In this document: piece by piece, positions 1 to 61,743 of the stretch | How the letters are laid out: each line of letters begins with the position of its first letter | Numbering within the stretch: the stretch's first letter is position 1 | The notes under the pieces: generated by a model | Seen by the model: only the letters and a program-made list of their open reading frames with translations | The model's database searches: none | What the model was told of the DNA's origin: nothing | Position numbers and translations under genes: made by a program | Assembly (NCBI RefSeq): GCF_000245755.1 | Contig: NZ_JH601088.1 | Span: 1,548,534 to 1,610,276 of the forward strand | DNA from: Helcococcus kunzii ATCC 51366 | GTDB taxonomy: Bacteria > Bacillota > Clostridia > Tissierellales > Peptoniphilaceae | Length of the DNA: 61,743 nt | Direction: 5' to 3'

Positions 1-252
1 CACTCAAAATTTTTGGTACTAAATCTTAAATTGTCGAATTCAGTACCATTCTCACTCAAAATTTTTGGTACTAAATTTTAAATTATTGAATTCAGTACCA
101 TTCTCACTTAAAACTATGGTGACCATATTTAATAATGTGCCATTCCCAACCCAGCATGACCAAATTAGCACTAAATATTTATTTTTAAAATTTGGTGCTA
201 GTTTGAACTGAATTTTTTAGCATCATATTTCTATTTCTAGGATTTGATGCTA
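1..252. repeat. Tandem hairpin array, 52-nt period (GGTACT and TAGCAC arms)
   Basis: Two units with GGTACT/AGTACC arms lie at 15-47 and 67-99, exactly 52 nt apart. Two units with TAGCAC(C/T)AAA-type arms lie at 166-200 and 218-252, again 52 nt apart. Between them is a perfect short palindrome, TATGGTGACCATA, at 115-127. Interiors are A/T-rich and similar between units, and arms pair within each unit. No coding potential is visible. The array sits downstream of the lplA terminator and may continue left of the window. Confidence 0.8.
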
Positions 253-319
253 GTTTCCAATCTCCACCATTATACTAACATTTCTCCCCCCCTCATTCTT
301 TCTAATAATATTGACAAAC

Positions 320-358
320 CAAAAAAGAACAATAACCAAATTTTGATTATTGTTCTTC
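320..358 (-). terminator. Rho-independent terminator of the dehydrogenase/lplA operon
   Basis: A perfect 11-bp inverted repeat AAGAACAATAA/TTATTGTTCTT (325-335 and 347-357) is followed, on the minus strand, by a run of T. It lies 30 nt past the lplA stop codon. Confidence 0.85.
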
Positions 359-388
359 CTAAAGTTCTTTGAATACTTGGGACAATGG

Positions 389-1378
389 TTAGTCAACTAA
401 TACGTCAACTGCTTCTTCATTTGATACTCCCATGAAGTATTCTTTAATATTAACTTTATCAATGACTTTTAAGATTGATTCTCTGTCATATTTTGTGCCC
501 TTAAGCATGGTTGCAAGTTCGGCTACATCTTTTACTCCAAAGAAGTCGCCGTAGAATTTGATGTCTTCGATTATTCCGTGGATTACATTGATATTTGCTT
601 CAACTTTTCCTGTAGGAAGTTTTCTTTTTCTTTGAACATTAAAGTCTGGGTTGCTTCCATATACCCAATCCCAAGAGTCGTTCTTTTCAGCTTTGATTGC
701 TCTAATTTTTTCTTCATCTTCTTCAGTAAGAATGTACTCTTTCATATCATATGTTTTGTACATGTGTTCTCTTAATTTGTTTAAGAAATCACGTACTGTT
801 AAAGATTTATCTTCAAGATGATCCTTAATATTTGTAACACGTGATCTTACTGATGTTTTACCTTTTGATTCGTATTTGTCTTTTGAAACTGTTAGAGCTT
901 TTGAAAGCACTGAAACGTCTACATCAAACATCATACATCCGTGATGCATTACTCTTTTACCTTTAATGTATTGTGCATTTCCACAGAATTTTTGATCCCC
1001 GATTTGTAAGTCATTTCTACCTGTAAATTGAGCATCTACACCCATATCTGCAAGAGCATCCAATACAGGCTGACTCATTGACTTAAAGTCAAAGTCAGCT
1101 TCTGAATCTTCATTGGATATTATTGTGTAATTTAGATTGTTATAGTCATGATATACTGCGCCACCACCACTAACCCTTCTTACAATTTGAATATTATGTT
1201 CATCACAATATTTTTGATCAATCTCTTGTCTTGTATTTTGATTTTTTCCAACTACAATACATGGCTTGTTAATCCATAGAAAGAATACATTATCTTCCTT
1301 AGCAAGTTCTTGAAATGCATATAGCTCTAAAGCTGTATTGTATGCTGGATCATTGCTCTTTGATTCTAAATATATCAT
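389..1378 (-). CDS. lplA: Lipoate-protein ligase A
   Basis: This cytoplasmic enzyme activates lipoate with ATP and attaches it to the lysine of lipoyl domains. The family signature RRVSGGGAVYHD is at residues 67-78, followed by the NLNYT strand typical of LplA. At 329 residues it has both the catalytic domain and the C-terminal accessory domain of full-length LplA. The ATG follows a GAG-type ribosome site. It starts 14 nt after the E3 gene, so it is the last gene of the 2-oxoacid dehydrogenase operon. Its obvious substrate is the single lipoyl domain in this operon, at the N-terminus of E3. Confidence 0.93.
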   Translation of the reverse strand: MIYLESKSNDPAYNTALELYAFQELAKEDNVFFLWINKPCIVVGKNQNTRQEIDQKYCDEHNIQIVRRVSGGGAVYHDYNNLNYTIISNEDSEADFDFKSMSQPVLDALADMGVDAQFTGRNDLQIGDQKFCGNAQYIKGKRVMHHGCMMFDVDVSVLSKALTVSKDKYESKGKTSVRSRVTNIKDHLEDKSLTVRDFLNKLREHMYKTYDMKEYILTEEDEEKIRAIKAEKNDSWDWVYGSNPDFNVQRKRKLPTGKVEANINVIHGIIEDIKFYGDFFGVKDVAELATMLKGTKYDRESILKVIDKVNIKEYFMGVSNEEAVDVLVD

Positions 1379-1392
1379 GATACTCCTGATTT

Positions 1393-3147
1393 CTATTTAT
1401 TTTTCTTTGGTAAGTGGATACTTCTATCTAGACAATCAGCAAAAGCTTCATATAAAGCTTCGGAGTATGTTGGGTGACCATGCATAGCTTCTAATACGTC
1501 ATCTACTGTCATTTCTGTTTCAATAATTGTTACAGCTTCGTTAATGATTTCAGCTGCACTTGGTCCAACAATGTGAACACCTAAAATTTCGTGATATTTT
1601 GTATCCATTACAACTTTTACGAAACCTTCAGCATTATTTGATCCAAGAGCTCTACCATTACCTGCAAAGTTGAATCTACCAACCTTAATGTCATAAGATT
1701 TTTTAGCTTTTTCTTCAGTTAAACCAACTGTTGCAACTTCTGGGAATGTGTAAACTGCTGATGGAATGGAATTTAATGTAACTTTCTTATTTAATCCCAT
1801 TGCGTGTTCTGCAGCTCTTTCACCCATCTTGAATGCAGCATGAGCTAACATTAATTGACCATTTACGTCACCAGGTGCATAAATGTCTGGATCTGATGTT
1901 TGCATATATTCGTTAACTGCTAAAGCGCCTCTTTCAGTTTTCTTCAATTCAACTTCACCTAAAGCACTTAGATTTGGCACACGACCAACTGATAATAATA
2001 GATAATCAGCAACAATATCATCTTGTCCTTCAACTTTAACTTTGATTTCATCGCCTTTTTCTTCAATACCAGCAAATCTTGCATTTGCAATGATGTCGAT
2101 ACCTTCTTTTTTGAATTTCTTAGCAACTACATCTGATAAATCTTTGTCTAATACGCTTAATAATCTTTCAGCACCTTCTAAAATTGTAACTTTTGAACCA
2201 AATGCTGAGAATGCTTGACCAAATTCTGTACCGATTACACCACCACCAACGATTACTAATCTCTTTGGTAATTCTTCTAAATCTAAAATAGTATCAGAAG
2301 TTAACACTCTCTTGCTGTCTAGACCAGGTAAGTCTAACATTCTAACTTCTGAACCACCAGCTAAGATAATCTTATCTGCATCAATAGTTTCTTCACCACC
2401 ATTTACTAAAACTTTTTTATCTTTAGTAATTGTACCTAAACCGTTGAATAGTTTGATACCATATGATCTGAATAAACCAGAGATTCCGCCAGTAAGTTTT
2501 TTAACAACATCATTTTTAACTTTAACTGTTTGTTTCATATCTACTGAGAAAGCATCATTAACTAATTTAATACCTCTTTCTTCAGCTTCTTTAATGTTAT
2601 AAATAATTTCAGCATTGTGTAGATATGTCTTTGTTGGAATACATCCTCTGTTTAAGCAAGTACCACCAACAACGCTGTTTTCTACAACTGCTACTTTACC
2701 ACCTAATTGAGCTGCTCTGATAGCTGCTACATAACCAGCAGGACCACCACCGATAACTACAACATCATAGTCACCTTTTCTTTCTCTCTTTGGAGCTTCT
2801 TCTTCAGATGGTTTTGATACTGATTTAGGTAAAACTTCTTCCTTAACTTCTTCTTTTGGTTCTTCTTTTGGTTCTTCATCTGATCCACCTGCTGAAGGAA
2901 CTTCTTCACCTGGTTCACCAATCCAAGCAATTGTTTCAACCACTGGAACAACTTCACCAGCTTTGTGAACAATCTTTAATAATGTACCGGATTCTTCAGC
3001 TTCAACTTCCATATTAACTTTATCAGTAACGATTTCTAAAATTGGTTCACCAACTTTAACTTCATCACCTTCATTTTTCAGCCATTGTACGATTTCGCCC
3101 TCTTCCATTTCTGAGCCAGCTTTGGGCATGATTACTTCATATGCCAT
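1393..3147 (-). CDS. lpdA: Dihydrolipoamide dehydrogenase (E3) with N-terminal lipoyl domain
   Basis: E3 reoxidises the dihydrolipoyl arm with FAD and NAD+. Residues 1-78 form a lipoyl domain with the modified lysine in TDKVN (K43). An acidic, lysine-rich linker (about 80-128) leads to the flavoenzyme: FAD motif GGGPAGYVAA near 133, redox disulfide GGTCLNRGCIPTK near 161-173, NAD motif GGGVIGTEFG near 300, and the C-terminal HGHPTYSEA catalytic His/Glu. At 584 residues it is about 110 longer than plain E3, because of the lipoyl domain. Lipoyl-bearing E3s are known in Clostridium acetoin systems and pneumococcus. It starts 11 nt after E2. In this operon it carries the only lipoyl domain. Confidence 0.95.
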   Translation of the reverse strand: MAYEVIMPKAGSEMEEGEIVQWLKNEGDEVKVGEPILEIVTDKVNMEVEAEESGTLLKIVHKAGEVVPVVETIAWIGEPGEEVPSAGGSDEEPKEEPKEEVKEEVLPKSVSKPSEEEAPKRERKGDYDVVVIGGGPAGYVAAIRAAQLGGKVAVVENSVVGGTCLNRGCIPTKTYLHNAEIIYNIKEAEERGIKLVNDAFSVDMKQTVKVKNDVVKKLTGGISGLFRSYGIKLFNGLGTITKDKKVLVNGGEETIDADKIILAGGSEVRMLDLPGLDSKRVLTSDTILDLEELPKRLVIVGGGVIGTEFGQAFSAFGSKVTILEGAERLLSVLDKDLSDVVAKKFKKEGIDIIANARFAGIEEKGDEIKVKVEGQDDIVADYLLLSVGRVPNLSALGEVELKKTERGALAVNEYMQTSDPDIYAPGDVNGQLMLAHAAFKMGERAAEHAMGLNKKVTLNSIPSAVYTFPEVATVGLTEEKAKKSYDIKVGRFNFAGNGRALGSNNAEGFVKVVMDTKYHEILGVHIVGPSAAEIINEAVTIIETEMTVDDVLEAMHGHPTYSEALYEAFADCLDRSIHLPKKNK

Positions 3148-3158
3148 TCAATTACCTC

Positions 3159-3836
3159 CTATAATAATAATCCAATTGGATTTTCTAAGTTACCTTTTAA
3201 TGTTTGCATAAATTTAGCGCCTTCTAGACCATCTATTACTCTGTGATCACCTGTGAATGTGATATTCATAATTGGTCTTATAACTATTTCATTATCGATT
3301 ACTACTGGTTTTTGTTTTGTAGCAGCGATACTTAAAATACCGTTATTTGGTTGATTAATAATAGATGTGAAACTATCAACTCCAAACATTCCTAAGTTTG
3401 AAATTGTAAATGTGGAATCAGCCATTTCATCTGGTTTTAATTTACCATTTACTGTCGCACCAATAACTCTTTTACTTTCAACTACTAGTTCGCTAAAGGA
3501 CATCTTTTCTGCATTTTTAACTACTGGAACCATTAAACCACTATCTAACCCTACTGCTATACCTAAGTTAACATAAGAATATTTTGTAAATTCTGATTCA
3601 TCCGCACTAACTGATGAGTTAACAAGAGGATGTTTTAGTAAAGCCTTGATAACAGCTAGTGATATATAGTCTGTAACTGATGGTTTCAATCCTGTTTGTT
3701 CTACCACTAGATCTACAGTTTGTTTTCTTAAATCTAATAGTTTTGTCATATCTACATCCACACTTACTTGGTAAGTTGGTGCTATAGATTGAGATTCCTT
3801 CATTCTCTTAGTAATAACTTTTCTCATTGGTGTCAT
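3159..3836 (-). CDS. E2 acyltransferase catalytic domain, 3' part of a gene split by an in-frame TAA
   Basis: This is the catalytic core of the 2-oxoacid dehydrogenase E2 component, which transfers the acyl group from lipoyl to CoA. It begins at the usual core boundary (MRKVITKRM) and ends with the active-site motif DHRVIDG near residue 198. The reading frame is continuous with the upstream 3930-4208 fragment: after the TAA at 3930-3932 an Ala/Glu/Lys-rich linker runs straight into this core. No good ribosome site precedes the ATG at 3836, so separate translation is doubtful. It is either a broken gene, a naturally split E2 using an internal start, or a sequence error. Confidence 0.75.
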   Translation of the reverse strand: MTPMRKVITKRMKESQSIAPTYQVSVDVDMTKLLDLRKQTVDLVVEQTGLKPSVTDYISLAVIKALLKHPLVNSSVSADESEFTKYSYVNLGIAVGLDSGLMVPVVKNAEKMSFSELVVESKRVIGATVNGKLKPDEMADSTFTISNLGMFGVDSFTSIINQPNNGILSIAATKQKPVVIDNEIVIRPIMNITFTGDHRVIDGLEGAKFMQTLKGNLENPIGLLL

Positions 3837-3929
3837 CTTAACTGTTTCGAATTCACCATATTTATTAGTATTACCAGCTTCTTCTTGTTTTTCTTCTTTT
3901 GCTTCTGCAGCTTGTGCTGAAGCTTTTTC

Positions 3930-4208
3930 TTATTTTTTGCCACCATGTAGAAGATTCATTACATCTTCTTTCATGATTTTACCTTGTGGTCCTGTACCTT
4001 CAAGCACTTGAACATTTAGACCTTCAATTTCTGCAATTCTAGCAGCTAATGGAGAAATCTTAACTTGTCCATGTAATTTGTATTCAATTACATCATCTTC
4101 ATGTACACGACCTTTTGCTCCTGAGCCTTTTACTTCCGCAATACTAATACCGTATTCTCTAGCATATTTTCTTGCGGCAGGAGTAGCTCTAAATTTTTTG
4201 TCTGACAT
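3930..4208 (-). CDS. E2 N-terminal fragment: two peripheral-subunit-binding domains, no lipoyl domain
   Basis: The 92-residue product holds two peripheral-subunit-binding domains (about residues 5-42 and 50-88), each with the ATPAARKYA/SPLAARIAE helix and a GSGAKGRV/GTGPQGKI turn. These domains dock E1 or E3. There is no lipoyl domain before them: the ATG lies 12 nt after the E1beta stop with a good ribosome site. TAA at 3930-3932 ends the frame just after the second domain. The next 31 codons in the same frame are a normal E2 linker leading to the catalytic core, so the two fragments make up one E2 gene of about 349 codons with one nonsense codon. Confidence 0.8.
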   Translation of the reverse strand: MSDKKFRATPAARKYAREYGISIAEVKGSGAKGRVHEDDVIEYKLHGQVKISPLAARIAEIEGLNVQVLEGTGPQGKIMKEDVMNLLHGGKK

Positions 4209-4220
4209 TGCTTCTCCTTT

Positions 4221-5216
4221 TTATTGTTTATTAACTGTTTTTAGTACTGCCTCTTTAACTTGTTCTACACTTGGTTGAACAGCTTTTTCTAGATTAGATG
4301 CTGAAGGTACGTTTGTATCTGCACTTGCAACACGTCTAATTGGAGCATCTAAGAAATCAAATGCTTCGCTTTCAACTACTCTTGCTACAATTTCACCACC
4401 AAATCCACTAGTCTTGAATGAATCGTGAACAACAACTAATTTACCAGTTTTCTTAACTGATTCAAATATTAATTCATCATCTAATGGTTTCAATGACATG
4501 ATATCAACTAATTCAACGTCAATACCTTCTTTTTCAAGTTCTTCTGCAGCTTGTTCAGCTAAAACAAAAGCTTTACCCCATGATACAATTGTGATATCTT
4601 TACCTTCTCTAACAATCTTACCTTTACCAATTGTAGCGATATTGTCATCACTTGCATCAACTTCACCCTTCATACCAAAATGAGTTTTTGGTTCTAAGTA
4701 CATTACAGGGTTATTGTCTCTAATTGCAGCTCTTAATAATCCATACGCATCGTTTGGATTAGATGGAGCAACAACTTTCAATCCAGGAATCAATGTAAAC
4801 CATGATTCTAAAGTCTTAATGTGTTGTGATGAAGCACCTGTACCAGCACCATTAGCAAATCTTACAACCATAGGCACTTGAACTTGTCCACCTAGCATGT
4901 ATCTCATTGGAGCTGCTTGGTTAACAATCGCATCCATTGCAATAGTTGTAAAGTCCATAAATGTCATATCAACGATTGGTCTCATACCATTTGATGCAGC
5001 ACCAGCTGCTAAACCATTTATAGCTGCTTCTGAAATTGGTGTATCAATAACTCTTTCTTTTCCGAATTCTTCTAACATTCCAACTGTAGTACCAAAGTCA
5101 CCACCAAAGATACCAACATCTTCACCAATTAAAAATACATCTTCATCTAAACGCATTTCGTCTACCATTGCTTGTTTGATAGCATCACGAAATTGCATAA
5201 CTTTTTTTTCTGCCAT
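4221..5216 (-). CDS. 2-oxoacid (pyruvate/acetoin-type) dehydrogenase E1 component, beta subunit
   Basis: This is the beta subunit of a heterotetrameric thiamine-diphosphate E1. The 331-residue length and family segments (IGEDVGIFGGDFGTT, DTPISEAAINGLAAGAA, EDGF-like SFKTSGFGGEI) fit PdhB/AcoB. It is preceded by AGGAG and lies 51 nt downstream of E1alpha in the same operon. Sequence alone does not decide between pyruvate and acetoin. The lipoyl-E3 arrangement leans towards the acetoin-type lineage, but an anaerobe can use such a complex for pyruvate. Confidence 0.9.
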   Translation of the reverse strand: MAEKKVMQFRDAIKQAMVDEMRLDEDVFLIGEDVGIFGGDFGTTVGMLEEFGKERVIDTPISEAAINGLAAGAASNGMRPIVDMTFMDFTTIAMDAIVNQAAPMRYMLGGQVQVPMVVRFANGAGTGASSQHIKTLESWFTLIPGLKVVAPSNPNDAYGLLRAAIRDNNPVMYLEPKTHFGMKGEVDASDDNIATIGKGKIVREGKDITIVSWGKAFVLAEQAAEELEKEGIDVELVDIMSLKPLDDELIFESVKKTGKLVVVHDSFKTSGFGGEIVARVVESEAFDFLDAPIRRVASADTNVPSASNLEKAVQPSVEQVKEAVLKTVNKQ

Positions 5217-5267
5217 ATAAATCTCCTCTTTCTGTGCTTTTAAGTTTAAATAAATTAATTTGTAATA

Positions 5268-6248
5268 TTAGTCTGCGTAATTATCTTCAAATGCTACACT
5301 TTCATCTGGGAATGGAGCATTTTTCGCAAATTTTACAGCTTCTTTAACTTCTTTAGTAGCTTCTTCTCTAATCGCATCTAATTCATCAATATTAGCTGTT
5401 TTATCATCTAATAAAACTTTTCTAAAAGCTTCGATTGGATCTTTTTCTCTCCAAGCATTAACTTCTTCTCTAGATCTATATGCACCGGCATCTGAAGCTG
5501 AGTGACCAAACCATCTATAAGTATTTGTTTCAAATAAAACAGGACCTTTACCTGCTCTTGTGTGCTCAATAGCTTCCATCATACCATCATAAACAGCTAA
5601 AACATCATTACCATCTTTAACATGTATTGCTTTAACATTATAAGCAGATGCTCTATCAACGATATTTTCAACGTTCATCGCATTATTGATATCCATTGAA
5701 ATACCATATTTATTATTGATTACACAATAAACTACTGGTAAATCCCAAATTGAAGCCATATTTAATGTTTCGTGGAATGAACCTTCGTTTGTTGATCCAT
5801 CACCCATGAAAGAAACAACTACATTACCAGTTTTCTTTCTCTTTTGTACGAATGCAGCACCGATACTTAATCCTTGGCCACCACCAACGATACCATTACA
5901 ACCCATGTTATTTACTTCAAGGTTGAACACGTGCATTGAACCACCACGTCCTTTACAGTATCCTGGTTCTCTACCTAAAATTTCAGCCATCATTAGATTA
6001 ATATCAATACCTTTAGATATTGTTTGTCCGTGACCTCTATGGTTAGAATACATAATATCTTCTAATTTCATAGCAAATACACTACCAACATTTGCAGCTT
6101 CTTCACCAACTGAATAGTGAGTCATCCCTGCAACCAATCCTCTTGCATATAGCTTTGAAAGCTCTAAGTCAAAATGTCTACAAATTTCCATTGTTTTTAA
6201 CATTTCAAGCTTTTGTTCTTTTGTTAATTTATCTGAATATTTACCCAT
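5268..6248 (-). CDS. 2-oxoacid (pyruvate/acetoin-type) dehydrogenase E1 component, alpha subunit
   Basis: This is the thiamine-diphosphate-binding alpha subunit, which decarboxylates the 2-oxoacid. The ThDP motif starts at GDGSTNEG near residue 148 and ends in the INN near 178; GHG and KGRGGSMH segments precede it. The start at 6248 (MGKYSDKL) is chosen because AAAGGAAAGG sits at the right distance; an upstream in-frame start at 6287 has no such site and lies in the promoter region. It is the first gene of the operon, behind a consensus-like promoter at 6292-6320. Confidence 0.9.
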   Translation of the reverse strand: MGKYSDKLTKEQKLEMLKTMEICRHFDLELSKLYARGLVAGMTHYSVGEEAANVGSVFAMKLEDIMYSNHRGHGQTISKGIDINLMMAEILGREPGYCKGRGGSMHVFNLEVNNMGCNGIVGGGQGLSIGAAFVQKRKKTGNVVVSFMGDGSTNEGSFHETLNMASIWDLPVVYCVINNKYGISMDINNAMNVENIVDRASAYNVKAIHVKDGNDVLAVYDGMMEAIEHTRAGKGPVLFETNTYRWFGHSASDAGAYRSREEVNAWREKDPIEAFRKVLLDDKTANIDELDAIREEATKEVKEAVKFAKNAPFPDESVAFEDNYAD

Positions 6249-6291
6249 AAATTTTCCTTTCCTTTGCACCGTATTTTTTTGCCTCAATTAG

Positions 6292-6320
6292 ATTATATAC
6301 TATTAAATATTTTAATCCAA
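6292..6320 (-). promoter_or_regulatory. Sigma-A type promoter of the dehydrogenase operon
   Basis: On the minus strand TTGGAT (-35), a 17-nt spacer and TATAAT (-10, perfect) precede the E1alpha start by about 45 nt. Confidence 0.6.
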
Positions 6321-6815
6321 TTAAGTAAATATTTAACAAAAAATCGTGCATATTGCTTTATTCCTATAATAAAAAAAGCCCTTAGTGTTTACCTATCCAT
6401 GTTACAGGAAAAAGTATTTTAAATCTGTAATGCTCATCACGTTTTCATAAAAAATGTAATACCTATGAACATGTTAAAATTTTATTAATTCACCTCCCTG
6501 AAACTATCTATTTCTATCAATACCCTATTTCTAACATTTATACACTTAGAGAAGAAAATTTGTTTAATGGAGATATACAGATATTATTTGATCTAAAAAA
6601 GAGTTATCAGATTATTATGCAAAAGTCGTTTTTGACCCAGCATTTTTAGTTTTTCTTATTTATAAAGGTAAAAAAATTCCTGTCTAATTCTCAAAATGAG
6701 AAATAAACAGGAAATCTATTAATAACAGCTTAAATTTTACACTTACTGAGAATACTAGGACTCTAAACCTTGATAACGCCTCATATCTCATGGAAAGACA
6801 ACTTCACATTCCACC
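6321..6815. other. Intergenic stretch with a possible decayed reading frame
   Basis: No intact gene was found. On the plus strand about 6541-6687 reads as a short open frame that becomes a plausible hydrophobic peptide ending in GKKIPV if one base is skipped near 6595. This could be a gene remnant, but I cannot name a family. The minus-strand terminator of the GNAT gene occupies 6671-6714. Confidence 0.3.
6671..6714 (-). terminator. Rho-independent terminator after the GNAT gene
   Basis: Arms ATTTCCTGT and ACAGGAAT enclose a second pairing (TTCTC/GAGAA); on the minus strand seven T follow. It lies about 100 nt past the 6816 stop. Confidence 0.75.
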
Positions 6816-7295
6816 TTAATCTAAAACTAGATGATATGCTAGTCTTTCTAATTCGCCATCTATATAGACAATGCCAACATATTGAAATCCATTCTTCTTA
6901 ATGTGAAGTTGCATTATCTTGTTGTTTTTATGTGTATCAATTCTAATATTTTTTGTTTTTGTTTTTGCAAATTCTAGTACTTGACTAAATATGCCGCCCT
7001 TTTTTCCAGATGATGCGATTTTATGAATGGCTAGATATGGTTCATCATTTAACCATTCCCCCTGAATATCAATATAATCATTGTCAAAATCGATTAATGA
7101 GAAGACTCCTAAGATTTCGTTGTTTTCTTCTATGACATACATATCAGCTGATTCAATGTCTTTTACAATTGCATCATATTTTGGTCTATCATTTCCCCAT
7201 TGATCGGGATTTCCAGTGGCTTTCATCGTACGTCTCGCTATTGCGTAAATTTTTAATATTTCGCCTAAATCATCTCTTGTCGCATTCCTAATCAT
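6816..7295 (-). CDS. GNAT-family N-acetyltransferase
   Basis: A 159-residue single-domain protein with the GNAT order: N-terminal IRNATRDDLGEILKIY helix, central strand MYVIEENNEILGVFSL, an acetyl-CoA-binding region near SSGKKGGIF (about 94-102) and the C-terminal IRIDTHKNNKIMQLHIKKNGFQYVG. The last segment matches the usual N-x-x-M-x-x-L-y-x-K-x-G-F pattern. The substrate is not predictable. It is probably transcribed alone or with the acylphosphatase gene 55 nt upstream. Confidence 0.85.
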   Translation of the reverse strand: MIRNATRDDLGEILKIYAIARRTMKATGNPDQWGNDRPKYDAIVKDIESADMYVIEENNEILGVFSLIDFDNDYIDIQGEWLNDEPYLAIHKIASSGKKGGIFSQVLEFAKTKTKNIRIDTHKNNKIMQLHIKKNGFQYVGIVYIDGELERLAYHLVLD

Positions 7296-7349
7296 AAAAC
7301 CTCTATGTTATTTTTGTGAGAATGAAGTACTGGCATCTCCTAGAAAACT

Positions 7350-7694
7350 TTAAGACAATCCAAACTTACTCTCTCCCTCTTTCATTGGTATCTCTTCATA
7401 ATCTACATCTTCAATTTTGATTATTGGTAAATGTTTCATGTATTCGATCAAAAATTTTATCTTATCTCTTTCACTTTGTGCTTCAAGTTCAACTGTACCG
7501 TCTTGTAGATTTCTAACATATCCGGTAAGTTGTAGTCTCATAGCAATGTCATAAGCATTGTATCTAAATCCTACACCTTGCACTCTTCCGTGAAAAATGA
7601 TGTGCGCTCTAATTTCTTCTGAACTTTCGAAATTTGGAATTTCTAATTTTTGACCTTTATAATCACCAAACATTCTGTTAAATATATTTTTCAT
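7350..7694 (-). CDS. acyP: Acylphosphatase
   Basis: A small enzyme that hydrolyses acyl phosphates. The signature HGRVQGVGFRYNAYDIA (about residues 34-50, with the catalytic Arg in GFR) and the GYVRNLQDGTVELEAQ strand are both present. It has an extra N-terminal stretch of about 28 residues compared with the usual 90-residue protein. Its ATG overlaps the stop codon of the LOG-family gene by a few bases, so the two are translationally coupled. Confidence 0.9.
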   Translation of the reverse strand: MKNIFNRMFGDYKGQKLEIPNFESSEEIRAHIIFHGRVQGVGFRYNAYDIAMRLQLTGYVRNLQDGTVELEAQSERDKIKFLIEYMKHLPIIKIEDVDYEEIPMKEGESKFGLS

Positions 7695-8233
7695 TTTTTC
7701 ATCTCTTTTATAAATCTATCTATTTCGTCAAAATCGTCAGAAAACAACAATTTTCTTCTATCTTCTACAGCTAAAAACTCCTTTTGTGCCATTTTATCGT
7801 ACATATTTTTCAGATCATCATAATATCCATCTTTATTATAGACAATACATGGACTCGTATTTTGACCTACTAGAAAAAGAGAATACGCTTCAGTAATCTC
7901 TTCCATTGTTCCTGCACCTCCAGGAACAGCAATACATACATCTGATAAATTTCGCATCAAGTCTTTTCTTTCTTGCATAGTTTCAGTTTCGTAAAACTTT
8001 GTAAGTCCCTTATGTACAAGCTCATATTCTTTTAGGTAGTTTGGCATTATACCAATTACTTCGCCGCCGTTTTCTAAAACTCTTCCGGCCAATACGCCCA
8101 TTAAACCATTTGCATTTCCACCATAAACTAAGCTATAGTCATTTCGTGAAATCCAATCAGCAACCTCGATACAAGCTTTTCTATAAACTTCACTATTCCC
8201 AATTTTTGACCCTAAAAATACTAAAACTTTCAA
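7691..8233 (-). CDS. LOG-family (TIGR00730) nucleoside 5'-monophosphate phosphoribohydrolase-like protein
   Basis: The 180-residue Rossmann-type protein has the LOG signature PGGAGTMEE at 104-112 and YGGNANGLMG at 37-46. Family members cleave the N-glycosidic bond of (cytokinin or purine) nucleoside monophosphates; the bacterial role is often unclear. It is coupled to acyP by overlap. Twelve nt separate it from the lipoprotein gene upstream. Confidence 0.88.
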   Translation of the reverse strand: MKVLVFLGSKIGNSEVYRKACIEVADWISRNDYSLVYGGNANGLMGVLAGRVLENGGEVIGIMPNYLKEYELVHKGLTKFYETETMQERKDLMRNLSDVCIAVPGGAGTMEEITEAYSLFLVGQNTSPCIVYNKDGYYDDLKNMYDKMAQKEFLAVEDRRKLLFSDDFDEIDRFIKEMKK

Positions 8234-8245
8234 CTCACACCTTCT

Positions 8246-8839
8246 CTATTTTTCAAAATTTTCTATTAATTTATTCATTAGATAAATATTTTCGTGAATG
8301 TTCATTTTTGATTTAATAGTAATCACATAATATTTTTTATCTTTTCCTAAGAACTCAGAAATAAATTCTCCCGTTTCTGTTGAAAACATCGCCAATTCCA
8401 TTCCTTCAATTTTGGCAATATCCGCTGGATAGGTTTCGGAATACATATAGTAGAAAGCTTTTGGAGAATAATCATCATCAAAAGGAATAATTGATAGAAC
8501 AAAATCATTTTGTTCATCCACTTTTTCTCCTTCTTTAGCTTCATATCTCGCCGCAATGTATCCTGAATCTCCTTGTTTACCTTGTGTAACTTTCAAATCT
8601 TTTGAAAGCTTAAGCTTAAATATTGGATTTTCCTCCGGAACGCTATATTCCTTATCAGGACTTAATCTCTTATCTATTAATTCTTTCGCTTTATCACTTA
8701 CTTTAGTTTCATCATATTTAATTGTAGGTTCTAGACTTACTTTATCTAATTCTTCTTTTGGAGGAGTTAAATCTGGAGCTTTACATCCTGTAAAAATCAA
8801 ACCAGATAAAAGCACTATTAATAATATTAATTTCTTCAT
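8246..8839 (-). CDS. Predicted lipoprotein of unknown function
   Basis: The 197-residue product starts with a lysine-rich hydrophobic signal and a lipobox (LIFTGC, Cys near 19), so it should be anchored to the outer face of the membrane. The remainder is charged and soluble (PPKEELDKVSLEPTIKYDE at its start), with no recognised domain. It lies between the HAD pair and the LOG/acyP genes on the same strand, with short gaps. Confidence 0.8.
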   Translation of the reverse strand: MKKLILLIVLLSGLIFTGCKAPDLTPPKEELDKVSLEPTIKYDETKVSDKAKELIDKRLSPDKEYSVPEENPIFKLKLSKDLKVTQGKQGDSGYIAARYEAKEGEKVDEQNDFVLSIIPFDDDYSPKAFYYMYSETYPADIAKIEGMELAMFSTETGEFISEFLGKDKKYYVITIKSKMNIHENIYLMNKLIENFEK

Positions 8840-8866
8840 TTTTACCCTAATCTACCTATCTTTAAT

Positions 8867-9676
8867 CTATTTTTCAAGTATAAATTTCTCAACATAGTCT
8901 GCAACACCATCTTCATTATTTGTCAGTGTCACATAATCAGCTATTTCTTTGATGCTATCTACAGCATTTCCCATAGCTACACCAGTCCCAGCTAAAGCAA
9001 TCATCGTATGATCATTGTTTTGGTCACCAAAAGCAACAACATCTTCTGCTTCAACTCCAATCTTTTCTGCCAATTCCATTAATGTTGCACCTTTTGAAAT
9101 ATTTTTTGCCATAGCCTCAAAATAGAATGGTTCAGAAAAAACAAATTCAAAATATTCGTCAAATTTTTCTTTAATTTTCATTGCTGGTTCTTTAATTCTA
9201 GATTCATCTTGTGAAAATAAAATATTATTCGGTACAAAATCAATATCTTCAGTTAAGTTTTTTCTAAAAATTAATGGCATAAAACTCTTACTCAAAATAT
9301 CCTCTAAATATGGCATATCTAAAGTATATGCATAAACACAATTATCATAATAAATGACATATTCAATATCTAAATCCTTTGAAAATTTTAACATTTCTTT
9401 CATCTTTTCAGGATCTAGAGTGTGATTAATCAATACTTCTCCATTCATAACATTCGTAACAAGACCACCATTGAAATTACAAATATATCCACTATATTTG
9501 TCCATTTCAAGCTCTTTGTATAAATGTTCCACTCCCTTTGGAGCTCTTCCTGAAGAAATAACCAATCTATGACCTTGCTTTTGAGCTTCTATCAATGTCT
9601 TTTTTGTTCTTTCCGTTAATTCATGATTAGACTTTATCAATGTCCCATCAACGTCCACAGCTATTAACTTTTTCAT
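8867..9676 (-). CDS. Cof-type HAD-IIB family phosphatase (first of two)
   Basis: A haloacid-dehalogenase phosphohydrolase acting on small phosphometabolites. Motif I DVDGTL near residue 8, motif II ISSGR, motif III Lys in ISKGATL, and motif IV GDQNND near 209 are all visible. The type IIB cap is between motifs II and III. The ATG at 9676 is preferred over the TTG at 9694 because GGAG is five bases upstream of it. A paralogue lies 20 nt upstream on the same strand. Confidence 0.88.
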   Translation of the reverse strand: MKKLIAVDVDGTLIKSNHELTERTKKTLIEAQKQGHRLVISSGRAPKGVEHLYKELEMDKYSGYICNFNGGLVTNVMNGEVLINHTLDPEKMKEMLKFSKDLDIEYVIYYDNCVYAYTLDMPYLEDILSKSFMPLIFRKNLTEDIDFVPNNILFSQDESRIKEPAMKIKEKFDEYFEFVFSEPFYFEAMAKNISKGATLMELAEKIGVEAEDVVAFGDQNNDHTMIALAGTGVAMGNAVDSIKEIADYVTLTNNEDGVADYVEKFILEK

Positions 9677-9695
9677 CTTCTCTCCAATTCTCAAA

Positions 9696-10511
9696 TTATT
9701 TTAAAATAAACTTCTTCAAATATTTCGCGATACCATTCCTATTATTTGTATCCGTTACATAATCTGCCACATCTAATAATTCAGATGAAGAATTTTTCAT
9801 CGCCACGCCAGTTCCACACATTTTTAACATGGAAATATCATTCCCATAATTTCCAAATGCAATAGTATCCATAGGATCTATCCCTAAAATCCTTGCTACT
9901 CTCAACACACTCTTACCTTTAGACGTTTCCTTTGGCGTAATCTCAATAGAAACTCTTGAAGAAAAGTTGATATCAACCTCATCTCCAAATTCCTTTTCCA
10001 ACTTAAACTTCGTCACCTTTAGATGTCTCTTCCAATCATTCACAAGCACCTTATAGACAGGGAAATCTGTATAATCGTGCAATTCTTCATTATCAATTGC
10101 CACCTGCCCGACAAGTTTCCTATAAATCTTAAATATCAATCGACTATATTTATTTGTATACAATTTTTTCTCATGCAAAACAGAATAATCCGCTTTCATA
10201 TCATTCATAAAATTAATGATACGCTTTAACAAATCCATATCCATTTTTACATCATAAATCTTCTCTTCGGGATTTAATCTAGTAATCAATCCTCCGTTAT
10301 AATTGGAAATAAAACCATTAAACTTATCAATCTGTATCATCTTCGCATATCTTAATGATGATACATAAGGTCTTCCCGTTGCAATCATCACAACATGCCC
10401 TTGTTCTTGCGCCTTCACTAGCGCATCAATCGTCTCTTGTTTTATCGTTTTTCTCCAATTAAGTAACGTCCCATCTAAATCTAGTGCAATTAATTTCTTC
10501 GTGTTTTCCAT
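9696..10511 (-). CDS. Cof-type HAD-IIB family phosphatase (second of two)
   Basis: A 271-residue paralogue of the downstream gene, with motif I DLDGTLLNW, motif II ATGRP, motif III Lys in TSKGKSVLR and motif IV FGNYGNDISML. The Asp of the usual GDxxND is kept only at the second position here (GNYGND), a mild departure from consensus. The ATG follows AAGGAA. It is the first gene of the minus-strand run 10511 to 7350. Confidence 0.85.
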   Translation of the reverse strand: MENTKKLIALDLDGTLLNWRKTIKQETIDALVKAQEQGHVVMIATGRPYVSSLRYAKMIQIDKFNGFISNYNGGLITRLNPEEKIYDVKMDMDLLKRIINFMNDMKADYSVLHEKKLYTNKYSRLIFKIYRKLVGQVAIDNEELHDYTDFPVYKVLVNDWKRHLKVTKFKLEKEFGDEVDINFSSRVSIEITPKETSKGKSVLRVARILGIDPMDTIAFGNYGNDISMLKMCGTGVAMKNSSSELLDVADYVTDTNNRNGIAKYLKKFILK

Positions 10512-10868
10512 TCATATTCCTTTTAAGTTTCTAACTAATAATATGATAACATAAAATGTAAATTTTGTATCTGTGTGTATTGGGGGAATGGGTGTTTTAG
10601 GGAAATATGTATATTGGGGGGAAATTAATATTTTGGGGGAATGGGAGTTTTGGGGAAAATAAGTAGTATGTGGGAATAGAAGTTTTGGGGAAATATGTAA
10701 TCTATAGGAATGGGCATTTTGAGGAAATATGTAATCTTTGCAAATAAGTGTTTTTGGGAAATGGATAGTTTGTGAGAATGGGTTTGGTTTTTCAGAGCAT
10801 AGTTTTAAGGTAATGGAATAGTTCGTAATACAAATGGTTAAGATATTATGTAGAACATGTGGGTGCAC
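10512..10868. repeat. G-rich imperfect tandem repeat, 17-18-nt monomer
   Basis: The plus strand repeats a GGAATGGGxxTTTTGGGG / GAAATATGTAATxTTT pattern. GGAATG-type anchors fall at 10585, 10638, 10673 and 10707 (steps 53, 35, 34), so the monomer is near 17.6 nt. A long minus-strand open frame here is only a translation of the repeat (proline/histidine-rich, no domain), so I do not call a gene. G-runs of 3-5 on the plus strand could form quadruplexes. Confidence 0.7.
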
Positions 10869-10925
10869 TAAATGAATTTATGGTATTCTAGCAGAAATTT
10901 AATATTAAATGTTTTCACTTGGATG

Positions 10926-11224
10926 TATTGCCCGCGTATACCCCTCCCCGGTATCTTTTGGACCATAAATATTTTTTTTATGGTCTGTAAATACCCCACC
11001 CCAGTATTTTTTAGACCATACGATTTGAGGATATTATAAAAATTATGGTCCCTAGATACCCCTCCCCAGTATAATTGAGACCATAGTTTTACAAATTTAT
11101 ATAATACTTTCGGCTGAATCTTTTAAATCTATGGTCCATTTTATACCCCCCTGGAGTATTCTGAGACCATAAATTTCGTAAACATACTCCTTAATATACC
11201 CCCTAGGGGTATTTTGGGACCATA
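10926..11224. repeat. Tandem hairpin array with TATGGTC/GACCATA arms
   Basis: Right arms GACCATA occur at 10961, 11014, 11079, 11165 and 11218 (steps 53, 65, 86, 53). A complete unit, for example 10979-11020, is 42 nt, with TATGGTC and GACCATA arms and a C-rich centre such as ATACCCC...CCCAGTAT that can itself pair. The first copy lacks its left arm. The run of C in the centre is very unusual in this AT-rich DNA. Confidence 0.8.
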
Positions 11225-11375
11225 AATTCCCAGGATAAAATTATAGATAAACTATAAAAAAGTAATAATTTTATAAAAAATTGAAATATCAACATTTATT
11301 TAATTTTTTTATCTTTTTAACTGTTAAACCAATGCCTAATTTAATTTATCTCCCCGTACCAACAAATAGTGTCGG

Positions 11376-11432
11376 ATAACAAAAAGAGACTGCTGAAAAA
11401 CAGCTCTTCAGTCATTTTTCAACAGTCTCCTA
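11376..11432 (-). terminator. Terminator of the amylopullulanase gene
   Basis: Minus strand GAGACTGTTGAAAAA pairs with TTTTTCAGCAGTCTC and is followed by TTTTTG. It lies 25 nt past the stop. Confidence 0.8.
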
Positions 11433-11457
11433 TTTTAGTTTTGAATTAGATATTTAA

Positions 11458-14400
11458 TTAAAATCTATTTCCTATTACAGCTCCGCTTTTATCAAATTCG
11501 TACCATTTTCCATCTATCCATTGTCGGCCAGTAACTCTTGTACCTGTACCAATTCTATAGAACTTCCATTTTCCATTGACTTTTTGCCAGCCAGTTGCCA
11601 TGGTTCCAGATTTTCTGAAAAATCTCCATGCTCCATTAATGAATTGTTCTCCTTTAACCATTGTGCCTGAAGATAATCTAAAGAAATAGATGTATCCATT
11701 TTCTGGATTTGTCCACCAACCCTTGTGATATTGTTTCATTGGTCCGGTTAAGGATAAGCATGAGAGACCATTCTTTGTGTAGATTTGGTCCATGCTATAT
11801 CCTTTGGAGTTAAAGTATTTCCAATTGAATTTTTCAGTTTCTTTACCATTCTTGTCAATTATTGGAGCCCACTTCCATTCTGAAATGGCTTGGTGTCCTG
11901 TATTTTTGTCTAAGAATTTCCAGTGACCATCAAAGAATTGCCATCCAAGTGCTAAGGTACCAGATTTTCTAAAGAACATCCAATCACCATCGATGAATTG
12001 TCTTCCTTTAACCATTGATCCAGAGTTTATTCTGAAGAAGTATTTGCTTCCTGTTTCTGGTCGTGTCCACCATCCACGGTGGTATTGGTTTGTTGGGCCA
12101 GCTACTGATAACCATGAGGAACCATTTTCTGTGTAGATTTGCGAAATATTATTTCCTTTGGCGTCGAAATATTTCCAATTGAATTTAGCTGTTGGGTTTC
12201 CTTCTTTATCAAGTATTGGTGCCCATCTCCATGAGGATTTTACTTGAGATCCGTCTTTGTCGTAATAGTTCCAGTAATCTCCATTTTGCACCCATCCAGC
12301 TTTTACTTCTGCAGGTTTATCTTTTACGATCAAAATTGTAGATAATGGAGCAATTTCTATTTCACCATTTTTAATTTCAACCTCTTCTATTCCTTCAGAT
12401 TTTGCAACTTGATCTCTTACAAGAACTTTATATTTTCCATTTTCCGCCGCAAATTTTTGAGCATTTCTTGCAGCATTATAGCCAATATAAATTTCATCTT
12501 TGTTGTAATCTAATTTATAGGCAACTAGTTGTTTTTCTGTTGCAATTTCCTTATAAACGGCATCAATTTCATCATAAGATTTTAAATCAAATACAGGATA
12601 TAATTTTCTAATCTTTACTAGTTCTCTGAAATATTCAACATTGTCTGCAAATTTTAGCGCTCTATCCCAATCAATTTGATTTACTGAATCTGGGGATTTG
12701 TATGAATTATGATCCCCACCTTTTGTTCGAGCAAATTCTTGGCCTGTATGTATAAATGGTGTCCCTTGAGAAAGTAGTACCATTGATGTGGCCATCTTGT
12801 GCATTTTCAGTCTTGTTTCATCACTATCATTTGGATTAGTTTCTAGTAATTTATCCCAAAGAGTTAGGTTGTCGTGCGCTTCGACATATTGAATGACTTG
12901 TCTTGCACTTGTGTAACCTTGAAGCCCTTTACCACCTTTTATATTTTGTAAAATGTAGTCTTCTTGATTTTGTTGTCCATTCACAAATCCTGGTTCTGCA
13001 CCATTAAATACGGAACCTTTTACTCCATCTCTAAAATTATCGCTGAAGTGAGCTATACCCTCTGGCATCTTATATGCATTCTTTTGAGTTGCTCTGATAT
13101 CCTCTGGAATGCCCATTCCCATGTTCCAGCCTTCACCTAAGATGAAGATATTTGGATTTATTTTTACTAATTCTTTATAAACTAGATTCATTGTTTCGAC
13201 ATCATGTGTCCCCATTAGGTCAAATCTGAATCCGTCAAATTTGTAGGTTTCAGCGAGATATGTGATTGAATCAATGATGAATTTTTGCATCATTTTTCTT
13301 TCTGAAGCAGTTTCATTTCCAACACCTGTACCACCTAAGAAATTGCCTTTAGCATCTTGTCTGAAATAGTAGCCTGGCACGATATAATCAAAGGAGTGTT
13401 GATCTACACCAGCAACGTGATTATATACAACGTCCATTATTACACCCATTCCATTTTGATGAATGGTGTCAATTGTCTTTTGTAATTCTTCTATTCTATT
13501 GAATGGATTTGCAGGATCCGTACTGTATGACCCCTCAATAGAGTTGTAATTTACAGGATCATAGCCCCAGTTAAATTGTGGCGTATCTAATTTTGTCTCG
13601 TCCACAGAATATTTACTATAGTCATAAATTGGTATCAATTGAATATGTGTAACACCAAGTGATTTGATATAGTCAAGTCCTGTAATTTGACCACTTGGCG
13701 ATTTCGTACCAAGTTCTGTCAAACCTAAGAATTTACCTTTATTCTTAATGCCACTATTTTCTGCAATTGATAAGTCTCTTATATGAAGTTCATAAATGAT
13801 TGGATTTGTAGCATCTTTTCCTGTCAATCTTGAAACATCTGAAGGTTTTGGATTTACCACAACTCCTCGTTGACCATTTATTGTAACAGATTTAGCGTAT
13901 GGGTCTACCACCCTATTTGTAACATCGTCAAAATGCACATCAAACATATACGCCTTACCCAGTTGGTCGCCTGGAAGTTTGTAATTATACACACCTTTTT
14001 CATTCGATTCCATTGGATAAGTTTTAAATCCTTCTTCATATAAATCATCAAATATAACTAAATCAACCTTATTCGCCGTAGGTGCCCAAATCTTAAATTC
14101 CGTACCTAACTTACTGTAAATTGCACCTAATTCTCCATCATATGCGTATTTTTTCTCAAATTCAGGAGTATCAAAAAGTCCAGCAATTCTTGAAGATTTT
14201 TCAAGTGGATAATCCGCCTTAACTCCATCATTATCATTTTGAGTAATAGTGAAGTTTATCTTTATACTTCCATTTATTGCTAAATCTTCCTTGAATTTAA
14301 CTAAAAATTCTGAACTAGCATTTTCATCACCTGACACTGGTGTGATTGATTCCACTTTGTCTTTGATACTATTTCCACCAAATGCAATATCATAGTCATC

Positions 14401-17400
14401 TAAAATATCCGTCAAAGCGACTTTTGTATTTAGAATGATATTAGCTTCCCTAAATGAATCGATGTTAAAGCCTTCAATTCTTGGTAGCATCACGCCATCG
14501 GTTGTAAATTCTTCTTTTCCTGATTCGATATATACATTTTGAGGATTCTTTGTAATATAGACAAATCTGTCACCATCAAAATTCTTGGCCCAGTCATTTT
14601 TGCCCTTTATTATAAATCCTATTTCTTCAACTTTTCCAGGGAATGTAATTTCCGCAATTTTTACATCTCCATCTTGTCTAGTAAATTCGTATTGCGCACC
14701 ATTACCATCTTTTGGCCATGCCCAAATCGCCCATTCCCCATTATCAGGGTCTTTGAAGTTAAATATTACAGTTGTACTTTCTGTTTGTGAAGGTAAAAAC
14801 ACTGCAGTACCACCGTCTTTATTCGCCGGAATGGTCACTGTAATTTTGCCATCTTCTGCTTCGAATTCCGCATCTTCATTAAATATATCTTTTAATGCAT
14901 CGCCCATTGCTGCATTCATTGGGAATGTTACACTCTTAGCCTCATTGCTTATATTCAACCCAACAATTACAGTTTCACCATTGAATGTTCTTGAGAAAAT
15001 TGAAACATTCTCATCTGTATAAAGTGATTTTCTGTCACCTCTAGCAAAGACTTCTGCATGTTCTTTTCTAATATTTGTTATCTTTTGATAGTGCTTTAAT
15101 ACATCATTATTTTCAACTTTTGACCAATCAAATGATTTTCTATTTTGATTTCCTGCATAAGGAGCGCTCATACCAATCTCTTCACCATAGTAAATGACTG
15201 GTTGACCTTTTGCTGTAATTTGCAGTGATGAAGCTACTTTTAGAAGGGATGCATTCCCACCTATTCTTGTCGCTAAAAATCCATCTTCATCATGAGAAGA
15301 TAAAAATGATCCAAAGTTCTTATCAAAAGTAATTTCCTTGTTTCTTTCCGCTAATCTTTTTTCTATATTAGCAATATCGCCTTTAACGAATTTTTCAGCC
15401 AATGACTTAAATTCAAAATCCAATAGTGAATCCATTTGTCCACCACCCAAATACCAACCAGTATTTCCTGTGGAGCCGCCATAAAATTCACCAATCATCT
15501 TAAAGTCAGGCTTAATCTCTACAAGTGCAGTTTTTAGTTCTTTCCAAGTATCATGTTCTACATGTTTTACAGTGTCAATTCTAAAATAGTCAATTGTATT
15601 ACCTTTGTCAGTTCTTAATGTATTTAACCATTCTGATTGCCACTTAACAAGCTTTTTACTAATCTCTGGGTTTTCCGTAATGAAATCTGGCAATCCAGAT
15701 AATTCTGAAGTTAAATCATCAGTACCTGGCTGAGTTCTATGCATTCCTTCAAATTGACCTTTATTTTTTGTTTCATATCCGGAATGGTTAAGAACAACGT
15801 CAACCATTAATTTTATGCCATTATCATGCAATGTGTCGATTAATTTCTTTAATGTATCGACATCACCAAGTCTTGGTTCAATCTTTGTAAAATCTTCCGC
15901 CCAATAGCCGTGATATCCGTAAGATTTGCCGTTTTGATTTAAATTGTTTTCAATATTATCCACAATCGGAGTAATCCAAACAGTTGTAATTCCAAGTTGT
16001 TTCAAATAGTCAACTTTATCTATTATTCCTTGGAAATCACCACCATGATAAGCGTCTATTTCAGAAGGATCATAAGAGCCATTCTTCGCAGGATCGTTAT
16101 TTGTACTATCACCATCAAAGAATCTATCTGTCAATAAGAAATAGATAATTTCTTCATCCCAAGCAATAGTATCTTTTGTATCGCTTGATGCCAAAGTATC
16201 AAGCTTAAGAGTAGTTTTGTGAGTTCCATTATATTCATCAACTAAAACTACATCAAAAGTCTTTTCTCCAGCCTTTAAATCAAGTGGTAATGCCACATTT
16301 TGTTTTAACAAATCTACTGGAACGCCAATTTTATTTTGTCCAAGATTTGTACCATCAATGTAAATTTCTTTTATCCCATGATTTTGAGGATTATCCACAT
16401 CAATTGTAACAACAAAAGATTCCCCCGCTTTAGCTTCCTTCATATTTAATGATGCGCTAATGCCAATATCAAGACTAACTAATCTTTGATATGATTCCCC
16501 ATCAATAGTGTTGGAAACATCTAATAATCCCGTTTTTGTCTCTCCATCCTTTGTAACATCAAAGGTATAGACATAATCAAATCCTTCTTCTGGATTTTCT
16601 AAAACATATCCGAAACGTTGATTTTCTGAGCTATATGTCATCTCAAATGAACCAAGCTCTTTCATTTCTTTTGTATCTACATTTCTCTTTGAAATATTGA
16701 TTTTCACTGAATCAATTGCATCCATTTTATCAGCTTCGTAAAGATCAATATCTCTATAATAGAAGGAAATATTTCCGTCTTTGTATTCTGGTCCTTTAAG
16801 ATATGGGACCACTCTAAACGCATCTTGACCTTGAGTTAAAAATACTTTTGTTGTAATTTCCAATGCGTTTGGATCTGTCTCAACAACTCTATCTAAATCT
16901 TTGTTTGGATCCTTTTCCGTCCATCGATTATCATCAGAAACACTCTTTCTTACGATAAATCCTACATTTGTTGCACCTTTTGAAATTGGTAAATCAAGTT
17001 TACCATTCACAAAATAATCTAAATCATTTAATGCCACTTTATCTGATGAATCCACCAAACCGGTTGACCAGTACCATAAATTCCAGCCGTCATAATCTTT
17101 CTCTGATCTATCATAATTGAATTGAATTTTTCTAGTTTTTGCAGGCTCTGAATCATCTCCAGGCTTAGAATAATACACATTTTCATCACCAGACACAACC
17201 CATGCCTCTACAGAAGTCTTTCCTTCAGGCACAGTAACCACTCTTGTCATTTCCTGACTATCCCAATTTTTAGGTCTAGAAATAACAGAAATTTCACTTA
17301 TTGGAAGTTCAAAAGTTGCCCTTGCATAGCCATCAACGTCTTCTGTAAATCTTTCTGCATAACCATTTAATCCATTTCCAAATACCCACATATCCCAATT

Positions 17401-18033
17401 CATTTGAGCATTATCTGCCCTCTTGTAATTAATAGTGTAGGTAAACATTGTAGATAAAATAGTTATTTCTTTTGTAGCCTTTTTACCATCAAACTCTGCT
17501 ACCAAACTGACTTTATCAGCTTTAGCATTTTCGCTAACAACTAACTTCCCATCTTCTATAGAAATACCATCCACAGCATTTTCTAAAGAATAAGTAGCTT
17601 TCACATCTTTAACACTTCCATCAGGATTCACATATTCTGCAGCCAAATCCAAACTACCGCCCAATTTAACCACAGACTCCGAATTTATCTTCAATCCCTC
17701 AACAATATATTCTAAATTTGGATCCGGCATCCATTTCCCATCAATAATAAATTTATATTGATACTTGCCTGGCTCCAATCTTTGCTGAGTCGTAAATAAA
17801 TAATTTTCTCCCTTTGTAAGTGAAATATTGGAAGTATTCCATTCATTCATCTCACCAGCTAAATTTACCGTTTTAGTATTTTCATTCCCTTGATAACTAA
17901 ATGTAGTTATCCCGTTTTCCGTCCTTGGAGCCAACTCCTCAGCACTCGCAGTTTCCATTCCCACCGGAATGAACCCAAGCAACATCGAAAATACCAAAAC
18001 TAAAGAAACAATCTTCTTAATACCTTTTCGCAT
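11458..18033 (-). CDS. Secreted amylopullulanase with two GH13 domains and C-terminal cell-wall-binding repeats
   Basis: The 2191-residue enzyme should degrade starch, glycogen and pullulan at the cell surface. Order: signal peptide (1-31); starch-binding CBM41/E-set-like segments (about 200-400; WNLWYWSTG and similar); first GH13 alpha-amylase-type domain (about 625-1080) with catalytic FRIDTVKH (about 816), GEFYG (about 844) and SSHDEDG (about 913); another CBM41-like segment (about 1085-1180); CBM48 (about 1300); and a pullulanase type I GH13 domain (about 1410-1850) with WGYDP, FRFDLMGTHD (about 1606), LGEGWNMG (about 1631) and VEAHDNLTLWDKL (about 1716). Residues 1909-2191 are Trp/Tyr/Gly-rich wall-binding repeats in two related blocks. 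No LPXTG is present, so attachment is non-covalent. A cre site overlaps its promoter. Confidence 0.93.
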   Translation of the reverse strand: MRKGIKKIVSLVLVFSMLLGFIPVGMETASAEELAPRTENGITTFSYQGNENTKTVNLAGEMNEWNTSNISLTKGENYLFTTQQRLEPGKYQYKFIIDGKWMPDPNLEYIVEGLKINSESVVKLGGSLDLAAEYVNPDGSVKDVKATYSLENAVDGISIEDGKLVVSENAKADKVSLVAEFDGKKATKEITILSTMFTYTINYKRADNAQMNWDMWVFGNGLNGYAERFTEDVDGYARATFELPISEISVISRPKNWDSQEMTRVVTVPEGKTSVEAWVVSGDENVYYSKPGDDSEPAKTRKIQFNYDRSEKDYDGWNLWYWSTGLVDSSDKVALNDLDYFVNGKLDLPISKGATNVGFIVRKSVSDDNRWTEKDPNKDLDRVVETDPNALEITTKVFLTQGQDAFRVVPYLKGPEYKDGNISFYYRDIDLYEADKMDAIDSVKINISKRNVDTKEMKELGSFEMTYSSENQRFGYVLENPEEGFDYVYTFDVTKDGETKTGLLDVSNTIDGESYQRLVSLDIGISASLNMKEAKAGESFVVTIDVDNPQNHGIKEIYIDGTNLGQNKIGVPVDLLKQNVALPLDLKAGEKTFDVVLVDEYNGTHKTTLKLDTLASSDTKDTIAWDEEIIYFLLTDRFFDGDSTNNDPAKNGSYDPSEIDAYHGGDFQGIIDKVDYLKQLGITTVWITPIVDNIENNLNQNGKSYGYHGYWAEDFTKIEPRLGDVDTLKKLIDTLHDNGIKLMVDVVLNHSGYETKNKGQFEGMHRTQPGTDDLTSELSGLPDFITENPEISKKLVKWQSEWLNTLRTDKGNTIDYFRIDTVKHVEHDTWKELKTALVEIKPDFKMIGEFYGGSTGNTGWYLGGGQMDSLLDFEFKSLAEKFVKGDIANIEKRLAERNKEITFDKNFGSFLSSHDEDGFLATRIGGNASLLKVASSLQITAKGQPVIYYGEEIGMSAPYAGNQNRKSFDWSKVENNDVLKHYQKITNIRKEHAEVFARGDRKSLYTDENVSIFSRTFNGETVIVGLNISNEAKSVTFPMNAAMGDALKDIFNEDAEFEAEDGKITVTIPANKDGGTAVFLPSQTESTTVIFNFKDPDNGEWAIWAWPKDGNGAQYEFTRQDGDVKIAEITFPGKVEEIGFIIKGKNDWAKNFDGDRFVYITKNPQNVYIESGKEEFTTDGVMLPRIEGFNIDSFREANIILNTKVALTDILDDYDIAFGGNSIKDKVESITPVSGDENASSEFLVKFKEDLAINGSIKINFTITQNDNDGVKADYPLEKSSRIAGLFDTPEFEKKYAYDGELGAIYSKLGTEFKIWAPTANKVDLVIFDDLYEEGFKTYPMESNEKGVYNYKLPGDQLGKAYMFDVHFDDVTNRVVDPYAKSVTINGQRGVVVNPKPSDVSRLTGKDATNPIIYELHIRDLSIAENSGIKNKGKFLGLTELGTKSPSGQITGLDYIKSLGVTHIQLIPIYDYSKYSVDETKLDTPQFNWGYDPVNYNSIEGSYSTDPANPFNRIEELQKTIDTIHQNGMGVIMDVVYNHVAGVDQHSFDYIVPGYYFRQDAKGNFLGGTGVGNETASERKMMQKFIIDSITYLAETYKFDGFRFDLMGTHDVETMNLVYKELVKINPNIFILGEGWNMGMGIPEDIRATQKNAYKMPEGIAHFSDNFRDGVKGSVFNGAEPGFVNGQQNQEDYILQNIKGGKGLQGYTSARQVIQYVEAHDNLTLWDKLLETNPNDSDETRLKMHKMATSMVLLSQGTPFIHTGQEFARTKGGDHNSYKSPDSVNQIDWDRALKFADNVEYFRELVKIRKLYPVFDLKSYDEIDAVYKEIATEKQLVAYKLDYNKDEIYIGYNAARNAQKFAAENGKYKVLVRDQVAKSEGIEEVEIKNGEIEIAPLSTILIVKDKPAEVKAGWVQNGDYWNYYDKDGSQVKSSWRWAPILDKEGNPTAKFNWKYFDAKGNNISQIYTENGSSWLSVAGPTNQYHRGWWTRPETGSKYFFRINSGSMVKGRQFIDGDWMFFRKSGTLALGWQFFDGHWKFLDKNTGHQAISEWKWAPIIDKNGKETEKFNWKYFNSKGYSMDQIYTKNGLSCLSLTGPMKQYHKGWWTNPENGYIYFFRLSSGTMVKGEQFINGAWRFFRKSGTMATGWQKVNGKWKFYRIGTGTRVTGRQWIDGKWYEFDKSGAVIGNRF

Positions 18034-18065
18034 TTTTTCCTCCTCATAATATTACTATTGATGTG

Positions 18066-18094
18066 ATTATATTATGAAAACGTATATATGTAAA
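18066..18094 (-). promoter_or_regulatory. Sigma-A promoter of the amylopullulanase gene
   Basis: On the minus strand TTTACA, a 17-nt spacer and a perfect TATAAT end about 30 nt before the ATG and its GAGGAGG ribosome site. Confidence 0.75.
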
Positions 18095-18104
18095 CGGTAC
18101 CATT
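18087..18104. promoter_or_regulatory. Probable cre (CcpA) site over the -35 box
   Basis: TATGTAAACGGTACCATT fits the Gram-positive cre consensus (WWTGNAARCGNWWWCAWW) at all but one position and overlaps the -35 hexamer of the amylopullulanase promoter. Repression by CcpA when a better sugar is present is the expected effect. This rests on the consensus alone. Confidence 0.65.
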
Positions 18105-18222
18105 TCATAGCATTTTAGTAAATGTCTGGAAAATGCGAGTTTCTGAGTCGAACAGTGAAGATGTTAATCATTTGATTATTAATATTAGTTAATAATTGGA
18201 AATTTTCATTAAATTAGGGGTA

Positions 18223-18339
18223 GGAATGGGTTTGGTGGTATTGGTGACGTGGGGTTTGTGGGGAATGGTTTTTGGGGTATTGGTAATGCGGGGGTTTAGG
18301 GGAATGGATTTAGTGGTATTGGTGATGCGGGATTGGATT
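18223..18339. repeat. 39-bp G-rich direct repeat, three copies
   Basis: GGAATGG anchors at 18223, 18262 and 18301 give an exact 39-nt period. Each unit continues with TTT..GGTATTGGT(G/A)A(C/T)G(C/T)GGG. It lies in the gap between the amylopullulanase promoter and the next minus-strand gene (18105-18394), which holds no other feature that I can see. Confidence 0.75.
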
Positions 18340-18394
18340 AACTACTAATGATTCAGTGTTTGCATTCCAAATGTCCATTTTATCCCATTCCACA

Positions 18395-18445
18395 CAAAAA
18401 AAAGTATCCTAATCTAAATAGCCCAACTATTAGAATAGAATACTC
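18395..18445 (-). terminator. Terminator of the 18447-18713 gene
   Basis: Minus strand AGTATTCTATTCTAATAG pairs with CTATTTAGATTAGGATACT and is followed by eight T. Confidence 0.75.
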
Positions 18446-18446
18446 T

Positions 18447-18713
18447 CTACATACTATTTAATTTATTCTTAATTTCCCTATCAAGCAAATACAACATCTT
18501 AGGCCTATTGCCCATATACTTCCTTTGAATATATGGCTTAACAATCCCTTTATTTACAAGCTTATCAAACTTTTTACCAAAAATATATTTATTCGAAACT
18601 TCATTATATCTCCCAGATTCCTCGTCATAAAAATATTCCTTCAAAAGATCCAACTCCTCCTCTTGAAGCCTATAGAAAAAATACATCTTTAGTAACTTAT
18701 CATACTTCTTCAT
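18447..18713 (-). CDS. Small hypothetical protein, basic
   Basis: An 88-residue protein of unknown function, rich in Lys, Tyr and Glu. It has a helical N-terminus (KKYDKLLKMYFFYRLQEEEL) followed by a segment ending in NRPKMLYLLDREIKNKL that could be a winged-helix-like DNA-binding fold; this is only a guess from shape. ATG at 18713 has GGAGG five bases before it, and is preferred over the in-frame ATG at 18782, which has none. It is monocistronic with its own terminator. Confidence 0.6.
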   Translation of the reverse strand: MKKYDKLLKMYFFYRLQEEELDLLKEYFYDEESGRYNEVSNKYIFGKKFDKLVNKGIVKPYIQRKYMGNRPKMLYLLDREIKNKLNSM

Positions 18714-18887
18714 AACCCCCTCCATGATGCCAAGTATATCATTTATTAATGTTATATACCCGTACTCTCCATCTTTAAGCATAAATGTTAAATTTTTGTA
18801 TTAATAATGAAAGGTTTTATTTGGTATGAGGTTATATAATGGAGAGGAAGGGATTCAGCACTTGCCATTTTTAAAAACAGTTCGTTT

Positions 18888-19184
18888 TTATACACATTTT
18901 AAGGTATTTTAATTTTTATGTATAAATTATTTTTTCACGTATACACATTCTCTATAAAATAATTTTTTATGTATAAAGTTTTTATCGATTTTGTACACAT
19001 TAGTCTATCTAATATCAAAATGTGTATAAAATATATTTTTTTCATATACACAACTTCCGAAAATAATGATAAATATGTATAAATTTCGCGATTTTCTTAT
19101 ACATAAAATTTCAAAAATACATTCTATGTATAAATTATTTTTTATTTTATACATAAACTAAAGAATAAGTAACTATATGTATAA
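18888..19184. repeat. Tandem hairpin array with TTATACATA/TATGTATAA arms, 51-54-nt period
   Basis: Left arms TATACACA/TATACATA occur near 18889, 18940, 18992, 19043, 19097 and 19148. Right arms TATGTATAA-type occur near 18918, 18969, 19020, 19074, 19125 and 19176. Both series step by 51-54 nt. Interiors are A/T-rich, with ATTTTTT tracts. The last right arm supplies the ATG of an upstream in-frame start of the next gene and ends 23 nt before its real ATG. Confidence 0.8.
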
Positions 19185-19206
19185 ACTTTTTGATAAGGAG
19201 GAAAAT

Positions 19207-20025
19207 ATGACAAGAAAACAAAGTAAATTTTATAATGAAATAGAAACTTTGAAGACTTACAAGAAAAACATAGAAAGTAAACTAATAAAATTCCCAGAGG
19301 GTAGGCTAGGAATAAGAAATTCGGGAGGAAAGCCTAGATTCTTTCAAATAATAGGGAATAAAAAGTCAGGATTAACTGAGAAATACCTTTCCGAGAAGTA
19401 TTTTCCTCTCGCCAAGACTTTAGCGCAAAAGGAGTACTATTTCAAAGTCCTAAAATATATCGAGCAAAGGCTAAAAAATATAGAGAAGATAAATAAGTTA
19501 TCTGATAATGAAGACTTAATTGACATTTACAATAATCTAAGTCCTGTCCGAAAATCGTTAGTTACACCGATAGAGCCAACATGGGAGGAACAGGTAGATG
19601 CGTGGTATAAACAGAGTTATGAGAAACCAGATTCTAAATATGATAATCTAAAGCTTGCAACTAAGAATGGTGAGTTTGTGAGATCCAAGACGGAGAGATT
19701 TATGGCTGATTTTTTCTTTGATAATGGAATTAAATATAAATATGAAAAAATTATCTATTTAGATGGCTATGGACCAGCTTCTCCAGATTTTACTTTTATG
19801 TCACCATATACTAAAGAGGAAATTTATTGGGAACATTTTGGAATGGTTGATAATCCAGAATATGCCTTGAATATGGTAAAGAAAATTAATGCTTATCTAA
19901 TGAATGGTTATGTTATTGGTAAAAATTTAATTGTGACTTTTGAATCTTCTAAAGAAGTTCTCAATCTCAAAATTGTGAAGAGTTTGGTGAATGAACATTT
20001 AATTAAAGATGATAAGATAAAATAA
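19207..20025 (+). CDS. Hypothetical protein with PD-(D/E)XK nuclease-like segment
   Basis: The 272-residue protein has an N-terminal helical, basic half (LKTYKKNIESKLIKF...; KYIEQRLKNIEKI). Its C-terminal half contains SKTERFMADFF (Glu near 167), then PDFTF (about 196-200), then YWEHFG (about 213-218). This E...PD...ExH spacing resembles PD-(D/E)XK nucleases; the assignment is by motif only. The start at 19207 is chosen for the AAGGAGGA just before it; the earlier ATG at 19177 lies in the hairpin array. It stands alone with its own terminator, and no methylase is nearby. Confidence 0.7.
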   Translation: MTRKQSKFYNEIETLKTYKKNIESKLIKFPEGRLGIRNSGGKPRFFQIIGNKKSGLTEKYLSEKYFPLAKTLAQKEYYFKVLKYIEQRLKNIEKINKLSDNEDLIDIYNNLSPVRKSLVTPIEPTWEEQVDAWYKQSYEKPDSKYDNLKLATKNGEFVRSKTERFMADFFFDNGIKYKYEKIIYLDGYGPASPDFTFMSPYTKEEIYWEHFGMVDNPEYALNMVKKINAYLMNGYVIGKNLIVTFESSKEVLNLKIVKSLVNEHLIKDDKIK

Positions 20026-20028
20026 AAA

Positions 20029-20066
20029 ACACCCTTGAAGTATGCATATTTCAGGGGTGTTTCGTT
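20029..20066 (+). terminator. Terminator of the nuclease-like gene
   Basis: AACACCCTTGAA pairs with TTCAGGGGTGTT around a TATGCATA centre and is followed by TTCGTT. It may also serve the convergent minus-strand gene. Confidence 0.7.
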
Positions 20067-20089
20067 GTAATTTATATTAATTTACTATA

Positions 20090-20419
20090 CTAAAACCTAC
20101 AACACTGTGGTGCTCTTGCCTCTATTTCTTTTTGTTTTTCTCTTTCTACGTCTTCTTCTAGTTTTTCTGTTACACCTTCTAATTGGTATACATCAAATAG
20201 GATTGAACCGTCGTCTAGAAGGAATGTTGGAAAGCCAGCTTTGCCGTTGGCTTTGATTTGGTCGAATTCTGATCTTGTGTCTCTTAGTTTTAGAAATTCT
20301 TTCATATTTGTCATGTTGGCTGTTACATCGATGTATTCAACTTCTACTTTGTTTTTTCTTAGAATTTTGTCTGCTTTTACTGTAGTTGAGCAGATCATTG
20401 TTCCGTACATTTTAATCAT
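20090..20419 (-). CDS. Glutaredoxin-like protein
   Basis: A 109-residue thioredoxin-fold protein: MIKMYGTMICSTTVKA carries a CxxT (monothiol-like) active site at Cys10. The cis-Pro segment GFPTFLLDDG near 62-71 follows. It ends in an unusual APQCCRF tail with a vicinal Cys pair, which could bind metal or supply a resolving cysteine. ATG is preceded by AAGGAG. It lies 11 nt after the membrane-protein gene and probably forms an operon with it. Confidence 0.75.
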   Translation of the reverse strand: MIKMYGTMICSTTVKADKILRKNKVEVEYIDVTANMTNMKEFLKLRDTRSEFDQIKANGKAGFPTFLLDDGSILFDVYQLEGVTEKLEEDVEREKQKEIEARAPQCCRF

Positions 20420-20430
20420 TTTGTGCTCCT

Positions 20431-20877
20431 TTATAATTTTAATTCTTTTTTTATTTTCAATAGGACAACATCTAATTCTTCTTTGTATCTGTGATTGAAT
20501 GCTCTATTATTGTCTGTGATTGTTAAGTCGACATATCCATCTTTCAAGTAAGTTATATCCATTGCTTTCACATCTTTCCATTTTATGTATTTTGCAAGGA
20601 ATGTGAATGTGCCGGTTGTGGTGATGCCTGTTCGATTAAATCCTTTGACAATCATTCCGGAAATGGTGTAGAGAATTATTAGTACACCGAAAATGATATA
20701 ACTTAGATTGAAATTGTTTTGTACAATTATGACGGAAATTATTCCGACTGTGATTATCATTGCAGTGATATTCGCCTTTGTAATGTATGCTTTGTAGAGT
20801 AGGTCTACATATTTACTAATATTGTAGATGATTGCTGCTGAGAAGGCAAAAATCAGTAAGTAATATATAATTTCCAT
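20431..20877 (-). CDS. Small membrane protein, unknown function
   Basis: The 148-residue protein has about three transmembrane helices in its first half (IIYYLLIFAFSAAIIY; ITAMIITVGIISVIIV; YIIFGVLIILYTISGMI). A soluble C-terminal half follows (GITTTGTFTFLAKYIKWKDVKAM, YVDLTITDNN), which looks like a small PH/YcxB-like beta domain. The family is not certain. It lies between an acetyltransferase and a glutaredoxin gene with gaps of 12 and 11 nt. Confidence 0.7.
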   Translation of the reverse strand: MEIIYYLLIFAFSAAIIYNISKYVDLLYKAYITKANITAMIITVGIISVIIVQNNFNLSYIIFGVLIILYTISGMIVKGFNRTGITTTGTFTFLAKYIKWKDVKAMDITYLKDGYVDLTITDNNRAFNHRYKEELDVVLLKIKKELKL

Positions 20878-20889
20878 TTTCTCCCCTAA

Positions 20890-21474
20890 CTATTCTAAAT
20901 CTAGGCGTTCTGATTGATTGATGGTTCTAATAATTTTCGCTGGAACTCCCGCTACTAGTGAATTATCAGGTATGTCGTTTTTCACTACAGCTCCGGCGGC
21001 GATTACGCAACCATTACCTATGGTGACACCAGGCATGACTGAGACATTCGCACCAAACCAGCAATTTTTTCCAATTTTTATTGGTCTTGCTATTTCTAAT
21101 CCTTGATTTCTTTCTTGGTATTGTAGCGGATGATGCGCGGTATATAGCCCGACATAAGGTCCGAAAAATACATTGTCCCCTATGGTGATTCCTCCTCCAT
21201 CCATGAAATAACAATAGTGATTGATGAATACATTTTTACCAAGTTTAATATTTCTACCATAGTCTACTATGAATGGACTTAGTAGTTCAAGACCTTCCGG
21301 AAGATAGCCTAAGATTCTTTGGATTACTTCATTTCTTTCTTTCTTATCTTCATGAGGAATGCGGTAATTTAGTTCATCACATAAGGATTTAGCCTTGTAT
21401 CTCATTGCTAATAAGTTTTCATCAAAATTAGCATCATACCACTTTCCATTTAACATTTTTTCGTGTTCATTCAT
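20890..21474 (-). CDS. Maltose/galactoside-type O-acetyltransferase (left-handed beta-helix)
   Basis: The 194-residue hexapeptide-repeat acetyltransferase starts with the MNEHEKMLNGKWYDANFDENL segment (N-terminal mac domain). It continues with LGKNVFINHYCYFMDGGGI, the catalytic His in TAHHP (near 115), and the terminal repeat VTIGNGCVIAAGAVV. It acetylates a sugar or thiogalactoside 6-OH using acetyl-CoA; the natural acceptor is unknown. Its start overlaps the end of the TtcA-like gene by 8 nt, so the two are translationally coupled. Confidence 0.88.
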   Translation of the reverse strand: MNEHEKMLNGKWYDANFDENLLAMRYKAKSLCDELNYRIPHEDKKERNEVIQRILGYLPEGLELLSPFIVDYGRNIKLGKNVFINHYCYFMDGGGITIGDNVFFGPYVGLYTAHHPLQYQERNQGLEIARPIKIGKNCWFGANVSVMPGVTIGNGCVIAAGAVVKNDIPDNSLVAGVPAKIIRTINQSERLDLE

Positions 21475-22321
21475 TATTTGCTCCTAGGTTGTTGTATTCG
21501 TCAAGAAACGAAAATCTATCACCGTCTTTAGTGTATGAGATGACTGTGTCGACCGCAACATTTTCGGCGGATTTGAAAATATTCTTTTCAATATTCGGAT
21601 TATCTTTTTTTAGATTTGCTATCATCTCTTTAATATTTTGTCTCTGGCTATCATTTTTCTTTTCCATAATTGGGCAGGCTTCGTCCATTGGGATGATACC
21701 CGTGTAATTTATCCATCTGATAATGTCTTTTTCTTCAACTAAATATAATGGACGAATGAGCTCAAGACCTTCGAAATTTCTACTTTTTAATTTTGGCATC
21801 ATTGAGCGATATGAACCATTCCACATGATATTCATCATGATGGTTTCGATTACGTCGTTGAAATGGTGGCCTAATGCTAATTTGTTGCAACCTAGTTCTT
21901 TTGCTTTTGCGTAGAGATTTCCCCTTCTCATTCTTGCGCAAAGATAGCATGGGCTGTCCTTTGATATCTCGTGCACCACTTCAAATATATTTGTTTCGAA
22001 GATTTTCACTGGGATGTCCATATATCTGCAGATGTCTTCTAACTTTTGTCTATTTTCTGGGCTGAAACCAGGATCCATCGCTATATATTCTACTTCATAT
22101 TTTACTCTTGAAAATTTTTGAAGTTGTTGTAACATTTTTGCCAAGATGAGTGAATCCTTGCCACCACTCATTCCGACTGCAATTTTGTCACCTTCTTCAA
22201 TTAAATTGTACTGATCTAATGCGCGAAGAAACTTTGAAAATGTATCTGTTTTGTATTGTTTTTGTAAAGAACGCTCTATTTCCTTAAGTTCTATCGCATT
22301 TTCTAAATGTTCATTTGCCAT
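21467..22321 (-). CDS. tRNA 2-thiocytidine biosynthesis (TtcA/TtuA-type) PP-loop protein
   Basis: A 284-residue ATP-pyrophosphatase that thiolates tRNA. The PP-loop SGGKDS is at 52-57 and the iron-sulfur cysteine pair CYLC at 125-128; a further Cys sits in DEACPIM near 220. ATG at 22321 follows ACAAGGAG. The ECF S-component gene is divergent, 112 nt away. Confidence 0.85.
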   Translation of the reverse strand: MANEHLENAIELKEIERSLQKQYKTDTFSKFLRALDQYNLIEEGDKIAVGMSGGKDSLILAKMLQQLQKFSRVKYEVEYIAMDPGFSPENRQKLEDICRYMDIPVKIFETNIFEVVHEISKDSPCYLCARMRRGNLYAKAKELGCNKLALGHHFNDVIETIMMNIMWNGSYRSMMPKLKSRNFEGLELIRPLYLVEEKDIIRWINYTGIIPMDEACPIMEKKNDSQRQNIKEMIANLKKDNPNIEKNIFKSAENVAVDTVISYTKDGDRFSFLDEYNNLGANNE

Positions 22322-22433
22322 AATTACTCCTTGTAATAACAATTATATAATATTTGAAAATTCATTACATTATTTAAATTGACTTTTATATTTATATTCC
22401 ATACAATTATATTTGCAATATAAGGAGAGAATT

Positions 22434-23009
22434 ATGAATAAAAAAATATTGAAACTTGCTCAAAGTGCTATTTTTGCGGCTTTGGCGTTTATTTCATTCA
22501 CATATTTCCAAATTAAAATCCCCGTACCGGGCGGTGGAGATTTTACATCAATTCATTTTGGAAATATTTTCTTAGTAGTGGCCGCTCTTACTATTGGAGG
22601 TTTCTATGGTGGGCTTGCTGGAGCAGTGGGTATGACCATTGCGGATTTATTAGATCCAATTTATGTGATAGTCGCACCTAAAACATTCATTTTGAAATTA
22701 TGTATTGGTTTAATTGTTGGTCTTATCGCCCATAGATTGAAAAAAATCAATTTATCAGACGATAAGAAATACATTATGAAATGGGCAGTTATCGCATCTA
22801 TTTGCGGAATGGCGTTTAATGTTGTAGCAGATCCGTTGGTGGGATATTTTTATAAGAGGTTTTTATTAGGTCAACCTCAAGATATAGCGACAGCATTAGC
22901 AAAATTATCCGCGGGTGTGACACTGTTTAACGCTGTAATTACGGTGATTATTGCAAATATCATTTATAACGCTATTAGACCAATTTTAAAGAAAGTAAAT
23001 TTATTATAG
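22434..23009 (+). CDS. ECF transporter S component (membrane vitamin-binding subunit)
   Basis: The 191-residue integral membrane protein has about six transmembrane helices. It carries the ECF S-component pattern near residues 36-75: HFGNIFLVVAALTIGGFYGG then GAVGMTIADLLDP and APKTFILK. The N-terminal AQSAIFAALAF segment matches the helix that contacts the shared EcfT. The vitamin is not predictable and no energising module is in the window, so it should share a housekeeping EcfAAT. Start chosen for AAGGAGAG before 22434. No riboswitch is visible in the short leader. Confidence 0.88.
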   Translation: MNKKILKLAQSAIFAALAFISFTYFQIKIPVPGGGDFTSIHFGNIFLVVAALTIGGFYGGLAGAVGMTIADLLDPIYVIVAPKTFILKLCIGLIVGLIAHRLKKINLSDDKKYIMKWAVIASICGMAFNVVADPLVGYFYKRFLLGQPQDIATALAKLSAGVTLFNAVITVIIANIIYNAIRPILKKVNLL

Positions 23010-23015
23010 TCTCAC

Positions 23016-23060
23016 ATTCCCTTAAGTAAGAGAAAATCTTGCTAAGGGAATTTTTATTTC
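23016..23060 (+). terminator. Terminator of the ECF S-component gene
   Basis: ATTCCCTTAAGTAAG pairs with CTTGCTAAGGGAAT and is followed by TTTTTATTT. Confidence 0.85.
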
Positions 23061-23121
23061 CATATTTATCATTACTTTGATATTATTATAAAGTAAATCA
23101 AATTATTTTCGAGGAGCACTT

Positions 23122-24216
23122 ATGAAGGATATATTCAACTATATAAAAGAAAAAGGAAATATTAGTTTTTCAGAATTGCCTTTCAATGAGATTGACTGCG
23201 CAATTTTATCTCAAATTTCTTATCATGATTTATTTAGATATTATGAGAAACTGCCGTTTTTCTTGAGGGATATTCCTAAGGATGATTATAAGAGCATAGT
23301 TAGAGGTGTTTGGGAAGAAAATAAAAATGTCGATTTGCTTAAATTAATTTCTAAATATCCTAGATTTACAAATATAGATATTGTCGATATGACATCAAAA
23401 AATGATAAGGATAAGTTTGATCAATTTTTTGCAATGACTTTGAGATTAGATGATGGTTCAATAGTTATTGTTTTTAGAGGAACGGATTTTTCAATTCACG
23501 GTTGGGCTGAAAGTCTTGCAATGTCGTTTGAGCCAGAGATTCCTGGGCAAATTTCTGCAAGAAATTATCTGCGTAAAATTGGGAAATATTTCCAAAGAAA
23601 TATTATTGTATGCGGTCATTCTAAGGGTGCTAATTTAGCGGTTTTCGCTGCAAGTACCGTTCCAAAGTACATTCAAGATAAAATCACCGTAGTCTATGAT
23701 TTAGATGGTCCAGGTTTTTTTGATGACTTTTTTGAACGAGACGACTATCATTCAATGAAGGATAAGATTAAGAAATACATTCCAGAGCAGTCAATTTTCG
23801 GTATGATGCTTAAAAGTGTGGTCACACCTACGATTGTGGATAGTGCAGGATGGCATTTCCACCAACATTTTCTATTAAATTGGCGTACTGATGATGTCAC
23901 ATTTAAATATGATAAAGTTTTGGATGAATTGTCTACACGAGCAAATAACGCTTTGACTAAATGGATGGAAAAGTTTGATGTCATTGAGAGACGTAAAATT
24001 GTGGAATGTTTGATTGATATTATGGATGACTTGGGGATTTCTAACGTGTTAGATTTAGGAAAGATAAATCAGCTAATCAGGATAAAAGATTATTATGAAC
24101 AAAATATTGAAGAATATGATATTTTGCAAGATGCGTTAACGGAATTTATTGATTTATATAAGACTGAATTGCTAAATGCTATTCCAAGCATTCCTTTTAT
24201 AAATGATAAAAAATGA
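23122..24216 (+). CDS. DUF2974-type alpha/beta hydrolase (lipase-like)
   Basis: A 364-residue cytoplasmic protein. IVIVFRGTDFSIHGWAES (about 112-128) gives the oxyanion strand of lipase class 3-like enzymes. GHSKGAN (about 166-172) is the nucleophile elbow with Ser; YDLDGPGF further on supplies the Asp region and a His-rich stretch (WHFHQHF) may supply the His. Substrate unknown. Good GAGGAG site. It converges with the HD gene and shares the GC-rich hairpin at 24225. Confidence 0.85.
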   Translation: MKDIFNYIKEKGNISFSELPFNEIDCAILSQISYHDLFRYYEKLPFFLRDIPKDDYKSIVRGVWEENKNVDLLKLISKYPRFTNIDIVDMTSKNDKDKFDQFFAMTLRLDDGSIVIVFRGTDFSIHGWAESLAMSFEPEIPGQISARNYLRKIGKYFQRNIIVCGHSKGANLAVFAASTVPKYIQDKITVVYDLDGPGFFDDFFERDDYHSMKDKIKKYIPEQSIFGMMLKSVVTPTIVDSAGWHFHQHFLLNWRTDDVTFKYDKVLDELSTRANNALTKWMEKFDVIERRKIVECLIDIMDDLGISNVLDLGKINQLIRIKDYYEQNIEEYDILQDALTEFIDLYKTELLNAIPSIPFINDKK

Positions 24217-24224
24217 TAAATGTA

Positions 24225-24270
24225 GCCGCCCGCCGAAGTTGAGCCTTAAGAATCAACTTCGGCGGGCGGC
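24225..24270. terminator. Perfect 18-bp GC-rich hairpin between convergent genes
   Basis: Arms GCCGCCCGCCGAAGTTGA (24225-24242) and its exact complement (24253-24270) flank a 10-nt loop. The location between two convergent genes suggests a bidirectional terminator. It lacks an immediate T-run on either side and its GC content is far above its surroundings. Confidence 0.75.
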
Positions 24271-24276
24271 CATCTT

Positions 24277-24864
24277 TTATTCATTAATGATATGACCTTG
24301 TTTCACATTTTCCAATAATTTTGTATAAACAAATTCATACACTCTTGGGTCTAAATATTTTATCGGTGCAACTCTCTTTTCAATTTGTGATAAAGTCACT
24401 TTTCCTTCCACCCAAGTACCACCATTTTTAGCAAAAATATTGCTCAAAACTGGTTGCAATCTATCCATCGCATTGGAATACTTGGATTCTTCAGTTTCCA
24501 TATCCTCAAATTCTAGCCATAAAGTCTCAAGTTTTTTCGCATTTTCATCATCTAAAAGAGATTTTAGCTTTTCCATAGCTTTCTTTTCTCTAGACAACTT
24601 ATCTTCATTTGCCTTTACATCATAAGCAAATGTATCTCCTGCATAAATTTCAACTAAATCATGTACCAACAACATCTGTATTGAACGATTAACATCAATT
24701 TTCTTTGTAGCATATTTCTCTAAAAATAGCGCCATTGTCGCTATATGCCAAGTATGTTCAGCGTCATTTTCCCTTCTTGATTCTCCAATTATCTTTGTTC
24801 TTCGATAAATCTTCTTCATTTCTTCAAGAAGCACTATAAACTCAATATCTTTTTCAATACTCAT
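24277..24864 (-). CDS. HD-domain phosphohydrolase (YfbR-like 5'-nucleotidase)
   Basis: A 195-residue HD-superfamily protein. The metal-binding His/Asp set is visible in NDAEHTWHIATMAL (His36) and HDLVEIYAGDTFAYD (His-Asp about 67-68), and the terminal Asp lies in SNAMDRLQPVL. Relatives dephosphorylate deoxynucleoside monophosphates. It lies 20 nt after ald on the same strand. Its stop is only 6 nt from the GC-rich hairpin. Confidence 0.85.
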   Translation of the reverse strand: MSIEKDIEFIVLLEEMKKIYRRTKIIGESRRENDAEHTWHIATMALFLEKYATKKIDVNRSIQMLLVHDLVEIYAGDTFAYDVKANEDKLSREKKAMEKLKSLLDDENAKKLETLWLEFEDMETEESKYSNAMDRLQPVLSNIFAKNGGTWVEGKVTLSQIEKRVAPIKYLDPRVYEFVYTKLLENVKQGHIINE

Positions 24865-24884
24865 TTTAACCCCTGACCTGTTTC

Positions 24885-25988
24885 CTATTTATATTCTCTG
24901 TATTCTTTGCCTAAACTTTCAGCAACCGCTCTATTTGTCACATAACCATCAAATGTATTTAAGCCATTTCTGAAATGTTCATCTTCAGCAAATAATTGTT
25001 CATATCCTTTATTTGCAAGTTGAACTAAAAATGGTGTTGTCACATTTGTTAATGCAATTGTTGATGTTCTGGACACAGAACCCGGCATATTTGGTACTGC
25101 ATAGTGCAATACACCATGTTTAATATACACTGGATCAGTATGTGTAGTAGTTCTGTCGATTGTTTCAACTATACCACCTTGGTCAACCGCTACGTCAATG
25201 ATAATTGAACCATCTTTCATGGTTGCAATCATATCTTCTGTAACTAATGTTGGCGCTTTTGCACCCGGTATAAGTACAGCACCAATCAATACATCCGCAT
25301 GTTTTACAACTTTTTGAATGTTAAATGAATTTGACATTAAAGTTTGTACACCATTCCCAAATAAATCAGATAATTCTGATAATCTCTTTGCATTTACATC
25401 AAGAATGGATACATCCGCACCTAATCCGATCGCAATTTTAGCAGCATTGGTACCTACCACACCACCACCGATAATAGCCACTTTTCCTTTGGACACTCCT
25501 GGCACACCACCTAGTAATGTACCTGATCCTCCATTTTGCTTAGTAAGTAAATTAGCCGCAATTTGCACTGACATACGACCAGCGACCATGCTCATTGGTG
25601 TTAAAAGTGGTAATGTCCCCTTATCATCCGTAACAGTTTCATAAGCAATACTTATCACTTTATTTTGCAGTAATGCTTCTGTTAATTTCGCATCTGCAGC
25701 TAAATGAAGATAAGTGAACAGTATTAATCCTTCTCTAAAATACTTATATTCTTCTTCAAGTGGTTCTTTTACTTTAACAACAATATCTGAACCCCAAATA
25801 TAGTCCAAATCTTCTGAAATTTCTGCACCCTCAGCTATATATTGTTCGTTAGTAAAGCCTGAATCCAATCCTGCATCTTTTTCAATAACTACTTGGTGAC
25901 CATTATCTACTAAACTCTTTACACCTGCTGGGATCAAACCTACACGAAACTCGTAGCTTTTGATCTCTCTTGGTACACCTATTTTCAT
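24885..25988 (-). CDS. ald: Alanine dehydrogenase
   Basis: Interconverts L-alanine and pyruvate with NAD(H) and ammonium. The 367-residue length, N-terminus [10 protein letters not shown], catalytic region [12 protein letters not shown] (Lys near 72), NAD fold [22 protein letters not shown] (about 170-190) and [17 protein letters not shown] near 300 are all diagnostic. It could feed pyruvate to the dehydrogenase complex encoded elsewhere in the window. It lies 73 nt after folC, in the same direction. Confidence 0.96.
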
Positions 25989-26061
25989 AATAATTAACTC
26001 CTTTTTTTCTTTTTAAATAACTTACAAACTTATTTATACCCATTCCTTCTCATGCTAAATA

Positions 26062-27348
26062 TTATTTTTGGGTATTCAAATATCCTAATAAATCTCTTAT
26101 CATATATAGTGAACCGCACCAAACTACCAAATCATTCTCACCCGCAATAGATTTCGTATGCTCATATGCCTCATACCTATCTTCAATGGCAGTGACATTA
26201 TCACAATACTCTTCTACTTTTTTAGTCAACTCATCCAAAGTAAAAGACCTTCCATTATAATTTATCGTGGTGACAATTATCTCATCCGCCATTTCTGAAA
26301 TTTGAGAAATAACGTAACTAAAATCCTTATCTTTCAACATACTAAAGCCGAAAATCAATCTATCATACTTAAATGCCTTCAATGATTTTTTCAATATATC
26401 AATTGACTCTGCATTGTGGCTTCCATCAAATAAAATCCTAGGTTTTTCATTAACTAATTGCAATCTGCCCAAATTTGTTGACTTATTTATTCCATCATAG
26501 ATATCTTCTTTTGTCAAATTGAACTCATCTTTGAAATAATCTAAAACCATAATCGCCAAAGATGCATTATATAATTGATGCTCGCCAATTAACCCAGATT
26601 TAACGTTTTTGTATTCTCTAAAATTAAACCTATTCACCCTATCCGACAATTCCAAAATTTCAACTTCATCTTTTGTAAATGTAAATAATTCTGAATCTGA
26701 TTCTCTTGCTTTATTTTCAAAAACCTCAAAGACATTTTCCGCTTGAGGGTATACAAAAACAGGTCTTCCTTGTTTAATAATGCCAGCCTTATGCTCTGCA
26801 ATTTCTTCAATTGTATCGCCTAACACATTTATATGATCCATTGAAATAGTCACAATCACAGACGCCAATGGACTTTCTATCACGTTGGTAGCATCAAACT
26901 TTCCACCAAGTCCAACCTCTACAACAGCAATATCAACTTTCTGATCATAAAAATACTTAAACATTATAGTAGTCAAAACTTCAAAATATGTAATGTGATG
27001 ATCTTCAGCATCCAGTTTATCAACCAATGGCCTTATCTCATCGATATATTTCTTAAAGACTTCTTCCGTCATCTTCACACCATTAATCTTAAACGAATCC
27101 GTCACAGTATCCATATATGGTGAAACAAACAAGCCACATTTTGTAGTCTTAGAAAGAGTACTCGCTAAGAAATTAGCTGTCGACCCCTTACCATTTGTCC
27201 CCGCAATATGAATGATTTTCAACTTATCCTGAGGATTTCCAATCTGCTTTAAAAGCATCCTGATATTAACGGTCCTATCTCTACCTTTCGCAGTCCCCCT
27301 TTGATACATCCAATCTAAATAGTCGTCCATTGTAATTAATTCTTTCAT
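26062..27348 (-). CDS. folC: Folylpolyglutamate synthase / dihydrofolate synthase
   Basis: A Mur-ligase-fold enzyme that adds glutamate to (dihydro)folate or dihydropteroate. The ATP loop IHIAGTNGKGSTANF is at about 46-60 and the typical VEVGLGGKFDATNVI near 145-160. At 428 residues it is a normal length. Start MKELITMDDYLDWMY follows a GGGG-type site. It may head the folC-ald-HD run. Confidence 0.93.
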   Translation of the reverse strand: MKELITMDDYLDWMYQRGTAKGRDRTVNIRMLLKQIGNPQDKLKIIHIAGTNGKGSTANFLASTLSKTTKCGLFVSPYMDTVTDSFKINGVKMTEEVFKKYIDEIRPLVDKLDAEDHHITYFEVLTTIMFKYFYDQKVDIAVVEVGLGGKFDATNVIESPLASVIVTISMDHINVLGDTIEEIAEHKAGIIKQGRPVFVYPQAENVFEVFENKARESDSELFTFTKDEVEILELSDRVNRFNFREYKNVKSGLIGEHQLYNASLAIMVLDYFKDEFNLTKEDIYDGINKSTNLGRLQLVNEKPRILFDGSHNAESIDILKKSLKAFKYDRLIFGFSMLKDKDFSYVISQISEMADEIIVTTINYNGRSFTLDELTKKVEEYCDNVTAIEDRYEAYEHTKSIAGENDLVVWCGSLYMIRDLLGYLNTQK

Positions 27349-27439
27349 TTATACCCCGCAAAAAAAAGATTTATATAGAATATATTATATCAAAATCAGG
27401 TAATAAGGTGAATATATTTTGACAAAAATTTAATAAAAA

Positions 27440-27740
27440 TATATGTCGGATGGGTTGGGGAGGAATGGGGATTGTGAGGAAAGTCGATTAAGGAGTAATG
27501 GAGATTACTGGAAATTATTTGAGGAGTAATGGGGAATTTTGGAATTTTGAGTGAGGGAGAATGGGAAGTGCTGGGAGCCAATTAAGGAGGAGTGGGAATT
27601 GCTGAGATTTTGAGCGAGGGAGAATGGGATTTGATAGGGCCGATTAATGAGGAATGAAAATTGGCGGGAAGAATGGGAAGTGTTGAGATGGACGATATAG
27701 GAGGAATGATTGTTGCTGAGATTTTTAAGCGTCAGAAATA
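27440..27740. repeat. G-rich imperfect tandem repeat, about 31-33-nt steps
   Basis: Plus-strand GGAG(A/T)AATGGG-type anchors recur near 27463, 27496, 27527, 27560, 27590, 27623, 27653 and 27672, interspersed with GAGATTTTGAG-type filler. No coding evidence. It lies right upstream of the long hairpin array, as G-rich tracts do at 10.6 kb and 52.7 kb. Confidence 0.6.
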
Positions 27741-27762
27741 GATTTTGCTGAGATTTGATGAG

Positions 27763-28467
27763 TTTTCCTGATTATTTTAAGAATTGCTATTTAGTCAGGA
27801 AAAGTTTTCGCTTGGTTTTCCTGATTATTTTAAGATTTGCCATTTAGTCAGGAAATTCATTCAATAATTTTTCCTGATTTTTTTGCGATTTGCATTTTAA
27901 TCAGGAAAATCGCCTGCTAGTTGTACCTGTTTATTTTAAGATTCCCGTTTTAATCAGGAAATTTACTTAAAATTCTTTCCTGTCTATTTTCAATTTAGCG
28001 ATTTTATCAGGAAATTCACCCCTCAACCCATCTTTACATGTGTATTTTAAGTTTTCACTTTACACATGTAAGGATTTTAACCATTTTACATGTCTATTTG
28101 CCTTTTCCCCATTTACACATGTAGATTTTTCAAAGGTCTACATGTCTATTTCTAATTTTCCATTTTACACATGTAAGATTTTTAACCATTTTACATGTCT
28201 ATCTGCCATTTACTCATTCACACATGTAATCGCAATGTTAACTTTACATGTCTATTCCTCATTTTCCCATTTACACATGTAATCGTCACAAATTTTATAC
28301 ATGTCTATTCCTCATTCATGTCTATTCCTCATTTTCCTATTTACACATGTAATGACAAAAATTTTATACATGTCTATTCGCCATTTCCCCATTTACACAT
28401 GTAATTGTCGCAAATTTTATACATGTCTATTCCCCATTTCCCCATTTACACATGTAAATGTGAATCT
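27763..28467. repeat. Composite hairpin array: CCTG-arm units then CATG-arm units, 52-53-nt period
   Basis: Five units with TTTTCCTG/CAGGAAAA arms (CCTG at 27767, 27820, 27873, 27926, 27979; step 53) are followed after 58 nt by eight units with TTACATGT/ACATGTAA arms (first at 28034; steps 52-53). All share the centre pattern T-x-TATTT...CCATTTA. A 17-bp tandem duplication at 28300-28333 makes one partial extra unit. The fourth CCTG unit has a variant left arm, TGTACCTG. Short open frames here are repeat translations. It lies 3' of the G5/CAP gene. Confidence 0.88.
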
Positions 28468-28508
28468 ATATGAGTGTAGGTTACATCCCAACAAATATTT
28501 ATGAACCT

Positions 28509-28551
28509 AAAAAACACGAATTAAATTATTTAGTAATTTAACTCGTGTTTT
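28509..28551 (-). terminator. Terminator of the G5/CAP surface-protein gene
   Basis: AAAACACGA.TTAAATTA pairs with TAATTTAA.TCGTGTTTT; T-runs occur on both sides, so it could work in both directions. Confidence 0.75.
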
Positions 28552-28568
28552 TAATAATATTGTTTGAA

Positions 28569-30851
28569 TTATCTATAAACTATATTGTTTGCTTTCATGT
28601 TTTCGTAGAATTTCTTGTGTTCTTCATAATTTTTAAGTTTTGATAAATCAGCTTCACCGCTTGAGATAGCTTTTTTGAATGCTTCATTTTCAGAAATAGA
28701 TTTTTTTCTAAACGCTCTTGCTTCTGAAGGGCTTGTGAAATATTGCAATAGACTATCTCTTTGAAGATATGCTTCATAAGATGCTAAACCTCTGGTTGGT
28801 ACAAAGTGCTTAGTATCTGTTTGGTAAAATGCTCTATAATAATTAAACATATCAACATCTTCGTTTGATTCCATTACTCTTCCAACGCCGAAAATTTGGG
28901 CACCGTGTACTTTGACTTTATATGAACCATTGTCTTGTTTTACTGCTCTTATCTCAAGGTCAACACCAACCTCTCTCCAGAAAGGTGTTAACATGGCTTT
29001 TCTGTGACCTTTTGATAGGTTTTCAGAACCTGGGTCTTCATAATAATTGTGAATTATTTCTTCAGCATAGGATTCAGGGCTACCTAAAATTTCTTCTATT
29101 TGTTTTAAGTTTTTCACATGAAATTCTGTGATAGAAATATTTTCTCCAACTGTACGTGGGTAGGCATAACCTAAATTGCTTGCATCTTGTTTAGCACTGT
29201 AATATACTCCATTTTTGGTGTATTCGTGTGCAAATTTATTGTTATTGATATTATCTAGATTTCTCTTCTTTGCCACCTTATCTAAAACACTATTTTGATA
29301 TAAAGAGTTTAGCATATTTCTACTTCTTAGATTATTTAACTTATTTCTGTTAGCTACTGAAAATCTTGATTCGTAAGCATTTAAATAATCTTCTTGTTCT
29401 TTAGTTAAACCAAATTCATTTACTTCAACGTGTTTTGTACCAACTTCAACTATTTGACTTGTAGGTTGTGTTACATCTTCTTTTAATAATTTAGCTTTCT
29501 TTAAATCTTCAATAACTTTACCAGTTTTTGCATCAAATGCTAATTGGTATTTTTTTGTAATTTGTCCTTTTTTACCCTCTTGCATAATCTTCTTATGTGT
29601 ATCAGGTAACTCAGGATTCTTAATTATTTCTTCTTTGAAATCTACATCTTCTTTTACATACTTTATTACACCAACCAAAACTATTTCATTAGTAGGTTTG
29701 TCTACTGTTTCATTTTTTTCCATTTTATTTGTTTCGGTATTGTATGTATAAACAGTTGTCTTTTGGCCCTCTATAGCTTTTACGCTCTCATCAACTTTAC
29801 TTGAGCCAACCTCAGCTGAAATATCTGATTTATATACTTTTTCAAAATCAATTTTTTCTTTTAATTTAACAGGTCGTGTGCCTGTAACGATAACTTTATC
29901 CTCTGGTCTAGTTTCCTTAATAAGAGTTTCTGACCTTTTATCTCTTGAAACCACTTTATTATCTTTTATGGTTACGGTATACAGTTCTTCAAAAGTTTTC
30001 TTACCTTTTTTCCCTTCAGTAACTTCAGTATTTAATCTGTATTTACCATCATCACCTTTAACGACAACATCAAGTTGATCGGAAGTTTCTTCAACAGTTC
30101 TGAAATCTACATCTTCAGTCCTGTTTTTTACTTCTTCTTTCATCGCTACATTATTTTCAAAAGATTCCGTGTTATTACTCTTGTTTTTATCAGAATCTCT
30201 TTCAATTTTATAATTTAACAAACCATAAAATTTTTTCGCATTCCCATCTTTATCGGTATAGTTGAACTTGATTGTGTCAAATTTTGTATAATATTTTTTA
30301 CTTGGTAATGCTAAAAATATGGATAATGCAATTAATGCAAGTGAAGCTACTGATATTGCAATTTTAGCTGTTTTTTTCAATTTCTTATATAAAAAAGCAA
30401 AGACAAGAGCAGAAACGGAAACGCCTGCTAATAAAACTACCAAAATCCAATTTGTATTTTGTGTAGAATTTACTTTAACAATCTCTTTTTTCCTGCTTTC
30501 AAAAAGTTTTTCAATATCTTTGTCGTTGACTTTATCATTAGAAGATAAATACTTACCATTTACCTCTATTTCATCGTTAACTTGTAAGTCATTTATTACT
30601 TGTGAATGTGTATCAAGCTTCCCATTCTCTATTTTTATAGTATCTAAACTTATATCTTCTAAACTTTTATTATTTATATTTTTTATCTTTATCGCAAAAC
30701 TGTCTTTATTGGCATCAACTATATCTAATTTATGATAATTATTTTCCATTGGGAGTTTCTTCATATTTTCAGCCCTTGATATAGACATACCTGTAAATAT
30801 GATAATAAACATAAATATTAAATTTATTAAAGATCTTCTTTTAATCTTCAT
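28569..30851 (-). CDS. Membrane-anchored surface protein with G5-like repeats and a CAP (SCP/PR1) domain
   Basis: The 760-residue protein has an N-terminal signal (1-28), a small extracytoplasmic segment (about 30-130), two transmembrane helices (about 132-152 and 162-182), then three or more G5-type repeats (about 235-480). The repeats have the recurring pattern ...KVIVTGTRPV / EIVLVGVIKYV / QIVEVGTKHVE. A CAP domain follows (about 515-700) with its histidines in KFAHEY and GHRKAML. G5 domains bind wall sugars and CAP domains are secreted, often peptidase- or lipid-related. No LPXTG is present. Good GGGAG site. Confidence 0.82.
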   Translation of the reverse strand: MKIKRRSLINLIFMFIIIFTGMSISRAENMKKLPMENNYHKLDIVDANKDSFAIKIKNINNKSLEDISLDTIKIENGKLDTHSQVINDLQVNDEIEVNGKYLSSNDKVNDKDIEKLFESRKKEIVKVNSTQNTNWILVVLLAGVSVSALVFAFLYKKLKKTAKIAISVASLALIALSIFLALPSKKYYTKFDTIKFNYTDKDGNAKKFYGLLNYKIERDSDKNKSNNTESFENNVAMKEEVKNRTEDVDFRTVEETSDQLDVVVKGDDGKYRLNTEVTEGKKGKKTFEELYTVTIKDNKVVSRDKRSETLIKETRPEDKVIVTGTRPVKLKEKIDFEKVYKSDISAEVGSSKVDESVKAIEGQKTTVYTYNTETNKMEKNETVDKPTNEIVLVGVIKYVKEDVDFKEEIIKNPELPDTHKKIMQEGKKGQITKKYQLAFDAKTGKVIEDLKKAKLLKEDVTQPTSQIVEVGTKHVEVNEFGLTKEQEDYLNAYESRFSVANRNKLNNLRSRNMLNSLYQNSVLDKVAKKRNLDNINNNKFAHEYTKNGVYYSAKQDASNLGYAYPRTVGENISITEFHVKNLKQIEEILGSPESYAEEIIHNYYEDPGSENLSKGHRKAMLTPFWREVGVDLEIRAVKQDNGSYKVKVHGAQIFGVGRVMESNEDVDMFNYYRAFYQTDTKHFVPTRGLASYEAYLQRDSLLQYFTSPSEARAFRKKSISENEAFKKAISSGEADLSKLKNYEEHKKFYENMKANNIVYR

Positions 30852-30984
30852 ATTCTACTCCCTCTCTCTTACCAATTCATTTTTGTTATTAATATAATTA
30901 TACCATTTTATAAAGATTTAAATTATAAAGAATTTATTACAATTTCCCGTTTTTTGTAATTATTTATTCACTTTTTAGTTACTA

Positions 30985-31377
30985 TTAGTCTTCTTGATTT
31001 TGATCTAAACGATCAACTACAAATTCAACTTCTAATAAGTGTAGTAAATCACTCATATTTTCAGGATAATCGTTAGAACCTTTCTTTATTAATTTATCAC
31101 CATTTTCATAAAATACATTTAATTCCCAAGAATATCCATAAATTCTATTAAAAACAACGTATGAATCATCCCATTCTTCCACATTGATTTTGTTAAATTC
31201 TTTTAAAAATTTCTTTTTATCTAACTTTAATTCTCCTTCATCATACATATGTTGCATAAAATTATCGGATGTTCTAAAAACTTTTTCTCCATCAAATTTT
31301 ACAATGTTATCAGTAAAACCATCACCTTGAGTGCCTATCATAAGTGCAATTTCTTTTATTTCTTTTCCTTTTTTCAT
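30985..31377 (-). CDS. Hypothetical acidic cytoplasmic protein
   Basis: A 130-residue acidic protein (DLLHLLEVEFVVDRLDQNQED at its end) with no signal peptide or transmembrane segment. Aromatic-rich strands such as YSWELNVFYENG suggest a small alpha/beta fold. I do not recognise the family. GGGGAG lies upstream of the ATG. It is isolated from the G5/CAP gene by 133 nt. Confidence 0.65.
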   Translation of the reverse strand: MKKGKEIKEIALMIGTQGDGFTDNIVKFDGEKVFRTSDNFMQHMYDEGELKLDKKKFLKEFNKINVEEWDDSYVVFNRIYGYSWELNVFYENGDKLIKKGSNDYPENMSDLLHLLEVEFVVDRLDQNQED

Positions 31378-31559
31378 TTTTATTGTCTCCCCTTTTTGTT
31401 CTTCTGTACTAATATTTCAATACCCATATTATCAAAATATTATCTAACTTTATTTTACTAAAACATAAGTGTAAAATATGTATACATCATCACTGAAATT
31501 TGAAAATTTCAAAATCTAAGACTATAATTTAATAGGTTAAGAAAGAAATCGAGGGAAGA

Positions 31560-31937
31560 ATGGAAAATAAAAATTTAAAACTATTAACAGTATTTGACAA
31601 TTACGAAATTATTAAATTAGAAAAAGATACAGCAATAGTAAAAACTATTGTTGAAAAATCAAACTTAAATTTATATGAGAATGCTCACGGTGGCTATCTT
31701 TTTGCGCTTTGTGATTCAGTGAGTGGTTATGTATTTATAGGAAATGGAACAGATGTTGTCACACTTTCATCAAGCATAAACTATATTAAAGGCGCAAAAC
31801 TTGGCGATGAGTTAACCATTACAGCTAAAATCCTACACAATGGTAGAAATACTAAAGTTGTAGATACGCAAATCACAAATCAAGACGACAGATTAATCGT
31901 CAAATCTACTTTTACAATGTATCCAATTAAAAAATAA
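31560..31937 (+). CDS. PaaI-type hotdog thioesterase
   Basis: A 125-residue single hotdog domain. NAHGGYLFALCDSVSGYV (about 41-58) is the PaaI/YiiD signature with catalytic HGG and Asp; the C-terminal strand VDTQITNQDDRLIVKSTFTMYP is typical. It should hydrolyse an acyl- or phenylacetyl-CoA. GAGGGAAG lies upstream. It is a single plus-strand gene between minus-strand surface-protein genes. Confidence 0.88.
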   Translation: MENKNLKLLTVFDNYEIIKLEKDTAIVKTIVEKSNLNLYENAHGGYLFALCDSVSGYVFIGNGTDVVTLSSSINYIKGAKLGDELTITAKILHNGRNTKVVDTQITNQDDRLIVKSTFTMYPIKK

Positions 31938-31987
31938 ATCATCAATACTTGCGAAATTCATGTTCCAAGCAAATATTAGGTATTAAA

Positions 31988-32025
31988 AAACCAGAGACAA
32001 ATATTTCTAAATGTCTCTGGTATAA
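31988..32025. terminator. Bidirectional terminator
   Basis: ACCAGAGACA pairs with TGTCTCTGGT, with A-rich and T-rich flanks. It lies between the thioesterase gene (plus) and the adhesin gene (minus). Confidence 0.75.
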
Positions 32026-32039
32026 AATTATACTAATTT

Positions 32040-33251
32040 CTATTTATTAGTTTCTTTTTTCTTAAGAATAACTAATCCAGCTACTGCAACAGCTGCAAGT
32101 CCAATATAGATAATTGTACTGAAATTGTCTCCAGTATTTGGATTACGTCCGTTTGATGGAGTTCCAGGTTTATTATTTGAATCTCCTGGTACAACTTCTT
32201 TATCAGTTTCTTTTTCTGTTTCAGTTTCTTTTATAGTTTCTGTTTCAGTCTCTGTCTCTTTTGGAGTTTCTACATCAGTTTCAACAGGTGTTTCAACTTC
32301 TGTTTCAGTTTCCTTTGGAGTATCTTTTTCTGTTTCATCTGGTGTTTCTGTATCTGTTTCACCTGGTGTTTCTTGAGGTATCAGCTTGTTATATATTAAT
32401 ACTGTATCACCTTCTACACCTACATTATCAGGTGAAAAAACAGTACCAATATTTTCAACCTCAAAAGGTATATCCTTTGCAACTTCATATCCTTCTGGTG
32501 CAGATTTTTCTGTCAATGTATATTTACCAGTTTTTAATTCAATTTCATGTGGTGTAGTCGATGATGTCCATGTTTCAACTATTTCACCATGCGCATCTTT
32601 TAGTTCTAGCACCGCACCAGCAAGTTCTTCATCAAAAATATTTCTCTTTGAAAATATTATCTTATATGGTCCTACTTTTTCTTGATTTGTTATTGTAAAT
32701 CCATTCTCAGCATCACCTGTTATTATAGCATCAAATCCTTCGACTTCATCTTCCTTAATAGTATAATTCAATCCACTTTGCATATTTTCGAAAACATGTG
32801 AGTCAGTTGCAGATCCACCATCAGATAATGTAGCATTATCTACTTCTTCTCCATTGGCAAACAATCTAATATATGCACTTGTTGGAGACTCTTTTAAAAC
32901 ATTCCCTTCTGCGTCTTTCCATACTTTTGTAACCTTAATATCAATTGTTTTATCATCAATTGGTTTACCAGTTGTTTCATCAACAAATCTTGCACCTACA
33001 AGGTTTTGATACGCATAATCAATAGTACCTTCTGGCACAAAATATTTGAATAAATCTAGTGTTGCATTCGCAGGCACTTCTTTAACTAATGCTTTTTCCG
33101 CATCAGTTAATGTGGAATTATCTTGACCTGTTAATAAATAATAAGCCTTAACAGCATTTCCACTTAAAAATACATGACCAGTTGCATTTGCATCACCTCT
33201 TGAATATCCATCTGTGAAATACCAAACTGCTGCTTGAGTAGCATCACGCAT
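32040..33251 (-). CDS. Thioester-domain adhesin, C-terminal fragment (frameshifted): TED end, Cna-B domains, sorting signal
   Basis: This continues the 33316-33711 fragment in another frame. Its first residues ATQAAVWYFTDGYSRGD contain the Gln motif that forms the internal thioester in class I TED adhesins, which covalently attach to host amines. Two Cna-B-like domains follow (VTKVWKDAEGN near 80; FSKRNIFDEELAGAVLEL near 200), then a Thr/Glu/Pro-rich wall-spanning stalk (about 300-365) and an atypical sorting signal NPNTG, hydrophobic helix and KKKETNK tail. In the intact protein the Cys lies in the upstream fragment. The 403-codon count assumes the ATG at 33251, but the true frame opens further upstream. 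Confidence 0.8.
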   Translation of the reverse strand: MRDATQAAVWYFTDGYSRGDANATGHVFLSGNAVKAYYLLTGQDNSTLTDAEKALVKEVPANATLDLFKYFVPEGTIDYAYQNLVGARFVDETTGKPIDDKTIDIKVTKVWKDAEGNVLKESPTSAYIRLFANGEEVDNATLSDGGSATDSHVFENMQSGLNYTIKEDEVEGFDAIITGDAENGFTITNQEKVGPYKIIFSKRNIFDEELAGAVLELKDAHGEIVETWTSSTTPHEIELKTGKYTLTEKSAPEGYEVAKDIPFEVENIGTVFSPDNVGVEGDTVLIYNKLIPQETPGETDTETPDETEKDTPKETETEVETPVETDVETPKETETETETIKETETEKETDKEVVPGDSNNKPGTPSNGRNPNTGDNFSTIIYIGLAAVAVAGLVILKKKETNK

Positions 33252-33315
33252 TTGTTGATCACTTAGGCCAAGTGCATTTTGTAATTCTGAATTTGTCTTT
33301 TGTTGATTATATCCA

Positions 33316-33711
33316 TTATATTGCTTTTAAAACCGCATCTTTTAATTGTTCAGCATTTAAATTATGTGGAATAGGTGATTTAACCAATATACCTGCAAAA
33401 TTTGATGCTGTGCCTGGTATTTTGTCATAATTAGGATAAATTGTATCTAATTCCTTTCCTATAGTTGGAGTAGTTGGTACCCCTCTAGTCGCATTAAAAC
33501 AGTACACTAATTCATCTGAATCTGGATTTAGTAGTGCATTTAGTTCTTTTGCATATAACGCCATTGATTGATTTTCACCATTAGCATTATAGCCTTGATA
33601 TTCTACAGCTGCCATTACATCGTTATTAATTCCATTATTTGGTAAAAAACCAATCATAAAAACAAGAGCTAATAACAAGCCAACTATTCTTTTCGTAAAT
33701 TTACTTTTCAT
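33316..33711 (-). CDS. Thioester-domain adhesin, N-terminal fragment (signal peptide and TED Cys)
   Basis: Residues 1-33 are a Sec signal (KRIVGLLLALVFMIGFLP). YCFNATRG near 80 carries the thioester Cys expected for a TED domain. The frame ends early at 33316. Dropping one A from the TTTTAAAAG run at about 33324-33330 joins it to LKQYNGYNQQKTNSELQNAL and then to the downstream fragment with no further stop. The two open frames are therefore one adhesin of about 555 codons split by a one-base slip. Confidence 0.8.
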   Translation of the reverse strand: MKSKFTKRIVGLLLALVFMIGFLPNNGINNDVMAAVEYQGYNANGENQSMALYAKELNALLNPDSDELVYCFNATRGVPTTPTIGKELDTIYPNYDKIPGTASNFAGILVKSPIPHNLNAEQLKDAVLKAI

Positions 33712-34100
33712 ATATCCTCCTATTTTTTGCTATATGTTTGCATTTACAATTTCATAGTTCAAAACACTGACCATATTGCAGTTTTTATCCAATCAAATTT
33801 TTGAGATAATTTTTTAAAATGAATGACCGCCTACTTTATATTCATAAATCCATATTTAATTTATAATTATGATTAAAATAGGTGTTTTTCTACTAAAAAA
33901 GGGAAAAAATATCGCTCATAAATTACGATTATCAAATTTTATTATTTTTTCAATAATTGTGAAAAAGCATGTTTGTAGGAATGGGTAGAAAAGTGTTAAA
34001 GTGTGGATTTCTAAGCAACTTGTATACATAATTGAAGATTTCATAGAATGGGTAGATAAGGTATGAAATTTTTTATAATTATATATTACTTTTTGTTTGG
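33712..34100. other. AT-rich upstream region of the adhesin gene
   Basis: I see no gene here. It holds the ribosome site of the adhesin gene (AGGAGG just before 33711) and presumably its promoter, in very AT-rich DNA. The composite hairpin array begins at its left-hand neighbour, 34101. Confidence 0.4.
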
Positions 34101-34886
34101 TTTTCCTGATTATTTAGGGATTTGCGATTTAGTCAGGAAAGGTTTTTGATGGGTTTTCCTGATTATTTCCAGATTTACGATTTAATCAGGAAAGATTTTA
34201 GGTGGATTTTCCTGATTATTTCCAGATTTACGATTTAGTCAGGAAAGATTTTTGTTGGATTTTCCTGATTATTTTGCGATTTGCGATTTAGTCAGGAAAA
34301 TCATTCAATATTTTTTCCTGTCTATTTTGGAAATTGCGATTTAATCAGGAAAAGCACCTGTAAGTTGTACCTGTTTATTTCCAAATACCCATTTTAATCA
34401 GGAAAATTGCTCAATATTTTTTCCTGTCTATTTCAGGTTTTGTGATTTAATCAGGAAAATTTTCACTTACTCCATTTTTACATGTGTATTTTAAAATATT
34501 TTATTTACACATGTAAGTATTTGGACCATTTTACATGTCTAATCGTCCTTTTCCCATTCACACATGTATATTTTTCAGACCTCTACATGTTTATTTTTGA
34601 TTTTTCATTTTACACATGTAAGATTTTGGACCATTTTACATGTGTAATTGCCATTATCTCAATTAAACATGTAATCACAACTTCGTCTTTACATGTGTAT
34701 TTTCAATTCCTTCATTTACACATGTAATTGTCACAATTTTTCTACATGTCTACTCTCCATTTTCCCATTTAGACATGTAATCACAAAAAATCTTTACATG
34801 CATATTTCTGTTTTCACTATTTACACATGTAATTTTCAATAATTTTCTACATGTCTAATTCCCATTTCCCCATTCACACATGTAAT
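34101..34886. repeat. Second composite hairpin array: seven CCTG-arm then eight CATG-arm units, 52-53-nt period
   Basis: CCTG anchors at 34105, 34158, 34211, 34264, 34317, 34370 and 34423 (all steps 53). After 58 nt come CATG anchors at 34481, 34534, 34586, 34639, 34692, 34745, 34797 and 34850 (steps 52-53). Arms are TTTTCCTG/CAGGAAAA, then TTACATGT/ACATGTAA. The order, the 58-nt junction and a variant TGTACCTG unit before the last CCTG unit all match the array at 27763-28467. It lies 3' of the backbone pilin gene. Confidence 0.88.
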
Positions 34887-34907
34887 TCCCCATTTCCACA
34901 ATAAAAT

Positions 34908-34940
34908 AGGAGTTAGATTTTACTCTAACCCCTTAAATTT
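34908..34940 (-). terminator. Terminator of the backbone pilin gene
   Basis: Minus strand GGGGTTAGAG pairs with TCTAACTCC and is followed by TATTTTATTG. Confidence 0.65.
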
Positions 34941-34954
34941 CAATACTTTATATT

Positions 34955-36874
34955 CTAAAGTGTTTCTTTTTTATTGTTCTTTACTAATACAACGCCTGCT
35001 CCTGTCATTACTACAAGACCAATTATTGTAAATACTAATGTACCAACGCCACCAGTTTGTGGAATTGTAACTTTCTTATTGATTACTTTTTGAGCATCAG
35101 TTTTACCTGAACCGTCTACATATGCCATATCGCCTTGTGCGTATGAACCTTTTGCAATTGAGAATGCTACTGGTCCTTGTAATTTAGCATATCCTTCTGG
35201 AGCTTTGATTTCTACTAGTTGGTATTCACCTTCTTTTAGTCCTGTTACTTCAAATTGTCCTTGTGCATTTGATGTAATGATTAGAGCTTCTTCTTTAGTA
35301 TCAACCCAAACGTATGAAGTTTTTGCTGCGATGAATGCTTTATTGTATTCTTCTTGTGCGTTTGCAATTACTGCTAAATCTGTACCTTTTACAGCTTCGT
35401 CTAAATTAGTTTTTGCAGTTGCTAATGCTTGTTGTTCTTGAGTTGTTTGTTCTGATGTCTTTGGTGCTAAGAATTTATTGTCTTCTTTATTTTGTACAAC
35501 GAATTGTGCACCTTGTAATCTTTCATTTGAATCATTTGCTTTTACAAATTTCTTACCAAATGTTTCAACTTTTGGTTCTTCTGGATTTACTGGTTTAGGG
35601 TTATTATCTTTCCAGTTTTTAACCCCAATTTGTCCATTACCTTCTGTAGAATATTCTGCTGAATATCCATTAAATGTTTCTACTACTTTATATTCTGTAT
35701 CATTGTCTAATCCAGTAAATTTATGTGATGTTTCACCATCTTGTAAAGTATATCTTGCAACTTCTTTACCAGTTTGTGCATTATATAATACAAATTCTAC
35801 TTTTACACCTTCTGGCGCTTCACCTTCTGCCCAAGTTTTTGTAGCAGTGATTTCACCATTTGATGGTTTTGTAGGAATAGGTGCATTTCCGTGATCTGGG
35901 TTGTTACCATAGTTAAATATAACGTCGTTTGATTCTGGGACTTCTACCATTGTTGCTGAATTTAATGTTGCAGTGTAGTTAATTTGAATTGTTTGAGCTG
36001 TTTCTTGACCATTAACTTTCTTAAGTCCTTCAGCTGTTAATTCTAATTTAAATCCATTTCCAGATTTTGTAACAGTATAGTCTGTTTTTACAGTTAAATC
36101 TTTTCCGTTTAATGTAACTTTCACATCATTATTAAATGTTAGACCTTCTGTCATTTGGTCTGACCATCTTGCTGTTGCATATTTTGCATCTTTAGGAATA
36201 ATTGTTTGGATTTCGTAAGGAACTGATTCACCAATTGTATAATTTCTTGTTTCTGATACTGTAGCATCAGGGTTTTCTGCATTTGCTAAACCTTTAAAGT
36301 CTTTGTCAACTTGTGGTTTTTGTTCAGTATTTTTTGGATATACTTGAGCTACTTCTACTAAACCATCGCTATTATACATAGGTAAAGTAATCATAACTGG
36401 TACTGCTTTTTGACCTGTTAATGTTTCACCGTTTTCACCAACATATGTTGATTTTTCTGTAACTTCTACTATTTGATATTTACCTTCTGGTAATTTTGAA
36501 GTATCTAATGTTAATCCTGTAGCTGTAGTTAAACCACCTAAAGCTTTATCTACTGAGTCTACTTCTTTACCTTCAGCATCTATCCATTTACCTGCTTCTG
36601 TTTGGAATGCAAAGTAAACGCCTGCGATTTCTTTTAGATCTTTTCCTGTGTTATTTGCTAATTCTTGTATTGTTTGTGTACCATCATACTTTTCTTCTGT
36701 GATTGATTCTGGATCCCAATCGGATAATTCAGATTCTGACATTAATAGCTTATGAAGTACTACCTTATTTGTCTTTGGTTCCGTTGGTGATGCAGCTTTT
36801 GTTACTGGTGCTACAAATGCAAAAACCATTACAAAAGCTAATAAAAGTGATAACAATTTACTAGTTTTTTTCAT
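34955..36874 (-). CDS. Backbone (major) pilin, sortase-assembled
   Basis: A 639-residue SpaA/FctA-type backbone pilin. Residues 1-28 are a signal peptide. The pilin motif VYPKN (Lys near 176) provides the lysine that sortase C links to the next subunit. Isopeptide-stabilised Cna-B domains occupy about 190-440 and 440-595, with the E-box YQLVEIKAPEGY near 550. The sorting signal IPQTG (near 603) precedes a hydrophobic helix and KNNKKETL. AGGAGAG lies before the ATG. It follows the giant VWA pilus protein by 90 nt across a tight hairpin, and is probably the most abundant product of the locus. No sortase gene is present in the window. Confidence 0.93.
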   Translation of the reverse strand: MKKTSKLLSLLLAFVMVFAFVAPVTKAASPTEPKTNKVVLHKLLMSESELSDWDPESITEEKYDGTQTIQELANNTGKDLKEIAGVYFAFQTEAGKWIDAEGKEVDSVDKALGGLTTATGLTLDTSKLPEGKYQIVEVTEKSTYVGENGETLTGQKAVPVMITLPMYNSDGLVEVAQVYPKNTEQKPQVDKDFKGLANAENPDATVSETRNYTIGESVPYEIQTIIPKDAKYATARWSDQMTEGLTFNNDVKVTLNGKDLTVKTDYTVTKSGNGFKLELTAEGLKKVNGQETAQTIQINYTATLNSATMVEVPESNDVIFNYGNNPDHGNAPIPTKPSNGEITATKTWAEGEAPEGVKVEFVLYNAQTGKEVARYTLQDGETSHKFTGLDNDTEYKVVETFNGYSAEYSTEGNGQIGVKNWKDNNPKPVNPEEPKVETFGKKFVKANDSNERLQGAQFVVQNKEDNKFLAPKTSEQTTQEQQALATAKTNLDEAVKGTDLAVIANAQEEYNKAFIAAKTSYVWVDTKEEALIITSNAQGQFEVTGLKEGEYQLVEIKAPEGYAKLQGPVAFSIAKGSYAQGDMAYVDGSGKTDAQKVINKKVTIPQTGGVGTLVFTIIGLVVMTGAGVVLVKNNKKETL

Positions 36875-36948
36875 TTTTCTCTCCTATGTATTTTATTTTG
36901 TTGTGACATCCTTACAAATTGTACAAAATTGCACTTATTTAACTCCAG

Positions 36949-36975
36949 CAACTAACTAGCTTGGCTAGTTAGTTG
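36949..36975. terminator. 12-bp perfect hairpin between ancillary and backbone pilin genes
   Basis: CAACTAACTAGC and its complement flank a 3-nt loop and overlap the stop codon of the upstream gene (36965). There is no T-run, so it is more likely a partial attenuator or an mRNA-processing/stabilising element than a full terminator. Confidence 0.6.
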
Positions 36976-39900
36976 TGGAATCTTTATACCTTTGCTTTCT
37001 GTTGATATAGTATCCAATAGTCATTAGTAATAGACCAAATAGATAGAAATATCTAGTTCCAAATCCTCCCGTTTTTGGATATACCGCTTTGATATTTTTG
37101 ATTGTCTCAATAAATAATCCCGCTGTATCTCCATGTGTTAACTCTTGCTTACTATCTGCTTTTATCTTACCTTGTTGATCAATTTCGACTTTATATATTC
37201 GTCCATTTTCAACTAGATAAGGTCCGATTAAATCTTTATTTTTCACATAACCCTTAGGTGATATTGTTTCTTTTAGCCAGTAAACACCAGCCTCAATATC
37301 TTTGAACATTGCTACACCACCATTTTGTGTAGTTTGCTTTATGCCTGTAGCTTCCGCCTCTTCCTTAGGATTATATGCCGCAAATGCACTTTCTGTAGCT
37401 CTGTAAAGTTCAAACTCTACTCCATCAAGTTTTATACTATTATCTTTTGAATCAACCTTTGTGATTTGTAAATCAGGCTTAATGTAGTTTTTGATTTGAA
37501 CTGGTTGTGGTTCTAGGATTTCGTTTGAATTAATCACCTTACCATCTGGACCCTTGATACCATCTTCTGTAGCTGTGAATGGTCCATAAACAGTTTCAGC
37601 TACTTGATATCCATCAGCTCCCTCAACCTCTTTTAGATAAAACTTAATTTCTTCAAGCTCATAATCTGGATTTCTATGTGGTAAAGCTTCAAATATTATT
37701 TTACCTTCGCTATTTGTCGTTCTAACCACTGGCGAATCATTTGAAGGATCAGTTGCATTTGGCAATCTATTTTCTTTAACTGCTCTTAACTTCACTTCTG
37801 TACCATCTTCTCTATAGAATGTATCTTCTTCATATTGAGGAACCTCATAGTATAGAGCAAATTTTACATTTGGAAGTATTTGTTTAGTATCGCCATCTAT
37901 CTTTTCAAACACTAGTTTATTTGGTTCATTTACAATCTTAATTGCTATTGTATTCGCCTTACCAGACCCATCACTACCTTCTACCATTACTAAATCATTA
38001 GGACTTAATATCTTTCCATTCTCATAAATTAGAATACCTGTAGTATCCGCTTCATTTGAATGTTTTCTAATCCATGAAATGCTATTTGAAATTTTTCCCG
38101 TTGCTGAATCCTTTGATTCAACTATTTCAAATGTGTAATGTCCTGCAAATCTAATATAGCCGACAGGAGATAGTTCTTCATCTATTCTATATTTACCTGA
38201 TGTTAAACCTGTAAATATACCATATCTAACTTCAACCTTTGAGGCATCTGTATAATTTGTATATCTACCTGGTTGCGGAGTTATTTCGCTACCATCGATA
38301 TTTTTAATTTCGAATTTTGCACCGGAAATTGAACTCAAGCTCCCATCCGCATTTTTCTTAAGTTTTTGAACTCCTATCTCTGTAGTCTTTTCTTTATAGT
38401 TTGTCAATTCGTGATAAAGCTTACCTTCTCCAGATATTTCATCCGTTCCATTGAAATTAATCTTTCCATTTTCCTGAACGATTAAGCTAAGTAATCCAGG
38501 AACAGGATTATATCCACCTTTCGGAGCTGAAATTTCTTTAATGAAATAATTACCCGCACGAAGTTCGCCAAAATCTACAATACCATTCACATCAGAAGTA
38601 TATATCTTATCACTTACAACTTCAGTAACACCATCAGCGCCATATAGCTTAAATTGTGCACCTTGAAGTTTAATGTCATGATTATCACCATCGATTTTCA
38701 CAATTTTTACCGGCACAATCACTGGTACATTGTAGATTGTCTTGAATGGGTCATTCTTAGTAATCTCTCTACCACTTTGTGTAATCTTACCATCTATACC
38801 TACAGTGAATGTTTTCACAGGATTCTTTGGTGTTTCAAAACCTGTAGGTTTCTTAATTTCAATTAATTCATATTGACCAGGAACTAATCTTTCAAAGAAG
38901 ATTTTTCCATTGCTATCTGATGTCACATCACCATAATCCCTGTCTGGATTATATGGATCTTTGTAAATTTCACCATCTTTTCTTAATTGGAAAACTACAT
39001 CTTGTAATGGTTCTTGTGTCATAATATCTTTTTTAATAAAGTCTATCTCGTTTTGTGTATTTACAAAATCATATTCTAAGACTTCTCTATTTATTACATT
39101 TCTATTTCCACCATTACCTTCATAAAGTACAGAATAATTCCCATTGCTTGATGTTTCAATTATTCTATATTCATAAACTCGTCCACTATTGTCGAATGGT
39201 ATCAAGTTTGTATATGATTGTTTCCAATTTCCATCCTTTGTAAGTGTCTTTGGTCCATTTAATGGATCATCAATATATTGGCTATCTTCTTCTCCAACAA
39301 TTTTCTTTTGAAGTTTCACTTGAATGGATTCTGATGAATCTGGATTTACCGTACCATCCGCATTTTGCCAAATCTTACTAATATCTATACTAATGGATGG
39401 AGCACTTATCTTAGGCAATGGTAAATCCCATATAGTCGTGGATTTACTATTTGGTTGAAGTGTTGTCCTACCATTTGTATCGTACATCTTGCCAGGAACG
39501 AAATTAGGATCTTCCGTCTTCAGATTAACTTTATATATAAGCTCAATTTCTTGATCCTTACTTAAGTTAATATTGTTAAGTTCAATTCTATTGTCGGAAT
39601 AGTATCTCTCTATCGCAGCCATCACCTCTGAATCAATTGGCTTATCTCCAGAGTCTTTTAGCTGTATTGAACCCATTTGCAATGTTACCATTTCACCCAT
39701 TGGGTCAATTAGTCCACCGCCATTAACTGTTGGTGGATTTAACTCTTCAACTTGAGCTAATATTTGTGTCAAATAGGTACTAATATTATCTAAGTTTTGC
39801 GCATCAAAATAGTTGTTTTTTGATGAAGAGATACCAAACATTACTTCTAATGCTTCGGATCTTTTTGCATCTGGTGTAGTGGTACCAGAAATTGTTGAAT

Positions 39901-41377
39901 CTCCAATCTGAATACCTATTGTATACATCTGAGTGCCCGTATCTTTAATTAAAGTACCTTGTCCTATAGTTGCATAACCGTGGTTATTGATTAGTTTATA
40001 GCCATATCCATTATTTGGAAGAATGGTAGCACTTACTATAGATGTACCATTATAATAAAGTTTTTGAGTGTTTTGAGCATAATCAGCTGAATTATCATAT
40101 TTCTTCGTTTTATCTTGCACCCAATAATTATCATACGCATTATATGTTGCCATATATGGACTTCCAGTATTTCTAGTTGTTAAATAACCATAACCATCAT
40201 TATATAATAATTTTCCATTTACATAACCGTACGGATATCCTGAATTATAAGTTGATAGGTATCCAGTTCTATACCCAGCACTATTGTATTCATAGTACAA
40301 GTAATATCCATCACTTACAACTTGCTTTCTATAAGAATAATAATATGGAGTTACAAATCTATTACCTGTACCTATTTTTGTTGTTGTAAAGGTATATTTC
40401 CCATTTGCATCTATACCAGAAATAACTTTAGAGAATGTTGGTACCCCATCAGTAATTGTTACGATAATCTTATTATCAAACCCACTATTATTTAATAATT
40501 CTTGAGCTTTTTCAATTGCTATTTGTGTATAGGTACCACCTTGTTGAGATTGTCCTCTATCTGTTGGGATTGTTGTTGGTAATTTTTCAATTAACTTACT
40601 TGAATCATTTGTAAAATATGGATAACTGTAAGTATCAAATAAATCTGTACCATAAGTTACAAGTGCAGCCTTAACATTTTGATCTGTTAAAGATAATAAA
40701 TCTGTTAAGAAGCTTTTTGTAGCTTCATTTGCCGCTTGTAATCTAGACTTACCATTTGCATCAGTTTGTCTCATTGAGTTTGAGTTATCTAATACAACCA
40801 CAACTCCAGTTTTACTTGTTACCCTATTACCACTTACCTTCAAGTGAACTTCATACTCGCCAGGCACTCCAGTAGGTAGTATATATTTGTTTACGCCCGC
40901 AACATTTTTTAATGTTTGACCTTTATATGCCCCATCAAATTGATATAGTCCACGTAGATAATCTGGATTGCTATAGCTTTCCACAAAACCAGTATAGTTT
41001 TTCCTTGTGGTATATGCATATGGTGCCGTTACTGTTGAATTACTCTTTCGTGGATTGATTCCAGCAGGATAAAGTCCTGGTATTTCCGTACTTGGTATCG
41101 GTGGAATGCTTACAGTTGCAGCATTTGCACTCGCTCCTATATCTGCAGTTGCAGCAAATGAAGTAAACAAACTTCTAAACATCGATCTATTTAAAGAGTT
41201 GAATGTAGTCGTTGTTGTGTTTAATGCATTTGCTTGAGTTTTTGTAACCTCAGCAATTGTTGTTATACCATTTTCATCGACTTGAACTTGGAAAATCTTA
41301 TCTGATTTAATATAACCATCTGTTGGTTTTGTTTCTTCAAGTCTATAATAACCTTCTGTAATATCTGTAAACTTCAC
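36965..41377 (-). CDS. Giant pilus tip/ancillary protein, C-terminal part: VWA domain, Cna-B repeats, YPKTG
   Basis: A 1470-residue frame contiguous with 41432-44695 apart from one TAA. It starts with a Cna-B end (YYRLEETKPTDGY). It then has a von Willebrand A domain (about 180-560) with the MIDAS motif DNSNSM near 196, carrying a long Tyr/Gly-rich insertion (about 335-475). Six or so Cna-B/SpaA domains (about 650-1430) with E-boxes such as YELIEIKKPTGF and YWLKETISPKGY follow, and the sorting signal YPKTG with a hydrophobic helix is at the end. Tip pilins with VWA bind host matrix. The listed start is a GTG inside the gene, with no ribosome site. Confidence 0.85.
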   Translation of the reverse strand: MKFTDITEGYYRLEETKPTDGYIKSDKIFQVQVDENGITTIAEVTKTQANALNTTTTTFNSLNRSMFRSLFTSFAATADIGASANAATVSIPPIPSTEIPGLYPAGINPRKSNSTVTAPYAYTTRKNYTGFVESYSNPDYLRGLYQFDGAYKGQTLKNVAGVNKYILPTGVPGEYEVHLKVSGNRVTSKTGVVVVLDNSNSMRQTDANGKSRLQAANEATKSFLTDLLSLTDQNVKAALVTYGTDLFDTYSYPYFTNDSSKLIEKLPTTIPTDRGQSQQGGTYTQIAIEKAQELLNNSGFDNKIIVTITDGVPTFSKVISGIDANGKYTFTTTKIGTGNRFVTPYYYSYRKQVVSDGYYLYYEYNSAGYRTGYLSTYNSGYPYGYVNGKLLYNDGYGYLTTRNTGSPYMATYNAYDNYWVQDKTKKYDNSADYAQNTQKLYYNGTSIVSATILPNNGYGYKLINNHGYATIGQGTLIKDTGTQMYTIGIQIGDSTISGTTTPDAKRSEALEVMFGISSSKNNYFDAQNLDNISTYLTQILAQVEELNPPTVNGGGLIDPMGEMVTLQMGSIQLKDSGDKPIDSEVMAAIERYYSDNRIELNNINLSKDQEIELIYKVNLKTEDPNFVPGKMYDTNGRTTLQPNSKSTTIWDLPLPKISAPSISIDISKIWQNADGTVNPDSSESIQVKLQKKIVGEEDSQYIDDPLNGPKTLTKDGNWKQSYTNLIPFDNSGRVYEYRIIETSSNGNYSVLYEGNGGNRNVINREVLEYDFVNTQNEIDFIKKDIMTQEPLQDVVFQLRKDGEIYKDPYNPDRDYGDVTSDSNGKIFFERLVPGQYELIEIKKPTGFETPKNPVKTFTVGIDGKITQSGREITKNDPFKTIYNVPVIVPVKIVKIDGDNHDIKLQGAQFKLYGADGVTEVVSDKIYTSDVNGIVDFGELRAGNYFIKEISAPKGGYNPVPGLLSLIVQENGKINFNGTDEISGEGKLYHELTNYKEKTTEIGVQKLKKNADGSLSSISGAKFEIKNIDGSEITPQPGRYTNYTDASKVEVRYGIFTGLTSGKYRIDEELSPVGYIRFAGHYTFEIVESKDSATGKISNSISWIRKHSNEADTTGILIYENGKILSPNDLVMVEGSDGSGKANTIAIKIVNEPNKLVFEKIDGDTKQILPNVKFALYYEVPQYEEDTFYREDGTEVKLRAVKENRLPNATDPSNDSPVVRTTNSEGKIIFEALPHRNPDYELEEIKFYLKEVEGADGYQVAETVYGPFTATEDGIKGPDGKVINSNEILEPQPVQIKNYIKPDLQITKVDSKDNSIKLDGVEFELYRATESAFAAYNPKEEAEATGIKQTTQNGGVAMFKDIEAGVYWLKETISPKGYVKNKDLIGPYLVENGRIYKVEIDQQGKIKADSKQELTHGDTAGLFIETIKNIKAVYPKTGGFGTRYFYLFGLLLMTIGYYINRKQRYKDSTTN

Positions 41378-41431
41378 TATACCTTTATCATCAGAAACTG
41401 CTTTTGTTGTTTGATCTGATTTTGTCCAAAA

Positions 41432-44400
41432 TTAAGAAGAAGTATTTGATATATCAGGTTTCTTTTCTCCGATATAGAAAAGAGTAAATTCCGTACCCGC
41501 CAAAGGTGTACGACTTTCATCATTAATCATCTTATTGATTTGCAAATCGCCCTTCGCAAGTTTTCTTTTATTTTCAATATTGTACAATGTACCATCGTAA
41601 GTAAGACTATCATCAGCATCTATATCGCCAAGATATTCTATAGTTCCATCATATTTTATTTTAAATGGTCCTATCATTTCTCCACTATTTTGATATCCTG
41701 TTGGAGCAGAGATTTCTTTTACCCAATAGTAGGTATCACTGAATTTTGTATCATAATATCGATAATCTCTTTGTAAATTATCAAATTCTACAATACCATC
41801 ATAATCTGAAACTGCTTTTTGCTTAGTTGTTGTAGCTTTGCTTACATCATTCACACTACTCTTAAACAGTTCAAATTGAGCCCCTTGTAATGCGATTAGT
41901 TTATCTTCTGCTTTACCATCCGCATTATATTGTTTTTCTTTTCCGACTTTCTTAAATTTATATGTCGCTCTTTCTTTATTATTAATAACTGAAATTTCAG
42001 CCTTTTCTAATAAATTATTTACTATAGGTCTTGCTGTTGGTCTAGCTAAATAAACTAAACCTGTAGTCATACCATTTGAAGTACCTGAAAATCTACTTTC
42101 ATTTCCTGTCCAGTAGAATGTATTCTTTCCGTTAGTCATTTTTTCATCAAATTCTAAACCATATGTTAATTTGATTGATTGACCATTTGATACTTTCAAA
42201 CCTGTCGCTACTAGTTGATCACTTGACTTATCATATGTTAATTCGGCACCGTCCAAAACTCTGTTTGTTCCGAATGGTTCACCACCATAAACACCTTTGA
42301 TGAATTTTGAACCATCAAATTCAATATAGTAGAAAGAACCATCTGATGCCACCATACTATAATCATCTCTAGTAAATATGCCATCATGGCCAAGACTTAC
42401 ATTGAAATGATCCCCCATCACATCAGTTAATGTACCAGCAGTAATAGTTTGTCCTGGCTCTGCTTTTAGAATCACTTCCATCTTATAAGCATTATCGGAT
42501 TCGTGTCCTACTATTTGTTTACTGATAGTACCAACCTTAGTTGAACCTCTCATAATATCAACAACATGTGGATTTTCATTTCTCACTAAATCTGCATACA
42601 GACTTAGATAATTTTCAGCAAAATCACCTGTCTTCTCAACATTTGAATCTGTTTCAACATTCATTGGGAAGTCTGGTGAAGTAATCTTAAATACTCCCGA
42701 TTCATCTTTCTCAACCTTAAACACCCAGTATGAAAGTGGTTGAACAAATGTATCTGGTACTTCTATTTCTTCAATTCTATAATTACCTGGAATCAAATTA
42801 TCGAATTTGAATTGACTTAAATTAGCCCCAGATATTTCTTTTGAATACCCTGTATCACTTGTCACTCTAAATGTCGCGCCTGTTAATGGTTTATTATTTT
42901 CATCAACTTTATTTACAATAAGTTGAGCAGGTTGAACGACTGAAGTTAAAGTAATAGTCCCGTTTTTTGATAAGGTCGTATCTTTATCTAACCCCCAAAT
43001 TACATTTCCATAATTTGAATTTATCTTGAACTCATAAACATTTGTATTAAGAGCATAACCAATAGGTGGTATCTCTTCTTTTACAAAATACGTTTTTCCA
43101 ACATCAAATTTTCCTATGATTTCATTTGGTAAACTACTTGTATCCACTGAATGTACAAGAGTGTCTTGACTGTCAAAACTATCATTTCTATTTGTATCAA
43201 CATAAATATTTATCTTACCAGTGTTTAATACTTGACCAGAAGAATTTTGTCTTGTAATGCTTACGCTTGTAGCAGTATTTGGCACCTCGATAGATGAAGC
43301 AGACGGAGCTGCTGAAGGTGTCATATTCACTGTGGTTGTTATACTTGCATTTCCAAGGTAAGAATATCCATATCTTGTATTTTCAATATTTGATGTTGAT
43401 CTTATTGGATAAGTACTTTTTTCATTATATGTTCCCATAATTTTAATAATATATGGATTATTAATATATCCTGTATTAGGTCCAAAAGTTATACTTTTTG
43501 AAATCCCAGCTCCACTAACATTTACATAATCTTTTTCATAATATCTCGTATCACTCAAATCCGGATTAAAACTTGTTGGCATTAAAGTTGAAATATAAGA
43601 AAAATATGCATCTTTTATTTTATAAGCTTCTACACTTGTTACATTTGTGATAGCTGAATCAGAATAAATGTTGTAATTAAGTTTAAGACTTCCTAAATAT
43701 GGTGGAGTAGATCCAATATATCTGTTTACATAAATTATTTGTGTAAATGTATTATCGTTAGTATTAACTGATGCAATTGCGGACCCAATATTTGTACCAT
43801 TATTATCAGTAATAATACTCCACGCTGGTAAAGATGTAGTAATCTTTTCTTGCGCTCCATCACCAGTGTTCAATTCCCCTTTTTTAGCGATATATCCCCT
43901 ACCATTTGCATCAACAAAAACATCCCATTTTTGTTCTGTAGGCAAATATCCACTTGGCGCATATAATTCTCTGACTTCATAGTAAGTATTTCTTACTAAA
44001 TCTGAAAATACAATACTTCCTGAAGTGTTTGAAGCTACAGTTTTATAATTATCTGAAGATACTAAATTTGATAAAGAACTCCCTTTATAATAAATTCCAA
44101 AAACAGCACCTTTTAATTTCTCTGAACCATCTTGATTTGTTTTAATTAATTCAACTGAATTCAAAGCATTTGATGGCAACGCCATTGGTGAAGCCATTCT
44201 AAAACTTCTAGGAATCGGCGTAGACGTTAAATTAGAATCATCAGCTGGAGCTTTTTCTCCACCATCACTTGATTTTGGTTGAATGTTTAGACCTATATCT
44301 TCATTTGACTTTTCATTTGTTGTGTCTGATTTATTAGAACTAGAATTATCTGTCGCTTTATCATCTGATTTTTGAGTATCAGTTGATTGTTGCGTATCAA

Positions 44401-44695
44401 CAGTATCTTTCTTATCAGTTTCTGATGTACTAGTCTCATTTTTATCAGTTACTTGTTTGTCAGCGTCTGAAACCGGTTCTTTTTTATTTTCTTGTGAAAT
44501 AGCATCGTTCACTATTTCATTAGTATTTTCACCCGTGGTACTTGAGTTTTCTGAACCTTCAGTACTTGTCTCAACCGCGGTCTCCGTTATCTGACCTGAC
44601 TGCGTTTCTTTAGCAAACAATGTGTGTATTGGCACACTTGTAAGCAAAATAACTAAAGCAAGAATAAAAGACTTTATCCTTTTACGCTTCTTCAT
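41432..44695 (-). CDS. Giant pilus tip/ancillary protein, N-terminal part, ending at an in-frame TAA
   Basis: 1087 residues: basic signal peptide (1-29), a Ser/Thr/Glu/Asp low-complexity stalk (about 30-160), then Cna-B/SpaA domains (about 180-260, 590-690, 890-1000 and the start of one at 1060). Large beta-rich regions lie between, including an adhesin-like fold near 700-880 (AGTLTDVMGDHFNVSLG). TAA at 41432-41434 falls in the middle of a Cna-B domain, and the next codons in the same frame (FWTKSDQTTKAVSDDKGIV) complete it. The undisturbed protein would have about 2576 residues. A truncated product would be secreted without a sorting signal. AGGAGGG precedes the ATG. The Mga-like gene is divergent. 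Confidence 0.85.
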   Translation of the reverse strand: MKKRKRIKSFILALVILLTSVPIHTLFAKETQSGQITETAVETSTEGSENSSTTGENTNEIVNDAISQENKKEPVSDADKQVTDKNETSTSETDKKDTVDTQQSTDTQKSDDKATDNSSSNKSDTTNEKSNEDIGLNIQPKSSDGGEKAPADDSNLTSTPIPRSFRMASPMALPSNALNSVELIKTNQDGSEKLKGAVFGIYYKGSSLSNLVSSDNYKTVASNTSGSIVFSDLVRNTYYEVRELYAPSGYLPTEQKWDVFVDANGRGYIAKKGELNTGDGAQEKITTSLPAWSIITDNNGTNIGSAIASVNTNDNTFTQIIYVNRYIGSTPPYLGSLKLNYNIYSDSAITNVTSVEAYKIKDAYFSYISTLMPTSFNPDLSDTRYYEKDYVNVSGAGISKSITFGPNTGYINNPYIIKIMGTYNEKSTYPIRSTSNIENTRYGYSYLGNASITTTVNMTPSAAPSASSIEVPNTATSVSITRQNSSGQVLNTGKINIYVDTNRNDSFDSQDTLVHSVDTSSLPNEIIGKFDVGKTYFVKEEIPPIGYALNTNVYEFKINSNYGNVIWGLDKDTTLSKNGTITLTSVVQPAQLIVNKVDENNKPLTGATFRVTSDTGYSKEISGANLSQFKFDNLIPGNYRIEEIEVPDTFVQPLSYWVFKVEKDESGVFKITSPDFPMNVETDSNVEKTGDFAENYLSLYADLVRNENPHVVDIMRGSTKVGTISKQIVGHESDNAYKMEVILKAEPGQTITAGTLTDVMGDHFNVSLGHDGIFTRDDYSMVASDGSFYYIEFDGSKFIKGVYGGEPFGTNRVLDGAELTYDKSSDQLVATGLKVSNGQSIKLTYGLEFDEKMTNGKNTFYWTGNESRFSGTSNGMTTGLVYLARPTARPIVNNLLEKAEISVINNKERATYKFKKVGKEKQYNADGKAEDKLIALQGAQFELFKSSVNDVSKATTTKQKAVSDYDGIVEFDNLQRDYRYYDTKFSDTYYWVKEISAPTGYQNSGEMIGPFKIKYDGTIEYLGDIDADDSLTYDGTLYNIENKRKLAKGDLQINKMINDESRTPLAGTEFTLFYIGEKKPDISNTSS

Positions 44696-45157
44696 TTATC
44701 CCTCCTAGAAATGTATCTTTAGAAAATTACATTAAATATATTTCTTTTAATTAATTGATTATCAAACATTATATTTTTGCACAAAAAGAGAATTAACAAT
44801 TTCGACAAAAAAATAATGCGTTTAATGAAAAACATTACATTTTTGTAATATTTGTTAATCAAAATATGAAAATATTTTCTGTACCCTTATAATAATAACC
44901 TAATTCGTCATTTTTCGTGTGAAATTGAGAAAAATCGCGGTTATTTCACTATATCTGGGTATATTAATCCATGAAAAGTATACCATGTACAGAAAAATAA
45001 AATTATCATTATTACATAATTCTTACAAAATTGTGCAAATTTAATGTTAACATATCAAAATAAGATAAAAGTAGCATTATATTTATGTATAATATTTATT
45101 AATGTATAATAGAATACAGTGTATAAAACGCATTTCTTCAAAAGGGAGGTTTTTTTC
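44696..45157. promoter_or_regulatory. Divergent promoter region between the pilus operon and its likely regulator
   Basis: This 460-nt AT-rich gap holds TATAAT hexamers facing both genes: on the minus strand about 80 nt before 44695, and on the plus strand at two closely spaced sites about 45-65 nt before 45158. No gene is present. Mga-family regulators usually bind such upstream regions. I could not define an operator. Confidence 0.5.
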
Positions 45158-46663
45158 ATGAGAAGTTTATTGAATAATTCTGAAGAAAGAAGATTAACAC
45201 TTATCGAAATTTTATCTTTTTATTGTAATTCTGCGAAAAAAGATGAAGTTTTGAAAATTATGGATTATAAAGAGAATACCTTAAGATCGGATATAGATTA
45301 TATCAATGAGAAATATGAAAAAATTCTTAAATTGACATTATCTGCAAGTCATATCAATCTTGAATATTTCGACAATCAAAGTATTTCAACATTTTCTGAA
45401 ATTATTTTAGATAATCTTATTATATTTAAATTAGTTGAGAATATTTTTTTTGACAAATATTCATCTATTGAAGACTTATCATCTCATCTTTATAAAAGTC
45501 CTTCAACCGTTTATCGTTTAATCGATAAGTTTAACGAATCAGCTGGAAAATGCTACAATATTGGACTTGACACGAGAAACATTCACTTTACTGGTGATGA
45601 AAGAGATATAAGGGATTTTTTTATCCAGTTTTTTGCTGAGAAATATTCCCTGCAAAAATGGCCATTTAAAGACATTGACAAATCTTCAGTCCAAAATTTA
45701 ATAATTGAACTTAGTAAATTTTACAATGTAAAATTAAATTACTCAGATTTGGAAACTATGTGCTTAACTTGTGCGGTAAATATTTCAAGTTATTTAGATG
45801 GTTTTTCAATCAATGTAAAAGATGTAAATAGCATGTCTAAGAACATTTATCAAAAATATTTTGTTGATAGACAGCCACCACAAATTATAAAAAAAGAACT
45901 TGAAAATCTCGGACTTGATACAAGTTTCCAAAGCATTTACAATATTTTTCATAATTACATGCATAAGGATTTTATTTATAGTTTTGACTATTTCTTAAAT
46001 TTACCAATTGAATCGGACGAATATTTTGAAATAAGGAAATCTATACATTCACTTTTTAGAGTAATTTATAATTTAATAAAAGAATTTGACACACCAGTGA
46101 TCAATACAGATGAATTAGCAGTTATACTTCATAATGAATCTTTACTATTTGATTCAAGACCAAGAGCAAACTTCATTCTTTATAACGCTAATGAATTTTA
46201 TATAAAGAAGATGAAGCTTAATTATGAAAACTTAGTAAATGCTTCATACAAAGAATTAAAAAACTATTTAGTACATATGAAGGGTCATGCAGACGAGCAA
46301 GAAATCCATTATCTGATATATCGATTAATATCAACATGGATTGGACTAACGCCTAGAATAATTCTAAATAAAAAGAAAGTTAAAATATTAGTAGCAAGCT
46401 TAACAAACTTCCACCATTCAATAAGTATGAAAGAGTACCTAGAAACAATACTTTCTGATTTTATTGAAATAGACATATATGATGAACAAATCTTTGACGT
46501 AAAAAAAGTAGATGACCCAAAATACGATTTTGTAATAACCGACTTTAGCTTAAACTTAAAAAACGGTCCAGAATGGAAATACTTCCATGGAGACCAAAGC
46601 TACAATGACATAATGCAGATTTCACAAATCATCTATAAAAAATTCTTTGAGAAAAATAAATAG
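45158..46663 (+). CDS. Mga/AtxA-family transcriptional regulator
   Basis: A 501-residue cytoplasmic protein with two N-terminal helix-turn-helix regions: RRLTLIEILSFYCNSAKKDEVLKIM...TLRSDIDYIN (about 9-50) and SIEDLSSHLYKSPSTVYRLIDKFN (about 105-128). A long PRD-like helical middle and an EIIB-like C-terminal fold (KILVASLTNFHHSISMKEYLETIL, near 410) follow. This layout is that of Mga and AtxA, virulence activators. The ATG at 45158 follows GGGAGG; an earlier in-frame start at 45119 has none. It is divergent from the pilus genes, which are its likely targets. Confidence 0.85.
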   Translation: MRSLLNNSEERRLTLIEILSFYCNSAKKDEVLKIMDYKENTLRSDIDYINEKYEKILKLTLSASHINLEYFDNQSISTFSEIILDNLIIFKLVENIFFDKYSSIEDLSSHLYKSPSTVYRLIDKFNESAGKCYNIGLDTRNIHFTGDERDIRDFFIQFFAEKYSLQKWPFKDIDKSSVQNLIIELSKFYNVKLNYSDLETMCLTCAVNISSYLDGFSINVKDVNSMSKNIYQKYFVDRQPPQIIKKELENLGLDTSFQSIYNIFHNYMHKDFIYSFDYFLNLPIESDEYFEIRKSIHSLFRVIYNLIKEFDTPVINTDELAVILHNESLLFDSRPRANFILYNANEFYIKKMKLNYENLVNASYKELKNYLVHMKGHADEQEIHYLIYRLISTWIGLTPRIILNKKKVKILVASLTNFHHSISMKEYLETILSDFIEIDIYDEQIFDVKKVDDPKYDFVITDFSLNLKNGPEWKYFHGDQSYNDIMQISQIIYKKFFEKNK

Positions 46664-46673
46664 AAGTAAAGAA

Positions 46674-46725
46674 CAGGAGCTACGCAAATACTAAAAGTTA
46701 TTTTGCAACAGCTCCTGCTTTTTAT
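46674..46725 (+). terminator. Terminator of the Mga-like gene
   Basis: CAGGAGCT..GCAAATA pairs with TATTTTGC..AGCTCCTG and is followed by CTTTTTATT. It lies between convergent genes, so may also stop the Dlt-like operon. Confidence 0.8.
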
Positions 46726-46762
46726 TCTAATATTTACATGTAATTTTCAGACACTATAAATA

Positions 46763-47740
46763 TCAATCTACCAATATTTTTTTATTCTTTTGATAGGCTT
46801 TATCCCATGAAGCGAATTTTGGATTGCTTCTTTTATCTTCAAATAATCCACTATCCTTAAGGTATTTCATTAAAAATTTTGTAGCTTTTTTTGCTCCATA
46901 AATATTTAAGTGGTCACCTTTATCATAAGTGTCGTTATTCCAATCAATCCCCATTTCTTGCCAGTGAAGATTCATATCTAGATAATCAATATCATATTCT
47001 TTAGCTAATTTACTAATCGCATTGTGTTTTTTATCTGACCAGCATAATGGACTAGGTGTGCTTAAAAACACTAATTTAATGCCTTTTTCATCACAAATTT
47101 CCTTAATTTTATCTAGATATTCCCTATTTATTGGAGATATTTCATCAAGTCTTCTATTACGTTTTAGAAATTTATTGTCTGTATGCTTCTTATACAATCC
47201 TATGATGGCAGGTTGTGTAGACATATTAATTCTAAAACCTCTTTGTTCATCTAAATAGTCAGATTTTTCCTTATTAAACAAGTTTGAAAAGTTTATGTTT
47301 TTCCATCTTGAATGATACTCAAATATAGGAATTATTTTAGAAATACTTAAACTTATACCATCATTTACATTTACTTTCCTAAAGAAATTATTCCCTTCCA
47401 AAATAATCATCTTCACTTTTTGAAGTTCGAGCATTTTATCGATTTGATCATAAGTAAAAGATAACTTTTGTGAATTTGTCCCACCAATATATGTAGTGAT
47501 GCCAGTTTCATTCCAAATATTTAGAGGAATAAATGAAGTAAATGATAGACTATCACCCATTATTAAAACATCTATACTATCTTTTTTTTCAGCAATTAAT
47601 CCATTCATTCTGGAATTTGAAATTTTGTCAACTTCACCATTTACTTTAGGGGCAAATAGCTTTGAAGTCAAAAATAATAATATTACTAAAATTGTTGTAA
47701 AAGCAATTCCATACATTACACTTTTTAATTTGTTTTTCAT
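46763..47740 (-). CDS. DltD-like SGNH-type membrane protein
   Basis: A 325-residue protein with one N-terminal transmembrane helix (GIAFTTILVILLFLTSKLF) and an extracellular SGNH-like domain: block I GDSLSF near 57 with the Ser, and the terminal DKGDHLNIYGA with the Asp/His pair. DltD acts in the last step of teichoic-acid aminoacylation. This protein is shorter than classical DltD (about 400). ATG at 47740 follows GGAGG; the frame extends upstream into the MBOAT gene but has no start site there. It is the last gene of the operon. Confidence 0.78.
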   Translation of the reverse strand: MKNKLKSVMYGIAFTTILVILLFLTSKLFAPKVNGEVDKISNSRMNGLIAEKKDSIDVLIMGDSLSFTSFIPLNIWNETGITTYIGGTNSQKLSFTYDQIDKMLELQKVKMIILEGNNFFRKVNVNDGISLSISKIIPIFEYHSRWKNINFSNLFNKEKSDYLDEQRGFRINMSTQPAIIGLYKKHTDNKFLKRNRRLDEISPINREYLDKIKEICDEKGIKLVFLSTPSPLCWSDKKHNAISKLAKEYDIDYLDMNLHWQEMGIDWNNDTYDKGDHLNIYGAKKATKFLMKYLKDSGLFEDKRSNPKFASWDKAYQKNKKILVD

Positions 47741-47748
47741 ATGGCCTC

Positions 47749-49377
47749 CTAGTAATTTGCATACATTGGATCTATCGGAGTATATCCATATCCATAAGCT
47801 CCAAATATGATGATAAATAGAATAATGGCATATATTATTATCCATCTATAAACTATATTCTTTTCAAATATTCTATCCCTGATATTTACGCCTCTTTCTA
47901 ATGCTAAACTTATACAAAATACAATCAATATGCTAATTATAGAAATTACAATATCTGGCGTTTCCATAATAGAATAAAATGGTTTAGAAGTCGGCATATA
48001 AAACTTCGTAAATATTCTCTTTATCATGGACAATGCAACTCTTATATTAGGAGCTCTAAAGAACAATTCGCCAATAACTACTAAGAAGAACGTCCTAATT
48101 ATCTGCATTATCTTAAAATATTTGTTGGAAGTATTTATCTTTAATTTAGTTAATATGTTATTTGTGAATGGCAATAGAAGCGAAGCCGTATAAATTAGGA
48201 TAAAGTGATACATTCCAAAAGCGATAAATGTCCATCCAGCTCCATGCCATAAACCATTTAATAGCCACACACAAAATAGCGCCACTCCACCAGCTAATAG
48301 CGGTCCGAAGTGATTTCCTATTTTCTTTCGAGCATTTGATGTTAATTTCTTCATGGATGAAGACATGGTTATTGGATAAAATATATAATCCTTAAACCAT
48401 GTACCTAAGCTAATATGCCATCTTGTCCAAAACTCTGATATAGTTCTTGAAAATAGTGGTCTTCTAAAGTTTTCTGTTAGGCGAATCCCAAGCATTTCAG
48501 AAGTACCCAATACCGCATCCATACTTCCTGAAAAATCCATATAAAGTTGAATGGTATACGCAATGATCCCAACAAGTAAAATCCATCCGGAATATTTATC
48601 ATATTTATTAAACACTTTAGAAACTATGATATTTAGCCTATCCGCAATGACTATTTTTTTGAAAATACCATACAAATATCTCATCGCCCCATATTTTAGA
48701 TTCTTTTTATCGTAGCTTGTGACATTCCACAATTGAGAAGCAGTGTCTGCATATCGACAAATCGGTCCTTCTACTATTTGTGGGAAATAGCTGATAAATA
48801 AAGCCAGCCTAAAAATATTGTGATCCGCCTTTATAACTTCCCTCTTTACATCAACTAAATAAGAAATTGACTGCAAAGTAAAGAAAGATATACCAATTGG
48901 AACCATTAATCTTGGAATTTTAAGTCTAAATCCAGAATCTATGCCTTTTAATAAATAGTTTAAATTTCGTGTGAAAAATCCTAAATATTTAAATACAACT
49001 ATTGACAGTACAAGCATCGAAATTGATAATACTAAAATCATCCCAGATTTTTTATTAAACTTAGATCTTATTTCTTTCTTTTGTGATTTTTCAGCATTCT
49101 GAAGCTGTTTATCTCTATTTCCATATAATTTTTCAATGAATAAACCAGCAAAATACATAATTAACGTCGTACCAATAAGCACAACAATCAACTTCCTGCT
49201 TATCCACCAATAATACAAATAGCTTAAAGCAAGTAATGTATATCTCTTATATCTTTTTGGAGTTATTCCCACCAATATAAACACCATCGGAAGCAGTATA
49301 ATCATATACTCCACCGAGAAAAATGATATCAATGATTGCTTGTCTTTATCCAAAAAGAATTCAAATATTTGAGACAT
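47749..49377 (-). CDS. DltB-like MBOAT acyltransferase
   Basis: A 542-residue polytopic membrane protein with about 11-12 helices. The MBOAT signatures FWTRWHISLGTWFKDYIFYP (about 316-335) and NGLWHGAGWTF (about 370-380, catalytic His) are intact. It should move the activated group from the carrier protein across the membrane. It is longer than classical DltB (about 400) and closer in size to AlgI/PatA-type MBOATs, which hints at a different donor or acceptor. It starts 8 nt after the carrier-protein gene. Confidence 0.88.
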   Translation of the reverse strand: MSQIFEFFLDKDKQSLISFFSVEYMIILLPMVFILVGITPKRYKRYTLLALSYLYYWWISRKLIVVLIGTTLIMYFAGLFIEKLYGNRDKQLQNAEKSQKKEIRSKFNKKSGMILVLSISMLVLSIVVFKYLGFFTRNLNYLLKGIDSGFRLKIPRLMVPIGISFFTLQSISYLVDVKREVIKADHNIFRLALFISYFPQIVEGPICRYADTASQLWNVTSYDKKNLKYGAMRYLYGIFKKIVIADRLNIIVSKVFNKYDKYSGWILLVGIIAYTIQLYMDFSGSMDAVLGTSEMLGIRLTENFRRPLFSRTISEFWTRWHISLGTWFKDYIFYPITMSSSMKKLTSNARKKIGNHFGPLLAGGVALFCVWLLNGLWHGAGWTFIAFGMYHFILIYTASLLLPFTNNILTKLKINTSNKYFKIMQIIRTFFLVVIGELFFRAPNIRVALSMIKRIFTKFYMPTSKPFYSIMETPDIVISIISILIVFCISLALERGVNIRDRIFEKNIVYRWIIIYAIILFIIIFGAYGYGYTPIDPMYANY

Positions 49378-49384
49378 AAAAATC

Positions 49385-49606
49385 TCAATCTAATCTTTCT
49401 ACCATTTGGTAGATAGATTTTACTGAATTAAAATTTGCAGGCACGATCTCAACTGCAGGAATGGATATGTCAAATTCATCTTCTAACTCCACTACCAATG
49501 ATAAAATTGATAATGAATCAAGATGATGACCATCAATTAATTCCTCACAATTTTCGTAATCAACTCCTGGTTTTATTTCTTCTAAAATTTCTACTATTCT
49601 TTCCAT
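49385..49606 (-). CDS. DltC-like acyl/aminoacyl carrier protein
   Basis: A 73-residue carrier protein. HHLDSLSIL carries the phosphopantetheine Ser in the D-S-L motif (Ser31 from this start). The second helix VVELEDEFDISIP is standard. The ATG at 49606 has GAGGTG at the right distance; the GTG nine bases earlier is less likely. It sits between the PLP decarboxylase and MBOAT genes, with 8-18-nt gaps. Confidence 0.88.
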   Translation of the reverse strand: MERIVEILEEIKPGVDYENCEELIDGHHLDSLSILSLVVELEDEFDISIPAVEIVPANFNSVKSIYQMVERLD

Positions 49607-49623
49607 TTTACTCACCTCTTTTT

Positions 49624-50817
49624 TTATTTATTTCTCATATTCAACTTGTAGGTTTCGAAATTATCTCTAAGTCTCTCAAAAACGACATTTGAATTTTCTA
49701 TAATTTTTACATATATTGCGGGAATATCTCTTGATAAAAATAAAGACATTCCTTCGGTCATACTGTAAGCTCCCGCATTTTGAAATTCCAAAACATCTCC
49801 AACAGAAACATCTTCAAATTCAGCCTGTTTTACCAAAATATCATTCATCGTACAAAGAGATCCAGCAATATTATATAGATGTTTTCCTTTTACAACATCA
49901 CCTTTTTCCATCTTTATATGTCTTATAAATGGTAGTTTCATCGCCATATACTGACCGAAATACATAATTTGGTGCATTCCTCCATCAACCATTAAATAGT
50001 TTTGACTTTTATTCGTTTTAATATCTACAATATGTGTAAAATAGCTACCACAAGAAGCAACGACACTTCTTCCAAGCTCTATCGTAATCTTTCCTTTATA
50101 AGAAAAATTTTCAATTAATCTTGACCATTCACTAAACAAATTTTCTTCATCAATTTCTTCATTTTCAAAATACGCTACCGGAAATCCAGTCCCATACTCG
50201 ATTTCATGAGGAATGTAATCAAACTTTTCCTTCAAATCTGCAAGTAAGTCCTCTAAAGTTCTAAGCTCCCTAGCAAATTTTTTTAAGGAATGTTTTTGAG
50301 TTCCTGTAAAGTACTGAATGCCAAGTAAATTAATAAATTCATCATTTCTTTGTTCGACAATTTCTTCAATATCACTAATATCCATTCCAAATTGACTGTC
50401 ATTTGTAAGTCTTAAAAGTAAATTGACTTTCCTTTTGTATTCATCGACATATTTCTTTATTAGCTCAAACTGGCCCATAGACTCAATCGTAAATATCCCA
50501 TCAAAATCCTTATCATTAACTAATTCACGAATAAAATATGGATCCTTATAAACACCGGAAATTACCATCTTGCTATATGGCACTCCTTGAAGTTTACATA
50601 TCTTTGCTTCACCAGGAGAACAAATCTCAAATCGTTCAACTTTATCTATAATAAACTCAGTAATAAAAGTATTGGCCTTCACTGCATAACAAAATTCCAA
50701 ATGATTTGGTAGCTTTTCTTTTATGTAATCAATTCTCTGATGTAATTTTTCTATATCAAAAACATAAAAAGACTTTGAAGAACCTTTCATTATATCTGAC
50801 AAATTTTCAAATCTCAT
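49624..50817 (-). CDS. Fold-type III PLP-dependent amino-acid decarboxylase (DapDC/ODC group) in a Dlt-like operon
   Basis: A 397-residue alanine-racemase-fold enzyme. YAVKAN near 45-50 holds the PLP lysine (K48); EICSPGEA, ELGRSVVASCGSYF and the second-subunit SLCTMNDIL (Cys near 315) follow the DapDC/Orn-Lys decarboxylase plan, with an NAGAYSMTEG ending. Classical dlt operons have no such gene. Its position between the adenylation enzyme and the carrier, with 15- and 18-nt gaps, suggests that it makes or modifies the amino acid that is loaded. The product is unknown: lysine from DAP, or another amine-bearing acid, is compatible with the need for a carboxylate. Confidence 0.85.
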   Translation of the reverse strand: MRFENLSDIMKGSSKSFYVFDIEKLHQRIDYIKEKLPNHLEFCYAVKANTFITEFIIDKVERFEICSPGEAKICKLQGVPYSKMVISGVYKDPYFIRELVNDKDFDGIFTIESMGQFELIKKYVDEYKRKVNLLLRLTNDSQFGMDISDIEEIVEQRNDEFINLLGIQYFTGTQKHSLKKFARELRTLEDLLADLKEKFDYIPHEIEYGTGFPVAYFENEEIDEENLFSEWSRLIENFSYKGKITIELGRSVVASCGSYFTHIVDIKTNKSQNYLMVDGGMHQIMYFGQYMAMKLPFIRHIKMEKGDVVKGKHLYNIAGSLCTMNDILVKQAEFEDVSVGDVLEFQNAGAYSMTEGMSLFLSRDIPAIYVKIIENSNVVFERLRDNFETYKLNMRNK

Positions 50818-50832
50818 ATGAAATACCTCCTA

Positions 50833-52416
50833 TTAGTCCGCTATTTCAGCCAACTTCTTTCTATCCACTTTACCATTCTTATTAAGAGGCATATTTTCAA
50901 CTCTTTTAATCACTCTTGGTATCATGTAAAAAGGAAGGAGTTTTTGCATTTCATCGACTAATTCATTCTTTTCAATATCACCTAAATAGAAACATTTAAG
51001 TTTAGATTTCTTTTCCTCAAATATACAAATACATCTCTCAATACCATCAATCTTAGATACCACTCTTTCAATTTCTTCAAGTTCAATTCTATGTCCTTGA
51101 TACTTTATTTGAAAATCTTTACGTCCCGAAAATACCAAATCAAGATTTTCATTATACCAAGCTAAATCTCCCGTCCTGTAAATTAATTCTGGATACAAAT
51201 TATTTAAGGGATTTTGTACGAATGCTTTCTCGTTTTGAACAGGATTTTTATAATACCCTAATGCAAGAGCACTCCCTCTCACACAAATTTCTCCCACAGT
51301 CTCAACACTTGTAATTAGTTTAGAATCACTGTCCAGTAGAAATACATCTTCATTTAAAAATGCTTTACCAATTGGAATGTATTCACTATACTCATTAGTT
51401 TTATCTAAAATATGATACGTACAATTACAAGTAATTTCAGTAGGCCCATACACATTGATAAATGTAGCTTCTGGTAAATGCTTACGCCATTCATAAAGAT
51501 GTTTTAATGGCATAACTTCACCACTAAATACTATTCTTCTCACATCTTCAGGAGTCTTATAATCTAGCCCATGAAATGTTGACACTAGACAAAGCGCAGA
51601 AACTGCCCAAGTTAAATTAGTAACTTTATTTTCAACCAAATAGTCAATTAAATCTTTTGGTCTAGAAAAATATTCTCTAGGAATGATAATCAAATTAGCA
51701 CCAACACATATTGAAGAATAGATATCTTTAACTGAAACATCGAAATCAAATGGAGCTTGATTTCCAATAATATCACTCGAATCAATGCCACAAACTTCAA
51801 CAAATTCTTCTATAAAATCAATAGTTGATCTATGGGAAACTACAATTCCCTTTGGATTTCCAGTAGAACCAGATGTAAAATTAATATATAAAGGATCTGT
51901 ATCGATAGCTTTTCTTCTTATCAAATCTAACGTTCTATCTCGTAATTCAGTATCTATCCCATTTAATGAATCTAACAAAGATTCAATCGTTAAAATTTTG
52001 CATTCAACATTCGCCTTATTAAAAATTTCTTCTGCTCTGTCCTTATACTGCTCATTTGTCACAATAATCTTTGATTCAAGTAAATCCACCATATACAACA
52101 ATCTATGGTCTGGAAATTCTGGATTTAACAAAGTATATGGAGCACCCGCATACGCACTAGCGAAAAATCCTGCTAAAGTCAAAGACGACTTTTCCATAAA
52201 AAACACGATTGGAGACTTATCAAGATATAGTAATGTACTACTATAATCTATCTCTTTCTTGTCCTGTCTAATTTCATAAAATTTATATGCTAAATTTCTA
52301 GATAACTCTTCCAACTTTTCATAAGTTAACGCTAGCGAACCATCAAATACCGCCAATTTATTTTTATACTCTCTAGCACTTCTCTCTAGATAAGTAAGTA
52401 CGCTCTTTATCTTCAC
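50833..52416 (-). CDS. DltA-like amino-acid adenylation enzyme (carrier-protein ligase)
   Basis: A 527-residue ANL-family ligase that activates an amino acid with ATP and loads it on the carrier. The P-loop FTSGSTGNPKG is at about 175-185, QAPFDFDVSVKD (amino-group Asp) near 218-229, YGPTE near 322, RTGDL near 415, and the terminal NGKVDRKKL with the catalytic Lys. At the FxGE position where D-alanine-specific DltA has Cys (FCGE), this protein has Ser (FSGE near 296). It is about 20 residues longer than DltA. It starts with GTG after GAGG and heads the operon. Confidence 0.83.
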   Translation of the reverse strand: MKIKSVLTYLERSAREYKNKLAVFDGSLALTYEKLEELSRNLAYKFYEIRQDKKEIDYSSTLLYLDKSPIVFFMEKSSLTLAGFFASAYAGAPYTLLNPEFPDHRLLYMVDLLESKIIVTNEQYKDRAEEIFNKANVECKILTIESLLDSLNGIDTELRDRTLDLIRRKAIDTDPLYINFTSGSTGNPKGIVVSHRSTIDFIEEFVEVCGIDSSDIIGNQAPFDFDVSVKDIYSSICVGANLIIIPREYFSRPKDLIDYLVENKVTNLTWAVSALCLVSTFHGLDYKTPEDVRRIVFSGEVMPLKHLYEWRKHLPEATFINVYGPTEITCNCTYHILDKTNEYSEYIPIGKAFLNEDVFLLDSDSKLITSVETVGEICVRGSALALGYYKNPVQNEKAFVQNPLNNLYPELIYRTGDLAWYNENLDLVFSGRKDFQIKYQGHRIELEEIERVVSKIDGIERCICIFEEKKSKLKCFYLGDIEKNELVDEMQKLLPFYMIPRVIKRVENMPLNKNGKVDRKKLAEIAD

Positions 52417-52800
52417 TAAAATACCTCATTTAGTTATAATTTAAGTAAATTTATATTACTTTACTTTATTTATAATACAACGACAGTAGAACAATTTCAA
52501 TAAAAAAATTCTTAAAAATTTATTACATTTATCTATTTTTCTTAACCTTTTTGTAATATCTTGTTTTTACCACAATATAAGCAATTCGAGTATATATAAT
52601 TAAGTAGATTTATTAACAATTTGCTTATTTAGAGAATTTTGACCTTATTTGAAATGGAATTAAAAATATAATAAATTATAATGTTGAGTTTTTATAAGGG
52701 AGATAGGAGGATTTGAGGGGGGGGTTGGATTGGGGGATTGGACGTTTTGGGGATTTAGGAGATTTGTAGAATTGGAGGGGATTTGGCATTTTGGAGGAAT
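52417..52800. repeat. Promoter region and G-rich imperfect repeat upstream of the Dlt-like operon
   Basis: About 52680-52800 is a G-rich plus-strand tract with recurring GGATT(T/G)GG units (52709, 52727, 52735, 52751, 52779) and an eight-G run. The open frame across it is a repeat translation, not a gene. 52417-52680 is AT-rich, should hold the operon promoter, and shows no other feature. Confidence 0.5.
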
Positions 52801-52807
52801 TTTAGAA

Positions 52808-52893
52808 CAACACATTTTGTAAATATTGGCAGAATGTGTTGAATCCCATTCCCTCATGACAGCACAACTCTAGAAAATCATTAGAATGTGTTG
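52808..52893. repeat. Hairpin repeats with CAACACATT/AATGTGTTG arms
   Basis: A complete unit lies at 52808-52841; a second, with a degenerate left arm (CACAACT), ends with the same right arm at 52885-52893, exactly 52 nt after the first. A further copy of the same hairpin is at 60734-60769. Confidence 0.7.
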
Positions 52894-52942
52894 TCTTTTC
52901 AATCCCATATACATAAATTAACTGATTTAGTAAAATATGTAT

Positions 52943-52994
52943 AAAAAAAGGAGCTGTTAGGGTAATAACCAAAAAGTTATTTCCCTAGCAGCTC
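52943..52994 (-). terminator. Terminator of the NanA-like gene
   Basis: GAGCTGCTAGGG.AATAAC pairs with GTTATT.CCCTAACAGCTC on the minus strand, followed by seven T. Confidence 0.85.
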
Positions 52995-53024
52995 TCATTT
53001 CCATAAACATTTCCGTGATAACAC

Positions 53025-53954
53025 TTATTTTAATCTCTTTATTAATTCTAAATCTAGGTCTTTAATATTTTCAATACTTAATAATGAATTTACAACTTCT
53101 TTTTGTCTTTCATCTTCAAAGTTTAAGAATGGTCTTCTTGAATATCCAGCTTCTATTCCCGCTTTTCTTAGGATTGATTTCATCGCTCCAACCATTGAAC
53201 CATGTTTTAGCACATCCATTATAATACGCACCGCATATCTTTGAAGTTCTTCTGCTTTCGCTTGATTTCCATTCTTCACATTTTCTCTAATTTGGATAAA
53301 TAAATCAGGAATCAAATTATAGAATGAACCAATGATTCCATCAACACCGATAGCTAAGTTGCTTGATGCCAATTCATCAGCACCACCAAAAATCATAAAT
53401 CCTTCAGGTGTTGCATCCTTGATTTGTGTGATTTCAAATAATGTTGTACTTGTAAACTTAACACCGCAAACATTCTTTAATTCCGCCAACTTCTTAATTG
53501 TATCAACTGACATTAGTCCCGCAAGAGGAATGTTGTATACAATCATTGGTAAATCAACGGATTCAACAATATCTTTATAATAATTTATTATCGCCTCTTC
53601 GGAATGTCTCCAATAAAATGGTGGTACGGATGAAATCCCAGCCACCCCAAGACTTTCCGCATGTTTTGCAAGTTCAATTGCAGCTTTAGTTGAAAGTGTA
53701 CCGATGTGAGCCACAACTGGCACTCTGCCCGCAACTTGATCCATTACAATTTCCAACACTTTTTTTCTTTCTTCTTCATTCATCAAGAATGTTTCACCAG
53801 TTGACCCAGTCAAATATAATCCACCAATATTAAAACTCAATAAATACTCTGTTAAATCTCTGATGCCAGCTTCATCTATCTCTTCATCTTTTGTAAAAGG
53901 TGTAAGCATAGCTGGGATAACACCCTTAAAATCTTCAATCGTAAATTTTTCCAT
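53025..53954 (-). CDS. DapA-superfamily aldolase, probable N-acetylneuraminate lyase
   Basis: A 309-residue class I aldolase. GSTGE is at 50-54, YNIP near 143, and the Schiff-base Lys in GVKFTS near 172. YNIPLAG lacks the Arg that follows YNVP in true dihydrodipicolinate synthases, and GGADELASSNLAIGVDG keeps the Asp-Glu pair typical of NanA. Sialic-acid cleavage to ManNAc and pyruvate is therefore favoured over lysine synthesis. It appears monocistronic with its own terminator. It stands alone, without other nan genes in view. Confidence 0.72.
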   Translation of the reverse strand: MEKFTIEDFKGVIPAMLTPFTKDEEIDEAGIRDLTEYLLSFNIGGLYLTGSTGETFLMNEEERKKVLEIVMDQVAGRVPVVAHIGTLSTKAAIELAKHAESLGVAGISSVPPFYWRHSEEAIINYYKDIVESVDLPMIVYNIPLAGLMSVDTIKKLAELKNVCGVKFTSTTLFEITQIKDATPEGFMIFGGADELASSNLAIGVDGIIGSFYNLIPDLFIQIRENVKNGNQAKAEELQRYAVRIIMDVLKHGSMVGAMKSILRKAGIEAGYSRRPFLNFEDERQKEVVNSLLSIENIKDLDLELIKRLK

Positions 53955-54072
53955 ATTACACTCCTAAAGTTTAATAATTCTATTATAATCCCATTAAATA
54001 AAATTTTGTAGGAATGCACATTCTTAATAATCGGCAAAAATAAGCAAATCCTGATTATATGTTAAAAAAATA

Positions 54073-54102
54073 GTGTATCGAAAATATTTTCAATACACCA
54101 TT
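54073..54102 (-). terminator. Terminator after arsC
   Basis: GTGTATTGAAAA pairs with TTTTCGATACAC and on the minus strand runs into ATTTTTTTAAC. Confidence 0.8.
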
Positions 54103-54107
54103 CTACA

Positions 54108-54515
54108 TTAATTTAATTTATCTGATTTAACTCTTTCAACCAAATCTCTAACTTTCTCATCGATACTTTCAATTATTTTCTTAAATTCTTCATCTGGTCT
54201 TCCTGTTGGATCATCAAGTCCCCAATCTTCTGTACCATAACTATATGGTAAAACTGGGCAAACCACATTGCAACCCATAGTCACTACATAATCAACTTGT
54301 GGGATGTCGTCAATTAATTTTGGGTTTTGACTTTCTTCCATGTCGATATGATAGATTTCTTTCATCAATCTAACCGCATCTTGATTGATTTTATCTTTTG
54401 TCGCTGTACCTGCAGAATACGCCTCAATCACTCCCTCACCATATTTTTTAGCAAGAGCTTCAGCAATCTGACTTCTACAGGAATTATGCACACATAAAAA
54501 AGCTATTTTTTTCAT
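54108..54515 (-). CDS. arsC: Arsenate reductase, low-molecular-weight phosphatase type
   Basis: A 135-residue thioredoxin-linked ArsC. The phosphate loop CVHNSCRSQ carries Cys8 and Arg14. Later Cys residues in MGCNVVCPVLP (about 82 and 87) act as the redox relay, and DDPTGRPDE holds the acid Asp. It reduces arsenate to arsenite for export. It is last in dusB-permease-thioredoxin-arsC, with a 9-nt gap before it. Confidence 0.9.
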   Translation of the reverse strand: MKKIAFLCVHNSCRSQIAEALAKKYGEGVIEAYSAGTATKDKINQDAVRLMKEIYHIDMEESQNPKLIDDIPQVDYVVTMGCNVVCPVLPYSYGTEDWGLDDPTGRPDEEFKKIIESIDEKVRDLVERVKSDKLN

Positions 54516-54524
54516 AACTTCACC

Positions 54525-54758
54525 TTAAATAATATTTTTTATTTCGTCAACAGTTAAAACCTTACCCATTGATACAACATTTTCGTCCACAACAAGCGCA
54601 GGAGTAGACATTACCCCATATCTTGCAATTTCTGCAAAATCAGTAACATGTTCCACTTCAGCATTTTCACCATTTTGTGATAATGCTTCTTTAAGATTTT
54701 CTTCTAATTTTTGGCATTTCGCGCATCCGCTGCCCAAAACTTTATATACTCTATTCAC
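54525..54758 (-). CDS. Small thioredoxin-like protein (redox-active disulfide protein 2 family)
   Basis: A 77-residue thioredoxin-fold protein with the CxxC motif GSGCAKCQKL (Cys12, Cys15) and the cis-Pro segment STPALVVDENVV. Such proteins commonly sit next to ArsP-type permeases and may supply electrons to ArsC. GTG start at 54758 after AAGGAGAAG. Confidence 0.88.
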   Translation of the reverse strand: MNRVYKVLGSGCAKCQKLEENLKEALSQNGENAEVEHVTDFAEIARYGVMSTPALVVDENVVSMGKVLTVDEIKNII

Positions 54759-54767
54759 ACCTTCTCC

Positions 54768-55763
54768 TTACATAATATATGGTTGTAAAAAATTAAATAA
54801 ATAGCCAACTAAAATTATTCCTATCGCACATATTGCCACAAATACTGCCAATAGCTTTGTCTTTATCGCATTTTTTAACATTATCAGTGATGGCAAACTA
54901 AGTGTGGTCACCGCCATCATAAACGCAAGCACCGTACCTAATTGCGCCCCTTTCGCAAGTAGAGCTTCAGCAATAGGAATGGTACCAAATATATCCGCAT
55001 ATATTGGTATACCCAATAATGTTGCAATCACAACGCCAAAAATATTATTTGTACCTAATAATTTTTGTATCCATTCCTCCGGAATAACATTATGAATTAC
55101 CGCACCAATACCTACACCAATCAAGATATATGGAAATACTTTCTTAAATGTTTCTTCGACTTGTTCTTTAGCAAAATTCAACCTATCTTTTACAGTTAAC
55201 TTAGGAATGTCTAACTCAATATTCTTTGCATTTCTCACGAAATCAGCAATTTGGTCTTCCATTTGTAAACTACCAATAAATGTACCACCAACAACCGCTA
55301 TGACTAAGCCAAATATCACATACAATATTGCTATTTTGCCACCAAAAATGCTCATCAATAAAACCAGAGAGCCAAGATCAACCATTGGAGAAGAAATCAA
55401 AAATGAGAATGTCGAACTAATCGGCAATCCCGCACTAGTAAACCCTATAAACAGCGGAATACTTGAACAAGAGCAAAACGGTGTTACCGTCCCAAGCAAT
55501 GCACTTATTGTATTTGCCCATACGCCCTTAAATTTCCTTAAAATCTTTTTACTTCTTTCAGGTGGAAAATATGATTGAATGTATGAAATAACAAAAATCA
55601 ATGTACACAATAAAATGGTAATTTTTACCACATCATAAAAGAAAAACTGCAGACTTCCACCAACTGGACTGGTAATATCCACACCCATTCTAGACAGAAT
55701 ATTTCCAACCAGTCGATTCAACCAATTCATGCCCAAAATTTCTTTTTGAATAAAATCCATCAT
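54768..55763 (-). CDS. Permease of the ArsP/DUF318 (PF03773) family
   Basis: A 331-residue membrane protein with about eight helices. The family signature TPFCSCSSIPLFIGFTSAGL (about 96-115) with its Cys pair, and the second half-repeat GIPIYADIFGTIPIAEALL, are clear. Relatives export (organo)arsenicals or related oxyanions. With the thioredoxin and ArsC genes that follow, it makes a compact arsenic-handling module. It starts 24 nt after dusB. Confidence 0.88.
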   Translation of the reverse strand: MMDFIQKEILGMNWLNRLVGNILSRMGVDITSPVGGSLQFFFYDVVKITILLCTLIFVISYIQSYFPPERSKKILRKFKGVWANTISALLGTVTPFCSCSSIPLFIGFTSAGLPISSTFSFLISSPMVDLGSLVLLMSIFGGKIAILYVIFGLVIAVVGGTFIGSLQMEDQIADFVRNAKNIELDIPKLTVKDRLNFAKEQVEETFKKVFPYILIGVGIGAVIHNVIPEEWIQKLLGTNNIFGVVIATLLGIPIYADIFGTIPIAEALLAKGAQLGTVLAFMMAVTTLSLPSLIMLKNAIKTKLLAVFVAICAIGIILVGYLFNFLQPYIM

Positions 55764-55787
55764 TCTAACTTACCTTCTTTAATAAAA

Positions 55788-56774
55788 CTATAATGCTTCT
55801 TCATTCATTATAGCATCAATGTGTTCAAAATTGGCTAAAACTTCTCTAACCTCATCAACACTTTTTGTCCTTACCAAAGTGTCTCTCAATTGTCGTGAGC
55901 CCTTAAAATCCTTCACATAAGTCTTAAACAACCTGTTCAACACTTTGCTCAATCTAGGCTCTTTCTCAACCATATCTTCATAATAATCCAAATGATAATA
56001 GAACAAATCCATAAATTCCTTGTGGGAATGGGCTCTCTGTTCCTTTTCAAATGCGAATACATTCCTAAAAATGCCTCTCCCAATCATGATACCATCGACA
56101 CCGTATTTTTCAACAAGTTCCATTCCGACTTTTCTATCTGGAATGTCGCCATTTATCGTAATCAACGTATTTGGAGCAATCTCATCTCTCAACTTTACAA
56201 TCTCAGGAATCAACTCCCAATGCGCATCAACAAATGACATTTCCTTCTTCGTACGTAAATGAATCGTCAAATTTGCAATATCCTGTCTAAGCAAATGACT
56301 AATCCATTCCTTGTATTCATCCACTTTTAGATATCCAAGTCTAGTCTTCACACTCACCGGGATACCACCTACCTTCGCAGCCTGAATAATACTCGCCGCA
56401 ACCTCAGGTCTTTTTATCAATCCAGATCCTTTACCCTTCTTAACAACATTCGCCGCAGGACATCCCATATTTATATCAATACCTTTATAGCCCATTTCAG
56501 CCAAACCCTTAGCCATATTTTCAAAGTTTTCAGGCACGTCTCCCCAAATATGAGCCACTATCGGCTGTTCATCTTCTGTAAACAAAAGCCTTCCATCAAG
56601 AGTATCCCTTACATTCGGCAAATTATATGCATTGGTATCTGTAAACTCCGTAAAAAATACATCCGGCGCAGCAGCCTTTGCCACCACATGTCTAAACACA
56701 GTATCTGTCACATCCTCCATCGGCGCCAAAATGAAAAACGGACGCGGTAAATCATTCCAAAAATTCTCTTTCAT
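55788..56774 (-). CDS. dusB: tRNA-dihydrouridine synthase
   Basis: A 328-residue FMN-dependent TIM-barrel enzyme reducing uridine in t[19 protein letters not shown] opens the barrel, [18 protein letters not shown] holds the catalytic Cys near 104, and SVKTRLGY and [17 protein letters not shown] bind FMN. It lies upstream of the arsenic-type genes and is probably co-transcribed. Which Dus subfamily it belongs to cannot be settled by eye. Confidence 0.9.
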
Positions 56775-56938
56775 AAACTCTTCTCTTTTCTAATTAACTC
56801 TAGTATTTTGGCCTTTCGCCAATCTTAACTATTTTACTAGTATAAGCGGAATTTTTCAATGATAGTTATAAAAATGACTAAAGGGGTATTTTATAATACT
56901 AAATTATTAAATTAGCAATAGTATTATTAAAAAAACAA

Positions 56939-56975
56939 AAATATCTGCTGAATAATATACACCAACAGATATTTT
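56939..56975 (-). terminator. Terminator of the 56983-58272 gene pair
   Basis: AAATATCTG pairs with CAGATATTT; on the minus strand TTGTTTTTTTAAT follows. Confidence 0.75.
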
Positions 56976-56982
56976 TTGTTTT

Positions 56983-57408
56983 TTATTTTATTGTAAATCT
57001 TAAACTGGATTCAAAAGTTTTCTCTTCATAATCAAAACTTTTTCTAATTTCATATTTTCCTTTAGATAAATTTGAAATTAGCTTAGAAAGTCTTATTTTC
57101 TGTTTTATCCCTTCTTGAGGACGAATTATTAAAGCAATATCTTTGTAATCTAGAGGATTATCAATTTCTTTCAATTCAGATTCATTTTCTATTTTATAAA
57201 TCTTAAAATTATTATCACTTGAAGTAGTTACTTCTTCTTGTTGCTTATTTATAAATTCAACAATCATATCTCCGTTATTATCTTTTATGAATTTAAAATC
57301 AACAAACTCATTTTTTATTTCTTCTACTTCATAGGTTAATCTTTCTTTTTTTGCACAACCTAATAGTACAAATATTAGGATTGAAAACAGTAATATAGTT
57401 TTTTTCAT
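56983..57408 (-). CDS. Predicted lipoprotein
   Basis: A 141-residue protein: signal ending in the lipobox VLLGC (Cys18), then a mostly beta, charged domain (DFKFIKDNNGDMIVEFINKQQ). No family recognised. It lies 11 nt after the streptogrisin-like gene and probably works outside the cell with it. Confidence 0.78.
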   Translation of the reverse strand: MKKTILLFSILIFVLLGCAKKERLTYEVEEIKNEFVDFKFIKDNNGDMIVEFINKQQEEVTTSSDNNFKIYKIENESELKEIDNPLDYKDIALIIRPQEGIKQKIRLSKLISNLSKGKYEIRKSFDYEEKTFESSLRFTIK

Positions 57409-57419
57409 AGTGAACCCTT

Positions 57420-58223
57420 TTAATATCTTTTTAAATTTAATGCTTTGTTTACTTCTGAAGCTCTACAATAATATTTAGTACTTCCTACACCCGCCATATG
57501 AACACCTACAGTATTTATTAAATTTTCACCTGGGACCTTAAAGAATACTAAACCACCACTATCTCCATGATCAGATTTGTAATTGGCACCTACAAGATTA
57601 AAGTGTGTAACTCCGTCTAATGTTATAGAAACATTATTTCTAGTTGCTCTATATGCTACTGATGAATATGATGATTTAACTTTAATCTTAGATCCAGGAT
57701 AAATACTTGCTTCTTTTTGAGGTTTAGCTTCAATTTGCTTAAATACAATAAATTCCTCATCTAAAACTTCATTTTTAAATAATTTAATATTTTCTTCGTT
57801 TAAATTATCGAACTCAACTACAATTTGGTTATTTTCGACATCTAACCAATATAAATTAAATTGTTTAGCAATAAAAGTTTCTCCATGATATTTTTTATAT
57901 AAATTAATATCATTCATCGCATCATTAAGCTGATTCATTGAGAATTTAACAGTATGGGTTTGATTAGATTTATTAAGTCTACTACTAACTGTTTGATTAT
58001 TACCTTTTGTTGTAAGAACTATAAGTTGACCATCCTTTACAAAACTTCCTGCATAGTCATCTATATACTCATCATATTCAAAAGTTTTCTCTTTTTTTAC
58101 ATTTTTATTGAAAGATAAACCAGACATTTTTGTTTTATTTTTTTTCATTATGTTAGAAATCGAGTCAAAATCATAAATATCTAATTTTTCAGCTTCAATT
58201 TGTTCATGATTTGAAAAAATCAT
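57420..58223 (-). CDS. Streptogrisin/S1-like secreted protein, signal peptide out of frame and catalytic half missing
   Basis: The frame begins inside a signal peptide. Residues about 95-150 resemble a streptogrisin-type pro-region (NQIVVEFDNLNEENIKLFKNEV). A C-terminal S1 segment with SDHGDSGGLVF follows near 215, carrying the Ser motif. Only about 30 residues separate the start of the protease domain (SYSSVAYRATRNN) from GDSGG, so the part that normally holds the His (TAGHC) and Asp is absent; activity is doubtful. The likely original start is the ATG at 58272 with a perfect AGGAGG, but an A8 run puts it out of frame. Confidence 0.7.
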   Translation of the reverse strand: MIFSNHEQIEAEKLDIYDFDSISNIMKKNKTKMSGLSFNKNVKKEKTFEYDEYIDDYAGSFVKDGQLIVLTTKGNNQTVSSRLNKSNQTHTVKFSMNQLNDAMNDINLYKKYHGETFIAKQFNLYWLDVENNQIVVEFDNLNEENIKLFKNEVLDEEFIVFKQIEAKPQKEASIYPGSKIKVKSSYSSVAYRATRNNVSITLDGVTHFNLVGANYKSDHGDSGGLVFFKVPGENLINTVGVHMAGVGSTKYYCRASEVNKALNLKRY

Positions 58224-58261
58224 AAAGCATAATATAAATATAGCAAATATGCTATAAAAAG

Positions 58262-58283
58262 TTTTTTTTCATATAATCCTCCT
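58262..58283 (-). promoter_or_regulatory. A8 tract just after a start codon, with AGGAGG ribosome site
   Basis: Minus strand: AGGAGG (58278-58283), ATG (58270-58272), then eight A (58262-58269). As written the frame gives MKKNFL and stop. With seven A it reads MKKTFYSIFAIFILCFM and continues into the 57420-58223 frame, a good signal peptide. The site is where slippage would switch the protein on or off. Confidence 0.7.
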
Positions 58284-58528
58284 GTACTACTAAAAAATAT
58301 AATAAACATATTACAATATAGATGGTTAAAAAAAGAAATCGATTTCTTAATTAAATTTTATAACATATGTATTTTTATGTCAACATATTATTCTTACTTT
58401 AGATGAAAATATTGTATAGATAAATCATTATTACCACGAAAATATATTAAAAATATTTATATAAAATTTATTGATGTCTAATATATACCAATTATTATAA
58501 AACAAATAATATAGGTATAGTAAAATCA

Positions 58529-59665
58529 TTGGCTCTATATGGACCAAATAATACTGGAAAAACACAGATTATTTATGCTTTGAACGCTATTAAGAATGTC
58601 ATTTTAGATGAAGACTTTATTATTAGATCTAAATTTTTTAATGAAGATATTAACACAAAATTAGGTTTTAAGTTCCTTTATAAGGAAAACATATATTATT
58701 ATGAATTTATTTATAATGTTGTTGATAGAGAATTTATATTTGAAAAATTTGGCAGAGAAATAATAGATTCATACGGAAATAAAAAAGATGAAGTTTGGTT
58801 TATTAAAGATGACATAAACGGAGTATATACTTTCGCATCGGATAATGAACAACTCACAAATATAATAGAATCTATTTCTAATAAAAAACCTCTTTTTCAC
58901 CAACTTGATGTAGAAAAATTTTCTCAATTAAAAGAAATTAAATCAATACTATATAGTGAAGCTAATAATATTGAAATTGTTTCGTTAGATGACATATCAT
59001 TAAACAAAACAATTGAAATATTAAAATCTAATAATGAAAAGAAAAATCAAATAGTTAAATTTATTAAAAAAGCTGATCTTTTCCTAGATAATTTTGAATA
59101 TATTAATACAAAAGATAAAATAGAAAAATTCATACCTTCATCTATTTTAAATTTAATAGAAGAAAAAAAAATCTCAGAAAATATAATTGACAACTTAAAA
59201 CTAATATCTACTTACAAAGGAAAACAGATTCCTAGTATTTATGATTCCGTGGGCACTAGAAAGATTGAAGCTCTAGCAAGTTACATTATCGAAGCACTAA
59301 GTTTAGATAAAACTTTGGTTATTGATGAAATAGACACCAGTCTACATTTTCTTTTAACTAGAGAAATCATATCTTTATTTAATAATATCGAAAACACAAA
59401 AGCTCAACTAATATTCACCACCCACGATATTAGTATATTAGATTGTAAAAAATTATTTAGAAAAGATCAAATATGGTTCTTAGATAAAGATGAAGAAAAT
59501 CAATATCTATACTCATTAGACGACTTTACTGCTGAAAATGGGGTTAGGAGCACTAGCGATATTATCTCAAAATATAGAAAAGGAGACTTTGGCGCTATTC
59601 CAGATCCACAACTGATCGATGTATTGTTAGATATTAAAGATAATAGGACAACACATGAAGAATAG
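58529..59665 (+). CDS. AAA family ATPase (RloA/AriA-like) of a two-gene defence-type module
   Basis: A 378-residue ABC/SMC-like ATPase. Walker A GPNNTGKT lies at 5-12 from the listed TTG start, the signature-like SVGTRKIEALASYI near 245, Walker B LVIDEIDTSLH near 264-274, and the switch His in FTTHD near 300. The frame stays open upstream to 58475 with plausible residues (NYYKTNNIGIVKSL), but no start with a ribosome site is seen; a short N-terminus may have been lost. It overlaps the TOPRIM gene by 11 nt. ATPase-plus-RloB/AriB pairs are known antiphage modules. Confidence 0.8.
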   Translation: MALYGPNNTGKTQIIYALNAIKNVILDEDFIIRSKFFNEDINTKLGFKFLYKENIYYYEFIYNVVDREFIFEKFGREIIDSYGNKKDEVWFIKDDINGVYTFASDNEQLTNIIESISNKKPLFHQLDVEKFSQLKEIKSILYSEANNIEIVSLDDISLNKTIEILKSNNEKKNQIVKFIKKADLFLDNFEYINTKDKIEKFIPSSILNLIEEKKISENIIDNLKLISTYKGKQIPSIYDSVGTRKIEALASYIIEALSLDKTLVIDEIDTSLHFLLTREIISLFNNIENTKAQLIFTTHDISILDCKKLFRKDQIWFLDKDEENQYLYSLDDFTAENGVRSTSDIISKYRKGDFGAIPDPQLIDVLLDIKDNRTTHEE

Positions 59666-60287
59666 AATTCCAAAAAACTTAGTTTCAAATTCAAAAAAGA
59701 TATGTATAATTTGCGAAGGATATGAAGAGTACGACTATCTAAATAGATTAAAACAATTGAATTTATGGAATAAAAATTATTCTGTAAAATTAGTAAACGC
59801 TAAAGGAATTGATAAAGTTTTTTCCTTATATCAATGGCATTTTCAATCAGATAGATATGATATAGTTCTTATAATTTGTGATACAGATATGAACCCTCAT
59901 ACAAGTTTTATAGATATATTAAGTAAAGTTGATGAATTACATTCTAATTGCGTTAACCGTAATGATATTATTTTTTTCGCCAACCCATGTTCAATGCAAA
60001 TAATACTTAATCATTTTAAGAAAATTATATTAAATTCTAATAAAAAAAGTGATAACGCTGATATTATAAAAAATTTAACAGGCATAAAAAATTATGATGC
60101 TAAAGAAAATAAAAGAAACTCTTTATTTTCTAAAATCAACAAAGATAATTATAACATCATGAAGAACAATATATATAATAGTAACCAAACATTTAATATA
60201 ATTGGTTCTACAAATTTTATTAAATTAACAACTAATTTAGAAAATAATAATATTGATTGGATAAATAATATTTTAGATCAAATCTAA
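59655..60287 (+). CDS. RloB-like TOPRIM protein, partner of the ATPase
   Basis: A 210-residue protein with TOPRIM hallmarks: ICEGYEEYDYL (about 18-28, the Glu motif) and ICDTDMNPH (about 76-84, the Asp-x-Asp motif). The C-terminal half is Asn/Lys-rich and AT-biased. It resembles RloB and the nuclease partners (AriB, OLD-type) of AAA ATPases in abortive-infection systems. Translation is coupled to the ATPase gene by overlap. The exact family needs a profile search. Confidence 0.75.
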   Translation: MKNRIPKNLVSNSKKICIICEGYEEYDYLNRLKQLNLWNKNYSVKLVNAKGIDKVFSLYQWHFQSDRYDIVLIICDTDMNPHTSFIDILSKVDELHSNCVNRNDIIFFANPCSMQIILNHFKKIILNSNKKSDNADIIKNLTGIKNYDAKENKRNSLFSKINKDNYNIMKNNIYNSNQTFNIIGSTNFIKLTTNLENNNIDWINNILDQI

Positions 60288-60322
60288 ATAGACAATATAT
60301 TTTCATTCCATATTTAATACAA

Positions 60323-60398
60323 AAAGATTAAGCTAACTCTATTTTTATAGGTACAATTACAACGATATGTATCTACAACAATAACAAGCTTAATCTTT
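60323..60398. repeat. Long-loop 12-bp inverted repeat after the defence-type pair
   Basis: AAAGATTAAGCT (60323-60334) and AGCTTAATCTTT (60387-60398) are perfect complements 52 nt apart. It may end the operon or mark a module boundary. Confidence 0.5.
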
Positions 60399-60430
60399 AT
60401 TATTTATCTTTACAACAAAATTTATTTTTT

Positions 60431-60618
60431 CAGCTTTTATTTCTAAATTAAATTTTATACTGAATGAAATTTTGTATTGTCAGCTTAAATTGGCTAAGTG
60501 TTGATCTGTGCTGAGCTTTTAGCGAAAAACCTCAGCTTTTTTCTAAGATTCTCAATTTATACTGATGTTTTTTTCAAAGTGACAGCTTTATCTGACAATT
60601 AGCTATTCTATACTGAGG
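60431..60618. repeat. Hairpin array with CAGCTT...CTGA arms, 50-52-nt period
   Basis: CAGCTT occurs at 60431, 60481, 60533 and 60583, and CTGA at 60460, 60511, 60562 and 60613. The steps are 50-52 and 51. Each unit spans about 33 nt with short pairing arms (TCAG/CTGA). The arms are weaker than in other arrays. 60619-60733 shows nothing else. Confidence 0.6.
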
Positions 60619-60733
60619 TTTTCCCCTATTATTAGAAATTTACCATTTTACCTGCATATCCATTAGATACATCACAATAAATGACTGTTCTAAAGTTCTC
60701 CCAGTTTTGCATTTTGGATTTTGACTTTTTACA

Positions 60734-60769
60734 ACAACACACTTGAAAGATTTTGGCAAAATGTGTTGT
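60734..60769. repeat. Solitary hairpin with ACAACACA/TGTGTTGT arms
   Basis: Same arm sequence and size as the pair at 52808-52893, followed in both places by the bases CTTTTC. Confidence 0.65.
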
Positions 60770-60805
60770 CTTTTCTAGACGATTATATATAATCTATAAA
60801 GAAAA

Positions 60806-60847
60806 GCTGTTGCAAAATAATCAAAAATTATTTTGCAACAGCCCTTT
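60806..60847 (-). terminator. Terminator of the 60894-61743 genes
   Basis: GCTGTTGCAAAATAAT and its exact complement flank a 5-nt loop; on the minus strand TTTTC follows. The stem sequence resembles the terminator at 46674. Confidence 0.85.
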
Positions 60848-60893
60848 TTATATTGATTCAAATTTTCTATTCAAGTGCAGAAATTATTAAATA

Positions 60894-61439
60894 TTATTTT
60901 ATCTCAAAACTTTCCTTACTAAAATTTTCTTTGAAAGGATAAATTTTTTCATTATCGTCACTAATAAAATATATCGTATTTAAATCTGATGACATAATTC
61001 CCACATCAAATTCTACATGTTTTTCGGAATCAGTTATTTTTGAAATTTTACCTTCTCCCTTTATTTTTTTAAACTCATCTTTTTTTATATCATAAATATA
61101 GTGATATTCAGTAAAGTTTGTGAAATTCTTTTCAGCACTTATTAATAATATATCTTTTTCATAATCTAGAACTATACTAGAAAAAAAACCTGGTAAAAAG
61201 CTCTTGTCAACATCAATTCCATACGCTTTTGTAATTTTCTTTTGTGATTTATCATATATAAAAAACGAATCTGGAGTGGTAATAACCGCGTAATCCTTTT
61301 TTTCAGATACATAAGGTGGATGTTCACCCCATAATTCAAAAGCAGAATAACTTGGAGACTTCAACGCTATATCTAATTTCTTGCATCCACTAATGGCTAA
61401 TAATGTAATTATCGAAATTATATAAAATAATTTTTTCAT
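60894..61439 (-). CDS. Predicted lipoprotein with beta-propeller-like repeats
   Basis: A 181-residue protein: signal and lipobox LAISGC (Cys19), then repeated strands with YAVITTPDSFFIYDKSQKKI, KDILLISAEKNF and EYHYIYDIKKDE, which look like short blades of a propeller. No family name can be given. Its ATG overlaps the stop of the gene upstream by 4 nt, so the two are coupled. Confidence 0.75.
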   Translation of the reverse strand: MKKLFYIISIITLLAISGCKKLDIALKSPSYSAFELWGEHPPYVSEKKDYAVITTPDSFFIYDKSQKKITKAYGIDVDKSFLPGFFSSIVLDYEKDILLISAEKNFTNFTEYHYIYDIKKDEFKKIKGEGKISKITDSEKHVEFDVGIMSSDLNTIYFISDDNEKIYPFKENFSKESFEIK

Positions 61440-61743
61440 GATATTATATTCCTGTTAAATTTTTTCAAGATTAATGTTTTCAACTCTAATCTTTCTTTAT
61501 CCACCATCTCGTTCTCTTCTTTATAAACTTCATTTATTTTTTTTATTAGAGCTTTAGCTTTTTCCTCTAATACAATAGGAGTTACCTCTTCTTCATTAAG
61601 ATTACTACTTTTCATCATCATAGGCATATCTTTTGAAATGTTTTCAATCTCATCAGATTCATTTGTCCAAATTTGTATATCAAATCCACCTATTTCATCA
61701 AATACATTATCTACAATAAATGCATTTACATTGTTATCAATCT
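61436..61743 (-). CDS. Edge-truncated gene, C-terminal part only
   Basis: The frame is open from the window edge to the stop at 61436, so the gene continues beyond 61743. An internal Met at 61627 is not evidence of a start. The visible part has an acidic FDEIGGFDIQIWTNESDE stretch and a C-terminal coiled-coil-like, Lys/Glu-rich helix (VLEEKAKALIKKINEVYKEENEM). Function unknown; coupled to the downstream lipoprotein. Confidence 0.65.
   Translation of the reverse strand, partial: IDNNVNAFIVDNVFDEIGGFDIQIWTNESDEIENISKDMPMMMKSSNLNEEEVTPIVLEEKAKALIKKINEVYKEENEMVDKERLELKTLILKKFNRNIIS

What the first reader, a model, noticed from the sequence alone, without database searches (positions are those of the whole stretch)
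27763..28467. Phased hairpin array whose arms switch from CCTG to CATG while the 53-nt period is kept
Thirteen hairpins follow one another at 52-53 nt. The first five pair TTTTCCTG with CAGGAAAA, the next eight TTACATGT with ACATGTAA. Both arms change together, while the centre (T-x-TATTT...CCATTTA) is kept. Arm covariation means that pairing, or binding of a two-fold symmetric protein, is selected. A step of 52.5 bp is five B-DNA turns, so every unit would face the same side. This is not CRISPR: spacers are related and arms are inverted. I know of no named repeat family with this design.
Basis: partly seen in the sequence, partly recalled or inferred. Interest (0 to 1): 0.9.

Follow-up and report, generated by a model that had tools for sequence, protein, structure and literature searches.

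The report
Phased inverted half-site arrays between genes
In one bacterium's genome the DNA between genes carries about fifty arrays of short paired inverted motifs that recur every 51-53 bases, this being one of them; each motif type is likely read by its own DNA-binding protein, and the relatives searched lack the motif types that were tested.

Summary
The array is real: 13 complete inverted-arm units in about 700 bp, five with CCTG/CAGG arms, then eight with CATG/CATG arms. Most steps are 52-53 nt, but the switch is a 58-nt step and one step is 70 nt. At least 26 such arrays exist in this genome, two in this window. All 19 with both arm types run CCTG then CATG with one switch. Six other arm classes form arrays at the same 51-53-nt step: about fifty arrays in all. 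Exact patterns: CATG arms in 0 of 249 other genomes of the order, CCTG and CTTG arms in 0 of 130 others of the family. Between classes both arms differ together (no CCTG/CATG hybrid). Within classes, 8 core changes are one-sided and none compensated, inner positions do not covary, and G-U bias is inconsistent. This speaks against a selected hairpin and for duplex half-sites read by symmetric proteins (inferred; no protein identified). New: array flanks are G-rich on the strand running inward from both sides. Closest known kinds: BIMEs, STAR and BOX elements; the BIME and STAR features tested were not met. Verdict: a new variant of bacterial interspersed composite repeats; mechanism open.

The parts
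27763..28015 (.). CCTG/CAGG block, five units at 53-nt steps
28033..28458 (.). CATG/CATG block, eight complete units; reached by a 58-nt step (27975 to 28033); one 70-nt step with a 17-nt partial duplication at 28297-28333
27440..27762 (.). G-rich left shoulder with loose direct repeats about 31-32 nt apart
   Evidence: (family D4), 76: 53 G to 9 C in the last 150 nt
34101..34459 (.). second array of the same family, CCTG block, seven units
34477..34886 (.). second array, CATG block, eight units; also reached by a 58-nt step
1..252 (.). array of another arm class (GGTACT.../...AGTACC, then TAGCAC/GTGCTA-like units), step about 52; continues upstream of the window
18886..19185 (.). array with TATACATA/TATGTATA-type arms, step 50-53
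52807..52943 (.). short composite array, CAACACAT-type units followed by one TATACATA-type unit
60450..60616 (.). array with TCAG/CTGA arms, step about 51, read by eye
   Evidence: a like array at L109:7982

Best explanation
This is one of at least 26 dispersed intergenic copies of a composite repeat (CCTG-arm units, then CATG-arm units, about 53 bp apart) whose arms are likely duplex-DNA half-sites for sequence-specific, two-fold symmetric proteins that would pack side by side between genes. Shown: the copies, their order, the kept spacing, the arm classes, no CCTG/CATG hybrids, no compensation inside a class, intergenic placement, the flanking GC skew, and absence of the tested arms from relatives. 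Inferred: each arm class has its own dimeric binder; the near five-turn step would keep successive sites on one face, so that the array carries a nucleoprotein rod or loop anchor acting as a boundary or supercoil sink between transcription units, much as BIMEs are proposed to do. Both half-sites of a unit would have to fit one dimer, so a change of specificity would change both arms, while the DNA between them may drift as long as its length is kept.
For: At least 26 arrays, two-class order kept in 19 of 19 with one switch each, tied to unit polarity (19 of 19). Of 163 same-class steps 141 are 52 or 53 nt while loops and spacers share only 53-63% identity on average. No CCTG/CATG hybrid in 164 units anchored on the 5' arm and 222 anchored on the 3' arm; 8 one-sided core changes, none compensated. 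Inner pairs do not covary; G-T against A-C mismatches 34:17 in one class and 19:53 in the other, so no strand looks RNA-like. Mixed gene orientation, 6/12/5/3. Same step with six further arm classes. Rare step changes include one helical turn: 42 (3 cases), 63 (1) and a 10-nt longer gap in five CTTG arrays.
Against: No binding protein was identified and none could be tested. AA/TT steps show no 10.6-nt harmonic (p 0.36 and 0.35), while 13.25 and 8.8 nt (CCTG) and 26.5 nt (CATG) do stand out. Other odd steps (70, 81, 82, 58 at the switch) are not whole turns, and the repeated 10-nt changes may be inherited copies of few events. Absence from relatives and dispersal of whole arrays fit a parasite as well as a function. 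The arm change between classes is few evolutionary events, however many copies carry it.
Confidence: 0.45

Rival explanations
1. A selfish non-autonomous mobile repeat comparable to BOX elements: a modular element with variable module number, likely spread by an enzyme acting in trans that recognises the arms, with no use for the host.
For: Whole arrays are dispersed copies: the two window arrays align over query 1-695 of 705 nt at 79%, others over up to 554 nt at 78%. Confined to one genome among those searched. Unrelated flanking genes. One CTTG-class chain also on the 145-kb second contig. Pneumococcal BOX elements are modular, up to 637 bp, and judged parasitic (PMC3049150, passages).
Against: No shared ends or target duplications seen by eye at 26 arrays. 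No Y1 transposase (PF01797) in the genome; other transposase families were not searched. Spacing and arms are kept although loops have drifted far, and several arm classes share one step.
Confidence: 0.3
2. A transcribed structure: each array works as RNA, a row of hairpins that ends transcription or protects transcripts.
For: Folding energies are far below shuffles on both strands (z -6.3 to -8.9), as inverted repeats give. Some arrays (for example L043, L058, L060) lie just behind a hairpin followed by T-rich DNA, read by eye.
Against: Minimum-energy folds are mostly long-range, not rows of local hairpins. No consistent G-U bias and no compensation within classes. No fixed sense relative to genes. 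No Rfam match in the window. Terminator-like sites 1 against 0.9 expected, promoter-like 6 against 6.2.
Confidence: 0.08
3. No function: tandem duplication by slippage, with arms kept complementary by template-switch correction of quasi-palindromes during replication.
For: Units also multiply locally: 44 of 208 units have their nearest relative in the same array against about 5% expected from the pair counts; a 17-nt partial duplication in the window. Arms are complementary in every class.
Against: Correction should make arms agree after a mutation, yet 8 of 8 core changes are uncorrected and inner positions stay mismatched. It does not explain the kept length, the fixed block order or one step shared by several arm classes.
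Confidence: 0.12

Closest known systems
BIME (bacterial interspersed mosaic elements, made of REPs)
   Same: Intergenic clusters of regularly spaced motifs in alternating orientation; reported to bind IHF, DNA gyrase and DNA polymerase I (PMC2817692, passages).
   Different: A REP is itself a 20-40-bp palindrome (PMC3733652, listing and passages); here the motif is an 8-12-nt half-site. REPs go with Y1 transposases (RAYTs); none found in this genome.
STAR elements of Staphylococcus aureus
   Same: Intergenic, species-restricted, 14-bp motifs with 40-44-bp spacers, so a similar step; a distinct last ('anchor') spacer; function unknown (PMC3532100, passages).
   Different: GC-rich direct repeats; consensus absent from this window with up to 2 mismatches. 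No inverted arms reported in the passages seen ('inverted' occurs 0 times in the text).
BOX elements of Streptococcus pneumoniae
   Same: Composite modular design, 67-637 bp, tandem inner module of variable number, dispersed (PMC3049150, passages).
   Different: BOX has terminal inverted repeats and target duplications; no such ends were seen here, and each unit carries its own inverted arms.
CRISPR arrays
   Same: Regular step and repeated units.
   Different: No invariant repeat with unrelated spacers; arms inverted, centres related; the two cas1 loci are not at arrays.

Membership tests
BIME/REP | regularly spaced motifs in alternating orientation, intergenic | tested here: met
   strict alternation along most runs; 26 arrays between ORFs by simple ORF calling, one (L045) grazing an 83-aa ORF
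BIME/REP | each motif is a 20-40-bp palindrome | tested here: not met
   motif is an 8-12-nt arm; the palindrome needs two arms about 16-20 nt apart
BIME/REP | REP-associated Y1 transposase in the genome | tested here: not met
   PF01797: 0 matches in the own genome; control positive in 5 of 14 genomes. Not every REP genome need hold one
BIME/REP | GTAG or CGTC tag | not tested
   not searched for
STAR | consensus T(G/A/T)TGTTG(G/T)GGCCC(C/A) | tested here: not met
   0 in the window with up to 2 mismatches, 1.5 expected by chance; rest of genome not searched
BOX or other MITE | terminal inverted repeats and target-site duplication | tested here: inconclusive
   flanks of 26 arrays compared by eye, none seen; no empty sites available
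BOX or other MITE | a full-length element in the genome that supplies the enzyme | not tested
   only PF01797 was searched
CRISPR | near-identical repeats with unrelated spacers next to cas genes | tested here: not met
   unit sequences; cas1 at 1237 and 1753 kb, more than 10 kb from the arrays found
Known RNA family (Rfam) | match at gathering score | tested here: not met
   0 in the window
Protein-bound half-site lattice | a protein that binds the arms sequence-specifically | not testable with these tools
   needs protein experiments

The most novel reading that the evidence does not exclude
One bacterium runs a many-lettered DNA lattice system: seven or more classes of symmetric half-sites, each with its own binder, all laid out on one near five-turn ruler in about fifty intergenic arrays with inverted G-rich shoulders. 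Composite arrays (CCTG-CATG, TATACATA-CAACACAT) join two lattices end to end and form chromosome-wide boundaries whose specificities turn over so fast that no relative shares them.
Probability: 0.22. Interest if true: 0.87.

Novelty: new variant of a known kind. Interest (0 to 1): 0.63.

Why it matters
Interspersed repeats are usually defined by sequence. Here a geometry (alternating inverted half-sites, 51-53-nt step, inverted GC-skew shoulders) is shared by arm classes of different sequence in one genome, which points to a constraint on layout itself. It makes a general question testable: whether bacterial intergenic arrays such as BIMEs and STAR elements are scaffolds for phased proteins or parasites. 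The many arm classes side by side are a natural series for altered-specificity binders.

Tried and rejected
Relatives: blastn of the array gave weak single hits in 3 of 20 other genomes; read they show no array and were dropped as chance. The one genome-contig hit (an alphaproteobacterial MAG) was taken as chance and not looked at. CAACACAT-type hairpins occur in 15 viral contigs, one place each; whether these are arrays was not checked.

Arm-blind scans of six relatives (G001, G002, G003, G005, G006, G008; about 1.08 Mb): with four or more hairpins, G003 gave 1 (shuffles 0, 1, 1), G001 2 (shuffles 0), G002 0. With matched arms and three or more units, G003 gave 4 (control periods 1-7), G001 4 (control periods 0-2), G002, G005, G006 and G008 0; one shuffle of each gave 0. 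The G001 and G003 hits have irregular steps or AT-rich arms and I treat them as chance, but weak arrays in G001 are not excluded.

Curvature by phased A-tracts: not supported. RNA folding, promoter and terminator scans: nothing specific. Ends or target duplications: none seen. Plasmid collection: no match. Inside arrays of the other classes the GC skew does not flip clearly (left half G over C in 11 of 17, right half C over G in 9 of 17).

Literature searches (listings only, and passages of four papers) returned no paper describing these arrays; most subscription journals are not covered. No call named the organism; the genus and family names in the search terms were guesses from memory. That REPs, BOX and STAR might be relevant was first recalled, then checked in those papers.

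Full report
What is there. The window's array holds five CCTG/CAGG units and eight CATG/CATG units. Steps are 52-53 nt except 58 nt at the switch and one of 70 nt caused by a 17-nt partial duplication. A second array of the same family lies 6 kb away at 34101-34886, 15 units, with the same order and the same 58-nt switch; it aligns to the first over query 1-695 of 705 nt at 79%. The first array lies between a folC-like Mur-ligase gene and a gene with G5 and CAP domains; the second lies beside a pilin gene.

How common. The own genome (contigs of 1.95 Mb and 145 kb; window = C1:1548534-1610276) has at least 26 arrays of this family: 24 fetched loci and the two in the window, plus one single CATG unit at 503 kb. 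The blast search scored only 26 of 105 candidates, so this is a lower bound; but the 57 places of a CATG half-unit pattern and the 100 listed of 154 places of a CCTG unit pattern all fall in these loci, with 0 for the reversed patterns. By strict units 19 arrays hold both classes, 2 only CCTG and 5 only CATG; two of the one-class arrays (L045, L064) carry a decayed unit of the other class. The arrays lie between genes, by simple ORF calling; one grazes an 83-aa ORF. Gene orientation relative to the array is mixed: both along 6, both against 12, convergent 5, divergent 3. Of 48 flanking ORFs at 24 loci, 36 had a Pfam match at 1e-5; they are diverse (for example Rho, ribosomal protein S10, HU, SepF, MurJ, HPr kinase).

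Order and polarity. All 19 two-class arrays run CCTG to CATG with one switch; the step at the switch is 56-59 in 13, 109-111 (one unit missed by the strict pattern) in 4, and 47-48 in 2. In that orientation the loops of both blocks are T-rich in 19 of 19, so the order is tied to unit polarity and is not an effect of how I turned the arrays.

Constraint. Of 163 same-class steps, 141 are 52 or 53 and 7 more are near-multiples (105-107, 158). The rest are 29 (one, probably a false unit), 42 (3), 50 (1), 51 (3), 63, 70, 81, 82, 116, 195 and 274; two of these span masked bases. Mean identity outside the core arms is 0.63 (CCTG) and 0.55 (CATG) within arrays, 0.59 and 0.53 between arrays. Length is kept while sequence drifts. 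The nearest relative of a unit is in another array for 164 of 208 units and in the same array for 44; by the pair counts about 5% would be expected in the same array, so both dispersal and local duplication have happened.

Covariation, tested. The strict pattern fixes the four core bases, so their invariance is by construction. The test that anchors on one arm gives, from the 5' arm, CCTG with CAGG 99, CATG with CATG 61, neither 4; from the 3' arm 111, 103 and 8. No CCTG/CATG hybrid occurs. Of the 12 exceptions, 2 run into masked bases, 2 are truncated units and 8 are one-sided core changes; none is compensated. One search had counted the same with double counting and is superseded. Just inside the core, pair 10/32 is T-A 53, T-G 31, C-A 16, C-G 3 in 104 CCTG units and G-C 56, C-C 25, G-G 6 in 104 CATG units; pair 9/33 in CCTG units is A-T 75, T-T 24, A-A 4, T-A 1. 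Over pairs 2-12, G-T against A-C mismatches are 34:17 in CCTG and 19:53 in CATG units, so neither strand is consistently favoured as RNA. Between classes, three arm types share one frame: CCTG/CAGG, CATG/CATG and CTTG/CAAG, each with similar AT-rich centres. Pair 6/36 is C-G, A-T, T-A (by definition of the patterns), and pair 9/33 is mostly A-T, T-A, G-C. These are few events, however many copies carry them.

Other arm classes. Fifteen 20-kb samples of the chromosome, taken away from the known arrays, gave 6 further chains of four or more hairpins at steps 50-54, against 0 in each of three shuffles and 1-2 at each of six control periods. With matched arms and three or more units they gave 8 chains, against 0-2 at five control periods. 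Whole-genome patterns then located CTTG arms at 11 places, CAACACAT at 8 and TATACATA at 8, with 0 for reversed patterns. TATACATA and CAACACAT blocks are adjacent at six places (28, 60, 647, 654, 1302 and 1601 kb): a second composite array with an arm switch. Three more classes, CGATGATA, GGTACT and TCAG, were seen at two places each in the sampled sequence, the last partly by eye. Half-sites alternate in orientation along most runs (one mismatch allowed, so some chance hits are mixed in). My sum is about fifty arrays (26 + about 11 + about 9 + 6), a lower bound for the classes that were only sampled. One CTTG chain lies on the smaller contig.

Flanks. The strand running into the array is G-rich from both sides. 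GC skew in the first 50 nt is +0.37 (52 flanks, 42 with G over C) for CCTG/CATG arrays and +0.31 (34 flanks, 28) for 17 arrays of other classes, fading to about zero by 250-300 nt; 114 flanks of array-free intergenic midpoints give 0.00 (49 with G over C). It holds at gene 3' and 5' ends alike (0.31 and 0.21; 0.29 and 0.16). CCTG loops are G-rich (276:187) and CATG loops C-rich (118:343), but arrays of the other classes show no clear flip inside. I have no tested explanation; the shoulders may belong to the element or be the trace of a strand-specific mutational process.

Spread. CATG pattern: 1 of 250 genomes of the order, the own one, and one probably chance hit in the collection of 84,980 species, which may leave out the own genome. 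CCTG and CTTG patterns: 1 of 131 genomes of the family each, the own one. The other arm classes were not searched by pattern in relatives. Viral contigs: 0, 0, 0 for CATG, CCTG and CTTG; 15 contigs with one CAACACAT hairpin each. The nearest relatives held are distant (folC 56-58% identical), so the age of the system cannot be told.

Mechanism. The best reading is duplex half-sites for symmetric sequence-specific proteins on a helical ruler; the binder, the phasing and the boundary role are inferred. The chief rival is a BOX-like parasite, and both can be true, since parasites can be built of binding sites. Pairing as RNA or cruciform is disfavoured by the lack of compensation within classes, but arms are complementary in every class, so structure cannot be excluded outright.

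Noticed in passing
flanks of 43 arrays, e.g. window 27440-27762: Inverted GC-skew shoulders: the strand running into an array is G-rich from both sides for about 200 nt, in every arm class pooled, and not at array-free intergenic midpoints.
   Followed up: partly
window 10978-11230: Inverted TATGGTC/GACCATA repeats around an ATACCCC...GGGGTAT-like centre, several copies at looser steps: perhaps a further arm class.
   Followed up: no
window 10618-10762, 18223-18331, 27440-27760: G-rich direct repeats with steps of about 34, 39 and 31-32 nt, the last next to the array.
   Followed up: no
right flanks of arrays at L041, L050, L059; L105 about 12860-12890: Another dispersed palindrome of the type GTCTTCAGACGATG...GCATCGCCTGA recurs near arrays.
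   Followed up: no
window 19177-20025 (+) and 18447-18782 (-): Two ORFs without Pfam match flank the TATACATA-type array; a candidate place to look for a cognate protein.
   Followed up: no
window 11458-18033 (-): 2191-aa protein with alpha-amylase, pullulanase-associated and choline-binding domains.
   Followed up: no
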